In this document: in pieces, positions 1 to 52,566 of the stretch | Numbering within the stretch: the stretch's first letter is position 1 | How the letters are laid out: the number at the start of each line of letters is the position of its first letter | Assembly (NCBI GenBank): GCA_944393575.1 | Contig: CALYAP010000050.1 | Coordinates: 1 to 52,566, forward strand | Direction of reading: 5' to 3' | Length of the DNA stretch: 52,566 nucleotides | DNA from: an uncultured Clostridia bacterium | GTDB lineage: Bacteria > Bacillota > Dehalobacteriia > UBA4068 | Translations under genes and position numbers: made by a program | The notes under the pieces: generated by a model | Seen by the model: only the letters and a program-made list of their open reading frames with translations | What the model was told of the DNA's origin: nothing | Databases searched by the model: none

Positions 1-511
1 TACCACGTCCATTTATTTCTTCAATAGTACCTAAATCGTCATCATAAAAAAGTCCGCCGTATGCAGAAGCTATTAAGTCGGCTTCAGCATCAACTACAAC
101 TTCTTTGCTAGGCCATAATTCAGCTAAAACAGGCAATGAGTTGCGGGTTTCTTGGTATTCTTCAGGTAATTCACTGGGGTCATCGGTACGGCTAATGCCG
201 ATAATACGGTCTTCTAAGCCAAAGTACACCATCAGATCAGCTATGGTGCCACCACAGGTGATAACCCTTTCTGGTGCCTGTTCATACGTTTGGGTTACTT
301 CTCTGCCTAACCAGAAATAAGTATTCAGGGTAAGCGGATATTCTGTTGCTCCTGTAGTAGGTTGATAGTTTTCCCATTCTCCCAAGGTTGTTTGCTCGGT
401 ATTTTGCTGCTCTGTTTGGTCATTGTCTTGATTGGTGGCAGGCTCATTGGCGCAACCAAATAAAGCCAATGCCAAAAGGCAAACGAGCAATAAGGTAAAT
501 AGTTTTTTCAT
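1..511 (-). CDS. Fe-siderophore/cobalamin-type ABC transporter substrate-binding lipoprotein (partial)
   Basis: The ATG is at 511 on the minus strand and the 3' part runs off the left edge, leaving about 170 residues. The N-terminus is a lipoprotein signal: MKK, a hydrophobic run, then a lipobox ending LFGC with the lipidated Cys at residue 20. A Q/N/E/T-rich linker follows. The folded part contains APERVITCGGTIADLMVYFG and then GLEDRIIGIS, the usual start of periplasmic binding proteins of the BtuF/FhuD/FepB family (helical-backbone type III). These capture iron-siderophore, heme or cobalamin complexes outside the membrane for an ABC importer. No permease or ATPase gene is visible, but they could lie beyond the edge. 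The ligand cannot be told. A 25-bp palindrome lies about 100 bp upstream (611-635). Confidence 0.8.
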   Translation of the reverse strand, partial: MKKLFTLLLVCLLALALFGCANEPATNQDNDQTEQQNTEQTTLGEWENYQPTTGATEYPLTLNTYFWLGREVTQTYEQAPERVITCGGTIADLMVYFGLEDRIIGISRTDDPSELPEEYQETRNSLPVLAELWPSKEVVVDAEADLIASAYGGLFYDDDLGTIEEINGRG

Positions 512-610
512 AGTCGTTTCATCCCTTCCATAGTCCAGTTTCATCAGTCGCATAATTATACTTTAATAAAAATTATTTCTATTAAAGAATAATTGCTGAA
601 TAATTTTAGC

Positions 611-635
611 AATATTGATATCATTTATCAATATT
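611..635. repeat. Perfect 10-bp inverted repeat with 5-nt spacer (operator candidate)
   Basis: The arms AATATTGATA and TATCAATATT flank the spacer TCATT. The centre resembles a 7-1-7 Fur box (TGATAAT-N-ATTATCA), matching 11 of the 14 specified bases by my count. It sits between the divergent lipoprotein gene (start 511) and the repeat-nuclease gene (start 747), and just upstream of a TATAAT at 654-659. An operator for an iron or redox regulator is plausible because the left gene looks like an iron-complex binding protein. No direct evidence of function exists. Confidence 0.45.
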
Positions 636-746
636 TCTGGAGTGAACTTTTTATATAATGGAGTGCTAAAATTAATTGGACATTTAATACCGGTTAAAGC
701 TATAATAATTTTCGACATAAATATTGAACTTACAGGCTCTTAAACG

Positions 747-2021
747 ATGATTGGAAAGAAATTTGGACGACTAACAGTACTTGAACGTGCCAATACAAGA
801 AAAGGACGGGAGTATTGGTGGAAGTGTCTTTGTAATTGTGGCCGGCAAATAGAAGTGCGGGGTACTAGCCTTAGAAATGGTACTACGCGTAGCTGCGGCT
901 GTCTGAGAAATGAGCTAACCCGTCAAAGAAATAGCACCCGGGCTGATATTACTAATAATTTAATAGGGCAAAAGTACGGCCTTTTGACTGCTACTGAGTT
1001 ATTACCTGATAGGGTGAATGGCCAGAGGGTATGGCGCTGTCAATGTGAGTGTGGCAAACAAAAGGATGTCTTAGCACGTGACCTAAAAACAGGCCGGGTC
1101 AAAAGCTGTGGATGTTTGCCCACTAATACTCCCCGTGATCTTACGGGTAATAAGTATGGGCGACTGACGGTGATTAAGCTTTTACCAGAACGCAAATCTA
1201 ATGGCGGTGCTGTATGGTTATGCCGTTGCGATTGCGGCCAGGAGTTGCCGGTGGCAGCTGGTAATTTGCTTCGGGGTACCACTCGTAGTTGTGGCTGTTT
1301 ACGGCGAGATGATTTATCGGGGCAACAGTTTGGCCGTCTTACAGTGGAGTCACTTGGATCCAAATCTGGAGCAGGCAATGGAGCCTACTGGTTATGCCGT
1401 TGTGTTTGCGGTAATTATTGTGAAGTACAGGCTTCTAAGCTTAAGAGCGGCTATACGAAAAGCTGCGGTTGTATCAAGAGTGATAATATCAATAATCTAG
1501 TAGGTAAAAAATTTGGCAAACTGACAGTTGTACGTGATAGTGGTAAAAGAAGAGGAGGAAGCGGTGGAATCATTTGGGAATGTCTTTGCGAATGTGGGGA
1601 AAGTAAACTGATGCGCCAAGATGCCTTGGTGTCTGGAAGGACCATTAGCTGTGGCTGTATTCGATCAAAGGGAAATGAAAAGGTGGCTTCATTGCTCAAA
1701 AAGCATAAAATAAAATATATTAAAGAATATTCTCCTGATGATTTAAAGCGAAAAGGCAGTCTACGTTTTGATTTCGCTATACTAGACGAAAAACATTTTG
1801 TGGTGTATTTTATAGAATATGATGGTGAGCTGCATTACGGTTATAGCAATTCTGGTTGGGATAATGCGGAACGTTTTCAGCGGACTGTGGAAAGTGATAA
1901 TTTGAAAAACATCTATTGCCAACAGCATCACATTCCGCTTATCCGTATTCCTTATACTAGATATGATAAGCTTGATATCGCTGATCTGGTATTAGCGACG
2001 AGTGAATTCATCATCTCTTAG
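747..2021 (+). CDS. Five-repeat zinc-binding protein with C-terminal Vsr/EDxHD-like nuclease domain
   Basis: The protein has 424 residues. Five tandem copies of a roughly 53-residue module occupy about residues 1-53, 72-124, 132-185, 190-243 and 251-305. Each reads G-K-x-[FY]-G-x-L-T-V, then W-x-C-x-C-x-CG, then L-x-x-G-x-x-x-SCGC. The Cys spacing suggests a zinc-binding module. Residues 308-424 form a different domain with RFDFAI (D342), FIEYDGELHY (E357, D359, H363), an R...D..K..YC helix and a PLIRIPY strand. That is the pattern of phage-type Vsr-like (EDxHD) nucleases. Such modules occur in phage and homing-endonuclease proteins, so a DNA-targeting, free-standing homing-type nuclease is my inference. 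The ribosome binding site is weak. The gene stands alone between a divergent transporter gene and trmO. Confidence 0.72.
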   Translation: MIGKKFGRLTVLERANTRKGREYWWKCLCNCGRQIEVRGTSLRNGTTRSCGCLRNELTRQRNSTRADITNNLIGQKYGLLTATELLPDRVNGQRVWRCQCECGKQKDVLARDLKTGRVKSCGCLPTNTPRDLTGNKYGRLTVIKLLPERKSNGGAVWLCRCDCGQELPVAAGNLLRGTTRSCGCLRRDDLSGQQFGRLTVESLGSKSGAGNGAYWLCRCVCGNYCEVQASKLKSGYTKSCGCIKSDNINNLVGKKFGKLTVVRDSGKRRGGSGGIIWECLCECGESKLMRQDALVSGRTISCGCIRSKGNEKVASLLKKHKIKYIKEYSPDDLKRKGSLRFDFAILDEKHFVVYFIEYDGELHYGYSNSGWDNAERFQRTVESDNLKNIYCQQHHIPLIRIPYTRYDKLDIADLVLATSEFIIS

Positions 2022-2070
2022 CAAGTGGCTTCTACTTTATTGGGTAGCCTGATAGTAATGAGGTGTTTTT

Positions 2071-2769
2071 ATGTCAGATATTATGCAATTAGATATCATT
2101 GCCCGCATTCATAATGATTTTCCCACTAAATTTGGTATACCAAGACAAAGTGGGTTGGTAAATGATCTCCAATCGATTATTGTTTTTGAGCCTAAATACC
2201 GTAATCCCGACGCTGTACGTGGCTTAGAGCAGTTTTCCCATATTTGGTTATTGTGGCAGTTTTCCGAGGCCATTCGTGAACAGTGGTCGCCGACTGTCCG
2301 TCCTCCGCGGCTTGGCGGTAATACCAGAATGGGTGTGTTTGCGACCCGTTCCCCCTTTAGGCCTAATCCAATCGGCCTATCTTCGGTGCAGTTAAGTAGG
2401 ATTGAGATCAATGATGAATTAGGTCCAATCTTATATGTGACTGGAGCGGATTTAATGGATGGTAGCCCGATTTATGATATTAAGCCCTATCTACCTTATA
2501 CTGATGCCCATCCTGATGCTAGCGGCGGATTCGCCTGCTCTAATAAAGATGGTTTTTTACAGGTATATTTCCCTGAGCAATGGTTAGCTATGGTACCGGA
2601 AAAGAAGCGGGATAGTCTGATTGGGGTTTTGGCGCAGGATCCCAGACCAGCATATCAAAATTCACCGGAGCGAATCTATGGGTTCCAATTTGCCGGGTTA
2701 GAGATTAGGTTTATGGTTCAAGATAGCCTATTAACGGTCTGCGAAGTTAAAGAGGTAGTTGGTAACTAA
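2071..2769 (+). CDS. trmO: tRNA (N6-threonylcarbamoyladenosine37-N6)-methyltransferase TrmO
   Basis: This 232-residue protein belongs to the UPF0066/YaeB (TsaA) family. TrmO uses S-adenosylmethionine to methylate t6A37 to m6t6A in ANN-decoding tRNAs such as tRNA-Thr(GGU). The diagnostic stretch is GGNTRMGVFATRSPFRPNPI (about residues 87-106), followed by GLSSVQLSRIE, a DLMDGSPIYDIKPYLPY segment and a C-terminal FQFAGLEIRF-like region. The length fits the family. The start is chosen because GAGGTG lies about 9 nt upstream of ATG 2071. The gene is monocistronic: a hairpin follows its stop, and the next gene has its own promoter. Confidence 0.92.
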   Translation: MSDIMQLDIIARIHNDFPTKFGIPRQSGLVNDLQSIIVFEPKYRNPDAVRGLEQFSHIWLLWQFSEAIREQWSPTVRPPRLGGNTRMGVFATRSPFRPNPIGLSSVQLSRIEINDELGPILYVTGADLMDGSPIYDIKPYLPYTDAHPDASGGFACSNKDGFLQVYFPEQWLAMVPEKKRDSLIGVLAQDPRPAYQNSPERIYGFQFAGLEIRFMVQDSLLTVCEVKEVVGN

Positions 2770-2812
2770 AATAGCTTAATGCTGCACAAGCATTTAGATG
2801 CTATTTATTTTA
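2770..2812 (+). terminator. Likely intrinsic terminator of trmO
   Basis: A nested hairpin starts right at the stop codon. AATAGC pairs with GCTATT, and an inner AATGC pairs with GCATT around TGCACAA. A T-rich stretch (TATTTTAT) follows. The stem is weak and AT-rich, so efficiency is uncertain. Confidence 0.5.
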
Positions 2813-2859
2813 TCTTTGTTGTTTATAATACCTAAGTTTGGACATTTGCTATTTTATGC

Positions 2860-2888
2860 TTGCTTTTTGTCAAGCTATATGTTAGAAT
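2860..2888 (+). promoter_or_regulatory. Promoter of the rimP-nusA-infB operon
   Basis: A -35 element TTGCTT (2860-2865), a 17-nt spacer and a -10 element TAGAAT (2883-2888), preceded by TG one base away (extended -10). The predicted start is near 2895, upstream of the leader hairpin at 2915-2943 and rimP at 2966. Confidence 0.6.
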
Positions 2889-2914
2889 ACACACGTTAGA
2901 GATGTTGCTGTAGG

Positions 2915-2943
2915 AAAGTGGGGAATTATTCCCACTTTTTCTT
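2915..2943 (+). terminator. Leader hairpin / attenuator-like terminator before rimP
   Basis: AAAGTGGG (2915-2922) pairs perfectly with CCCACTTT (2931-2938) around an 8-nt loop, and TTCTTTT follows. The hairpin has the form of an intrinsic terminator, yet it lies between the promoter and the first gene. It is therefore likely a regulated or leaky attenuator in the 5' leader. Feedback by NusA, encoded two genes in, is an attractive inference but is not shown. Confidence 0.6.
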
Positions 2944-2965
2944 TTGAATTAGGAAGGCTAAGCAG

Positions 2966-3451
2966 ATGGTCAAAAAGAAAGGCTTTGTTGTTGATTATAA
3001 TAAAATAGAACAGGAAATTTGGTCATTGGTAGAGCCGCTTTGTTCTGAGTGTGGCGCCGAGCTTATTGATGTTGAATATGTGTACGAAGCTGGTAGTTGG
3101 TATTTGCGGATTTTTATCGACCGTGAACCGCCGGTAGATCATGCTTTGTGTGAATTAGTTAGCGGTAAAATCAGTGATGCGCTGGATATCGCTGACCCAA
3201 TTAGCCAAAGCTATTATCTGGAAGTAAGCTCTCCGGGATTAGAACGCCCGCTTAAACGGCAGCAGGATTTTCAGCGCTATGCAGGAAGAGAGATTTTAGT
3301 CAAGCTGTATGCACCATATGATGGGGTAAAAGAATTTCAAGGTATACTCAAAACTATGGAGGATGCTGTTCTAACTATAGAGACTGTTGACGGTGAACGT
3401 TCTTTTCCTCTAGATAGCATCGCAAAGGCCCATTTGGTAGCAGATATATAA
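2966..3451 (+). CDS. rimP: Ribosome maturation factor RimP
   Basis: This 161-residue protein has the two-domain RimP fold. The N-terminal alpha/beta domain (about 12-85) contains EQEIWSLVEPLCSECGAELI and the LEVSSPGLERPL motif that closes it. The C-terminal SH3-like barrel (about 86-158) contains GREILVKLYAPYDGVKEF. RimP binds the 30S subunit and helps assemble its head, acting with uS12. It is the first gene of the operon, followed 40 nt later by nusA. The start ATG 2966 is preceded by AGGAAGG. Confidence 0.95.
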   Translation: MVKKKGFVVDYNKIEQEIWSLVEPLCSECGAELIDVEYVYEAGSWYLRIFIDREPPVDHALCELVSGKISDALDIADPISQSYYLEVSSPGLERPLKRQQDFQRYAGREILVKLYAPYDGVKEFQGILKTMEDAVLTIETVDGERSFPLDSIAKAHLVADI

Positions 3452-3491
3452 AACCGATTTTAAGAATTAATCTATGTAAGGAGTAAAAAAG

Positions 3492-4619
3492 ATGAATATC
3501 GAATTCATTGAAGCCCTCAAAGATTTAGAAAAAGAACGCGGTATTGAAATGGATGTGCTTATAGAAGCCATTGAAGCTGCTTTAATCTCTGCCTATAAGA
3601 AAAATTACGGTTCTTCACAAAATGTGCGAGTGGAAATCAACCGTAATAATGGCGAGATCCATGTCATTTATCGTAAAGATGTAGTTGAAGAGGTTGATGA
3701 CCCAGCCACCCAAATGTCTTTAGAAGAAGCGCAAAGATATGATCCTGAATTTGAGGTTGGCGATGTTTTCGAATCTGAGGTAACTCCACGTAGTTTTGGC
3801 CGTATCGCTGCTCAGACTGCTAAGCATGTTGTCATGCAGCGAATCAGAGAAGCCGAACGCAATATGGTATATGACCAGTATGCTACACGCAAAGATGATA
3901 TTATCACTGCAACTGTGTTGCGTGTTGAAGGCAAAAATGTCTTTATGGATCTAGGCAAAACAGAAGCTCTTCTGGCACCTTCTGAACAAATTCCTCGAGA
4001 GAATTACCGTCAGGGTAATAGGTTGAAAGTTTATATTTTAGAAGTCCGCAAAACCAATAAAGGACCGCAGATTTTAGTCTCCAGGACCCATCCAGGACTA
4101 TTGAAACGTCTTTTTGAACGTGAAGTACCAGAAATCCAAGATGGCACAGTAGAGATCAAGTCAGTGGTGCGTGAGCCTGGTTGGCGTTCTAAAATTGCTG
4201 TTTATAGCAAAAATACTAGTGTAGACCCGGTAGGAGCCTGTGTTGGTTCTAAAGGTATGCGTGTTCAGGCTATAGTGAATGAACTAGACGGCGAGAAAAT
4301 TGAGATCATCCGCTGGGATGAAGACCCGGCTATTTATGTCAGCAATGCTCTTTCGCCGGCTAAGGCTATTTCTGTAGAAATAGATGAAGAAGAGAAGTTC
4401 ACCAGGGTAGTTGTCCCTGATTTCCAGCTTTCTTTAGCTATTGGCAAGGAAGGACAGAATGCCCGTTTGGCTGCCCGTTTGACTGGCTGGAAGATTGATA
4501 TCAAGAGCGAAAGTCAAATGGCTGAATTAGAAGAAAACGGTGAAGCCATTGAACAAGATGAGTATTGGGATGAATCTGGTGCACAGGAGTACCAGGACGC
4601 CTTGGAGACGGAGAAATAA
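3492..4619 (+). CDS. nusA: Transcription termination/antitermination protein NusA
   Basis: NusA has 375 residues, the short Bacillota form without the acidic repeats of Proteobacteria. An N-terminal RNA-polymerase-binding domain (about 1-125) starts [18 protein letters not shown]. The S1 domain (about 130-200) includes [20 protein letters not shown]. Two KH domains (about 200-345) carry [18 protein letters not shown] and [19 protein letters not shown] short acidic tail ends the protein. NusA modulates pausing, hairpin termination and antitermination. AAGGAG lies before ATG 3492. The ylxR gene follows after 3 nt. Confidence 0.96.
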
Positions 4620-4622
4620 TCA

Positions 4623-4907
4623 GTGATTAGAAAACAGCCTCAACGCATATGTGCAGTTTGCCGTGAAAGTAAGCTTAAAAGAGAGCTTATCAGACTAGTA
4701 CGTGATCCAGAGGGGAATATTAGTTTGGATCCTACTGGTAAAAAATCAGGCCGGGGTGCGTATTTGTGTAATAATCCTGAATGTCTTAAAAAGGCGCGCA
4801 AGCAACGTTGTTTGGAACGTTCATTGAAGACGCCAATTCCTGAGGAACTCTGGGAGCAAATTGCAGTAGCAATAGAGGGTTTGCCTAAAAATGAATCAGA
4901 TGAGTGA
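4623..4907 (+). CDS. ylxR: YlxR/RnpM family RNA-binding protein (DUF448)
   Basis: This small basic protein has 94 residues and starts at GTG 4623, three bases after nusA. It carries RICAVCRE (Cys10 and Cys13), KRELIRLVR and the signature GRGAYLC (about residues 43-49). The family binds RNA, and Bacillus subtilis YlxR (RnpM) has been reported to modulate RNase P. The gene is always found between nusA and infB, as here. It overlaps the start of ylxQ by 17 nt, which implies translational coupling. Confidence 0.93.
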   Translation: MIRKQPQRICAVCRESKLKRELIRLVRDPEGNISLDPTGKKSGRGAYLCNNPECLKKARKQRCLERSLKTPIPEELWEQIAVAIEGLPKNESDE

Positions 4908-5223
4908 ACAAGAAAAGAAAAAAATTTCTGGTTATTTGGGTATTGCTCAGCGCGCAGGAAAAATAGTTGCTGGTAATAATATGGTCAAAGAGGCTTTAGA
5001 AAAAAAACGCGTTAAATTATTGGTATTAGCGGATAATGCCTCGAATGAAGTAAAGTCTAGTTTGAGTTTGTTGGCCCAAAAAAATGGGATTTGTGTTATT
5101 AGTTGGCCAACTAAGGATGAACTAGGATTGATCGTTGGAAAAAGCCGTCGAGGCGCCTTAGGTGTGCTGGATGATGGTTTTGCGCAAGCAATAAAAAAGG
5201 TTAAAGGCATTATCAATGCTTAG
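4891..5223 (+). CDS. ylxQ: L7Ae/L30e-like RNA-binding protein YlxQ
   Basis: The protein has 110 residues and the L7Ae/eL8 fold. LGIAQRAGKIVAGNNMVKEA gives the conserved alanine/glycine entry helix, VKLLVLADNASNEVK the central strand and helix, and SRRGALGVLDDGFAQAI the C-terminal helix. It probably binds kink-turn RNA. ATG 4891 overlaps the ylxR end. A second in-frame ATG at 4900 is also possible. The position between ylxR and infB is typical of Bacillota. Confidence 0.9.
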   Translation: MNQMSEQEKKKISGYLGIAQRAGKIVAGNNMVKEALEKKRVKLLVLADNASNEVKSSLSLLAQKNGICVISWPTKDELGLIVGKSRRGALGVLDDGFAQAIKKVKGIINA

Positions 5224-5254
5224 ATTTTATCCGATGTGATAAGGGGTGGTAGGT

Positions 5255-8059
5255 TTGGCAAAAATAAAAATTTACGAATTGGCAAAAGAGCTCTCTATAG
5301 AGAGCAAGGAAATTATTCGCCGGCTCAATAAAATGGGTATCGAAGTAAAGACCCATATGAGCTCGATTAGTGAAAAAGATGCCAATGCGGTGAGAAATAG
5401 TTTCGCCAAAGAAGGAAAGGCTAAGCCTGTAGCGGATGCGGAAGGCTTTGTTCCGCGTGTTAAGCGTATCCCTAAAGCTGTAATTGAAAAGGAACAGATT
5501 GCGGCAAAACCAGAAGAAGAGAAGCCTGATACAGATGCTCCAGCTAATGTCAATACTGGAGCACAACAGCAATCATCAGAGCAGGCTGACTCTTCTCAGC
5601 CCTTATCAGTAGAAACCAAACTGAATGATGATGTAAAAGCCGAACCCGATCTTCAAGACCAGAAGATAGCGGCAGATAAGGATATAGCTAAACCGAAAGA
5701 AACTCCTGCGGCGCAGGAAAAGACAACCAAAGAGCAGGATGCGCCTTCTGAACCTGTAGATAGGGAAGAAAACAAATCTGAGCCTGTAGTTGAGAAGCAA
5801 GAACAAAAAGAAACCAAACATGATGCTAAACCTGCACCAGCTGCTACAGAAAAGTCACAGTCATCATCAGATGTCACATTAAAAACTAAACCAGTCGATG
5901 AGACCGATAAACAGACTCAGCCATCAAAACCTAAGGAGAATAAACCCCAATCTAATAATAGAGCTCAGGAAAATTCTCAGCAGGGTAATAGACAGAACCA
6001 GTCAAGGCCACATGAAGACAAAGCAAAATCAGAGCGTTCACAAAATGAGCGTTCTCGTAACAACAGAACTCAGGGAGATAAATTCCATGGCAACCGGCCA
6101 ACATTAGATGAGCCATATATGCCAGAAAATAAGCCGAATAATCATAAGGCAAACCGGAAGAAAGTATTTGTGAAGGATAATGCTTTTGACCGTAGAGGCG
6201 ATGATGAATTTAACAACGGCCGCGGTTATGGCAAAGGATTTAAAGGAAAAGGCCGCAAAGGTGGTAAGAATAATAAGAAGGAAACAAAAGTAGTTATGCC
6301 TCCTGTAACGCCAAAAAAAATTACTATCGGCGAAACCGTTGTTTTAGGCGAATTAGCCAAAACTATGGGTAAGACTGCTGGTGAAATTATCAAAAAGCTC
6401 TTTGAAATGGGGATTATGGCCACTATTAATCAGGAGCTGGATTCAGAAACCGCTATTTTGGTAGCGGACGAATTTGGTGTAACCGTAGAAGTAAAGGCTG
6501 ACCGGGCCGCAGAAATCTTAGAAGATATTGCCGATGATGAGGGAGAAATGAAAGAAAGACCCCCAGTGGTCACTATCATGGGCCATGTCGACCATGGTAA
6601 AACTTCGCTCCTTGATGCGATTCGCCATACCAATGTGGTCTCCGGTGAGGCTGGTGGCATCACTCAGCATATTGGTGCCTATCAGGTAGAAATCAAGGGT
6701 AAGAAAATCACCTTCCTGGATACCCCTGGCCATGAGGCATTTACTGCCATGCGTGCCCGTGGGGCTAACATGACGGATATCGCGATTATTGTAGTTGCTG
6801 CTGATGATGGGGTTATGCCTCAGACTATTGAAGCGATTAACCACTCCAAGGCAGCTGGAGTGCCGATAATTATTGCTATTAATAAAATAGATAAGCCAGG
6901 TGCTGATCCCAACAGGGTCAAACAGGAGTTAACGGAATATGGTTTGGTGCCTGAAGAATGGGGCGGCGATACCATTATGGTTGAAGTTTCTGCTAAGGCG
7001 GGCATCAACCTTGAAGGTTTGCTGGAAATGATCTTATTGGTGGCTGAGGTGGAAGAACTCAAAGCCAATTATGACCGGCAAGCGAGGGGTGCTGTCATTG
7101 AGGCCAAGCTGGATAAAAACCGTGGCTCTGTGGCAACCTTATTGGTACAAAAAGGGACCCTTCATGCTGGTGATAACATTTTGGCTGGTGCTGTCTTTGG
7201 TAAAGTTAGAGCCATGCATGATGATAAAGGGCGTAAGGTTAAATCCGCTGGCCCATCCATGCCCGTTGAGGTATTAGGATTTTCTGATGTGCCTACTGCT
7301 GGGGAAATATTTGTTGTTGTTAAAGATGAGAAAGACGCCCGTTTGGTTGCAGCTAAACAAAGTGCCAAGAAACGTGAGGAAGAGCTGCATCGTGCTACCA
7401 AAATTAGTCTGGATAATCTTTTCCAACAAATCGCTGAGGGCGAGATCAAAGAGCTTAACCTGGTAGTCAAGGCCGATGTTCAGGGATCAGTAGAGGCATT
7501 GATCCAGAGTCTGGTCAAGTTGAATACCGATGAAGTTAAAGTTAATGTCATTCATTCTGGTGTTGGCGCCGTCTCTGAGAGCGATGTAATGCTGGCATCA
7601 GCTTCCAATGCGATTATTTTGGGCTTCAATATTATTGCACCTCCTGCTGCCCGTGCCGCAGCTGAGGCCGCTGATGTGGATATTAGGCTCTACCGTGTTA
7701 TTTATGATGCTCTCGAAGATATTAAGCTGGCTATGAGCGGCTTACTGGCACCAGAATACAAAGAAAATATCATTGGCCATGTGGAAATTAGGCAAGTTAT
7801 CAGAGTGCCTAAAGTAGGTGTTGTTGCTGGCTCTTATGTGACCAATGGTAAAGTAGTCCGTAATGCTTTAGTGCGTGTTATTCGTGATAATGCCGTAATC
7901 GCTGATGATAAGATTATCAGCCTGAGGCGGTTCAAAGATGATGCTAAAGAGGTTTTAGAAGGCTTTGAATGCGGCATTGGCTTAGAAAACTTCCATGATA
8001 TTAAAGAAGGCGATCAATTAGAGGTTTATGAGATGGAAGAAATCGCCAGACAACTCTAA
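5255..8059 (+). CDS. infB: Translation initiation factor IF-2
   Basis: The protein has about 934 residues from a TTG start at 5255, chosen because AAGGGG lies 8 nt upstream and the protein then begins with the usual [12 protein letters not shown]. An in-frame GTG at 5246 overlaps the ribosome binding site. The N-terminal IF2N domain is followed by a long low-complexity K/E/P/Q/N-rich linker (about residues 80-330), then a second IF2N region. The GTPase carries G1 GHVDHGKT (443-450), [18 protein letters not shown] and NKID. Domains II to IV end the protein, the last binding fMet-tRNA. IF-2 brings initiator tRNA to the 30S subunit and drives subunit joining. The operon continues with rbfA after 35 nt. 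Confidence 0.97.
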
Positions 8060-8094
8060 TCGCCTTTACCCGTTTTGAGTTAGAGGAGATATAT

Positions 8095-8493
8095 ATGTCT
8101 AGTCATAGAGTAGAACGATTAGCTGGTGAGATAAAAAAAGAGATTGCCTCTATCCTTGACAGAGAGATCAAAGATCCCCGTATTGGTATGGTTTCAGTAG
8201 TGGCGATTGATATTGCCCCGGATGGTTGTTCCGCCCATGTTTTTGTCAGTCCAATGATGAGCAATGTTGATAAAAAACAGATGGCAGCTGCTCTGGAAAG
8301 CGCTAAGGGATATATTCGTAGAGAGCTTGGTAAACGGTTAAAAACCAGGATTATTCCTGAGTTGTATTTTCAGGTGGATGAATCTATTGCTTATGGGGTG
8401 CAGATGATCAAAAAGGTGGAGCAACAAATAGCTGCTGATGAACAAGCAGCAGCAGGGCGTCCTCCTATTGATGAAGGCGTCTATAAGGAATAA
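8095..8493 (+). CDS. rbfA: 30S ribosome-binding factor RbfA
   Basis: RbfA here has 132 residues and a single KH-type domain. The N-terminal helix RVERLAGEIKKEIASIL is followed by DREIKDPRIGMVSVVAIDIA (with the typical KDPR turn), AHVFVSPM and a C-terminal ELYFQVDESIAYG motif. It binds the 30S platform near helix 1 of 16S rRNA and assists late maturation and cold adaptation. AGAGGAG precedes the ATG. It lies directly after infB, as in most bacteria. Confidence 0.95.
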   Translation: MSSHRVERLAGEIKKEIASILDREIKDPRIGMVSVVAIDIAPDGCSAHVFVSPMMSNVDKKQMAAALESAKGYIRRELGKRLKTRIIPELYFQVDESIAYGVQMIKKVEQQIAADEQAAAGRPPIDEGVYKE

Positions 8494-8510
8494 AATTTGG
8501 AGAGAACACT

Positions 8511-9473
8511 ATGGCCAGTAAATATAAGAAAATGATTGATTTTCTGACTAGCCAGCGGAATATGATTATCTGCGGGCATGAGCAGCCGGATGGCGATTGC
8601 TTAGGCTCTATGTTGGCAGTGTTCCATGCTTTTGCTGGCCAAGAAAAAAATTGGCGCTTGGTTTCTCCGGATGCTATTCCTTCGTATCTATCATATCTTC
8701 CAGGGATTGATAAAATAATCAAGCCAGAGGATATTGATATCGATGTAGAGGCAGTGTTGATCTTGGACTGTCGTAGTGCTCACCGGACCGGATTATGGAT
8801 TGAACCTTATCTATCTGGTAGGCCCGTTTATTGTGCTGACCATCATGAAGGGAAGCGTTTTGACGGCAATTATTTGATTTTAGAACCCGAGGCTGCTGCC
8901 ACTGCAGAAATAATAGCTGCTATTGTCGATGATGCAGGTATTGAGTTGAATTCTGCTATTGCTACCAATCTTTATAGCGGCATTGTCTCTGATAGTGGAG
9001 GATTCAGATATCCCAGCACTACCCAACGTTCGCTGATGCAAGCAGCCAAACTATTGCCATTTATCGATATTGAACAAATTACCGTGCATATTTTTGAAGA
9101 TTGTTCCCTAACCAATATGCGCTTAAAGGGATATTGCTGCAGTTCAATGCAGCTTTCTTGTGGCGGACAGCTTTGTTATGCTGTTTTGGACAAGCAAACT
9201 ATTGAAAAATTTGGCGCTAGCCCTACGGATCTTTCTAATATTGTCAATTACACTTTGATGACTCATGGAGTACGCTTGGGGATACTCTTTGAAGAACATG
9301 ATGATTTTATCAAAGTAAGTTTCCGTTCCCGCAAGGGGATTAATGTTTGCGACCTGGCCCATTCACTTGGTGGCGGAGGTCATGAGTTGGCAGCGGGGGT
9401 GCGTATCCGCGAACCTTTAGCGATTGCCCAAAGACAGGTACTTGATGCTGCAAAGGAAATGATTGCTCAATGA
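8511..9473 (+). CDS. nrnA: DHH/DHHA1 phosphoesterase, NrnA-like nanoRNase / pAp phosphatase
   Basis: This 320-residue protein has the DHH phosphoesterase plan. The metal-binding motif GHEQPDGDCLGS comes first (about residues 22-33), then VLILDCRSAHRTG, the DHH triad in CADHHEGK, and SGIVSDSGGFRYPST. A DHHA1 substrate-binding domain ends with GGGGHELAAG. In Bacillota, NrnA hydrolyses short oligoribonucleotides and 3'-phosphoadenosine 5'-phosphate. It occupies the usual place between rbfA and truB, and its stop overlaps the next start (ATGA), which indicates translational coupling. Confidence 0.9.
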   Translation: MASKYKKMIDFLTSQRNMIICGHEQPDGDCLGSMLAVFHAFAGQEKNWRLVSPDAIPSYLSYLPGIDKIIKPEDIDIDVEAVLILDCRSAHRTGLWIEPYLSGRPVYCADHHEGKRFDGNYLILEPEAAATAEIIAAIVDDAGIELNSAIATNLYSGIVSDSGGFRYPSTTQRSLMQAAKLLPFIDIEQITVHIFEDCSLTNMRLKGYCCSSMQLSCGGQLCYAVLDKQTIEKFGASPTDLSNIVNYTLMTHGVRLGILFEEHDDFIKVSFRSRKGINVCDLAHSLGGGGHELAAGVRIREPLAIAQRQVLDAAKEMIAQ

Positions 9474-11293
9474 ATTATGATGGCTTTATTAACCTTAATA
9501 AAGATAAAGGGTATAGTTCCCAATATGCCGTAGCCGCTGTGAAGCGGCTTTTGCATGTCAAAGCCGGTCATTGCGGCACCCTTGACCCTCAGGCGGAAGG
9601 TGTTTTGCCTATTTGCTTGGGAAAGGCGACTCGCTTAAGTGGTTTGGTAATGGGTAGGCCCAAAACATATATTGGTGAGATTTGTTTTGGCGAGGCTACT
9701 AGTAGCTATGATGCTGCCGGAGATATTACTGATATTGCTGACGCATCGCATCTTACAGCAGCTATGGTTGAAGATGTATTGCCTAAGTTTATAGGTGCTA
9801 TTGCCCAGATTCCCCCAGCTATTTCGGCATTAAAGCAAGGTGGTGTGCCACTTTATAAGCGGGCCAGGAGAGGGGAAAAGCTTGATCTCAAAGCACGTCC
9901 AGTGATGATTTATGATATCCGTCTTTTATCATTCACTCCTGGTGTTAAGGCCTATGCTAAGATCGAAGTTGAATGTGGACAGGGGGCCTATATCCGTTCA
10001 TTGGCTTTTGATATCGGAAGAGCATTGCAATTACCAGCCCATCTATCAGCATTACAACGGACCCGTACGGGTGAATTTGTTTTGAGCAATACTTATACTA
10101 TTCAGCAAATCCAGGATATGGCTGAGGCGGGAGATCTAAGCTTTATCTTGCCAATGAACGAAGTGGTAGATTTTATTCCTCAGCTAGTCGTAAATGAAAA
10201 GCAGAAAAATAAGATTAGCCATGGACATTCTATTATAGCACCTACGGAATTTAATGAAGGAGAGCAGGTTAGGTTAGTAAATAATAGTCATGATTTATTG
10301 GCCCTAGGGACAGTTGTTAAGGATAATGATAAAAAGATAATTAAAATGGATAAAGTTTTTATTGAACCTCAGGCCAATTTAGCTTGCGCTATTGGGAATT
10401 TTGATGGCTTGCATTTAGGCCATAAGGCTCTTTTTACTGTTTTAAAACAGCAAAAAAGAGCTATAGGCAGTAAAAGCGCAGTATTAACTTTTGAGCCACA
10501 CCCATTAGCGATCATTAAGGGACAAGCCCCTCAAATGATAACTGGAGCTAAACTTAAAGATGAACTTTTAACAGAGTATTTTGCTATCGATAAAGTGATG
10601 ACCTACGAATTCACTCATGAGGTGATGAATAGCACTCCTGAAGAGTTTGTGGATAAGATTATTGTTAATCAAGTTAAGCCCCAGCATGTCGTAGTAGGAT
10701 ATAATTTTACTTTTGGCATTGATGGAAGGGGAACCGCATCTGTGCTGCGCTCTCTATGTCAGGATAAGGGAATAGATGTCACTATCGTCGGAGAAATAGA
10801 TAGTCAATATGGCCCGGTTAGTTCCAGTAATATCAGAAAATATTTAGCAGATGGCAATCTGGAAGCAGTTAATGAAATGCTTGGGTATTGGTTTGTTATC
10901 GAAGGTGAGGTTATCTATGGTAATCAGCTAGGTCGCAGCATCGGCTATCCAACCGCTAACTGTCATACTGAAATAAACCAAGCGGTACCACAAAATGGTG
11001 TTTATGCTACACGCATAGAGCATAATGGTGTTACCTATGATGGTGTTACTAATTTTGGCTTTAAACCAACTATTGGCGGGGAAACTAAACCTTTGATGGA
11101 AGCACACCTTTTTGACACTGATTTAGATTTATATGGTGAAACTATTAGGGTTTGGTTTGGCAAGTTTCTTCGCCCGGAACGTAAATTTGCTAGTATTAGT
11201 GAATTAACTGCTCAGATTAATACAGATTCGATAGCGGCAAGACAATTTTTATCAACTGTACCGCCTAATAAACACTTGCCAAGTATTGAATAA
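9470..11293 (+). CDS. truB-ribF: TruB::RibF fusion: tRNA pseudouridine-55 synthase fused to riboflavin kinase/FMN adenylyltransferase
   Basis: One uninterrupted 607-residue reading frame joins two genes that are normally separate neighbours. Residues 1 to about 295 are TruB: GFINLNKDKGYSSQ, GHCGTLDPQAEG with catalytic Asp39, AYIRSLAFDIG, then a short PUA-like tail ending near KMDKVFIEP. TruB makes pseudouridine 55 in the T-loop of tRNAs. Residues from about 299 to 607 are bifunctional RibF. The FMN adenylyltransferase motif is GNFDGLHLGH (309-318), with SSSNIRKYL later. The flavokinase motif is GRSIGYPTAN (488-497). RibF converts riboflavin to FMN and FAD. Both halves look complete with their motifs intact, and almost no linker lies between them. 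The start overlaps nrnA by 4 nt. Confidence 0.92.
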   Translation: MNYDGFINLNKDKGYSSQYAVAAVKRLLHVKAGHCGTLDPQAEGVLPICLGKATRLSGLVMGRPKTYIGEICFGEATSSYDAAGDITDIADASHLTAAMVEDVLPKFIGAIAQIPPAISALKQGGVPLYKRARRGEKLDLKARPVMIYDIRLLSFTPGVKAYAKIEVECGQGAYIRSLAFDIGRALQLPAHLSALQRTRTGEFVLSNTYTIQQIQDMAEAGDLSFILPMNEVVDFIPQLVVNEKQKNKISHGHSIIAPTEFNEGEQVRLVNNSHDLLALGTVVKDNDKKIIKMDKVFIEPQANLACAIGNFDGLHLGHKALFTVLKQQKRAIGSKSAVLTFEPHPLAIIKGQAPQMITGAKLKDELLTEYFAIDKVMTYEFTHEVMNSTPEEFVDKIIVNQVKPQHVVVGYNFTFGIDGRGTASVLRSLCQDKGIDVTIVGEIDSQYGPVSSSNIRKYLADGNLEAVNEMLGYWFVIEGEVIYGNQLGRSIGYPTANCHTEINQAVPQNGVYATRIEHNGVTYDGVTNFGFKPTIGGETKPLMEAHLFDTDLDLYGETIRVWFGKFLRPERKFASISELTAQINTDSIAARQFLSTVPPNKHLPSIE

Positions 11294-11304
11294 TAGGCTA
11301 TAAT
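11276..11304 (+). promoter_or_regulatory. Promoter of rpsO
   Basis: TTGCCA (11276-11281), a 17-nt spacer and a perfect TATAAT (11299-11304). It overlaps the 3' end of truB::ribF, so rpsO can be transcribed independently of the upstream operon. The predicted start is near 11311. Confidence 0.75.
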
Positions 11305-11310
11305 ATAAAA

Positions 11311-11392
11311 GTTGTCACCCATACTTGGAACAGCGAATCTCCAACGCTTTCTCAGTTTTGGGCAGGTAGCGAAATGCTAAAAAAGGAGGGGT
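11311..11392 (+). promoter_or_regulatory. rpsO 5' leader, possible S15 autoregulatory structure
   Basis: About 85 nt lie between the predicted start and the rpsO ATG. CCCA near the 5' end can pair with TGGG further on, and inside it AGCG pairs with CGCT as a small hairpin. AAAAGGAGGGG follows as a strong ribosome binding site. S15 represses its own mRNA through varied leader structures in different bacteria. I see foldable elements but cannot match a known class. Confidence 0.35.
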
Positions 11393-11396
11393 AAAA

Positions 11397-11660
11397 ATGG
11401 ATACTGCTACGAAAAAAGAAATCATCGAAAAGTATGCTATCCATGAAGGCGATACTGGTTCTCCGGAAGTTCAGATTGCAGTACTCAGTTATCAGATCAA
11501 TCATCTGACCGAGCATTTAAAAGTGCATAAAAAAGACTTCCATAGCCGTCGTGGTTTGTTGAAGATGGTTGGTAGACGTCGTTCTCTTTTGAATTATCTG
11601 AAGAGCAAAGATATTGACCGTTACCGTAATATTATCAACAGCCTCGGTCTTCGTCGCTAA
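11397..11660 (+). CDS. rpsO: 30S ribosomal protein uS15
   Basis: At 87 residues it has the family length. Recognisable segments are [55 protein letters not shown] and the end [12 protein letters not shown]. uS15 binds the 16S rRNA three-way junction of helices 20-22 and contributes to bridge B4 with the 50S subunit. It follows truB::ribF in the standard gene order but has its own promoter, and a strong terminator follows. Confidence 0.98.
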
Positions 11661-11686
11661 AATATTGCATCAAGACTTTTCAACTA

Positions 11687-11717
11687 GGAAGGAGAAAATT
11701 TCTCCTTCCTTTTTATT
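11687..11717 (+). terminator. Bidirectional intrinsic terminator between rpsO and the convergent symporter gene
   Basis: The 11-bp stem GGAAGGAGAAA / TTTCTCCTTCC is followed by TTTTTATTTT. In the other direction the stem is also followed by a short T-rich run. It ends rpsO, and probably the symporter gene whose stop codon is at 11713. Confidence 0.85.
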
Positions 11718-13122
11718 TTGGGTATTTATTATGGGAAGAAAAATGCTCTTTGGTTAACTTAGCCACTACTCCAGAGAGTGCTGCTAGGGCGATTAGGTTA
11801 GGAATAGCCATCATACCGTTTAAAGTATCTGAGATATCCCATACTAGCCCTAGTTCCATAGTGGCTCCGGCTATCACCATTAGGACAAAGATGATTTGAT
11901 AAATACGTATCGCTTTTGTGCCAAAGAGAAATTCTGCGCAGCGTGCGCCATATAGCGACCAACCAATAACTGTTGATAAGGCAAAGCAGATGATAGCGAT
12001 CGCCATAAAAATAGTAGAAAACGTACTGCCAAATACTGATGAAAACGCTGAGGTGGAAAGAGTCGCTCCAGCTTCTATTCCCCAGTTAATATCCACGCCG
12101 CTCATCATAATTGAAAGTGCGGTTAGAGTACAAATAACAAAACTTCCCAGGAAAACTTCAAAGATGCCGAAAAGACCTTGCTGTACTGGGCCTTTAGTAT
12201 CGGCTGCCGCATGAGCAATCGGTGCTGAACCAAGCCCTGCCTCATTAGAAAAGATACCACGAGAGAAACCTCTCTGCATGGCAGTCATAATGCTAAAGCC
12301 GACAATACCTCCGCCAGCGGCTTCCCAATCGCCAAAGGCACCTTCAAAAATCATGGCAAAAGTAGGCCCAATATTTTGGATATTAGCTAACACTATAATC
12401 ATAGTGCCAATTATATAAAAACCAGCCATAAACGGCACCAGTTTTTCTGTTACTCTACCAATGCGTTTAATACCGCCGATGATAATGATACCAATAATGA
12501 TAGCCAAAATAATGCCAATGATAAGATTGAAATACTCTGTTTGGGCTAGAGCAAATTGCTCAAAAACACTGCTAATAGAACTAGCTACAGTATTGATTTG
12601 GGCAATATTACCAATGCCAAACGATGCCAATAGCCCCAACATACTAAATAGGCTTCCTAGCCAGAGCCATTTTTTACCCAGACCATTTTTGATATAGTAC
12701 ATTGGTCCGCCGACCCAATCCCCAGTGGAATTACGTTCCCGATAGCGGATGGCAAGGGTAATTTCAGCATATTTGGTTGCCATGCCGACCAAAGCGGCGA
12801 TCCACATCCAAAAGATGGCCCCAGGACCACCAAGCGTAAGTGCCCCGGCAACACCAGCGATATTACCTGTACCAACTGTGGCAGAAAGAGCTGTCGTTAA
12901 TGCCTGCAGGGGCGTTACCGCTCCGTTATCAGTAGTGGTGGTTTTATGAAAAATTTTGCCAACGGTATTTTTGAGCGCATAGCTAAATTTGTTGAATTGG
13001 ATACCTCGACTACGGATAGTCAAAAGTATCCCAACACCTAACATCAAAGCCATGATTGGCCAACCCCAAATAAAACTATTTATTGAGTCATTAATATTGG
13101 TGATATGATCCCCCAAACTCAT
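11713..13122 (-). CDS. Alanine/glycine:cation symporter family protein (AGCS)
   Basis: The 469-residue polytopic membrane protein is hydrophobic throughout, with roughly 11 predicted membrane segments. Family marks are GIQFNKFSYALKN near the N-terminus, LQALTTALSATVGTGNIAGV (about residues 70-88), GATKYAE-like and GGPMYYI segments, and the conserved GFSRGIFSNEAGLGSAPIAH (about 288-307). AGCS proteins import alanine or glycine with sodium or protons. The gene is single and divergent from the T-box-controlled gene to its right. AGGTAG lies upstream of ATG 13122. Substrate and ion are not determinable from sequence. Confidence 0.93.
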   Translation of the reverse strand: MSLGDHITNINDSINSFIWGWPIMALMLGVGILLTIRSRGIQFNKFSYALKNTVGKIFHKTTTTDNGAVTPLQALTTALSATVGTGNIAGVAGALTLGGPGAIFWMWIAALVGMATKYAEITLAIRYRERNSTGDWVGGPMYYIKNGLGKKWLWLGSLFSMLGLLASFGIGNIAQINTVASSISSVFEQFALAQTEYFNLIIGIILAIIIGIIIIGGIKRIGRVTEKLVPFMAGFYIIGTMIIVLANIQNIGPTFAMIFEGAFGDWEAAGGGIVGFSIMTAMQRGFSRGIFSNEAGLGSAPIAHAAADTKGPVQQGLFGIFEVFLGSFVICTLTALSIMMSGVDINWGIEAGATLSTSAFSSVFGSTFSTIFMAIAIICFALSTVIGWSLYGARCAEFLFGTKAIRIYQIIFVLMVIAGATMELGLVWDISDTLNGMMAIPNLIALAALSGVVAKLTKEHFSSHNKYPK

Positions 13123-13277
13123 TGTTATGATCTACCTTTTTATAAATATCAAAGTTCTTGGATTTATTATTAGCTTGAATGCTAAAAACTATCTAACAAG
13201 ATTATCTTTTAATAAATAACTGCAGTGATTAAATGAAATGTTGAGAATAAAAGTCTCTTGTATAAGTTTATTACATC

Positions 13278-13306
13278 TTGACAAATATAGTTCTATATTA
13301 TATGAT
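13278..13306 (+). promoter_or_regulatory. Promoter of the T-box leader transcript
   Basis: A perfect -35 TTGACA (13278-13283), a 17-nt spacer and TATGAT (13301-13306). The transcript would start near 13313 and read into the T-box leader. Confidence 0.8.
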
Positions 13307-13329
13307 AAAGCTTAATTACATAGGGAAAA

Positions 13330-13600
13330 GCAATGATAAAGAGCAAGTACTCGCTGTGATAACGGACAGAGAGTTGCCGGAAGCTGAGAGGCGCACGGGA
13401 AACAGCTGAGGAATACGTCTTTGGAGCTGCGTACTGAACGAATTATCTTCTAGTAGGCTACGACGGGATGCGCCCGTTAAAGCGCAGGGCTTTAGCTAAA
13501 AGCTAGAGTTAAATGAGGCAAATAGCAAATGCTATTTGTAAACCTTGGGTGGTACCGCGAGACAGACCTCTCGCCCCTTGGATGGGGCGGGAGGTTTTTT
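13330..13600 (+). promoter_or_regulatory. T-box leader RNA with terminator/antiterminator switch
   Basis: The conserved T-box GGGTGGTACCGCG is at 13547-13559. Upstream is a long stem I with the AGAGAG and GGAGCTG elements and the segment AGTAGG just after the specifier region. The intrinsic terminator ACCTCTCGCCCC / GGGGCGGGAGGT plus TTTTTT (13566-13600) is the alternative to the antiterminator. Uncharged tRNA binding would allow read-through into the adenylate-forming enzyme at 13637. Aligned on the usual NNN-A-GTAGG pattern, the specifier is TCT (13449-13451), a serine codon. A frame shifted by one base would give TTC (Phe), so the amino acid is tentative. Confidence 0.93.
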
Positions 13601-13636
13601 AAGTTAATTTGGATACTGAAAGGAGTATGGTAGTAA

Positions 13637-15274
13637 ATGCCTATCACTGAGCTTTTGGAGAAAAATGCTCTGTTGTACCCTGATGAGGTGGCGTTGATCG
13701 AGATCAATCCAGAGCATGAACGTAATAGGGCAATATGGCAGGATCAGAATTTAGTGGAGCCAGATCAGGAAGAAATAACTCCTTATCGGCGGGAGATCAG
13801 TTGGGCTGATTTTGATTGTCGTGCTAATCGCTTTGCCAATCTGCTATTGACGCATGGAATTAAGAGGGGAGAGAAAGTTGCTATCCTCTTGATGAATTGT
13901 TTGGAATGGTTGCCTATTTATTTTGGCATCTTGCGGGCAGGAGCAATAGCGGTACCCTTGAATTATCGCTATACGGCAGAGGAGATCAAATATTGCTTGG
14001 AGCTATCAGATTCCTCTATGTTGGTTTTTGGACCGGAGTTTGAAGAGAGGATCGAGAAAATTAAAGATGAGATACCTGCAATCAAAAATCTCTTTTTTGT
14101 TGGTGACAGTTGTCCTGAATATGCCTTGAGTTATTTTAAATTTATCTCTTATTGCCGAAGAAGAAAACCGGAAATAGAGATTACTGATGACGATGATGCT
14201 GCAATTTATTTTTCTTCAGGGACCACGGGCTTTCCTAAAGCCATTTTACATAACCATCAGAGCCTGATGCATGCAGCTATCAGCGAGCAAAAACATCATG
14301 GCCAAACAAAAGATGATTGCTTTTTATGCATTCCGCCGCTTTATCATACCGGCGCCAAAATGCATTGGTTTGGCAGTTTGCTTTCTGCTAGCCCTGCTGT
14401 TTTATTGCGTGGTGTCAGCCCTAGGTGGATCTTGGAGACGGTTTCTCGGGAACATGTGTCAATTGTATGGCTGTTGGTGCCTTGGGCACAGGATATCCTA
14501 GATGCCCTCGATCGTGGTGACCTGAATATTGCTGATTATGATCTTTCCCGTTGGCGTTTGATGCATATCGGTGCTCAGCCAGTGCCGCCTAGCCTTATCA
14601 AACGCTGGAAAGAGCGTTTTCCCAATCATCAATACGACACTAATTACGGTTTAAGTGAGTCAACAGGGCCTGGTTGCGTCCATTTAGGAGTAGAGAATAT
14701 TGATAAGGTAGGAGCAATCGGCAAACCTGGATATGGATGGAAGGCAAAAATAGTTGATAATAATGGTCAAGAAGTAGGTCCTGAAGAAGTCGGAGAATTA
14801 ATAGTATCTGGCCCAGGGGTTATGACTTGCTATTATCATGATCCTGTAGCCACTGCGGAAGTTTTGAAAGATGGCTGGTTGTTTACTGGTGATATGGCTA
14901 AAAAAGATGAGGATGGCTTTATCTTTTTGGTTGACCGCAAGAAAGATGTGATCATTACTGGTGGAGAAAATATTTATCCGGTGCAGATAGAGGATTTCCT
15001 GCGTAGCTGTGATTGGATCAAGGATGCTGCCGTGATTGGTCGAGCTCATAAACGTTTAGGGGAAATTGCTTCCGCTATTATTGAATTGAAAGATGGAGCC
15101 CAGTGTACCGAAGCGGATATTGCCGAATTTTGCAAAGCTCTGCCGCGTTATAAGCGCCCACGGGAGATTATTTTTGACAAAATTCCCCGTAACCCTACAG
15201 GTAAGATAGAAAAGGTCAAGCTGCGTGAAAAATATGGCGCATTGGAACTGGTGGCCCAGCAGATAATAAAATAA
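13637..15274 (+). CDS. Class I adenylate-forming enzyme, acyl-CoA synthetase-like
   Basis: The 545-residue protein is of the ANL superfamily (acyl/aryl-CoA synthetases, NRPS adenylation domains, luciferase). The AMP-binding P-loop is SSGTTGFPK (from residue 193). Further marks are YGLSES, GWLFTGDMAKKDEDGF, the hinge DRKKDVIITGGENIYP, and a C-terminal PTGKIEKVKLR with the catalytic lysine. It would activate a carboxylate to acyl-AMP and usually transfer it to CoA. No carrier-protein domain is fused. The T-box leader implies a link to amino-acid supply, so an amino-acid-related substrate is possible. Sequence alone does not give the substrate. AAAGGAG precedes the start, and a strong terminator follows. 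Confidence 0.88.
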   Translation: MPITELLEKNALLYPDEVALIEINPEHERNRAIWQDQNLVEPDQEEITPYRREISWADFDCRANRFANLLLTHGIKRGEKVAILLMNCLEWLPIYFGILRAGAIAVPLNYRYTAEEIKYCLELSDSSMLVFGPEFEERIEKIKDEIPAIKNLFFVGDSCPEYALSYFKFISYCRRRKPEIEITDDDDAAIYFSSGTTGFPKAILHNHQSLMHAAISEQKHHGQTKDDCFLCIPPLYHTGAKMHWFGSLLSASPAVLLRGVSPRWILETVSREHVSIVWLLVPWAQDILDALDRGDLNIADYDLSRWRLMHIGAQPVPPSLIKRWKERFPNHQYDTNYGLSESTGPGCVHLGVENIDKVGAIGKPGYGWKAKIVDNNGQEVGPEEVGELIVSGPGVMTCYYHDPVATAEVLKDGWLFTGDMAKKDEDGFIFLVDRKKDVIITGGENIYPVQIEDFLRSCDWIKDAAVIGRAHKRLGEIASAIIELKDGAQCTEADIAEFCKALPRYKRPREIIFDKIPRNPTGKIEKVKLREKYGALELVAQQIIK

Positions 15275-15278
15275 ACAT

Positions 15279-15309
15279 AAAAGTCCTTAGAAATCTCTAA
15301 GGACTTTTT
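15279..15309 (+). terminator. Intrinsic terminator after the adenylate-forming enzyme
   Basis: A 13-bp stem AAAAGTCCTTAGA / TCTAAGGACTTTT with a 4-nt loop and a T-run. Confidence 0.88.
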
Positions 15310-15326
15310 GTTATTACTATCAAGGA

Positions 15327-15363
15327 AAGTACGCTATTTATGGCGAATCGGAATAGCGTACTT
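15327..15363. repeat. Perfect 12-bp inverted repeat upstream of fchA
   Basis: AAGTACGCTATT (15327-15338) and AATAGCGTACTT (15352-15363) are separated by 13 nt. No T-run follows, so it is not an ordinary terminator. The right arm runs into TTGACA (15362-15367), a possible -35 without a convincing -10. An operator or a 5'-leader hairpin is possible. Confidence 0.5.
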
Positions 15364-15401
15364 GACATTATTTAACTTAGATCAAAGGAGATTTTGCTAA
15401 T

Positions 15402-16031
15402 ATGCGTATTTGTGATTTATCTTGTACTGATTTCATTGATGCCTTGGCTTCTTCCCAGCCTTATCCAGGTGGCGGCGGTGCAGCAGCATTAGCCGGCGCT
15501 ATCGGTGTGGCGCTTGGAGATATGGTTGGTAGCTTTACTGTAGGAAAAAAGAAATATCTTGATGTTGAAGCAGAGATGATCAGCCTAAAACAACAATCAG
15601 CCGAGCTAGAGAAGCAATTATTGCATTTGGTAGATGAGGACGCCAGAGTCTTTGCCCCATTGTCAAAAGCCTATGGTCTGCCTACCACCACTGATGAAGA
15701 AAAGGCTTATAAAGCAGAAGTTATGGAAAAATGTCTTAAGGATGCTGCCGAGGTTCCAATGGGCATTATGCGTTGCGCTTGTCAGGCTTTAGATATCTTA
15801 AAGCAGTTCGCTGAAAAAGGATCAAAGATGATGATTAGTGATGCTGGGTGCGGTGCTGTTTGTTGCCGAGCAGCATTGGAAGCGGCATCATTGAATGTCT
15901 TTATTAATACTAAGTCTATGAAAGATCGGCAGTATGCTGAAGAACTAAATGCTCAGGCTGACGCTATGTTGGCTAAGTATAGTTCTTTGGCTCAGGAGAT
16001 ATATCTTCAGGTTACTAATCAATGCCGGTAA
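15402..16031 (+). CDS. fchA: Cyclodeaminase/cyclohydrolase family protein (FchA-like)
   Basis: This 209-residue all-helical protein is of the FTCD_C family. The signature near the N-terminus is QPYPGGGGAAALAGAIGVAL, which forms the folate site, followed by MVGSFTVGKKKY. In anaerobic Bacillota, stand-alone members act as methenyl-tetrahydrofolate cyclohydrolase (FchA) in one-carbon metabolism. Related domains act as formiminotetrahydrofolate cyclodeaminase in histidine breakdown. Neither histidine-degradation genes nor formate-THF ligase lie nearby, so the exact activity is inferred. AAAGGAG precedes ATG 15402. The 3' end converges with the TtcA-like gene, 8 nt apart. Confidence 0.85.
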   Translation: MRICDLSCTDFIDALASSQPYPGGGGAAALAGAIGVALGDMVGSFTVGKKKYLDVEAEMISLKQQSAELEKQLLHLVDEDARVFAPLSKAYGLPTTTDEEKAYKAEVMEKCLKDAAEVPMGIMRCACQALDILKQFAEKGSKMMISDAGCGAVCCRAALEAASLNVFINTKSMKDRQYAEELNAQADAMLAKYSSLAQEIYLQVTNQCR

Positions 16032-16039
16032 GTATCATC

Positions 16040-16780
16040 TTATCCCTTAGAGGTAATACGCCCATCCCAGTCGCCATTAAACATCCGGTCTAAGGCACCA
16101 GTTAACCTATCCTTACCCATTGGTGCCAATTCCTCTAATTGAGCGATGATCTGTTTCATTTCCTGCCTTTTACCAAGACAGTTTTGTGGGCAATTGCTGC
16201 GACTGACTGGGAAATCTAATTTTTTAACGCAATAGCTAATTTGTTCCTCTGGCACGTAAATGAAGGGGCGGATAACAGTCAGTTGCATGCGGTCCAGATA
16301 AGTTACTGGCTTAAAACTGCCGATACGGCCTTCAAAAAAGAGGTTTAGCAGCATTGTTTCAGCTACATCATCCTGATGATGGGCTAGCGCTATTTTGGGA
16401 TAACCATGCTCTTTGGCTAAGGTGTTTAGCGCACCGCGACGCATCTTAGCGCAAAGGGAGCAGGGGTTGCTTTCCTGCCGGTAGTCAAAAATCACTTCAC
16501 CTATTTGCGTTTTTTCCCAAAAGAAGGGTACCTCTAATTGATCGCAAAAAGCTTTCATTTTATCAACACTATCTCCTGGAAAACCTAAGCAAACATGCCC
16601 CGCGGCTAAGGGATATTTGTATTTGGAGATAGTCAAGAATTTTTTTAGCGCCCATAATAAAGTAAGGCTATCCTTGCCTCCGGAGAGACCAACCATGATC
16701 GGTGTATCATCAGCTATCATCTGATGTCTGACAATGGCCTTTTTCATTCTTTTATATATTTCATCAAATCCATGTCTCAT
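16040..16780 (-). CDS. ttcA: TtcA-family tRNA 2-thiocytidine biosynthesis protein
   Basis: The 246-residue protein is of the PP-loop ATPase (AANH) superfamily. It has VGLSGGKDSLTLLWAL (about residues 28-43), PCSLCAKMRRGALNTLA with the CxxC pair, and HHQDDVAETMLLN. A further Cys cluster, SNCPQNC, lies near the C-terminus. TtcA proteins bind an Fe-S cluster through such cysteines and thiolate cytidine 32 of some tRNAs. In Bacillota several relatives have unproven targets, so the product nucleoside is inferred. GAGG lies upstream of the start. The gene is divergent from minC. Confidence 0.85.
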   Translation of the reverse strand: MRHGFDEIYKRMKKAIVRHQMIADDTPIMVGLSGGKDSLTLLWALKKFLTISKYKYPLAAGHVCLGFPGDSVDKMKAFCDQLEVPFFWEKTQIGEVIFDYRQESNPCSLCAKMRRGALNTLAKEHGYPKIALAHHQDDVAETMLLNLFFEGRIGSFKPVTYLDRMQLTVIRPFIYVPEEQISYCVKKLDFPVSRSNCPQNCLGKRQEMKQIIAQLEELAPMGKDRLTGALDRMFNGDWDGRITSKG

Positions 16781-16892
16781 ATTCTAACCTCATTTTTAGC
16801 AGGAAAATTTAAACAAACTGGCGAAACTAATATAGTTAAAAATAGCATAAGATAATTACTAGATAACATTTATATTGGGAGGCCCCATATCT

Positions 16893-17546
16893 ATGAATAA
16901 AAACATCGTCAGCATCAAAGGTACGCCATATGGTCTGGTTTTTTATTTTGATACCACCCAGGCGGGCTTTGGTCAAGTATGTGCAGCTCTAGAAGAAAAA
17001 TTGCTTCATAGTGGTGATTTTTTTATTAATGCTGAATATATTATCGATCAGCCATCGGTCTTTTCTGAGGAAGAGTTGGCGATCATTGAAGGTATTTTGA
17101 AAAAATACCATATTAATAAGGGCAAGTCTATTCCACGCGCTGTGGAAAGCGAAGATAAAGATGAAATGATCTATGAAACCATTGGTGGTAACAGCATGTT
17201 GGTTACCAAAAGTATACGCAGTGGGCAGAAGTTATCTGTTCGTGGTAATGCCATTGTGATGGGTGATGTTAACCCTGGCGGAGAAGTGGTCGCTACTGGC
17301 AATGTTGTTATTATGGGCTGTTGCCGTGGTATTGTCCATGCAGGAGCTGAAGGCGATGAGGATAGTTATATCCTGGTTTACAATATGCATGCGCAGCAGC
17401 TGCGTATTGCTGAACATGTAGCCACCGTACCGGATGATGCCGGTATGAGCCCGCTTAAACTAGCAATGATCCAAGACGGTAATATTATATTGACTGATTA
17501 TGTCCCCGCACAGTTTGCTGATAGTTTTGTTGAGCAGGAGGCATAA
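16893..17546 (+). CDS. minC: Septum site-determining protein MinC
   Basis: From ATG 16893, preceded by GGGAGG, the protein has 217 residues. The N-terminal FtsZ-inhibiting domain (about 1-95) starts NKNIVSIKGTPYGLVFYF. The C-terminal beta-helix (about 105-205) contains SGQKLSVRGNAIVMGDVNPG, GEVVATGNVVIMG and GRGIVHAG-like turns that bind MinD. MinC blocks Z-ring formation away from midcell. Unusually, no minD or minE lies next to it. The gene instead precedes mutS by 3 nt, probably in one transcript. Confidence 0.92.
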   Translation: MNKNIVSIKGTPYGLVFYFDTTQAGFGQVCAALEEKLLHSGDFFINAEYIIDQPSVFSEEELAIIEGILKKYHINKGKSIPRAVESEDKDEMIYETIGGNSMLVTKSIRSGQKLSVRGNAIVMGDVNPGGEVVATGNVVIMGCCRGIVHAGAEGDEDSYILVYNMHAQQLRIAEHVATVPDDAGMSPLKLAMIQDGNIILTDYVPAQFADSFVEQEA

Positions 17547-17549
17547 GAC

Positions 17550-20180
17550 TTGACTATTGTAACACCGCTGATGCGTCAATATCAAGCCATAAAAGAGCAA
17601 TACAATGATTGTTTGCTCTTTTTCCGCTTGGGAGATTTTTATGAAATGTTTGCTGACGATGCCCTGCTTGCTTCCCGTGAGTTGGGCATTGTCCTTACTG
17701 CCCGGGATGGTGGTGGCGGAAAGAAAGTCCCTATGTGTGGAGTCCCGCATCATTCTGCAGATAATTATATTGCCAGATTGATCGAAAAGGGATATAAAGT
17801 TGCTATCTGTGAGCAGCTGGAAGATCCTAAAATGGTTAAGGGCATCGTTAAAAGAGATGTTATCAGGGTGATAACTCCTGGTACTGTCCTGGAAAGCAAT
17901 ATGCTGCAGGATAAATCTAATAATTATCTGGCAGCTTGCTGGTTAGAACGCAAAAATAAGGTGGAAACAGCTTTTGGTCTTGCCTATACTGATATTTCTA
18001 CTGGCAAGTTTTTCGCGACACAGATTACTGGTGAAGATATCCGCGGCCGCTTGGCCGATGAACTGGTACGCATTTGTCCAGCAGAACTAATCTTACCTGA
18101 TGAGCTTTGTCAAGACGAGATGTTTCAGCTGCGTCTTCTGAATAACTGTGTAGGCTGTTTGACTCCTTATCATGAACTTGGCTATATCCGCCGCAATTAT
18201 GCTGAGATTATCACTACGCATTTTCAAATCGCAAATCTCTCTGGTTTAGGTCTAGATGAGAAGCCTTTTGCGGCAATGGCTTCTGCAATGGTGCTGGATT
18301 TTCTTCTCCAAACGCAGAAGAGATCCTTGCAGTACATAGATAAGATAGATTTATATTCCGATCATGAGTACCTTGTGCTTGATGCAGCCACGAGACGTAA
18401 TCTTGAGCTAAGCGTCACCATGCGTACGAATAAGCGCAAGGGTTCCTTGCTATGGGTCATTGACGATACCATGACTTCAATGGGAGCCAGAACGCTACGT
18501 GATTGGCTGGAGAATCCTTTGCTTTCTGTTGCAGCGATCAACCGTCGCTTAGATGCGGTTGATGAATTAGTACAGAATCCATTGTTGCTTGCGGAATGCC
18601 GTGATATTCTAAAAAACCTTCATGATATGCAGAGACTAATTACTAAAGTCTCTTTTGGCAATGCTGGCCCAAGAGATATTTTGGCCATCAAAGCTTCTTT
18701 GGAATTTCAACCAAGGTTGTTAACTTTGCTCAGCAAGTTAAAGAGCACGCTTTTTGGTTCGATGATAGATCATCATGATTTGCTGGAGGATATTTATCAG
18801 CTAATTGATGTGTCGATAGCGGACGACGCTCCTCTTTCTGCTAAGGATAACGGCGTGATAAAAGGCGGTTATAATGAAGAGATCGACCAACTACGGCAAC
18901 TATCTGGTTCAGCTAAACAGATGTTGCTGGATTTGGAAGCCCGGGAGCGGGAAAGAACCGGGATCAAGACGCTCAAGGTAGGCTATAATAAGGTCTTTGG
19001 CTATTATATTGAAATCAGTAAGAGTAGGGTGGATGAGGCGCCAGCTGATTATATCCGCAAACAGACTTTAGTTAATGGTGAGCGTTTTATTACAGAAGAG
19101 CTCAAAGAATTAGAGACCAAGATGCTGACCGCAGGCGAGCGCTTATCAGCCTTAGAATACCGTTTGTTCTGTGAAGTCAGGGAAAAAATATCTGAGTCAG
19201 CCGCCCGGATTAGCCGTACCGCTGAGGTTTGTGCCCATCTTGATGTGCTGCAATCTCTAGCGACTATTGCAGTCAATAATCATTATTGTAAGCCGCAAGT
19301 CGATGATGGCGATAAACTGATTATTCATGAAGGGCGCCATCCAGTGATCGAAAAGATAATTGGCATGGAAAACTATATCCCCAATGATACTTACTTGGAC
19401 AAGCACAGCCAAAGAATGATGTTGATAACAGGGCCGAATATGGCTGGTAAAAGCACTTATATGCGTCAGGTAGCTTTGATCGCCCTCTTAGCCCATATTG
19501 GCAGCTTTGTCCCGGCAGAAAAAGCCCGTATTGGTTATATTGACCGTATTTTTACCCGGGTGGGTGCATCTGATGATTTAGGGGGAGGACAGAGTACCTT
19601 TATGGTGGAGATGACGGAAACTTCAAATATTCTTCGCCATGCCACTGAACATAGTTTAATTATCCTCGACGAAATTGGCCGCGGGACCTCCACTTATGAT
19701 GGGCTTTCGATAGCATGGGCGGTTGCCGAATATATAATTGATGATAAATGTGCAGCTAAAACCCTCTTTGCTACGCATTATCATGAGTTAACACTATTGG
19801 AAACGGAATTTCCTTTAATCAAAAACTTTTCAATTGCCGTAAAAGAAAAAAGTAATAGCATTGTGTTTTTGCGTAAAATTATTGAGGGTGCAGCAGATAG
19901 AAGTTATGGTATTCAGGTGGCTCAGTTGGCTGGTTTGCCTAAACCGGTAATCCGTCGTGCCAAGGAAATTTTAGCTCAGTTAGAAGCGGAGAAGCATCTA
20001 CAGGCTAAATTAGAACGCAGCGAACAGATAACTTTTAGAGATATCTTATTGGGAGATCAACCACAACCAGAGGAACATGAGATAGTTAAAGCAATCAGAG
20101 AGATGAATATTGATTCGATGTCTCCTCTAGATGCTCTGTTGCAGTTAAGCGAATGGAAGAAAGAGCTTAAAGATGAATAA
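17550..20180 (+). CDS. mutS: DNA mismatch repair protein MutS
   Basis: The 876-residue protein starts at TTG 17550 with AGGAGG upstream, 3 nt after minC. The mismatch-recognition Phe-x-Glu is in GDFYEMF (F30, E32). Connector, core and clamp domains follow. The ABC-type ATPase has Walker A GPNMAGKST (from 628), a signature GGGQSTFMVEM, Walker B LIILDEIGRGTSTYDG and the H-loop ATHYHEL. The C-terminal helix-turn-helix region is present. MutS recognises mispairs and recruits MutL, encoded next with an 8-nt overlap. This is the full-length MutS1 type. Confidence 0.97.
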   Translation: MTIVTPLMRQYQAIKEQYNDCLLFFRLGDFYEMFADDALLASRELGIVLTARDGGGGKKVPMCGVPHHSADNYIARLIEKGYKVAICEQLEDPKMVKGIVKRDVIRVITPGTVLESNMLQDKSNNYLAACWLERKNKVETAFGLAYTDISTGKFFATQITGEDIRGRLADELVRICPAELILPDELCQDEMFQLRLLNNCVGCLTPYHELGYIRRNYAEIITTHFQIANLSGLGLDEKPFAAMASAMVLDFLLQTQKRSLQYIDKIDLYSDHEYLVLDAATRRNLELSVTMRTNKRKGSLLWVIDDTMTSMGARTLRDWLENPLLSVAAINRRLDAVDELVQNPLLLAECRDILKNLHDMQRLITKVSFGNAGPRDILAIKASLEFQPRLLTLLSKLKSTLFGSMIDHHDLLEDIYQLIDVSIADDAPLSAKDNGVIKGGYNEEIDQLRQLSGSAKQMLLDLEARERERTGIKTLKVGYNKVFGYYIEISKSRVDEAPADYIRKQTLVNGERFITEELKELETKMLTAGERLSALEYRLFCEVREKISESAARISRTAEVCAHLDVLQSLATIAVNNHYCKPQVDDGDKLIIHEGRHPVIEKIIGMENYIPNDTYLDKHSQRMMLITGPNMAGKSTYMRQVALIALLAHIGSFVPAEKARIGYIDRIFTRVGASDDLGGGQSTFMVEMTETSNILRHATEHSLIILDEIGRGTSTYDGLSIAWAVAEYIIDDKCAAKTLFATHYHELTLLETEFPLIKNFSIAVKEKSNSIVFLRKIIEGAADRSYGIQVAQLAGLPKPVIRRAKEILAQLEAEKHLQAKLERSEQITFRDILLGDQPQPEEHEIVKAIREMNIDSMSPLDALLQLSEWKKELKDE

Positions 20181-22041
20181 TACCCCCAAAAGCAGAATTC
20201 ATATTTTAGATAGGCATACTGCTAATCAGATAGCCGCTGGCGAAGTGGTCGAGCGGCCTTTTTGCGTAATTAAAGAATTGGTAGAGAATTCTATTGACGC
20301 CGGCGCTACCGCTATAATGGTTAAAATTTTTGATTCTTCTTTAGAGAAGATGCAGGTTACAGACAACGGTTGTGGCATGACAGCAGAAGAGCTGCGTTTA
20401 TCTCTTCTGCGTCATGCAACTAGCAAGATTAATAAGGTAACTGATCTCGACCGGCTATCAACACTGGGTTTTAGGGGAGAAGCGTTGCCTTCTATAGCCT
20501 CGGTTAGTCAAATGACGATAACCTCAAAACCGCAGGATGCTTTAAATGGTTATAGCATCACTATCAAGGATGGCAAGTCTACGATCCCGACTGAAACTGC
20601 CGCCAAGACCGGAACTACTGTTCTGGTGGATAGATTGTTTTATAATGCGCCTGCCAGAAAGAAATTTTTGAAAAGCCCACGCACAGAAATGGGTTTGATC
20701 AGCGACCTGATCGCTAAATATATCGTGGCTTATCCGCATATCTCCTTTCGGCTTGATAATGGCACCCATACTTTATTCAATAGCTCTGGCAAAGGCAATC
20801 AGTTGAACGCTCTTTTCGAAGCCTATGGGAAGAGTATTGCTGAGCAAATGATTTCATTTGAACTCGGTTTTGTCTCTCCTCCAAGCCTAAATAGGAATAA
20901 CCGCAGTCAATATCATTTTTTTATTAACGGACGTCCGGTGCATAGCAGGGAATTAAGCCTAACTGTTGATGAGGCTTATTTTAGCTTTATGCCAGCGCAT
21001 CGTTACCCGATCGTCTTCTTGTTCCTTGCCTTGCCGCCAGAAAGTGTTGATGTCAATGTTCATCCGGGCAAATTAGAAGTGAAATTCCGTAACTTTGCCC
21101 CACTCAAAGAAAAGATGCTTATTTTGATGCAGCAAGCTCTTGGCCGGAGTAATTCACTGGCTCCGGAAATAATAGATAAAGAAGCATCGGCAGAAGTGCT
21201 TCCGCAGCAATCCATACTGCCTGATGATGAGCAGGAGCCAGTTTTTATTGCCAGTGAAAGCAGCACTATTTCCAGTAATAACGATTTTTATCAGATTTTA
21301 TACGGCAGCGCTAAAGATAACCAGCCGTCGTCTGTTAGCGTGCATAAACAATCCTCTATTGAAGAGGCGGCATCCGCACCTTCTGCGCCGCCCAAGGTGA
21401 TCCAAGATAATATTTTTGCGGCTCAAGACCATAATATGGGATTCACTGAGTCCAAATTAATTTATTCTTCACTTACGCCACTTGGTCAATTTGCGGGTAC
21501 TTTTATTATTTGTTCTGGCGGTGACTATCTTTATATTATTGACCAGCATGCTGTAGCTGAAAGAATCATGTATGAAAAAATCGCTGCCCAGGCAGAAAAC
21601 GCTCCTGATGCCTGCAATCAATTAGCTGTTCCTATTGCTGTAGAACTTTCTCATCGTGATGCCCTTGCTCTTACTGATGCTATTTTAGAACTCCGCGACT
21701 ATGGCTTTATTGTCGAAAGCTTTGGTGATAATAGCTTTGTGATTCGTGGTGTGCCCCTATGGTACACGGGTGATGATCCCGAGCAGTTATTGCGGCTCTT
21801 TTTGGATGAGATCAATGATAATTCACTTAATGTAGTTCGGATTCGTAAAGAGGAATTATTTATGGCGGCCTGCAAGCAGGCTATCAAGGCTAATCGGTAT
21901 CTATCGCCTTCAGATATCAGTGTGCTGTTTGAGCAGCTTGATGCCTGCAAAAACTCATCCACCTGCCCTCACGGTAGACCTTTGGCTATTAGGATTAGCC
22001 GTGCAGAAATATATAAACGCTTTCTGCGCGGTAGCATATAA
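20173..22041 (+). CDS. mutL: DNA mismatch repair endonuclease MutL
   Basis: MutL has 622 residues. The GHKL ATPase half carries IAAGEVVERP, KELVENSIDAGAT (catalytic Glu35), DNGCGM and GFRGEALPSIASV. After a variable linker (about 340-420), the C-terminal dimerisation domain contains DQHAVAERIMYE, the DQHA(x)2E(x)4E metal-binding motif. ACKQAIKAN and CPHGRP complete the nuclease site. MutL should therefore nick DNA itself, as expected in bacteria without MutH. It overlaps mutS by 8 nt, and miaA follows. Confidence 0.97.
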   Translation: MNNTPKSRIHILDRHTANQIAAGEVVERPFCVIKELVENSIDAGATAIMVKIFDSSLEKMQVTDNGCGMTAEELRLSLLRHATSKINKVTDLDRLSTLGFRGEALPSIASVSQMTITSKPQDALNGYSITIKDGKSTIPTETAAKTGTTVLVDRLFYNAPARKKFLKSPRTEMGLISDLIAKYIVAYPHISFRLDNGTHTLFNSSGKGNQLNALFEAYGKSIAEQMISFELGFVSPPSLNRNNRSQYHFFINGRPVHSRELSLTVDEAYFSFMPAHRYPIVFLFLALPPESVDVNVHPGKLEVKFRNFAPLKEKMLILMQQALGRSNSLAPEIIDKEASAEVLPQQSILPDDEQEPVFIASESSTISSNNDFYQILYGSAKDNQPSSVSVHKQSSIEEAASAPSAPPKVIQDNIFAAQDHNMGFTESKLIYSSLTPLGQFAGTFIICSGGDYLYIIDQHAVAERIMYEKIAAQAENAPDACNQLAVPIAVELSHRDALALTDAILELRDYGFIVESFGDNSFVIRGVPLWYTGDDPEQLLRLFLDEINDNSLNVVRIRKEELFMAACKQAIKANRYLSPSDISVLFEQLDACKNSSTCPHGRPLAIRISRAEIYKRFLRGSI

Positions 22042-22058
22042 TATAGCGAGGATAAGCT

Positions 22059-23012
22059 ATGACCGATAGCGCCAAACAGCAGATTATCGTTATCTTGGGG
22101 CCAACTGCCTGTGGCAAAACAGCATTATCAGTTGCTGTTGCCCAGCGGTTCAACTGTGAAATCATCTCTGCTGATTCCATGCAAGTATACCAGGGAATGG
22201 ACATCGGTTCTGCTAAGATCAAACCAGCAGAACAAAAAGGCATCCCCCATCATCTGTTAGATATCATGCCGCCTAATGAAGCTTTTAGCGTAGCGGATTT
22301 TCACCGTCTTGCTGATCAGGCGATTGCTGATATTAGTTCCCGTGGTAAACTGCCATTAATTTGCGGTGGAACAGGCTTATATATCAATTCTTTGGTGGCA
22401 CCATATAATTTTTCTTCCAGTATTGATTCTGACCCACAGATTAGAGAAAAATTGCGTTTGGAGTTTGAAAAAAATGGCGGAGAGGATATGTATCAACGCT
22501 TGCAGCAAATAGATCCCCACTATGCAAGTAAAATACATCCCCATGACTCCAGGCGATTGATCCGTGCTTTAGAGATTTATGATGTAAGCGGAAAAGCCCC
22601 AAGTGAACTGCAGCAAGAAAATCAACCGGTGAAATACCGGCCGATAATGATTGGCCTTATTGCTGATAGAGCCAAAATATATCGGTTAATTGAACAACGG
22701 ATTGAGCTGATGCTTGATGAAGGCTTAGTAGAAGAAGTAAAAAAGCTCTTAGACGTAGGCGTATCCCGTGATGCGGTATCGATGCAGGGACTGGGCTATA
22801 AGCAGATAGCTGCCTATTTAGCTGGTGAGATCACCTTAGATGAGGCGGTAGATATATTGAAACGTGATACCAGGCGTTTTGCTAAACGGCAAATCACTTG
22901 GTTTAAACGAGACCCGCGTATATGCTGGTTTAATATTGACCAATATCTTGAGGAGGGAGAGTTGGTAAATGCGGTTTCATTCCGAATCGCCCAAATGTTA
23001 GAGGAGGCATGA
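22059..23012 (+). CDS. miaA: tRNA dimethylallyltransferase MiaA
   Basis: The 317-residue enzyme has the P-loop GPTACGKTALSVAVA at residues 13-27. Next come ISADSMQVYQGMDIGSAK, VADFHRLAD, the GGTGLYINSL loop and an insertion domain, then RRFAKRQITWFKRD near the end. MiaA transfers a dimethylallyl group to N6 of adenosine 37 in tRNAs reading UNN codons. The order mutS-mutL-miaA-hfq is common in bacteria. Its stop overlaps the hfq start (ATGAG). Confidence 0.97.
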   Translation: MTDSAKQQIIVILGPTACGKTALSVAVAQRFNCEIISADSMQVYQGMDIGSAKIKPAEQKGIPHHLLDIMPPNEAFSVADFHRLADQAIADISSRGKLPLICGGTGLYINSLVAPYNFSSSIDSDPQIREKLRLEFEKNGGEDMYQRLQQIDPHYASKIHPHDSRRLIRALEIYDVSGKAPSELQQENQPVKYRPIMIGLIADRAKIYRLIEQRIELMLDEGLVEEVKKLLDVGVSRDAVSMQGLGYKQIAAYLAGEITLDEAVDILKRDTRRFAKRQITWFKRDPRICWFNIDQYLEEGELVNAVSFRIAQMLEEA

Positions 23013-23251
23013 GCATGAAACAACCCGGGCTTCAAGAGTTGTACCTCAATGCGATTCGTAAGGAAAAGATACCCGCCACTTTTTATCTCGTCAATGGTTT
23101 TAGAATGAACGGAATTATAGAAGCTTTTGACAACTTTACTGTGATTATTAATTGTGGTAAAGATCAAGAAATGATTTTTAAACATGCCATAAGCACTATT
23201 ATTCCATCTCAGCCTTTGAATCTTTGGGAATTAGAGGCATATGCAGAATGA
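23009..23251 (+). CDS. hfq: RNA chaperone Hfq
   Basis: The short Hfq has 80 residues. The Sm1 motif appears in LQELYLNAIRKEKIPATFYL and VNGFRMNGIIEAFDNFTVII. The Sm2 motif is MIFKHAISTIIPSQP, where the usual YKHA is FKHA. The acidic C-terminal tail of enterobacterial Hfq is missing, as usual in Bacillota. It forms a hexamer that binds small RNAs and U-rich or A-rich RNA. The gene overlaps miaA, with a second possible start at ATG 23015. A terminator follows. Confidence 0.95.
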   Translation: MSMKQPGLQELYLNAIRKEKIPATFYLVNGFRMNGIIEAFDNFTVIINCGKDQEMIFKHAISTIIPSQPLNLWELEAYAE

Positions 23252-23276
23252 CTTGTTGTCATTTATGCAATTAGCT

Positions 23277-23313
23277 AAAAGCAGATTTCTTTATGGAATC
23301 TGCTTTTACTTTA
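23277..23313 (+). terminator. Terminator after hfq
   Basis: The stem AAAAGCAGATT / AATCTGCTTTT around a short loop is followed by ACTTTATT. It closes the minC-mutS-mutL-miaA-hfq unit. Confidence 0.75.
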
Positions 23314-23335
23314 TTACAGGTGATGTTTCATCTAT

Positions 23336-23364
23336 TTGCGATCTATAAATAAGTTTGGTAAAAT
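23336..23364 (+). promoter_or_regulatory. Promoter of the YnbB-like gene
   Basis: TTGCGA (23336-23341), a 17-nt spacer and TAAAAT (23359-23364), directly after the hfq terminator and 32 nt before the ATG. Confidence 0.6.
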
Positions 23365-23395
23365 AATAAAAAAGTCAGATATAAGTGGAGGAATC

Positions 23396-24622
23396 ATGGA
23401 CGAATTAATAAAAGCTGCTAGGAAGGATATGGAAGAATATGCTTCTTATGCAGAAAAAATAGCAGAAAAAAATCTAATAAAAATTTTGGAAGCTTTTCGT
23501 GCGGAAAATGTTTCTACGCAACATTTTTGTTCTACCACAGGATATGGCTATAATGACATGGGGAGGGATAAACTGGAGGCACTGTATGCAAGGGTCTTTG
23601 GTACAGAAGCAGCTTTGGTTAGACAGCAGATCGTCTCAGGAAGTCATGCTATCTCTTTGGCCTTGTTTGGTAATTTATTGCCAGGTGATGAGCTGTTGCT
23701 CCTTGGTATGCCTTATGATACTCTCCAAACAGTTATTGGTATCGGTAGGGATATTCCCTGTAGCTTAAGTGAATATGGAGTCAAATATCGTGTTTATGAT
23801 CTTGATTTTGTTAATCCAAACCTATCTGCCATCAAGTCTGCTTTGCGCCCTGAAACTAAAATGGTCTCAATTCAGCGCTCGCGTGGATACAGCAGTCGTA
23901 TGTCATTATCAGTAGCTAAAATAGCTGCATTGATCGATGCTGTGAAAAGTGTGCGTCCAGATATTATCGTTTTTGTTGATAACTGTTATGGTGAAATGGT
24001 TGAAGATCATGAGCCCAGCCAATGCGGTGCCGACTTGATGGCCGGGTCCTTGATCAAGAATCCAGGTGCTGGCATTGCACCCGGAGGTGGCTATATTGTT
24101 GGCAGGGAAGAGTATGTAGAACGTGCTGCCTGCCGGCTAACTGTCCCTGGAGCTGGACGTGAGTTGGGTAGTTCTCTAATCGACAATAGGTTATTTTACC
24201 AGGCTTTATTGCTGACTCCGCAGATTGTCCTTGAAGCTGTTTTGGGAGCGGTTTTTACGGCATCACTAGCATCACGTTTAGGATTTGCTGTAAGTCCTGC
24301 TGCAGATGAAGTGCGGGCAGATATTATCCAAACCATCGCTATGGAAAATAGCTCTCGTTTACAGGCTTTTGTCCAGGGTATACAAAAATATGCACCAATA
24401 GATAGCTTTGTTACTCCGGAACCATGGCCGATGCCAGGTTATGATAATGATATTATTATGGCTAGCGGCAGTTTTATCGCTGGCTCTTCTATTGAATTGT
24501 CTGCAGATGCTCCTTTAAGGGAGCCATATTTGGTCTTTATGCAAGGTGGCCTAAGCCGCTATCATGTTATCTATGCAGTAAGCCGTACTTTTGCTGACAT
24601 GAAGGAACAAGGATTACTTTAA
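23396..24622 (+). CDS. ynbB: YnbB-type PLP-dependent protein (aluminium-resistance/methionine gamma-lyase family)
   Basis: From ATG 23396, chosen for GTGGAGG just upstream, the protein has 408 residues. It belongs to fold-type I PLP enzymes. FCSTTGYGYNDMGRDKLEALYA, the cofactor region RQQIVSGSHAISLALFG, DNCYGEMVE and the PLP-lysine segment AGSLIKNPGAGIAPGGGYI are all typical. Members are annotated as aluminium-resistance or methionine-gamma-lyase-like proteins, and the true reaction is not established. A position close to miaA-hfq is also seen in Bacillus. It is monocistronic here. Confidence 0.85.
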   Translation: MDELIKAARKDMEEYASYAEKIAEKNLIKILEAFRAENVSTQHFCSTTGYGYNDMGRDKLEALYARVFGTEAALVRQQIVSGSHAISLALFGNLLPGDELLLLGMPYDTLQTVIGIGRDIPCSLSEYGVKYRVYDLDFVNPNLSAIKSALRPETKMVSIQRSRGYSSRMSLSVAKIAALIDAVKSVRPDIIVFVDNCYGEMVEDHEPSQCGADLMAGSLIKNPGAGIAPGGGYIVGREEYVERAACRLTVPGAGRELGSSLIDNRLFYQALLLTPQIVLEAVLGAVFTASLASRLGFAVSPAADEVRADIIQTIAMENSSRLQAFVQGIQKYAPIDSFVTPEPWPMPGYDNDIIMASGSFIAGSSIELSADAPLREPYLVFMQGGLSRYHVIYAVSRTFADMKEQGLL

Positions 24623-24809
24623 CCCATTTTTATTTGCTTTAACACAGTAATAGGTGTAAATATCTTTATTGTATGTCCTATCTAGTATTTATTAAAGGAA
24701 AAAGGCCCTTAAGCAAGAACTATTAAAATATAAAAAGTTTAAAATTTTAACGTATTTTGGCAGTATGTTAAATATTGGAGATATTTTTTTGCCAAATTAG
24801 TTTTAATCT

Positions 24810-24838
24810 TTGAAAATATACACACTTTAAGATATAAT
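24810..24838 (+). promoter_or_regulatory. Promoter of the glycolytic operon
   Basis: TTGAAA (24810-24815), a 17-nt spacer and a perfect TATAAT (24833-24838). It precedes gap by 36 nt. No CggR-type repressor gene lies upstream, and I see no clear operator in the 250-nt intergenic region. Confidence 0.75.
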
Positions 24839-24874
24839 CTATTTGTTGGACGGTTTCATCAGGAGGCAACATCC

Positions 24875-25879
24875 ATGACTGTACGGGTTGCAATCAATGG
24901 TTTTGGGCGTATTGGACGGCCCTTTTTCAGGTTAGCCTTTGAAGACCCCTGTATCGATATTGTAGCAATAAATGATTTAATGGACAATAAAACTTTTGCC
25001 CATTTATTGCAATATGATTCTACATTTGGCAAGTATAAGCGCGAAGTCGCATATGATGCTGATAATTTAATAGTGGATGGTGAAAAAATTAAAATTTTTT
25101 CAATTAATGATCCCCAGCGTCTTCCCTGGAAAGAACTGGGTGTTGATATCGTACTTGAATCCACAGGCAAATTTACAACTATGGAAAAGGCGTCAGCCCA
25201 TTTAGCTGCAGGAGCAAAAAAAGTTATTCTCAGCGCTCCGGCTAAAGGGGAGATGCCTACTTTTGTTTATGGCGTTAATCATATTGAGTATAACCCCGCC
25301 ACTGATAATATTATCTCTAACGCTTCATGTACAACTAATGCATTGGCGCCGGTTGCAAAAATTATCGATGATGCTTTTGGCATTGTTAGCGCTATGATGA
25401 CTACCGTTCATTCTTATACTAATGACCAAGCTATTTTAGATAAAGGTCATCGTGATTTGCGCAGAGCGCGTACCGCTGGCTCATCTATCATTCCCACTAC
25501 TACCGGGGCCACCAAGGCAGTAGAATTGATTTTGCCACAGTTAAAAGGAAAATTAAGTGGTTGTTCGATCAGGGTTCCTACTCCTGATGTATCTTTAATT
25601 GACTTTACCTTGGAACTTGAAAATAAAGTTACCGTTAAAGATATTAATAATGTTTTACAGCAAGCCTCTTTGGGATCATTTAAAGGGCTGGTTGGTTATA
25701 GTGAAGAGCCTCTGGTGTCTGTTGATTATATCGGTGAAACTAATAGCTGTGTAGTTGATTCGCTTTCCACTATGGTAGTTGGTGAGAAAATGGCTAAAAT
25801 TATCCTTTGGTATGATAATGAATACGGCTATTCTTGTCGGCTAAAGGACTTAATTAAGTATATGGAGGGTCGTTCCTGA
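24875..25879 (+). CDS. gap: Glyceraldehyde-3-phosphate dehydrogenase, type I
   Basis: The enzyme has 334 residues. The NAD-binding start is VRVAINGFGRIGRPFFRLAF. The catalytic Cys152 is in NASCTTNALAPV, and HSYTNDQAILD and WYDNEYGYS near the end are conserved. It oxidises glyceraldehyde 3-phosphate to 1,3-bisphosphoglycerate. ND follows VAIN in the first Rossmann region, as in NAD-preferring enzymes. AGGAGG precedes the ATG. Its stop overlaps the pgk start by 1 nt, so the two are coupled. Confidence 0.97.
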   Translation: MTVRVAINGFGRIGRPFFRLAFEDPCIDIVAINDLMDNKTFAHLLQYDSTFGKYKREVAYDADNLIVDGEKIKIFSINDPQRLPWKELGVDIVLESTGKFTTMEKASAHLAAGAKKVILSAPAKGEMPTFVYGVNHIEYNPATDNIISNASCTTNALAPVAKIIDDAFGIVSAMMTTVHSYTNDQAILDKGHRDLRRARTAGSSIIPTTTGATKAVELILPQLKGKLSGCSIRVPTPDVSLIDFTLELENKVTVKDINNVLQQASLGSFKGLVGYSEEPLVSVDYIGETNSCVVDSLSTMVVGEKMAKIILWYDNEYGYSCRLKDLIKYMEGRS

Positions 25880-27066
25880 TGTCTTATCTTGAGAAAAAAA
25901 GTATTGAGGATGTTGATGTTGCAGGCAAAAAAGTGTTGGTGCGTGTTGATTTCAACGTACCGATCAAGAGTGGCAAAATTACTGATGATACCCGCATTGT
26001 ATCAGTATTGCCTACGATAAATTATTTGCTTGATCATGGCGCTGCTGTAATATTAATGTCTCATTGGGCCAAACATAAGGGTAAAAAAACCTTGATATAT
26101 ACTCTTGCCCCAATAGCGGAAAGGCTTTCCGAATTATTAGGCCGTCCGGTTGCTTTTACATATGATTGTACTAATGAAAAGGCTCATCAGGCTGCTGCTG
26201 AGCTCAAAAGCGGGGAAGTGTTGCTATTAGAAAACCTGCGTTTTTATGATGAAGAAGAAGAAAATGATCCTGAGTTCGCTAAAGAATTAGCATCTCTAGC
26301 TGATATCTATGTCAATGATGCTTTTGGAACAGCTCATCGTGCCCATGCCTCTACCGAGGGGATCACGCACTTTCTGCCAGCTGTTAGCGGTCTTTTGATG
26401 AATAAAGAAATTAAAGGTATGGGGCCGGCTGTTGGTGAACCCAATCGTCCATATGTGGCGATCATTGGTGGCGCTAAGGTTTCCGATAAAATATTTGTCA
26501 TTAAGCACTTAATTACTAAAGTCGATAAATTATTGATCGGTGGTGGCATGGCTAATACGTTTCTAGCTGCAGCAGGCTATGATATGCAGAAATCCCTGGT
26601 GGAAGAAGATCGTCTTGATTGGGCAAGAGATTTTCTTAGCACAGATATCGCCAAAGAAAAACTGATGCTGCCAATTGATTTAGTCGCTGCTATTTCCTTT
26701 TCAGAAGACGCTTTGCATCAAGTGTGTTCTGTTGATAGCGTGCCAGCTGGTTGGATGGCTCTTGATATCGGACCACAGACAATAAATTCTTTTGTTTCTG
26801 TAATTCAAGCTGCGGCGACAATTTTCTGGAATGGTCCTTTAGGAGTTTTTGAAATGGAGCCTTTTGCTGGCGGTACTTTCGCCATCGCTCGTGCGGTTGC
26901 GGCATCACCAGCATATTCGATTATCGGTGGGGGAGATTCAGTAGCTGCAGTACATAAGGCTGGGGTAGCCGAGCAAATTAGTCATATTAGCACTGGCGGC
27001 GGTGCATCGCTTGGTTTTTTAGGAGGGAAAATACTGCCAGGTATAGCTGCATTGGATGATAAATAA
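25879..27066 (+). CDS. pgk: Phosphoglycerate kinase
   Basis: The 395-residue two-domain kinase opens with DVAGKKVLVRVDFNVPIKSG. Other marks are the substrate loop DDTRI, LLLENLRFYDEEEENDPEFA, VNDAFGTAHRAHAST, IGGAKVSDKI and the C-terminal nucleotide loop IIGGGDSVAAV with STGGGASLGFL. It makes ATP from 1,3-bisphosphoglycerate. The gene overlaps gap by one base and is followed by tpiA after 52 nt. Confidence 0.97.
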   Translation: MSYLEKKSIEDVDVAGKKVLVRVDFNVPIKSGKITDDTRIVSVLPTINYLLDHGAAVILMSHWAKHKGKKTLIYTLAPIAERLSELLGRPVAFTYDCTNEKAHQAAAELKSGEVLLLENLRFYDEEEENDPEFAKELASLADIYVNDAFGTAHRAHASTEGITHFLPAVSGLLMNKEIKGMGPAVGEPNRPYVAIIGGAKVSDKIFVIKHLITKVDKLLIGGGMANTFLAAAGYDMQKSLVEEDRLDWARDFLSTDIAKEKLMLPIDLVAAISFSEDALHQVCSVDSVPAGWMALDIGPQTINSFVSVIQAAATIFWNGPLGVFEMEPFAGGTFAIARAVAASPAYSIIGGGDSVAAVHKAGVAEQISHISTGGGASLGFLGGKILPGIAALDDK

Positions 27067-27118
27067 GATAGATAAAGTATAGTTTAATTTAGATAAAATT
27101 AGGAAAGAGGGTTGTTTT

Positions 27119-27877
27119 ATGGAAAGCGGCAGTAGAAGAAAAATCTTTGCTGCTAATTGGAAAATGAATCTTTCTGCTGCTAAAGCAGAACAGTTTATCC
27201 AGGAGATGTTATCGTTAGATCTTCCCTCGGATATTCAAGTATTGGTTTTTCCGCCAGCGCTTTATTTACAGCGTTTGTCGGAATTGACAGCTAATAGTCA
27301 AATAGAAATTGGGGCGCAAAATATTTACTGGGAGCGTTCTGGCGCTTATACTGGTGAGATTTCGGCACCAATGATCGATGAAGCAGGGGCTAAATTTGTT
27401 ATTTGTGGCCATTCTGAGCGCAGGCATATCTTTGGAGAAAGCTCAGAGATGGTAACTAGAAAAGCAGGCGCTGCTCAGGATGAGGGGATTGTGCCATTGA
27501 TTTGTATCGGTGAAACTTTAGAGGAACGTAATGCTGGAGAAACATTGGAGGTATTACAAAGCGATACGCTCAGTTCTTTGGCTGCGGTAGATCCTGATCC
27601 AGAGTTAATTATTGCTTATGAGCCAGTATGGGCGATTGGTACCGGATTGACTGCCACTCCTGAAGATGCTGAAAAATCCATCTCTTACATAAGAGAGCAA
27701 GTAAGAAGTATTTGGGGAGATCTAGCAGACAAAATTAGAATTCTTTATGGCGGTAGTGTTAATGCAGATAATATCGCTGAATTGATTGCCTGCCCAAATG
27801 TTGATGGTGCTTTGATTGGTGGAGCTTCTTTGAATCCAGATAGCTTCATGGAGATAATTAGAAACGGGACAAAATGA
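27119..27877 (+). CDS. tpiA: Triosephosphate isomerase
   Basis: This 252-residue TIM barrel has FAANWKMNLS with the substrate lysine, GAQNIYWERSGAYTGEIS, the catalytic His in CGHSERR, and the catalytic Glu in IAYEPVWAIGTG (signature AYEPVWAIGTG). The phosphate loop ILYGGSVNADN and a final LIGGASL are intact. It interconverts dihydroxyacetone phosphate and glyceraldehyde 3-phosphate. AAAGAGGG lies upstream, and gpmI overlaps its end by 4 nt. Confidence 0.97.
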   Translation: MESGSRRKIFAANWKMNLSAAKAEQFIQEMLSLDLPSDIQVLVFPPALYLQRLSELTANSQIEIGAQNIYWERSGAYTGEISAPMIDEAGAKFVICGHSERRHIFGESSEMVTRKAGAAQDEGIVPLICIGETLEERNAGETLEVLQSDTLSSLAAVDPDPELIIAYEPVWAIGTGLTATPEDAEKSISYIREQVRSIWGDLADKIRILYGGSVNADNIAELIACPNVDGALIGGASLNPDSFMEIIRNGTK

Positions 27878-29421
27878 TGATAAAAGCTGGTAAACCTTTA
27901 GTATTAATGATCTTAGACGGATGGGGGATGAAACAAGGCGGCGATAACGATGCGTTGTCTTTAGCGCAGCTACCTAATTTTGACCACTTGTGGAATACAT
28001 ATCCGCACACTCAATTAGATGCCTCAGGTATGGATGTTGGCCTGCCAGAAGGACAGATGGGTAATAGTGAGGTCGGGCATATGAATATCGGTGCCGGCCG
28101 GGTTGTTTATCAAGACTACACCAGAATAAACATGGCAGTAGACGATGGCAGCTTCTTTAAAAATCCAGCCTTTTTGAAAGCCTGTTCTTTAGCAAATGAG
28201 CATAATGGAGCTATTCATTTGGTAGGTTTGGCTTCTGATGGTGGTGTGCATAGCCATTTAAACCACTTGCTGGCATTGATTAAACTTGCCAAGGAGCAAA
28301 ATGTTGGCCAAATTTATATTCATTGTCTAACTGATGGTAGGGATACTGCTCCGGAAATTGCCCAACGCTTTACTGATGAAATAGAGACTGCTTGCCTCCA
28401 GATTGGTGCTGGCTCTATTGCCACTGTTATGGGGCGCTTTTATGCCATGGATCGAGATAAACGCTGGGATCGTGTGGAGCGTGCTTACAAGGCGATGGTT
28501 TATGGGGAGGGGCATCATGTAAAATCTGCCGCTGAGGCAGTACAAAAATCATATGCTAATGGTGCTACTGATGAATTCATTGAACCATCGGTTATTGTTG
28601 ATGCATCGGACCAGCCGATAGGGCGGATAAAGACAGGCGATAGTGTTATCTTTTTTAATTTCCGCTCTGATCGTGCCAGGGAAATATGCCATGCCCTTAG
28701 TGATGATGATTTTTCTTCCTTTGACCGCGGAAGCAATCCGCCTCAGATTTTTTTGGCGACGATGACGGCATATGATGATACTTTGACCAATGCGGCAGTT
28801 GCTTTTCCTCCCAACCATCCGGATAAAACTTTAGGCAGGTTGCTGTCTCTTCAGGGTATGAGGCAGCTGCGCCTGGCTGAAACAGAAAAATATGCCCACG
28901 TGACATTTTTCTTCAATGGCGGGGTGGAGAAGGTGGAGGATGGAGAAGACCGTATTCTTATTCCATCCCCAAAGGTTCGCACCTATGATCTTCAGCCAGA
29001 AATGAGTGCTAAATTGGTAACTGATGCATTAGTGGATAGCATCAATAGCGATAAATATGATGTAATAGTTATCAATTTTGCTAATCCTGATATGGTTGGC
29101 CATACTGGTGTTAGAGACGCGATAATCAAGGCCGTTTCCTTTATTGATTCATGTCTTGGCCGGGCCGTTGCAGCGCTCCAAGCAAAAGGGGGAACGCTTT
29201 TATTGACAGCTGATCACGGCAATGCCGAACAAATGCTGGAAAACGGTGAGCCGATGACTGCCCATACTACTAATCCGGTGCCATTTATTCTGGTGATGGA
29301 TAATGCTAAAGGTATATCCTTGCGAAATGGTAGATTGGAAGATATCGCTCCAACAATTTTGCAGCTATTAAATATTGAACAGCCACCTGAAATGACTGGC
29401 CATAGCTTAATAATCCAATAA
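27874..29421 (+). CDS. gpmI: 2,3-bisphosphoglycerate-independent phosphoglycerate mutase
   Basis: The 515-residue Mn-dependent enzyme is of the alkaline-phosphatase superfamily. The N-terminal metal site LMILDGWGM and the phosphoserine segment GQMGNSEVGHMNIGAGR (Ser65) are clear. DGRDTAP, NFRSDRAREI, NFANPDMVGHTG and TADHGNAEQM supply the remaining metal ligands. It converts 3- to 2-phosphoglycerate. The overlap with tpiA (ATGA) indicates coupling. A hairpin follows its stop before eno. Confidence 0.97.
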   Translation: MMIKAGKPLVLMILDGWGMKQGGDNDALSLAQLPNFDHLWNTYPHTQLDASGMDVGLPEGQMGNSEVGHMNIGAGRVVYQDYTRINMAVDDGSFFKNPAFLKACSLANEHNGAIHLVGLASDGGVHSHLNHLLALIKLAKEQNVGQIYIHCLTDGRDTAPEIAQRFTDEIETACLQIGAGSIATVMGRFYAMDRDKRWDRVERAYKAMVYGEGHHVKSAAEAVQKSYANGATDEFIEPSVIVDASDQPIGRIKTGDSVIFFNFRSDRAREICHALSDDDFSSFDRGSNPPQIFLATMTAYDDTLTNAAVAFPPNHPDKTLGRLLSLQGMRQLRLAETEKYAHVTFFFNGGVEKVEDGEDRILIPSPKVRTYDLQPEMSAKLVTDALVDSINSDKYDVIVINFANPDMVGHTGVRDAIIKAVSFIDSCLGRAVAALQAKGGTLLLTADHGNAEQMLENGEPMTAHTTNPVPFILVMDNAKGISLRNGRLEDIAPTILQLLNIEQPPEMTGHSLIIQ

Positions 29422-29455
29422 AATAGCTCAATAAACTAGCATATGCTATTGAGAA
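29422..29455 (+). other. Intergenic hairpin between gpmI and eno
   Basis: CTCAATA (29427-29433) pairs with TATTGAG (29447-29453), and an inner GCATATGC is self-complementary. Only an A-rich tail follows, so it is unlikely to be a strong terminator. It may be an RNA processing or stabilising structure between the two messages. Confidence 0.35.
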
Positions 29456-29504
29456 TAAAATAACTTGAATTAAAGTCAATTTATTAGCAAGGGGGATTTA
29501 TTGA

Positions 29505-30788
<1,284 letters not shown>

Positions 30789-30818
30789 AGGTAAATAAGC
30801 CTTAAAATAATAAAGATA

Positions 30819-30847
30819 TTGTTATTTGCCGTCATTTATGGTAAAAT
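30819..30847 (+). promoter_or_regulatory. Promoter of secG
   Basis: TTGTTA (30819-30824), a 17-nt spacer and TAAAAT (30842-30847), about 45 nt before the secG start. Confidence 0.6.
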
Positions 30848-30891
30848 ATTATGGTGTTTTTTTAAGTGTTCGGTTTTAGGGAGGTGACTTT

Positions 30892-31119
30892 GTGTTTATC
30901 GCGTTAACTATACTTGATGTTTTGATTGCCTGTGGTCTCATTGCTACAGTATTGCTGCAATCTGGTAAAAGTGCAGGTTTGTCTGGATCTATCGCTGGCG
31001 GTGCTGATGCGTTGTTTGGTGGTAAGAAAAAAGGTTTAGACGAATTGCTGGGCAAAATTACCAAGGTTTTGGCTGCTGCTTTTATGGTTGTTTCTTTGGT
31101 CTTAGCATTTTTCCAATAA
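30892..31119 (+). CDS. secG: Preprotein translocase subunit SecG
   Basis: This 75-residue membrane protein starts at GTG 30892 with GGGAGG upstream. Two hydrophobic segments (about 2-22 and 54-75) flank the conserved cytoplasmic loop LLQSGKSAGLSGSIAGGADA, then LFGGKKKGLDELLGKIT. SecG assists SecYE/SecA export. A position after eno is common in Bacillota. The membrane pyrophosphatase follows after 40 nt. Confidence 0.93.
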   Translation: MFIALTILDVLIACGLIATVLLQSGKSAGLSGSIAGGADALFGGKKKGLDELLGKITKVLAAAFMVVSLVLAFFQ

Positions 31120-31159
31120 TTTTGGAGGAAAAATTAATTAAATATGGAGGTTATTTAAT

Positions 31160-33205
31160 GTGAATTGGATTACAATTCTAGCTCCGATTGCCGGAATCTG
31201 TGCTCTATTATTTGCTTATTTTTTAATTATAAAAATTAAGCGCATGGATCCTGGTACTAGCAGAATGAAGGAAATAGCAGCCAATATTCATTCTGGCGCG
31301 ATGGCCTTTTTGAAAAGGCAGTACAAAACCTTAGTCATTTTTATTATCGTTATCATTGCGGTGATATCTATAGTTGGTTTAGTGACTCAAGGCGAGGACA
31401 GTCTTAAGCCTGAAACGGCGATTGCTTTTGCTATTGGTGCCTTATGCTCCATTTTGGCTGGATTCATTGGCATGTCAATTGCAACTAAAGCTAATGTACG
31501 TACGGCAAATGCAGCCTACACCAGTGGCTTGAATAGAGCATTAAACTGTGCTTTTTCTGGCGGCACTGTCATGGGCATGTGCGTTGTTGGTTTGGGCCTT
31601 TTGGGTTTAGGTATTGTTGTACTTATCTTTGATAATGATTCATCGATTATCAATGGTTTTTCCTTTGGTGCTTCTTCCGTAGCTCTCTTTGGACGTGTCG
31701 GTGGCGGTATTTATACCAAGGCTGCTGACGTCGGTGCTGACCTGGTCGGTAAAGTTGAAGCTGGTATTCCGGAAGATGATCCGCGTAACCCTGCAACTAT
31801 TGCTGATAATGTTGGCGATAATGTCGGCGATGTTGCCGGCATGGGATCAGATCTTTTCGAATCTTATGTTGGATCTATTATTGCCGCTATAGCTCTTGGT
31901 GGATCTCTATCCATCAACAATGGTATGCTCGCTCCTTTGCTGATAGCTGCTGTTGGCATCGTGGCTTCTATTATTGGTACCTTTTTTGTTAATGCCAAGG
32001 AAGGCGGCGATCCTCAAAAATCTCTCAATAAGGGTAATATTATCGCCACTATTCTTGCTATCATTGGCATCTTTCTTGTTGCTAGATTCACTCTTGCCGA
32101 CGGCTATGTTGGTACTACTCTTAGCGGAGCTACTGTTTCTTATACATGGCTTGGCGTATTTGGTGCTGCTGTGGCCGGACTTATCGTAGGGTTTTTCATT
32201 GGCAATGTGACAGAGTATTATACCTCTGCCAAATATAACCCAGTGAAACGAATCGCTAAATCCTGTGAGACCGGTACTGCTACTAATATTATTTCCGGTA
32301 TCTCTACTGGAATGATGTCTACTGCTATTCCGATCATTCTGGTAGTGGTTGGCATTTTATGTTCGTATCAATTTGCCGGATTGTATGGTATTGCTATGGC
32401 CGCCGTTGGCATGCTATCTACCACTGGTATGGTTGTTTCGGTTGATGCATACGGGCCTATTTCTGATAATGCTGGTGGTATTGCGGAAATGGCTGAATTA
32501 CCACATGAAGTGCGTGAGATTACTGATAAACTTGACTCTGTAGGCAATACTACTGCTGCTATTGGTAAGGGGTTCGCTATTGGTTCAGCTGCTTTGACTG
32601 CTTTAGCGTTATTTACCGCTTATACTCAGGCAGTTGGTATTAGTATTATCAATATCATGGATCCGATGGTTGTTGTTGGACTCTTTATCGGTGGTATGTT
32701 GCCTTTCCTTTTCTGCGCCATGACAATGAGTTCGGTTGGCCGTGCGGCCCAGGCAATGATTGCTGAGGTCCGCCGTCAGTTTAAGGAGATCCCCGGACTG
32801 CTTGAAGGAAAAGAAGGAGTAAAGGCTGATTATGCTAGCTGCGTAGATATTAGCTGCCGCTCCGCTTTAAGGGAAATGGTTCTCCCATCTGTTATGGCTG
32901 TTATCGTACCATTGTTTGTTGGTCTGGTCCTTGGCCCAGAATGTCTCGGCGGTGTGTTATGTGGAACTTTGGTAACTGGTTTCTTGCTTGCTATTTTCTT
33001 GGCTAATTCCGGTGGCGCTTGGGATAATGCTAAGAAATATATTGAAGAGGGACATTATGGAGGAAAAGGATCCCCAGCACATGAAGCTGCTGTTAATGGT
33101 GATACCGTAGGTGATCCGTTTAAAGATACTTCAGGCCCATCGCTTAACATTTTGATTAAATTAATGACCATCATTGCTTTGGTCTTTGCGCCACTTTTCA
33201 TGTAA
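31160..33205 (+). CDS. hppA: Membrane-bound ion-pumping pyrophosphatase, K+-dependent type
   Basis: This 681-residue protein has about 16 membrane helices and starts at GTG 31160 with GGAGG upstream. The PPi-binding loop has DVGADLVGKVEAGIPEDDPR, then NVGDNVGDVAGMGSDLFE. Later come DAYGPISDNAGGIAEM and GGAWDNAKKYIEEG. The segment GNTTAAIGKG has Ala where potassium-independent enzymes have Lys, which is the known mark of K+-dependent pumps. It couples PPi hydrolysis to H+ or Na+ export. I cannot tell which ion. A terminator follows. Confidence 0.95.
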   Translation: MNWITILAPIAGICALLFAYFLIIKIKRMDPGTSRMKEIAANIHSGAMAFLKRQYKTLVIFIIVIIAVISIVGLVTQGEDSLKPETAIAFAIGALCSILAGFIGMSIATKANVRTANAAYTSGLNRALNCAFSGGTVMGMCVVGLGLLGLGIVVLIFDNDSSIINGFSFGASSVALFGRVGGGIYTKAADVGADLVGKVEAGIPEDDPRNPATIADNVGDNVGDVAGMGSDLFESYVGSIIAAIALGGSLSINNGMLAPLLIAAVGIVASIIGTFFVNAKEGGDPQKSLNKGNIIATILAIIGIFLVARFTLADGYVGTTLSGATVSYTWLGVFGAAVAGLIVGFFIGNVTEYYTSAKYNPVKRIAKSCETGTATNIISGISTGMMSTAIPIILVVVGILCSYQFAGLYGIAMAAVGMLSTTGMVVSVDAYGPISDNAGGIAEMAELPHEVREITDKLDSVGNTTAAIGKGFAIGSAALTALALFTAYTQAVGISIINIMDPMVVVGLFIGGMLPFLFCAMTMSSVGRAAQAMIAEVRRQFKEIPGLLEGKEGVKADYASCVDISCRSALREMVLPSVMAVIVPLFVGLVLGPECLGGVLCGTLVTGFLLAIFLANSGGAWDNAKKYIEEGHYGGKGSPAHEAAVNGDTVGDPFKDTSGPSLNILIKLMTIIALVFAPLFM

Positions 33206-33218
33206 GTTATTATGGTTT

Positions 33219-33254
33219 TTGAGCCGGATAGGGCCTCCTGTCCGGCTCATTTTC
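33219..33254 (+). terminator. Terminator after the membrane pyrophosphatase
   Basis: GAGCCGGATAGG pairs with CCTGTCCGGCTC (one T-G pair) around GCCT, followed by ATTTTCC. Confidence 0.8.
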
Positions 33255-33298
33255 CGTAAAGATGATTATGATGATAATATTGCTAGGATATGGTGACG

Positions 33299-34474
33299 AT
33301 GGAGATTTATTTTGACAACAGTGCTACTACTTGTGTGTCAGCTAAAGCTGCAGATGCTGCACTGCGGGCGATGCGTGAGGACTTTGGTAATCCTTCTTCG
33401 GTGCATGGCAAAGGTGCAGCTGCTTTTCATGCGCTTAATGAAGCACGATCTACTTTTGCTAAATATTTGAATGTGGCATCGCAGGAAATTTATTTTACTT
33501 CTTGTGGCACAGAGAGCAATAATATTGTTCTTCAGGGAGTAGCTAAAGCACGCGGAAAAGGGGCTAAAATATTAGTATCTGCTATAGAGCATCCATCTGT
33601 CTATGAACCGACACGCTATTTATTGTCCTCCGGATATGATGTTTCTTATATCCCAGTTAATCAAGAGGGAATTATTCAATTAGATGCTTTGGAAAAAATG
33701 GCAGACCATGATACTGCCTTGGTCAGTATTATGCATGTCAATAATGAAACCGGTGCCATCCAACCTTTGAGATCTGCAGGGGATATTATCAAATCAGTGG
33801 CTCCTCAGGCTATTTTTCATATTGATGCTGTGCAAAGTTTTGGCAGATTGCCATTGGATTTTGCAGGGTGGAAAGCTGATGCAGCGTCGATGAGCGGACA
33901 TAAAATTCATGCGCCAAAGGGTGTTGGCCTCTTATGGCTAAAAAAAGGTGTTAATATCCCCGCATTGATCCTTGGAGGTGGACAAGAATACGGCTTCCGT
34001 TCTGGTACCGAGAATATGAGCAGTATTTTGGCCTTTACTGCTGCTGTGGAAGAATGTTATAGTGATATGGACAGCAATTATGCTGCGATGCAGAAAGTCA
34101 AAGATACGCTTTGGGAAAATTTACAAAGATTGATCCCCTCTTGTACTATTAATGGCCCATTGGATGATCGTGCGGCAGCCCATATTGTCAATATTTCTTT
34201 CCCTGGCATTCGTAGTGAAGTTATGCTGCATAGCTTGGAAGCAAAAGGCATTTTTGTTTCTGCAGGCAGTGCCTGTACTGCTAAAAGCAGCAAAGGCAGC
34301 CGTATCTTAACTGCTATGGGATTAGATGACGCACGTATTGATTCTGCATTACGCTTTTCTTTTTCCCGCTATAATACTGTTGAAGAGGCAGTATATGTAG
34401 CATCAGCTGCTGCTGATGTAGTGAATGAAATAAGTGGTTTTATGAATTTTACCAAACGCAAACAGAGGAGGTAA
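33299..34474 (+). CDS. Cysteine desulfurase, NifS/IscS family
   Basis: The enzyme has 391 residues from ATG 33299, where it begins MEIYFDNSATT. An ATG at 33290 in the same frame is less likely because the purine-rich stretch would be too close. PLP sites are visible: SCGTESNNIVLQG, HVNNETGAIQPL, HIDAVQSFGR and SMSGHKIHAPKGVGLLW with the PLP lysine. The active cysteine is in SAGSACTAKSSKGS, an IscS-type loop. It releases sulfur from cysteine as a persulfide. The neighbour two genes on is thiI, so it likely feeds tRNA 4-thiouridine synthesis, like Bacillus NifZ. Confidence 0.92.
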   Translation: MEIYFDNSATTCVSAKAADAALRAMREDFGNPSSVHGKGAAAFHALNEARSTFAKYLNVASQEIYFTSCGTESNNIVLQGVAKARGKGAKILVSAIEHPSVYEPTRYLLSSGYDVSYIPVNQEGIIQLDALEKMADHDTALVSIMHVNNETGAIQPLRSAGDIIKSVAPQAIFHIDAVQSFGRLPLDFAGWKADAASMSGHKIHAPKGVGLLWLKKGVNIPALILGGGQEYGFRSGTENMSSILAFTAAVEECYSDMDSNYAAMQKVKDTLWENLQRLIPSCTINGPLDDRAAAHIVNISFPGIRSEVMLHSLEAKGIFVSAGSACTAKSSKGSRILTAMGLDDARIDSALRFSFSRYNTVEEAVYVASAAADVVNEISGFMNFTKRKQRR

Positions 34475-34491
34475 CTCTCTGGAGGAAAATT

Positions 34492-35589
34492 ATGAGTGTT
34501 TATTTGATCGATTTTGAAAATGTTCATTATGATGGACTAAGAGGTATTTTAAATCTTACTCCTGATGACCAAGTATATATTTTTTATAGTGATAATGGTA
34601 AACGATTGACCTTTGAACTGCATGAGCAGATCAATAATTCGCCAGCACAGTTCTACTATTATAAAGCTGTTGTTGGCAGCAAGAATGCGCTTGATCATCA
34701 ATTATCGTCATATTTAGGTTTTCTTATTGGTAAAACTGGAGAAAAAGATTATTATATCGTAAGTAAGGACCGCGGATATCGCCATTTGGTAGCGTTTTGG
34801 GAGTCTGCTGATATGGGGTTGAAGCTTCATCTTGTTGATAGTATCAGAATTTCCCGTCTAAGCGATGCTGATAAAGCAAAAGAAGATCAACCTAAAGATG
34901 AAAAGGGAACTGAAGGCGAGGCTAAAGAAGAAAAGGCCATAGAATCATCTTCGGCAAAAATATCCTCTTCAAGAAGAAGGGGACGTGTGGTAAAAGCTAA
35001 GCCGCAAGCTGAAACAGATACTACTGCTGCGGCAACAGAAGAGAAGGCTCTGGAAAATGATAATAATAATGACAAACCCCAAACATCTAAGACAAAACAG
35101 CGCCGAGCTCCAATGAAGCATAAAGTAGAAACCACGAAAGAAGAGAATGAGGAACAAGTGTATGCAGATGAAACTGTTAAGAAACCACCTAAAATAGTGG
35201 AATTTGTGCTTCCTGATGATATTGTTTCTTCTAAGCGTTATAATACTTCGTCTGCTAAGCCTGAAATGACTTCTACTCATAATAAGACAGCTGATCAAGC
35301 AAGTAGTAAAGGAAAAACTGTTAAACCCAAAACAAATAGAAATAGAAAAGCAGAAAACATAAAAAAGGTGCAGGCAGAGACTGGGTCTCAACAGCATGAA
35401 GATCAGATTATAAAAGAGGATGATATTCTAAAACTTATTCCTGAGGCCAAAGATCAGCCGTGGTTAGCGGATATTACCAGATATCTCAATACCTCTAGAG
35501 GAAAAGCACAATTGTATAATGCTATTAGGAGACGGTTAGGTCAGGATGAAGGAAGAAAAATTTATAATATTATTAAAAAATTAGTTTAA
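34492..35589 (+). CDS. PIN-like domain protein with disordered linker and C-terminal helical domain
   Basis: The protein has 365 residues. Residues 1 to about 125 form a PIN-like nuclease fold: VYLIDFENVHYDGLRGI with acidic D7 and E9, KNALDHQLSSYLGFLIG with a central Asp, and YYIVSKDRGYRHLV with a later Asp. Residues 125 to about 300 are low-complexity, rich in K, E, T, Q and S, and look disordered. Residues 308-365 form a compact predicted helical tail, DILKLIPEAKDQPWL to RRLGQDEGRKIYNIIKKL. PIN-like domains cut RNA, and the tail may bind nucleic acid. GGAGG lies upstream. It sits between the desulfurase and thiI, so an RNA role is inferred. Confidence 0.72.
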   Translation: MSVYLIDFENVHYDGLRGILNLTPDDQVYIFYSDNGKRLTFELHEQINNSPAQFYYYKAVVGSKNALDHQLSSYLGFLIGKTGEKDYYIVSKDRGYRHLVAFWESADMGLKLHLVDSIRISRLSDADKAKEDQPKDEKGTEGEAKEEKAIESSSAKISSSRRRGRVVKAKPQAETDTTAAATEEKALENDNNNDKPQTSKTKQRRAPMKHKVETTKEENEEQVYADETVKKPPKIVEFVLPDDIVSSKRYNTSSAKPEMTSTHNKTADQASSKGKTVKPKTNRNRKAENIKKVQAETGSQQHEDQIIKEDDILKLIPEAKDQPWLADITRYLNTSRGKAQLYNAIRRRLGQDEGRKIYNIIKKLV

Positions 35590-35600
35590 GTGGAGTATAT

Positions 35601-36785
35601 ATGACCAAGCAATTGATATTGATTCGTTATGGAGAACTGGGGCTAAAGGGGAAAAACCGCCATCTCTTTATTGGCAGGCTCGCTAATAATATACGGGCTG
35701 CGCTTAAAGGACTAACTGATTGGCAAGTAAAGGTGACCTGGGGGAGATTATGGCTGGAAGTGAGTAAGGAGCAGATGGCTACTGCTATTGCCAGATTACA
35801 GCATGTCTTTGGCATTTATTCACTTTCTCCAGTACTGGAAGCAGACAAAGAAATAACTAGTATTGCTGAATGTGCTTATGCAGTGCTTTTGCAGGCGCTG
35901 CCACTGGGTGGAACCTTTAAAGTTGAGACTCGCCGCACTGATAAAACTTTTCCCCTTACTTCTCCTGATACTAGCCGGGCTGTTGCCAATATTATTTTTG
36001 ATAAATTAGAAGCAGAGCATAAAGCAGAGTATGATGCTGATATGCATCACCCACAGGTAATGATAAATATTGAAATACGTGCAGAAGGCGCTTTTGTTTA
36101 TGGAGAAACTATTCCCTGCGCAGGGGGATTGCCCGTAGGCTGTGGCGGCAAGGCCTTATTATTGCTTTCTGGGGGTATTGATAGCCCAGTAGCTGGTTGG
36201 ATGGCGATGAAAAGGGGAGTCGCTATTGAAGCTATTCATTTTCATAGCTTTCCATTTACTGGCGAGAAGGCTAAGGAAAAGGTTTATGAATTATGCAAGA
36301 TCCTTTCTGGTTGGCAAGGGGCGCCTATTCGTTTGCATATGATTCATTTTACTGAGATTCAAAAAGCTATTTATGCTAACTGTGATGCTGAATATGGGAT
36401 TACTATCATGCGCCGTTTCATGTATCGCATTGCAGAAAAAATTGCTAGTCAACGTCACTGTTTAGCACTATATACTGGTGAAAGTGTAGGGCAGGTGGCA
36501 TCGCAGACTTTAGAGAGCCTGTCTGTTATTAATGATGCTATTCATATTCCAGTACTGCGTCCTTTAATTGGCATGGATAAGGAAGAGATTATGGACCGGG
36601 CTAAACAGATAGGTAGTTTTGAAACCTCTATTTTGCCCTATGAAGACTGTTGCACGTTGTTTTTGCCCCAATATCCTAAAATTCGGCCAGTTTTAGCAGA
36701 AGCAGAAGAAATGGAGAAGAAATTGGATATTGAAGCTTTGATCGCAGATGCTCTAAGCAAAAGCGAAATGAAGACTATTGGCTAG
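35601..36785 (+). CDS. thiI: tRNA 4-thiouridine synthase ThiI
   Basis: The 394-residue protein starts ILIRYGELGLKGKNRHLF. The ferredoxin-like and THUMP domains occupy about 1-165 and bind tRNA. The adenylation domain has the PP-loop KALLLLSGGIDSPVAG, followed by IHFHSFPFTGEKAKEKV. It ends with LPYEDCCTLFLPQYPKIRP. There is no rhodanese domain, as usual in Bacillota, where sulfur comes from a dedicated desulfurase such as the one two genes upstream. It installs s4U8 in tRNA and may also supply sulfur for thiamine. Confidence 0.95.
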   Translation: MTKQLILIRYGELGLKGKNRHLFIGRLANNIRAALKGLTDWQVKVTWGRLWLEVSKEQMATAIARLQHVFGIYSLSPVLEADKEITSIAECAYAVLLQALPLGGTFKVETRRTDKTFPLTSPDTSRAVANIIFDKLEAEHKAEYDADMHHPQVMINIEIRAEGAFVYGETIPCAGGLPVGCGGKALLLLSGGIDSPVAGWMAMKRGVAIEAIHFHSFPFTGEKAKEKVYELCKILSGWQGAPIRLHMIHFTEIQKAIYANCDAEYGITIMRRFMYRIAEKIASQRHCLALYTGESVGQVASQTLESLSVINDAIHIPVLRPLIGMDKEEIMDRAKQIGSFETSILPYEDCCTLFLPQYPKIRPVLAEAEEMEKKLDIEALIADALSKSEMKTIG

Positions 36786-36793
36786 TATTTTAT

Positions 36794-36839
36794 AAAAATA
36801 AGGGGTGGCAACCAAGTATGGTTACCACCCCTTATTTTT
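36794..36839. terminator. Bidirectional terminator between thiI and clpC
   Basis: AAATAAGGGGTGG pairs with CCACCCCTTATTT, and the stem extends inward as AACCA/TGGTT around a short loop. There is an A-run before it and a T-run after it, so it works both ways for the convergent genes. Confidence 0.9.
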
Positions 36840-36859
36840 ATATTGTGTTGCTTAGATGA

Positions 36860-39541
36860 TTATTTGCTAATCTCTTCCGTTGTTATTGCTTCTGCTTTAG
36901 GTGCTTTTTTAAATTTTATTTCTCCATCTTCCATATAAACATCAATGGTATCACCATCAGTATACTCACCCTTTAAGATGGATTCAGAAATAGGATCCTC
37001 TAACATATTGAGGATAGCACGTCTCAACGGACGAGCACCATAGACACTATCAAAGCCTTTTTCTGCCAGATGAGCATAAACTTCATCCGTAAGATTCATG
37101 CTAAGATTTTGCAGTGCCAAGCGTTTTTGCAGTTCATTGACCATTAATTTAGCAATGCTGCAAATCTCATCTTGATTGAGGGGTCTGAAAACGATAATAT
37201 CATCAATTCTATTGAGGAATTCTGGACGGAAAACTTTTTTCAACTCAGAAAGCATTTTATCTTTCATCGTGTTATAATCGTTTTCTTCTTTATCATCATT
37301 GACGCTGCCGAAGCCCATAGCCTTAGCACGGTTAATGGTATTAGCACCAACATTAGAAGTCATGATGATGATGGTATTACGGAAGTCAACCGTATGGCCA
37401 GTGCTATCAGTCAAACGTCCATCTTCCAAAACCTGGAGCAGCAGATTGAAGACATCTGGATGCGCCTTTTCGATCTCATCAAGCAGTACTACAGAGTATG
37501 GTCTGCGACGTACTGCCTCGGTTAACTGACCACCTTCTTCATAGCCAACATATCCGGGAGGAGCACCAACGAGACGGGATACGGAGAATTTTTCCATATA
37601 CTCGCTCATATCAATCCGAACCATTGCCTCATCGCTGCCAAACATAATATTAGCTAGTGCACGAGCGAGCTCTGTTTTACCGACACCTGTTGGTCCCAAG
37701 AAAATGAAACTACCTATAGGTCGTTTAGCATCTTTCAGGCCTGCTCTTGCTCTACGGACAGCTTTGGCAATACTTACCACTGCCTCGTCCTGGCCGATAA
37801 CCCTTTCATGCAGCAATTCTTCCAGGTGGAGCAATTTATCGCTTTCTTCTTCATTGAGGCGTGATACTGGAATACCAGTCCAATTAGAAAGAACTTCAGC
37901 GATTTGTTCAGCATCTACTACTTGAGTTTGGGTAGTTGTCTCTTTCTGCCACCCTTTACGGTCAGATTCTATTTTGTCTACCAAATCTTTCTCTTCATCA
38001 CGCAGTTGGGCTGCTTTCTCAAATTCCTGGGCATTGATAGCGGCATCTTTTTCCTTACGTACTGCTTCCAATTTAGTTTCCAGGTCTTTAATATCTTTTG
38101 GTGCGGTATAAGCCTGCAGGCGGATTTTGCTGGCTGCCTCATCCATCAGGTCGATCGCCTTATCTGGCAAGAATCTATCTGGCAGATAGCGGGCGGATAG
38201 TCTTACTGCAGCTTCCAGCGCTGCATCGGTGATCCTTACCCGGTGATGAGCCTCATATTTATCGCGCAATCCGTGCAGGATCTGCAAGGCATCCTCTTCT
38301 GAAGGTTCATCAACCATTACTGGCTGGAATCTTCTTTCCAGAGCAGTGTCCTTTTCGATATATTTACGATATTCATTAATAGTGGTTGCACCGACACATT
38401 GCAGCTCACCTCTAGAGAGGGCTGGTTTGAGGATATTGGCACCATCGATACTACCCTCTGCAGCACCGGAGCCGACTAAGGTATGCAGCTCATCGATGAA
38501 GAGGATGATATTCTTGTTCTCGCGGATCTCATCCACCATTTTTTTCATTCTTTCCTCAAATTCGCCACGATATTTACTGCCGGCAACCATGGACCCCATA
38601 TCCAAAGTGACTACACGTTTATTAGAAAGGGTTTCTGGAACACGCCCATCGACGATCATTTGAGCTAAACCTTCGACAATAGCGGTTTTACCAACACCTG
38701 GTTCGCCGATCAATACCGGGTTGTTTTTAGTTCTACGGGAGAGAATCTGGATGACGCGCTCGATTTCTTTGTCTCTGCCGATAACAGGATCCAGTTGCTC
38801 TTTGCGGGCCATTTCGGTTAAATCTCTGCCAAATTTATCGAGGGTAGGGGTTTTGCTCTTTCTTTTACCATCTGGGACATCATTATCTCCATAAGGGGTT
38901 CCCTCGTTGTCATAATTGTATTCATCGGAGGAATTATCCCCGCGTCCAGACTGGAGCATGGAGTAAACCATTTGACGGATTCTGCGAACATCAGCATCAG
39001 CCATATCCAGTAGCCAATGGGAGGCCATGCCTTCATCTTCAGCAGCCAATCCTAACAGCAGATGCTCAGTATCAACAAAATTAACTCCAGAACGGACGGC
39101 TTCTTCTACTGCTAGCTGCAAAGCTCTTTTAGCCCGTGGGGATAGACCGCGGAAACTATTACCATAATTGGCTTCATCATCAATATTTTCTGCTAAGACG
39201 TCTGCATTAAGATGCAATTCATCTAGTACTTTAGCTGCTATACCATCTTCTACTTCAAACAGCCCAAGCAGCATATGCTCGGTATTAATATAGGCACTAT
39301 GTCTATCCTTAGCTTCCTGCTCTGCGATAGCCAAAGCTTTTTGAGCCCTTTCGGTGAGCCGTCTGCTAACGCGATTCATTTGCTCAGCTGGGATAAAATT
39401 GGCTCCCATACCACCAAACAGATTGAGCGCACCAGTTTCGGCGGCACATTTTTCACATAGATAATTTGTTTCTCTAATTCCATTATTTACTTTAGTAACT
39501 CTTACTGTTGCTGTTCTTTGTTGGCATCTTTGACACAACAT
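36860..39541 (-). CDS. clpC: ClpC-type AAA+ unfoldase with N-terminal McsA-like zinc finger
   Basis: From the ATG at 39541, with AAAGGTGG upstream, the protein has 893 residues. Residues 1-40 form a finger, MLCQRCQQR to YLCEKCAAE (Cys3, 6, 29, 32), like the start of McsA. Clp-N repeats follow (about 60-210). D1 has GEPGVGKT and the pore loop [11 protein letters not shown]. The middle domain has a UVR-like [16 protein letters not shown]2 has GPTGVGKT and [11 protein letters not shown], with an MGFGS loop for ClpP binding. It unfolds proteins for ClpP degradation. The promoter is upstream of ctsR. No mcsA or mcsB gene is present. Confidence 0.95.
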
Positions 39542-39605
39542 ATAAAACACCACCTTTCAAAAATAGGGGGAAAGTCATCTTTAGCTAAAATATTTGTTAA
39601 ACTAG

Positions 39606-40073
39606 CTATACGAAATCATCTCTTAATAGTAATAATAATACTGCGTTTAGCATATCACCTCTCAAAGCATCAGCTTTTTCGTCAGAGCCTAAAAGCTTAT
39701 CATTAATCATAGATTTGATGATCATTCCTTCTCTGCTAGTAAGGAAATCTTCTTCTAGAAGGCGGTCTACTAACTTTTCTCCTACCTGACGGCTGACTTT
39801 TCTTTGGCCTGCAGTTTCTAACATGGCTGTAAGATTAGTCTCGTTATCCATTGAAAGTTTAATGATGCGGACAAAACCACCGCCACCTCTGCGGCTTTCT
39901 ACCATATATCCCTGATTAGGTGAAAAACGGGTAGAGAGAACATAGTTGATTTGCGAAGGAACACACATAAAAATTTCCGCTAAATCACTACGCTTTATTT
40001 CTAGAATACCGTCCTTACTATTTGATAACAATTTTTTAAGATATTCTTCAATTTGATTGGAAAGCGTACTCAT
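39606..40073 (-). CDS. ctsR: Transcriptional repressor CtsR
   Basis: The 155-residue repressor starts MSTLSNQIEEYLKKLL at ATG 40073, with GAGG about 10 nt upstream. The winged helix-turn-helix and its glycine-rich wing are seen in LAEIFMCVPSQINYVLSTRF and GYMVESRRGGGGFVRIIKL, where RGGGG contacts DNA. The C-terminal dimerisation half follows (about 75-155). CtsR represses clp genes until heat or protein stress. In Bacillus, McsB and ClpC control it, but mcsB is not in this locus. It is the first gene of the ctsR-clpC unit. Confidence 0.96.
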   Translation of the reverse strand: MSTLSNQIEEYLKKLLSNSKDGILEIKRSDLAEIFMCVPSQINYVLSTRFSPNQGYMVESRRGGGGFVRIIKLSMDNETNLTAMLETAGQRKVSRQVGEKLVDRLLEEDFLTSREGMIIKSMINDKLLGSDEKADALRGDMLNAVLLLLLRDDFV

Positions 40074-40118
40074 CAAACTCAGCCTCTGTTATCTATGAAA
40101 GTTAATTTAGAAAATGAC

Positions 40119-40135
40119 TCTGACCTTCTCTGACT
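40119..40135 (-). promoter_or_regulatory. CtsR operator 1
   Basis: On the minus strand the site reads AGTCAGAGAAGGTCAGA, which matches the CtsR consensus RGTCAAANANRGTCAAA at 15 of 17 positions. It lies just downstream of the -10 of the ctsR promoter, near the predicted transcription start. Confidence 0.75.
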
Positions 40136-40138
40136 TTA

Positions 40139-40166
40139 ATTATAGCAGAAGGTCAAAGAATGTCAA
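40139..40166 (-). promoter_or_regulatory. Promoter of ctsR-clpC
   Basis: On the minus strand, TTGACA (40161-40166) and TATAAT (40139-40144) are both perfect, with a 16-nt spacer. CtsR boxes lie on both sides, which fits repression by blocking RNA polymerase. Confidence 0.8.
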
Positions 40167-40167
40167 G
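40151..40167 (+). promoter_or_regulatory. CtsR operator 2
   Basis: GGTCAAAGAATGTCAAG matches the CtsR consensus at 15 of 17 positions. It overlaps the -35 element and spacer of the ctsR promoter and lies in opposite orientation to operator 1. Confidence 0.75.
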
Positions 40168-40237
40168 GTTTTTTAAAAAATTTTTTAAATTTTTTTGTTA
40201 ATATAAGTTTTAACTAAAAAGCCTGGTTAAATGTGGC

Positions 40238-40265
40238 TTGAAAAGAAAATAATATGGGGTATAAT
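40238..40265 (+). promoter_or_regulatory. Promoter of the Mrp-type ATPase gene
   Basis: TTGAAA (40238-40243), a 16-nt spacer and TATAAT (40260-40265), about 70 nt before the start codon. Confidence 0.65.
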
Positions 40266-40336
40266 GATAATAGTTGCTAAAATTGATCGGAGATAGCTTT
40301 TTTATAAGTGCCTCTGAATGTAAAGGAGTAAGAGAA

Positions 40337-41167
40337 ATGGCCGAGAACTGTAATCATAATTGTAGCGAATGTCATCAAACCTGTACCGATAGGGCACAGG
40401 CTTTAGCATCTATGAAAGTGGCACCTAAAGAAGGCAGCCATATTAAGCATGTTATAGGTATTGTCAGTGGTAAAGGTGGGGTTGGCAAATCCCTTGTCAC
40501 TTCATTGCTGGCTTGTGCCATGAATAAAAAAGGGTATAAGACAGCTATCCTGGATGCTGATATCACTGGTCCGTCGATCCCTCAGGCCTTTGGTATCAAA
40601 GAAAAAGCTAAATCGGATGAATTAGGTATTTGGCCTGTTACTACTGATCAGGGCATTAAAGTAATGTCTATTAACCTTTTATTGGATAATATTACTGACG
40701 CTGTTATCTGGCGTGGCCCGATGATTGCTGGTGCTGTACGCCAGTTTTGGACTGATGTTAATTGGGGCGATATTGACTATATGTTCGTTGATATGCCTCC
40801 TGGTACTGGCGATGTCCCTCTGACAGTCTATCAATCACTACCTCTGGATGGGATTATCCTTGTCACCTCGCCACAGCAGTTAGTAGCAATGATTGTGGAA
40901 AAGGCAGCCAATATGTCTACCGAGATGTTAGTGCCGATTTTGGCCATGGTGGAAAATATGAGCTATTTTGTTTGCCCTGATTGTAACAAAAAATATCATA
41001 TCTTTGGTGATAGTAATATGAAACAGATTGCTGATCAATATGGAATTAGCTATACTGCTGAACTGCCTATTAATCCTGAGTTGGCTACCGCTTGTGATGA
41101 AGGAGCTATAGAAACAATTGATGCCCCTTGGTTGGAGAAGATAGTGGATATGCTAGAAAAAGAATAA
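40337..41167 (+). CDS. Mrp/NBP35-type Fe-S carrier P-loop ATPase
   Basis: From ATG 40337, preceded by AAAGGAG, the protein has 276 residues. A short N-terminal cysteine cluster (Cys5, 9, 12, 16 in ENCNHNCSECHQTC) resembles the Fe-S site of NBP35-like proteins. The deviant Walker A is SGKGGVGKSLVTSLLA. DADITGPSIPQAFG, the segment MPPGTGDVPLTV and the C-terminal pair CPDCNKKYH complete the Mrp pattern. These ATPases bind and transfer Fe-S clusters to target enzymes. The gene is single and ends at a strong terminator. Confidence 0.9.
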   Translation: MAENCNHNCSECHQTCTDRAQALASMKVAPKEGSHIKHVIGIVSGKGGVGKSLVTSLLACAMNKKGYKTAILDADITGPSIPQAFGIKEKAKSDELGIWPVTTDQGIKVMSINLLLDNITDAVIWRGPMIAGAVRQFWTDVNWGDIDYMFVDMPPGTGDVPLTVYQSLPLDGIILVTSPQQLVAMIVEKAANMSTEMLVPILAMVENMSYFVCPDCNKKYHIFGDSNMKQIADQYGISYTAELPINPELATACDEGAIETIDAPWLEKIVDMLEKE

Positions 41168-41190
41168 CCGTTGACCTGTTTAAAAAAGAG

Positions 41191-41230
41191 AAGAGCAGCA
41201 CTATGAGTTCATCATAATGCTGCTCTTTTA
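41191..41230 (+). terminator. Terminator after the Mrp-type gene
   Basis: The long stem AAGAGCAGCA / TGCTGCTCTT is extended inward by TATGA/TCATA around GTTCA, and is followed by TTATTTT. Confidence 0.85.
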
Positions 41231-41371
41231 TTTTGCTAAAGAATGGTAGTTAACTATGCAGGTTTCTACTATAGTTAAGGAGAATAGTTATTAATAACTA
41301 ATTGCTTTTGCCGATACAGTTATTGATGAATGTGATATTTTCCGGAACTTTATGGGTGCAGAAATATGAAT

Positions 41372-41381
41372 GTGTTATAAT
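41372..41381 (+). promoter_or_regulatory. Possible extended -10 promoter of the BMP lipoprotein gene
   Basis: GTGTTATAAT contains TGT before a perfect TATAAT (41376-41381), an extended -10. No good -35 is visible 16-18 nt upstream. It lies 66 nt before the start codon at 41447. Confidence 0.4.
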
Positions 41382-41446
41382 TCAACTTATTATGGTGAAA
41401 GCAATTTTATCGGGCACATTGTTTTACAAGATGTTAGGAGGAGAAA

Positions 41447-42571
41447 ATGATGAAAAAGTTTATCCTTGCTTTATTTGCTTTAGCTAGTATGATTTTTATG
41501 GTTGCCTGTGCAGCAGACCAGCAGGACTCCGCTCCTCCTGAGGATACAACTAATGAATCTCAGCAGCCAGTTGAACAATCTACATATGAATTAGCTTTGA
41601 TTACTGATTCTGGTACTATTGATGATAACGCATACAATCAAAAGGCCTGGGAGGGTATGAAAAAATATGCTGATGAAAATGAAATAAGCTATACATATTA
41701 TCAACCTATAGAAGCTTCTGATACGGCTTATCTTAATTCAATCGCTGAGGCTGTGAACAATGGAGCTAAATTGATAGTTTGTCCTGGATATCTTTTTGAC
41801 TCTGCCGTTTATACAGCTCAGTATCAGTATCCTGATACGATGTTCATCATTCTTGATGGCGAGCCCCATACCGCCGATTATAAAACATATACTATTGAAG
41901 ATAATGTGTATTCCATCTATTTCGCAGAACAAGAGGCTGGTTTTCTGGCCGGGTATGCTGCAGTGAAGAATGGTTTCACTAAACTTGGTTTTATTGGCGG
42001 TATGGCATTGCCCGCTATGACTCGTTTTGGTTATGGTTATGTTTATGGTGCTGAATATGCTGCTCAGGAAATGGGAATTACGGGAATAGAAATATCTTAT
42101 CATTATACTGGTGGAGCAATGGCTACTTCTGATATCCAGACCTTAGCCAGTTTATGGTATAATGCAGGTACAGAGATAATCTTCTGCTGTGATCCTATTG
42201 CTAGTGAAGGAGTTTTCGCAGCGGCGGAACCGCTAGGCGCCTATGTTATTGGCGTTGATATTGATCAGAGTAGCGAGTCTAATACCGTAGTGATATCTGC
42301 TGTAAAAAATCTTACTGCTGCTACTTATAGTGCTATTGAAGCATATTACAATGATGAATTCCCTGCAGGAGAAATTGTCCGGCTGCAAGTAGCGAATGAT
42401 GGAGTGGCGTTAACTATGGAGAGTTCAAAGTTAAATTCATTTACACAAGAGGATTATAATTCTATTTATAATCGATTAGCTTCTGGCGAGATTACTGTAC
42501 CTGTTGATACTGATTATGCGTCAGCAGCCGAGATGAGTAACAGTGCAGTTACTGTAACAGTTGTTCAATAA
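41447..42571 (+). CDS. BMP family substrate-binding lipoprotein
   Basis: The 374-residue protein has a lipoprotein signal, MMKKF with a hydrophobic run and a lipobox MVAC (Cys21), then a Q/E/P-rich linker. The body is of the Bmp/PnrA family of type I periplasmic binding folds: ALITDSGTIDDNAYNQKAWE, IVCPGYLFDSAVYTAQYQYP, EQEAGFLAGYAAVKNGF with GFIGGMALPA, and IIFCCDPIASEGVFAAA. Such proteins bind nucleosides or similar ligands for ABC importers. No permease or ATPase gene is adjacent, so it works with a distant transporter or acts as a sensor. GGAGG precedes ATG 41447. A second ATG at 41450 is possible. Confidence 0.88.
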   Translation: MMKKFILALFALASMIFMVACAADQQDSAPPEDTTNESQQPVEQSTYELALITDSGTIDDNAYNQKAWEGMKKYADENEISYTYYQPIEASDTAYLNSIAEAVNNGAKLIVCPGYLFDSAVYTAQYQYPDTMFIILDGEPHTADYKTYTIEDNVYSIYFAEQEAGFLAGYAAVKNGFTKLGFIGGMALPAMTRFGYGYVYGAEYAAQEMGITGIEISYHYTGGAMATSDIQTLASLWYNAGTEIIFCCDPIASEGVFAAAEPLGAYVIGVDIDQSSESNTVVISAVKNLTAATYSAIEAYYNDEFPAGEIVRLQVANDGVALTMESSKLNSFTQEDYNSIYNRLASGEITVPVDTDYASAAEMSNSAVTVTVVQ

Positions 42572-43053
42572 CAAGATTATTGAAAAATCTTTGTTGTTTA
42601 AATAATAGCCATAACTAAGAACGGCTTTAAGATAATTGCTATTTTGTTAAGTAAAAGAGTGGTAAGAGTTCTCTTGCTACTCTTTTTAATTTAACGGAAA
42701 CTTAATTTTAACTTTAGATATTCGATTATAAGTTGATGTTACAATAAAAATTAATAATAGTGTCTCTTGTTATAAAATAGTATATTATAGGTTATAAATT
42801 AGAAATCACATTTTTTCTCTATTTGTGTGGTAAGTACTGGAGAGCTCGTGCATAACCTTTAAGAGAAGTGCTGTTTTAAATAGTAGTGAAAATTACTGAT
42901 GGTATATTATTTTTAATACAGGAACTAAGTGCCCCTTTGTGGAAAATCCCAAGAAACACCTATATATGTACATTGAATACATACCAATATAAAAATAAGA
43001 AAGCGCATGAAGTAATAAAGCCACCTGGAAGCCAGTAAAAGGAGTTTTGTGTG
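42572..43053. other. 482-nt intergenic region
   Basis: It contains the terminator at 42653-42688 and then about 360 nt of AT-rich sequence without a convincing gene. I see no riboswitch core that I recognise and no strong promoter pair. Only the ribosome binding site of the DedA gene (AAAGGAG, 43038-43044) is clear. Confidence 0.6.
42653..42688 (+). terminator. Terminator after the BMP lipoprotein gene
   Basis: AAAGAGTGGTAAG pairs with CTTGCTACTCTTT, including two G-T pairs, then TTTAATTT. Confidence 0.75.
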
Positions 43054-43713
43054 ATGCAGGAATGGATGCTTGCATTTGTCGATAATTTTGGATATTTAGC
43101 TATTTTTCTAATGATTTTTATTGAGAGCATCTTTCCGCCGATCCCTTCAGAAGTGATCCTTTTATTTGGAGGGGCGCTGACGATTACTACTGCAATGAAT
43201 ATCCCGGGGACAATTATTGCGGCAACCATCGGTTCGCTATTGGGTGCGATTATCTTATATGCCATAGGAAGGGCATTGCAGGCAGAAAGAATTAAAAGGT
43301 TGCTCAAGGGAAAACTAGGGAAAATTACGCATTTGCGTCCAGAACATGTACAAAAAGCAGAACAGTGGTTTGCCCGTTATCAGGATAAAGCAGTATTGAT
43401 TTGCCGTTGCATTCCCTTAGTCAGAAGTTTGATCTCGATTCCGGCGGGTTTTGCTAAAATGCCTTTGCCACGATTTTTACTTTTGACTGCGCTGGGCAGT
43501 GCTGTATGGAATGCTGTACTGGTTTGTGTTGGTTCGAAACTTGGAGCTGCTTGGGAAAGTGCCTTGCCATACTTGCAACGCTATACTGATGTTGTGCTAA
43601 TAATCTTAATCATTTTGCTGTTGGCAGGTATTATTTATTATTTATATCGCAGACATAAAAATACAGATAGGAATAAAAACAATAAAGGCAAGTGGATAAA
43701 AACTAAAAGGTAA
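43054..43713 (+). CDS. DedA family membrane protein
   Basis: The protein has 219 residues from ATG 43054, with AAAGGAG 9 nt upstream. A GTG three bases earlier is an alternative. It has several hydrophobic helices and the DedA (SNARE-associated/VTT) signature: FIESIFPPIPSEVILLFGGA, GALLGAIILYAIGRALQ-like segments, ADKAVLICRCIPLVRSLISI with the family F/C-R-x-x-P-x-x-R core, and PAGFAKMPLPRFLL. A basic tail ends it. DedA proteins act in membrane lipid (undecaprenyl phosphate or phospholipid) transport across the bilayer. It is a single gene with a terminator after it. Confidence 0.93.
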   Translation: MQEWMLAFVDNFGYLAIFLMIFIESIFPPIPSEVILLFGGALTITTAMNIPGTIIAATIGSLLGAIILYAIGRALQAERIKRLLKGKLGKITHLRPEHVQKAEQWFARYQDKAVLICRCIPLVRSLISIPAGFAKMPLPRFLLLTALGSAVWNAVLVCVGSKLGAAWESALPYLQRYTDVVLIILIILLLAGIIYYLYRRHKNTDRNKNNKGKWIKTKR

Positions 43714-43769
43714 TCAATTATCTTTAGTTTATCGTAGTTTTTAGCATGGAAAATCATATAAAAATACTC

Positions 43770-43800
43770 AAGGCCTTGTGTTTCATCACAAGGCCTTTGC
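43770..43800. terminator. Bidirectional terminator between the DedA and TraB genes
   Basis: The perfect 11-bp stem AAGGCCTTGTG / CACAAGGCCTT has a 6-nt loop. Only TTGC follows the plus-strand side, so termination strength is uncertain. Confidence 0.6.
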
Positions 43801-43845
43801 TTATTGTAGGTGTTATATTATATGAGTAAAGCTTGTTTTCTTAAT

Positions 43846-45009
43846 TTAAACAAGGTTACCGATAATATTGGCGCCAGCTACGAAAGTACCAATAGCGCTG
43901 CCAAGGTTAGACATTACTACCACTAATAATGCCTTTAATAATTTATTTCTAAAGAAGCCCTTAAAACTTAGAATATCCGTCTGAAGGTTTTGCGCATCTT
44001 GAACGGTTGGCTTTTGAATACTGGCTTGGACTAGTCCAGCAAACCAGCCACACGCCAGAAGGGGATTGGCAGAGGTAATCGGGGCTAGAACAAAGGATGT
44101 TAGGATACTCAGAGGATGTCCCAAAACCAAGAGGGTAAATAGGGCCGATAAGCCACTGTTCCATAGTACCCAAACTGAAAGTTGTTGCAAGCCAGTCTCA
44201 ATGTTTATGCAGAAAGCATAAATCAATAGTCCGATAATAATCAATGAGATAGCCCAACCAATAATCTTGGCTGAGGATTTTTTGGGTGGAACAGTTGAGA
44301 TGGCATCTAAATCTATATCCTGATATATTTGCTGACTTACGCCAGGAACATGCGCTGCCCCAAGAATAGCAACCACCTTATCTCCGGGAGCATTTTTGAT
44401 TTTTTCTGCTAAGTATTGATCGCGTTCTGTGATTAAAACATCGCCGATCGTGGGGAATTTTTTATGGATATCAGCAAGCATAGATTCTAAAAGATCTCCT
44501 TCAAAGATCTCCTGAAGATTATCTTCGTCAATGCTATCGTCTTCATCAAAAGTAAAAATTAGGCTGAAAATCAGCTTGCATTTGCCCATAAAGTTTAATT
44601 GCCGCCAAATCCGCATAAATGTTGTTTGAATATCACGGTCTGCCAGGACTAAAGTAGCACCAGTTTCCTCAGCGCTATGTATTCCTTGCAGCATTTCTCC
44701 ACCAACATTTACCCCTAGCTTTGAAGCGATTTTTTTTTGATATGAACTCAAAAGAAGATTAGCTAGCAAAAAGCCAACCCGCTTACTTTTAATTACCTTA
44801 ATAATATCGGTGTTTTCCCAGGCTTTAGGATTTTGAATATTTTCGAATCTTTTCTCATCTAATTCAATGCAGATACTGTCTGGTTGTTCTTCGTCAATAA
44901 CTCTTTTTACTAGATCTACACTTTCCTGAGAAACATGAGCTGTAGCAATGAGAATAATTTCTTTGCCGTTATAATTTAATCTTGTTACATCATTGACCAT
45001 TTGGGGCAT
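43846..45009 (-). CDS. TraB/PrgY family membrane protein
   Basis: The 387-residue protein starts MPQMVNDVTRLNYNGKEIIL. The N-terminal TIKI/TraB domain (about 1-240) has LIATAHVSQESVDLVKRVID with the GxH-like His, ICIELDEKRF with paired acidic residues, and VVAILGAAHVPGVSQQI with the second His. The C-terminal part has about four membrane segments, such as GWAISLIIIGLLIYAF. Relatives include pheromone-shutdown protein PrgY/TraB and TIKI metalloproteases, so a membrane-linked metal-dependent hydrolase is likely. The biological substrate is unknown. It has its own promoter (45068-45096). Confidence 0.85.
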   Translation of the reverse strand: MPQMVNDVTRLNYNGKEIILIATAHVSQESVDLVKRVIDEEQPDSICIELDEKRFENIQNPKAWENTDIIKVIKSKRVGFLLANLLLSSYQKKIASKLGVNVGGEMLQGIHSAEETGATLVLADRDIQTTFMRIWRQLNFMGKCKLIFSLIFTFDEDDSIDEDNLQEIFEGDLLESMLADIHKKFPTIGDVLITERDQYLAEKIKNAPGDKVVAILGAAHVPGVSQQIYQDIDLDAISTVPPKKSSAKIIGWAISLIIIGLLIYAFCINIETGLQQLSVWVLWNSGLSALFTLLVLGHPLSILTSFVLAPITSANPLLACGWFAGLVQASIQKPTVQDAQNLQTDILSFKGFFRNKLLKALLVVVMSNLGSAIGTFVAGANIIGNLV

Positions 45010-45067
45010 CCTTCCTTATATCAACAATGATCTAGCAGATCAGCAAAAATCAGATCTTAACCTTTTC

Positions 45068-45096
45068 ACTATACTGCCTGCTAGTTATCTTGTCAA
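45068..45096 (-). promoter_or_regulatory. Promoter of the TraB-family gene
   Basis: On the minus strand, TTGACA (45091-45096), a 17-nt spacer and TATAGT (45068-45073), about 60 nt before the start codon. Confidence 0.7.
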
Positions 45097-45148
45097 GTTT
45101 GATATACTTCACTGATATCGGTTAAAAACAAAACTTGACTAATTTAAA

Positions 45149-45763
45149 TCAATCATTGGTAAAGAAACGCGTTCCTTCGGTAATGATCTTTTCCGCACTA
45201 GCCGCTAGGGTCGAGAAGGGGATTTGATCATTATGTAGCCAATATTTCAGCAGTCCAAGAAAGCCATTGGCAATAAAAATGAAAAATATATCTACTTGTT
45301 CGCTTGTGGCATCAGGATATAGCTCCATATATTCGCGAACACTTTTTTCGCGGCTAATCTCGATAACTTTAGAGATAAAATTAGGGTCACCATATTCGCC
45401 CAACAAAATTGAGCATAGTTCCTTATTTTTTTCAAAAAATACTACTAATGAAGAAATAAAGGCGTTGGGGACTGATGCTGAGATATCATGGCTCAGCACT
45501 GTATTTTCTTGCAATAGTTTTTCTAAATAAATCAAGATTTCATTTTCTATTTGTTCGAGGAGATCATAAATATCATGATAATGCAAATAAAAGGTGCCTC
45601 TGTTGATTTCCGCTCGTTCACATAATTCTTTAACAGTAATATTCTGAATAGGTTTTTCTTTTAATAGGCCTGTCATCGCGTTCATGATCATCATTTTGGT
45701 CAGGCGTGTCCGGTGGTCCTCTTTTTTTACTAATTTTTGAGTAGCCGCTGGCTTATTGGGCAT
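45149..45763 (-). CDS. TetR/AcrR family transcriptional regulator
   Basis: From ATG 45763, chosen for GGAG just upstream, the protein has 204 residues. Upstream in-frame codons are unlikely to be used. The helix-turn-helix is typical: RTRLTKMMIMNAMTGLLKEK, ITVKELCERAEINRGTFYLH and YHDIYDLLEQIENEI. The C-terminal ligand-binding helical domain follows. It is divergent from the epimerase/reductase gene, and two inverted repeats of the same half-site lie in the gap between them. It probably represses itself and that gene in response to an unknown ligand. Confidence 0.88.
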   Translation of the reverse strand: MPNKPAATQKLVKKEDHRTRLTKMMIMNAMTGLLKEKPIQNITVKELCERAEINRGTFYLHYHDIYDLLEQIENEILIYLEKLLQENTVLSHDISASVPNAFISSLVVFFEKNKELCSILLGEYGDPNFISKVIEISREKSVREYMELYPDATSEQVDIFFIFIANGFLGLLKYWLHNDQIPFSTLAASAEKIITEGTRFFTND

Positions 45764-45827
45764 ATTATCACTCCAATCACTTATTAAGCAATACATTCCT
45801 TGGCAATTTTGCTGGAAATGAATGCTT

Positions 45828-45849
45828 ATCAACAGAGATAAGTGTTGAT
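45828..45849. repeat. Inverted repeat 1 (ATCAAC-N10-GTTGAT), operator candidate
   Basis: Perfect 6-bp half-sites, ATCAAC and GTTGAT, 10 nt apart. It lies in the TetR-epimerase intergenic region upstream of the TetR start. The same half-sites recur at 45930-45946. Confidence 0.5.
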
Positions 45850-45883
45850 GTCTACCAACTCGCAGCAGCCAAGATGTTGTTTA

Positions 45884-45913
45884 TTGATTTTTTCTATATA
45901 TGGTGATTATAAT
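45884..45913 (+). promoter_or_regulatory. Promoter of the epimerase/reductase gene
   Basis: TTGATT (45884-45889), an 18-nt spacer and TATAAT (45908-45913). Inverted repeat 2 lies just downstream, where a bound repressor would block transcription. Confidence 0.55.
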
Positions 45914-45929
45914 ACAATTAGAGAAAATT

Positions 45930-45946
45930 ATCAACTTCATGTTGAT
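45930..45946. repeat. Inverted repeat 2 (ATCAAC-N5-GTTGAT), operator candidate
   Basis: Perfect 6-bp half-sites identical to those of repeat 1, separated by TTCAT. It lies between the predicted start and the ribosome binding site of the epimerase gene. Confidence 0.55.
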
Positions 45947-45986
45947 TAACTATTCAGGTGCAGATAAATAGAAAGGAGCGATCTGC

Positions 45987-47030
45987 ATGAGTAGAGTATA
46001 TATTGTAACCGGTGCTAATGGCCATTTAGGGAGAAATCTTATAGAGTGCCTGTTAAAGGCTGAACAAGAGGTGCATGCTTTAATTTTACCCGGGGAACAA
46101 ATGCCCCATTTTCCTAATGAATATCTAATGGATGTAGTAGAGGGCAATGTTTGCGATATTAAGAGTATGATCCCTCTTTTTGCGGATACAGAAGGTAAAG
46201 AAATAGTATTAATCCATGCAGCTGCTATCATCGATATCCGTTCTAATGTTTCACCTTTAACTTATCAGGTCAATGTTGTAGGAACTAAAAATGTGGTTCA
46301 GTTGGCTTTGCAATATCGGGTTTACCGATATCTCCATGTGAGTTCAGTGCATGCGATACCAGAACCTAAAGTTAATAAGCTTATCCGTGAGACAAAATTT
46401 TTCTCTCCCCAAAAAGTGCATGGTGGTTATGCCAAAACCAAGGCCGAGGCTACTCAATTAGTTATGGATGCGATTCAAAATCAAGGTCTCCCTGGGATAA
46501 TAGTGCACCCTTCAGGCATTATTGGTCCTGATGAAGCGGGGCATAATAATATCGTTGCGGCGATTAAGAATTTTGTCCAAGGGAAACTGCATATTTGTCC
46601 TGAGGGCGGCTACAATTTTGTTGATGTCCGCGATATTGCTCATGCCTGCATTAAAGCAGTGGATAGTGGCAGAATAGGAGAACCGTATATATTATCTGGA
46701 CGCTATTATCGGATGAGAGATCTTTTTGATATGGCGAATACCATCACTCATGAAAAACATCGATTTATTTCTATGCCTATTTGGCTATTGAAGATGTTTG
46801 CCCCCTGGATGGAAAGATGGGCTGAGCATAAACACCAAGCTCCGCTGATTACCCCGTATTCTTTGTTCGCTTTAGCGAGCAGAGCCAATTTTTCTCATCA
46901 AAAGGCCAGCTGCGAGCTTGGATTTTGGCCAAGGGATATGTATGATACTCTAAAGGATACTATCCGCAGTTTCACTAAGCCGAAAAAAAGAGTATACGCT
47001 TGGCGCAGAAAAGTATCCTTCAGCCAATAA
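45987..47030 (+). CDS. NAD(P)-dependent epimerase/dehydratase, extended SDR family
   Basis: The 347-residue protein has the Rossmann motif TGANGHLG (residues 8-15), as in extended SDR enzymes. SSVHAIPEPK follows, then the catalytic Tyr-Lys pair in GGYAKTKAEA, and PSGIIGPDEAG. The pattern resembles dihydroflavonol-4-reductase-like and sugar-nucleotide SDR proteins. The substrate cannot be assigned. AAAGGAG precedes ATG 45987. A divergent TetR gene probably controls it. A terminator follows. Confidence 0.83.
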   Translation: MSRVYIVTGANGHLGRNLIECLLKAEQEVHALILPGEQMPHFPNEYLMDVVEGNVCDIKSMIPLFADTEGKEIVLIHAAAIIDIRSNVSPLTYQVNVVGTKNVVQLALQYRVYRYLHVSSVHAIPEPKVNKLIRETKFFSPQKVHGGYAKTKAEATQLVMDAIQNQGLPGIIVHPSGIIGPDEAGHNNIVAAIKNFVQGKLHICPEGGYNFVDVRDIAHACIKAVDSGRIGEPYILSGRYYRMRDLFDMANTITHEKHRFISMPIWLLKMFAPWMERWAEHKHQAPLITPYSLFALASRANFSHQKASCELGFWPRDMYDTLKDTIRSFTKPKKRVYAWRRKVSFSQ

Positions 47031-47074
47031 ATTAATTGTTGTATTTTTTGGATTAAGGATAGTTGAGTATAATA

Positions 47075-47106
47075 AAAAAGCTGGGAGAATTAACTCTCAG
47101 CTTTTT
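47075..47106. terminator. Bidirectional terminator between the epimerase and amidase genes
   Basis: AAAAAGCTGGGAG pairs with CTCTCAGCTTTTT (one G-T pair) around AATTAA, with an A-run before and a T-run after. Confidence 0.85.
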
Positions 47107-47134
47107 CATTATTTGCCAATTGGTAGGGATTATT

Positions 47135-47686
47135 TTATGCGGGTTCCGGGATATTAAATGGTATCCCGAAATATTCGGTTAGCGCCCTCACCAGTGTCTG
47201 GGCGATGAGATCAATATTATTGATGATCCAGTTGGCGTCTTCCCAATTATCATGATAAGCTAATTCTACCAATACTGCTGGGGCGCGGGTATTATTGAGC
47301 TCATATAATTGATTGCTGGCAACAGTGCCAACTAATTCTGGATAAGGATAGATCGTCTCTATATTTTCGGCAATAATCTCTGCTGCTCGCTGCCCCCGGG
47401 TACTAGTTGGATAATAATAGACATCAGTTCCTTGAACTCTCCCGGATAAAGCCGGCGGTGAGGCATTGCTATGGATAGCTAAGTGTAAATCATAGTTACC
47501 AGCATTAGAAGCACTAACTGAACCGCCTACCGTTAATGCAGGATCATTGCGCGTGAAGGTGATTCCAGAAGCGCGTAGATATGGCTCCATCGCATCAGCG
47601 ATTAGATTAGTATAATATTCTTCATTGCCGCCAGTGATATATTCATTATATTCCTGGGTGGATGGGCTTAAAAATATGTTTGGCAT
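47135..47686 (-). CDS. N-acetylmuramoyl-L-alanine amidase (Amidase_3-like)
   Basis: The 183-residue single-domain protein has no signal peptide or wall-binding repeats. It begins NIFLSPSTQEYNEYITGGN and continues with YDLHLAIHSNAS and VQGTDVYYYP. LNNTRAPAVLVELAYHDN carries the conserved Glu of the second half. The family cleaves the lactyl-L-alanine bond of peptidoglycan. The first zinc ligand of Amidase_3, the His of a DxGHGG motif near the N-terminus, is replaced by SPSTQE. The His of HSNAS and the later Glu are present. It may use an altered zinc site. The start at 47686 has a GAGGGG-like site upstream. Confidence 0.8.
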   Translation of the reverse strand: MPNIFLSPSTQEYNEYITGGNEEYYTNLIADAMEPYLRASGITFTRNDPALTVGGSVSASNAGNYDLHLAIHSNASPPALSGRVQGTDVYYYPTSTRGQRAAEIIAENIETIYPYPELVGTVASNQLYELNNTRAPAVLVELAYHDNWEDANWIINNIDLIAQTLVRALTEYFGIPFNIPEPA

Positions 47687-47815
47687 AATCGTACCCCTCT
47701 CTTTTTTTTACATATTATGCGGCTACAGCGGAAAGTATCCACCTCGGTAGAGGGAAAATTTTTTGAGCGACGAATTATATACAAGTTGGCCATAAATAGT
47801 TATAGTGAGGATTCA

Positions 47816-50050
47816 ATGGACATTTTTGAAGGGTTAAATTCACAGCAGAAAGAAGCTGTTTGTTCTGAAAACCAGCACATATTAGTTATTGCCGGAGCGG
47901 GAAGCGGTAAAACCAGAGTTTTGGTCAGACGCTTAGCCTGGTTGATGGAAGAAAAAAATATTAGTCCGCATAATATCATGGCGGTCACTTTTACCAACAA
48001 AGCAGCTAATGAAATGAAAGATCGCGTAGAAGATTTGACCGGGATTAATACAAGATGGATGTGGATAGGCACTTTTCATTCTATTTGCAGCCGGCTGTTG
48101 CGGATGGAAGCGGATAATCTTGGTATTGCCAGGGATTTTGTTATTTATGATGATGCTGATAGTAGGGCATTAATTAAGCGCTGCCTGATAGAATTGGGAC
48201 TGGGTAACAAGGAAAAAGAATATCATCCATCTGCGGTATTGGGACAGATTAGTGCAGCAAAAAATATGTTGATCCGTCCTGATTCATTTGCCATAGGTAA
48301 AGATGATGAGTGGACAAGAAATATTGGACGCGTCTATGCCAGATATCAAGAAATGTTGCGGCAGGCCAATGCCTTTGATTTTGATGATCTATTGACTCAG
48401 AGCGTATGGTTGCTGGAAAAGCACCCGTTGGTGCTAGAAAAATATCGGGAGCGTTTTAAACATATCCTAGTGGATGAATATCAGGACACTAATCATTGTC
48501 AATACCGTTTTATTCGTCTTTTAGCTGGGACAACTGGCAATATTTTTGCGGTAGGAGATCCTGATCAATCTATTTATAAATGGCGTGGCGCCGATATTTC
48601 CAATATTCTCGATTTTCCTAAGGATTATCCTGACTGTGTTGAATTGCCCTTAACACGAAACTACCGCTCAACGCAAAATATTCTTGATGCTGCTAATGCT
48701 GTCATTGCCAATAATCGTGCACGTAAGGATAAAAATCTTTTTACTGAGTCCGGATGCGGAGAAAAGCTTATTTATTACCGTGCCGGCGATGATCGTGAAG
48801 AAGCCAATTATGTTATCAGAAGTATTGTCGGCTTGCTTGATTCAGGCTATTCTTTAAGCGATTGTGCCGTGCTATTCCGTACCCATGGGCAGAGCCGTCT
48901 TTTTGAAGATGAATGTATCCGCTACAATATCAACTACCGTGTATATGGTGGTATCAAGTTTTATGAGCGCAAAGAGGTCAAAGATTCATTAGCTTATCTA
49001 CGGCTTTTGAGTAATCCTTATGACACTGAGGCGCTGCGTCGTATTTATAATGAGCCTAAACGCGGCATTGGTAAAGCTACTTGGGATAAACTTGAAGCTA
49101 TTGCCAGACAAAAAGATATTCCCTTATGGGATGTTTTAAATACTATAGACAAGGATGATTCTCTTGGTAGCGCTGCCAGAAAGAAATTAATTGAACTAGC
49201 TTCTCTATTGAATACTTTGCGAAAATTTGCTGCTGAGGAATCATCTATCGCCACTATTATCGACGAGGTATGGAGGTGTTCGGGGTATAGTAGTATGATC
49301 GCTGCTGATGAGCAAAAGGAAGCTAAAAGTGAAATCATGGAGCAGTTTTATGATACTGCTATTGATTTTGACCGTTATTATGCAGAGAATTACAGCTCGA
49401 TACCTGATGATGAAAATGAGCCGCCCCTGGTAGCTTTCCTGGGACAATTAGCCCTAGCGACAGATATGGATAATGCAGAAGAAAATCCTGACTATCTAAC
49501 CCTCATGACGCTTCATTCCGCCAAGGGGCTAGAATTCCCGGTTATTTTTTTAGTCGGAATGGAGGAGGGGGTATTCCCCCATAAAAAAACTCTGTTCAGT
49601 TTTGATGATTCTGAACTAGAGGAGGAGCGCCGCTTATGTTATGTGGGAATGACCCGTGCTAAGGAGCGTTTGATTTTAACCGGGGCTATGCGGCGGCAGC
49701 TATGGGGACATTATGAAAGCAATAAAACCTCGCGTTTTATCGCAGAAATACCACCAGAATTGATCCAAAGATATGGTGCCTTTAGTGATCAGAGCGAACC
49801 TTATCGACAGACTAAAAAAGAAGTCCCCATGACTCCTGCTACGGTTTTTGTGGCTGCCAAACCTATCGAACCGGAACCCAAAAAGAAAGAACTAATCAAT
49901 GTTGGCGATAAATTACGTCATGCCAAATTTGGTGATGGTGTTGTAGTAAAAGTCAATGGTTCTGGTGATGATATGATATTAGAGATAGCTTTTCCCCATA
50001 TTGGCATCAAAAAACTGATTTGGAAATATGCTCCAGTGAAAAAGATTTAG
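47816..50050 (+). CDS. pcrA: ATP-dependent DNA helicase PcrA (UvrD/Rep family)
   Basis: From ATG 47816, with GTGAGGA upstream, the helicase has 744 residues. A longer in-frame upstream extension lacks a family match. It begins MDIFEGLNSQQKEAV, with Walker A AGAGSGKT at residues 26-33. Other superfamily 1 motifs are TFTNKAANEMK, GTFHSI, VDEYQDTN (Walker B), GDPDQSIYKWRGAD, LTRNYRST, TLMTLHSAKGLEFPV and YVGMTRAKE. A C-terminal Tudor-like tail (GDKLRHAKFGDGVVVKV) binds RNA polymerase in relatives. It unwinds DNA 3' to 5' in repair and plasmid replication. ligA follows 9 nt later. Confidence 0.96.
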   Translation: MDIFEGLNSQQKEAVCSENQHILVIAGAGSGKTRVLVRRLAWLMEEKNISPHNIMAVTFTNKAANEMKDRVEDLTGINTRWMWIGTFHSICSRLLRMEADNLGIARDFVIYDDADSRALIKRCLIELGLGNKEKEYHPSAVLGQISAAKNMLIRPDSFAIGKDDEWTRNIGRVYARYQEMLRQANAFDFDDLLTQSVWLLEKHPLVLEKYRERFKHILVDEYQDTNHCQYRFIRLLAGTTGNIFAVGDPDQSIYKWRGADISNILDFPKDYPDCVELPLTRNYRSTQNILDAANAVIANNRARKDKNLFTESGCGEKLIYYRAGDDREEANYVIRSIVGLLDSGYSLSDCAVLFRTHGQSRLFEDECIRYNINYRVYGGIKFYERKEVKDSLAYLRLLSNPYDTEALRRIYNEPKRGIGKATWDKLEAIARQKDIPLWDVLNTIDKDDSLGSAARKKLIELASLLNTLRKFAAEESSIATIIDEVWRCSGYSSMIAADEQKEAKSEIMEQFYDTAIDFDRYYAENYSSIPDDENEPPLVAFLGQLALATDMDNAEENPDYLTLMTLHSAKGLEFPVIFLVGMEEGVFPHKKTLFSFDDSELEEERRLCYVGMTRAKERLILTGAMRRQLWGHYESNKTSRFIAEIPPELIQRYGAFSDQSEPYRQTKKEVPMTPATVFVAAKPIEPEPKKKELINVGDKLRHAKFGDGVVVKVNGSGDDMILEIAFPHIGIKKLIWKYAPVKKI

Positions 50051-50053
50051 TGA

Positions 50054-52057
<2,004 letters not shown>

Positions 52058-52058
52058 A

Positions 52059-52412
52059 ATGCATGAAATGTCTTTGATGGAAGGAATTTTAAATCGAGCG
52101 GCTGATGCCTTGTCTGAATATAAGGTCGCGAAGGTCAACAGCCTGACTGTTAGAGTAGGTGTTTTAGCTAATGTGATGCCAGCTGCCTTTGAGTTCGCTT
52201 TTGAAGCATTGACGGACGATACTATCTTTTCAGGGGCTAGACTGATAACTGAGGTTTTACCTATAAAAACACGCTGTCCGCAATGTGGTAAAATTTTTGA
52301 ACAGGAGCATATTCCTTTACAGTGTCCTGATTGTCATACGGCCGCTGAAGAAATTTTAGCTGGTACAGAGGTTTACTTTGCAAGCATTGATTTTGAGGAG
52401 GGCGATCGATAA
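52059..52412 (+). CDS. hypA: Hydrogenase nickel-incorporation protein HypA
   Basis: The 117-residue protein starts MHEMSLMEGIL, with the nickel-binding His2 and Glu3 of HypA. The zinc site has two CxxC pairs, CPQC at 73-76 and CPDC at 89-92. HypA delivers nickel to the [NiFe] hydrogenase large subunit together with HypB, and in some bacteria to urease. It overlaps the next gene by one nucleotide (TAATG). Its presence implies a nickel enzyme elsewhere, but none is visible here. Confidence 0.93.
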   Translation: MHEMSLMEGILNRAADALSEYKVAKVNSLTVRVGVLANVMPAAFEFAFEALTDDTIFSGARLITEVLPIKTRCPQCGKIFEQEHIPLQCPDCHTAAEEILAGTEVYFASIDFEEGDR

Positions 52413-52566
52413 TGCAATTAGATATAAATGCTAATATCATGGATATTAACAATGCCTATGCGGCTAAAAACCGCACGCTTTTGGCTGATAAACATATCTT
52501 GACTCTCAATATTATGGGCTCACCTGGCGCAGGTAAAACTACCTTGCTGGAAAATTTACTCTCTTT
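52412..52566 (+). CDS. hypB: Hydrogenase nickel-incorporation GTPase HypB (partial)
   Basis: Only the first 51 residues are inside the window, beyond which the edge cuts the gene. It begins MQLDINANIMDINNAYAAKN, lacking the His-rich or CxxCGC N-terminal extension found in some HypB proteins. The G1 P-loop IMGSPGAGKTTLLENLL is complete. HypB is the GTPase that inserts nickel with HypA. The overlap with hypA supports coupled translation. Confidence 0.9.
   Translation, partial: MQLDINANIMDINNAYAAKNRTLLADKHILTLNIMGSPGAGKTTLLENLLS

Follow-up and report, generated by a model that had tools for sequence, protein, structure and literature searches.

What is a protein with five cysteine-rich modules and a nuclease-like domain doing alone between core genes of a bacterial chromosome? 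The question is raised by an intact open reading frame near the start of the window, that is, the whole stretch of 52,566 nucleotides analysed here, a contig of an uncultured Clostridia bacterium (class Dehalobacteriia). The reading frame encodes 424 amino acids from an ATG start codon. An earlier note on the sequence described five Cys-rich copies in a row, and two profiles recovered them: one built from the copies themselves, and an independent profile searched across the whole genome. The features are as follows, with residues counted from the ATG of 747-2021.

677..706, + strand: candidate sigma-70-type promoter ahead of the gene, TGGACA-18-TATAAT, 11/12 (weak)
747..2021, + strand: whole gene, probable 424-residue free-standing homing-type endonuclease (open reading frame; matches to phrog_374, 8.8e-89, phrog_559, 1.1e-31, and phrog_9084, 4.2e-23)
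747..908, + strand: CxCxCG...SCGC module 1, residues 1-54 (two profiles)
957..1118, + strand: module 2, residues 71-124 (two profiles)
1137..1304, + strand: module 3, residues 131-186 (two profiles)
1311..1478, + strand: module 4, residues 189-244 (two profiles)
1494..1664, + strand: module 5, residues 250-306 (two profiles; Cys281, 283, 302 and 304 invariant in full-length relatives)
1668..2015, + strand: predicted Vsr/EDxHD-like nuclease domain, residues ~308-423 (Asp342, Glu357, Asp359, His363, Asp384 and Lys387; alignment of relatives and structure model)

The promoter match is weak because the region ahead of the gene holds no more promoter-type sites than shuffled sequence.

The N-terminal part of the protein consists of five tandem CxCxCG...SCGC modules (hereafter CxCG) of ~55 residues, which precede the C-terminal nuclease domain. 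Between pairs of module copies, protein identity is 39-50% (z of 10.7-15.0 against shuffles) and DNA identity no more than 52-61%, so the modules are homologous and the array is old rather than recently duplicated. The Cys residues of C-x-C-x-C-G and S-C-G-C are nearly invariant among the 258 modules of all fetched loci. The four Cys residues of module 5 that never vary among full-length relatives suggest a four-Cys zinc site. The most variable parts of the 258 modules are the loop before a conserved Trp and the stretch from CxCxCG to a conserved Leu, and DNA contacts could lie in either. A DNA-reading role for the array as a whole is a reasonable inference. In the full-length model each module is predicted confidently by itself, and a pTM of 0.39 means that their relative arrangement is not fixed by the model. 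An NCBIfam sactipeptide match to the protein (0.00099) reaches 19 bits where the cut-off is 60, and is attributed to chance from Cys-richness.

The nuclease domain contains RFDFAI, IEYDGELHY and PLIRIPY, as the earlier note had it. The only Pfam match to the domain, DUF2726, is weak and below its cut-off, and no credible sequence-profile link to solved structures was obtained. The Vsr/EDxHD-like fold proposed for this domain was checked by structure prediction, as the note had advised. Module 5 and the nuclease were modelled together, using 87 sequences from the window and the loci, with a mean pLDDT of 94.9. Foldseek with the nuclease model returned no match at E<=0.001. The resemblance to known nucleases emerged only in a second look with VIA-align, Foldseek alone being weak: among 999 chains the Vsr-DNA complex 1cw0 ranked first (Z 10.4, 110 residues, 2.9 A) and the catalytic domain of I-Bth0305I, 3r3p, ranked second (Z 9.9, 90 residues, 2.9 A). 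Below them came free Vsr (1vsr, Z 9.5), then two mitoribosomal proteins, FASTKD4 and TnsA. I-Bth0305I is encoded in a recA intron of a Bacillus phage. The modelled C-terminal domain is thus one with a predicted Vsr-like nuclease fold.

Conservation among 93 relatives outlines the putative active site. Asp342, Glu357, Gly360, His363 and Lys387 are invariant, and Asp359, Asp384 (kept in 92 of the 93), Arg400 and Tyr403 are nearly so. Of the Glu/Asp/His/Asp active-site set, the window protein keeps Asp342, His363 and Asp384. The Glu of an SxGE motif in helix 1, which we take to be the Glu that 'EDxHD' denotes, is present in 83 of the 93 relatives and is replaced by Asn310 in the window protein. 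Nine other rows of the alignment also have no Glu at this position, one of them through missing sequence there, and they include the phage homologues L127, L165 and L158. With Asn310 in place of the usual Glu, the activity of the window enzyme could be reduced.

The chromosomal setting is that of a bacterial core region. On one side the gene is flanked by a btuF-like transporter gene on the minus strand, and on the other by trmO, rimP, nusA and infB. Farther on lie truB-ribF, mutS, mutL, miaA, enolase, a Clp ATPase and a UvrD-type helicase. Another contig, C8, overlaps the start of the window by 127 bases and extends the btuF-like side. Since the neighbours are core genes, the locus is chromosomal, and a prophage at this position is ruled out. 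Neither a phage gene nor a copy of a target gene was seen beside the window gene. The earlier note had seen no intron around the gene, and indeed positions 1-8000 of the window contain no Rfam intron even at E<=5. The trmO and btuF-like neighbours are separate genes, which does not fit an intron-encoded endonuclease.

The distribution of the gene is sporadic. The nuclease domain is present in one of 43 genomes of the class, and the independent profile found no further copy of the gene in the whole genome. A solitary intergenic gene of sporadic occurrence is what a free-standing homing endonuclease gene should be. The gene order of the window is found in none of the compared relatives: the genus mates have no trmO, one of them has a purA-like gene divergent from rimP, and other family members have trmO with neighbours different from those in the window. 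As no compared relative shares the neighbourhood, the comparison shows no empty site for the window locus. On contig C8 (L082, 703-1737, G000:C8) a radical-SAM-like protein is encoded between btuF-like and btuC-like genes, possibly as an accessory variant of a metal-cofactor uptake operon. It is absent from the 19 other family genomes searched. Since this neighbour on the other side, like the window gene, occurs within the family only here, the spot is generally variable.

The protein had been called an orphan, a description that did not survive the searches, as the nuclease domain alone has matches in 356 phage records. Its attribution to a homing-type phage family gained support from several sides. 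In PHROGs, phrog_374 matches over five stretches of the window protein and phrog_559 over residues 14-410; further matches are phrog_9084, labelled 'homing endonuclease', and phrog_7140, 'intron encoded nuclease'. Staphylococcus phage PALS_1 has a large terminase gene annotated in pieces, with two such nuclease reading frames between them. In the phage contig L099, a copy with three CxCG modules starts ~135 bases downstream of a group I intron (76 bits against an Rfam cut-off of 50). Among the 68 loci scanned, L099 included, no other intron reached the Rfam cut-off, so most loci are free-standing or have introns below threshold.

Dozens of phage contigs and phage-like regions of genomes encode the nuclease fused to one to five CxCG modules. 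Across the IMG/VR and genome loci, the nuclease is preceded by one to five CxCG modules, by one to six zinc-ribbon-like modules of a second kind, or by neither detectably. The five-copy array singled out earlier is long and is not unique, as arrays of the same length occur in the phage loci L148 and L279. In a nuclease tree of few columns and rough support, the window domain falls within a supported clade (99/95) with 44 rows. CxCG-type proteins, mostly from phage contigs, make up 39 of these rows, and the row most similar to the window domain is 50% identical. Three relatives from the genome collection were checked, and all adjoin phage genes. Nuclease copies in four loci (L185, L133, L151 and L168) lie amid dense tRNA gene clusters. 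Five other genomes of the order contain CxCG modules, in other proteins. In two order-level relatives (L002 and L003, from G031 and G026), three CxCG modules precede an apparent AP2-like domain, and the nuclease was not seen.

Occupied and empty sites can be compared directly in rumen phages. A DHH-like gene and dnaE, both named by sequence reading, form a junction that was compared among 23 contigs carrying the DHH-like gene. Copies in L148 (five modules) and L127 (four) lie directly behind this same gene. The DHH-dnaE junction is occupied in L257/L258 and L279 (five modules), L127 (four) and L261 (two), while L265 has a three-module copy one reading frame further on. In L263 the junction is empty, and the DHH stop codon stands directly before the TTGACA...TATAAT promoter of dnaE; in L279 it is the nuclease stop codon that abuts the same promoter. 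The last ~35 residues of the junction enzymes are nearly identical, and their arrays differ. Recurrent homing in which arrays are exchanged would leave such a pattern, whatever the order of events. In L148, an apparent GIY-YIG-type reading frame (4262-4987, by reading) lies just before dnaE.

The window protein has counterparts among described endonucleases. Phage intron-encoded homing endonucleases reported in 2025 combine three to five CapR-like domains of ~60 residues with an EDxHD/Vsr-like nuclease of ~100 residues, and this CapR/DUF4379/DUF723-like class is large, with thousands of members (PMC12350094). The window protein has the same layout of three to five small repeats followed by an EDxHD/Vsr-like domain. 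The modules of the published class are distantly related to CapR/DUF4379/DUF723, whereas the window modules are of the CxCxCG...SCGC type, give no such Pfam match at E<=1 and are not in an intron. The second zinc-ribbon-like layout found among the IMG/VR and genome loci, with one to six modules, resembles the published class. The phrog_559 proteins, likewise described in 2025, are VSR-type and encoded in group I introns of Bastillevirinae terminase genes (PMC11878797). They share the Vsr-type nuclease, the homing context and a sequence match with the window protein, which differs in being encoded without an intron. For phrog_559 the PHROG label 'HNH endonuclease' is misleading, given that its intron-encoded members are Vsr-type (PMC11878797).

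In I-Bth0305I a C-terminal nuclease is tethered to a multi-part DNA-binding region (PMC3943268). The likeness to the window protein lies in the nuclease fold and in the multi-part region ahead of it. I-Bth0305I is intron-encoded, whereas the window copy is free-standing with Asn for the helix-1 Glu, and the two are too distant for detection by sequence profile. Phage 'HNH endonuclease' or 'AP2 domain' proteins of the phrog_374 type (L002, L003, L006 and L007) have the same CxCG module as the window protein; by sequence reading they carry HNH or AP2 domains, not the Vsr-like nuclease. A modular region ahead of the nuclease, as in EDxHD/Vsr-like homing endonucleases, is thus present in the window protein as five CxCG modules, which presumably bind DNA.

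Taken together, the window gene probably encodes a free-standing EDxHD/Vsr-like homing endonuclease, and the best reading is a phage-type enzyme stranded on the chromosome. Its direct support consists of the domain make-up, the match in fold, membership of a phage family, the empty and occupied sites of close phage relatives and the sporadic occurrence. Against it stand Asn310, a gene order that no compared relative shares, so that no empty site is seen for this copy, and the lack of any adjacent phage gene, intron or target gene copy. The closest competitor, possible though clearly the less probable, is that such an enzyme arrived by homing or phage transfer and has since lost its activity, leaving a relic. 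It keeps this standing because of Asn310, and a single copy, solitary in a core chromosome, suits it as well; however, all 424 codons are open, the Cys pairs of all five modules and the other active-site residues are intact, and other phage members vary at position 310 too.

An intact gene in the core chromosome, away from phage genes and with a promoter-like match upstream, might also be a domesticated host protein, such as a regulator or an anti-phage nuclease whose array would serve to recognise incoming foreign DNA. This is unlikely, since the search of the class found the gene in none of its 42 other genomes examined. The suggestion of a host-adapted defence protein found no backing either: the protein matched no PADLOC family at E<=1, no defence genes were present among the neighbours examined, and the genome has no C5-cytosine methylase (PF00145). 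The last result also weighs against a Vsr-type endonuclease in the repair of T:G mismatches at methylated sites, since the genome is 96.9% complete and the PF00145 search was positive in 10 of 14 control genomes. Vsr is the top structural match and mutS-mutL lie on the same contig, yet both the tandem modules and the relatives point to phage nucleases, which makes a repair function highly improbable.

If the window gene is a free-standing homing endonuclease, the five modules would bind zinc and an extended DNA site, and thereby position the C-terminal Vsr-like nuclease. This domain would cut a DNA copy without the gene, and repair from a gene-bearing copy would copy the gene in. Most likely the copy came from a phage and now stands alone between the btuF-like gene and trmO. 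A further proposal is that the CxCG array serves as a modular reader, shuffled in number and order (one to five) before a conserved Vsr-like cutter, so that homing is retargeted, and that the window copy was retargeted to a bacterial chromosomal site; this we regard as doubtful.

The window gene is a copy of a common selfish phage gene type and no new kind of system. It shows that CapR-like domains are not the only repeats in the large EDxHD/Vsr-like homing class described in 2025: CxCxCG...SCGC modules, up to five in a row, form a second kind. It also shows that a homing-type gene of this sort can sit alone in a bacterial core chromosome. At the phage DHH-dnaE junction there are natural variants with two, four and five modules that are nearly identical at the C-terminus, and these would allow a direct test of modular DNA reading.
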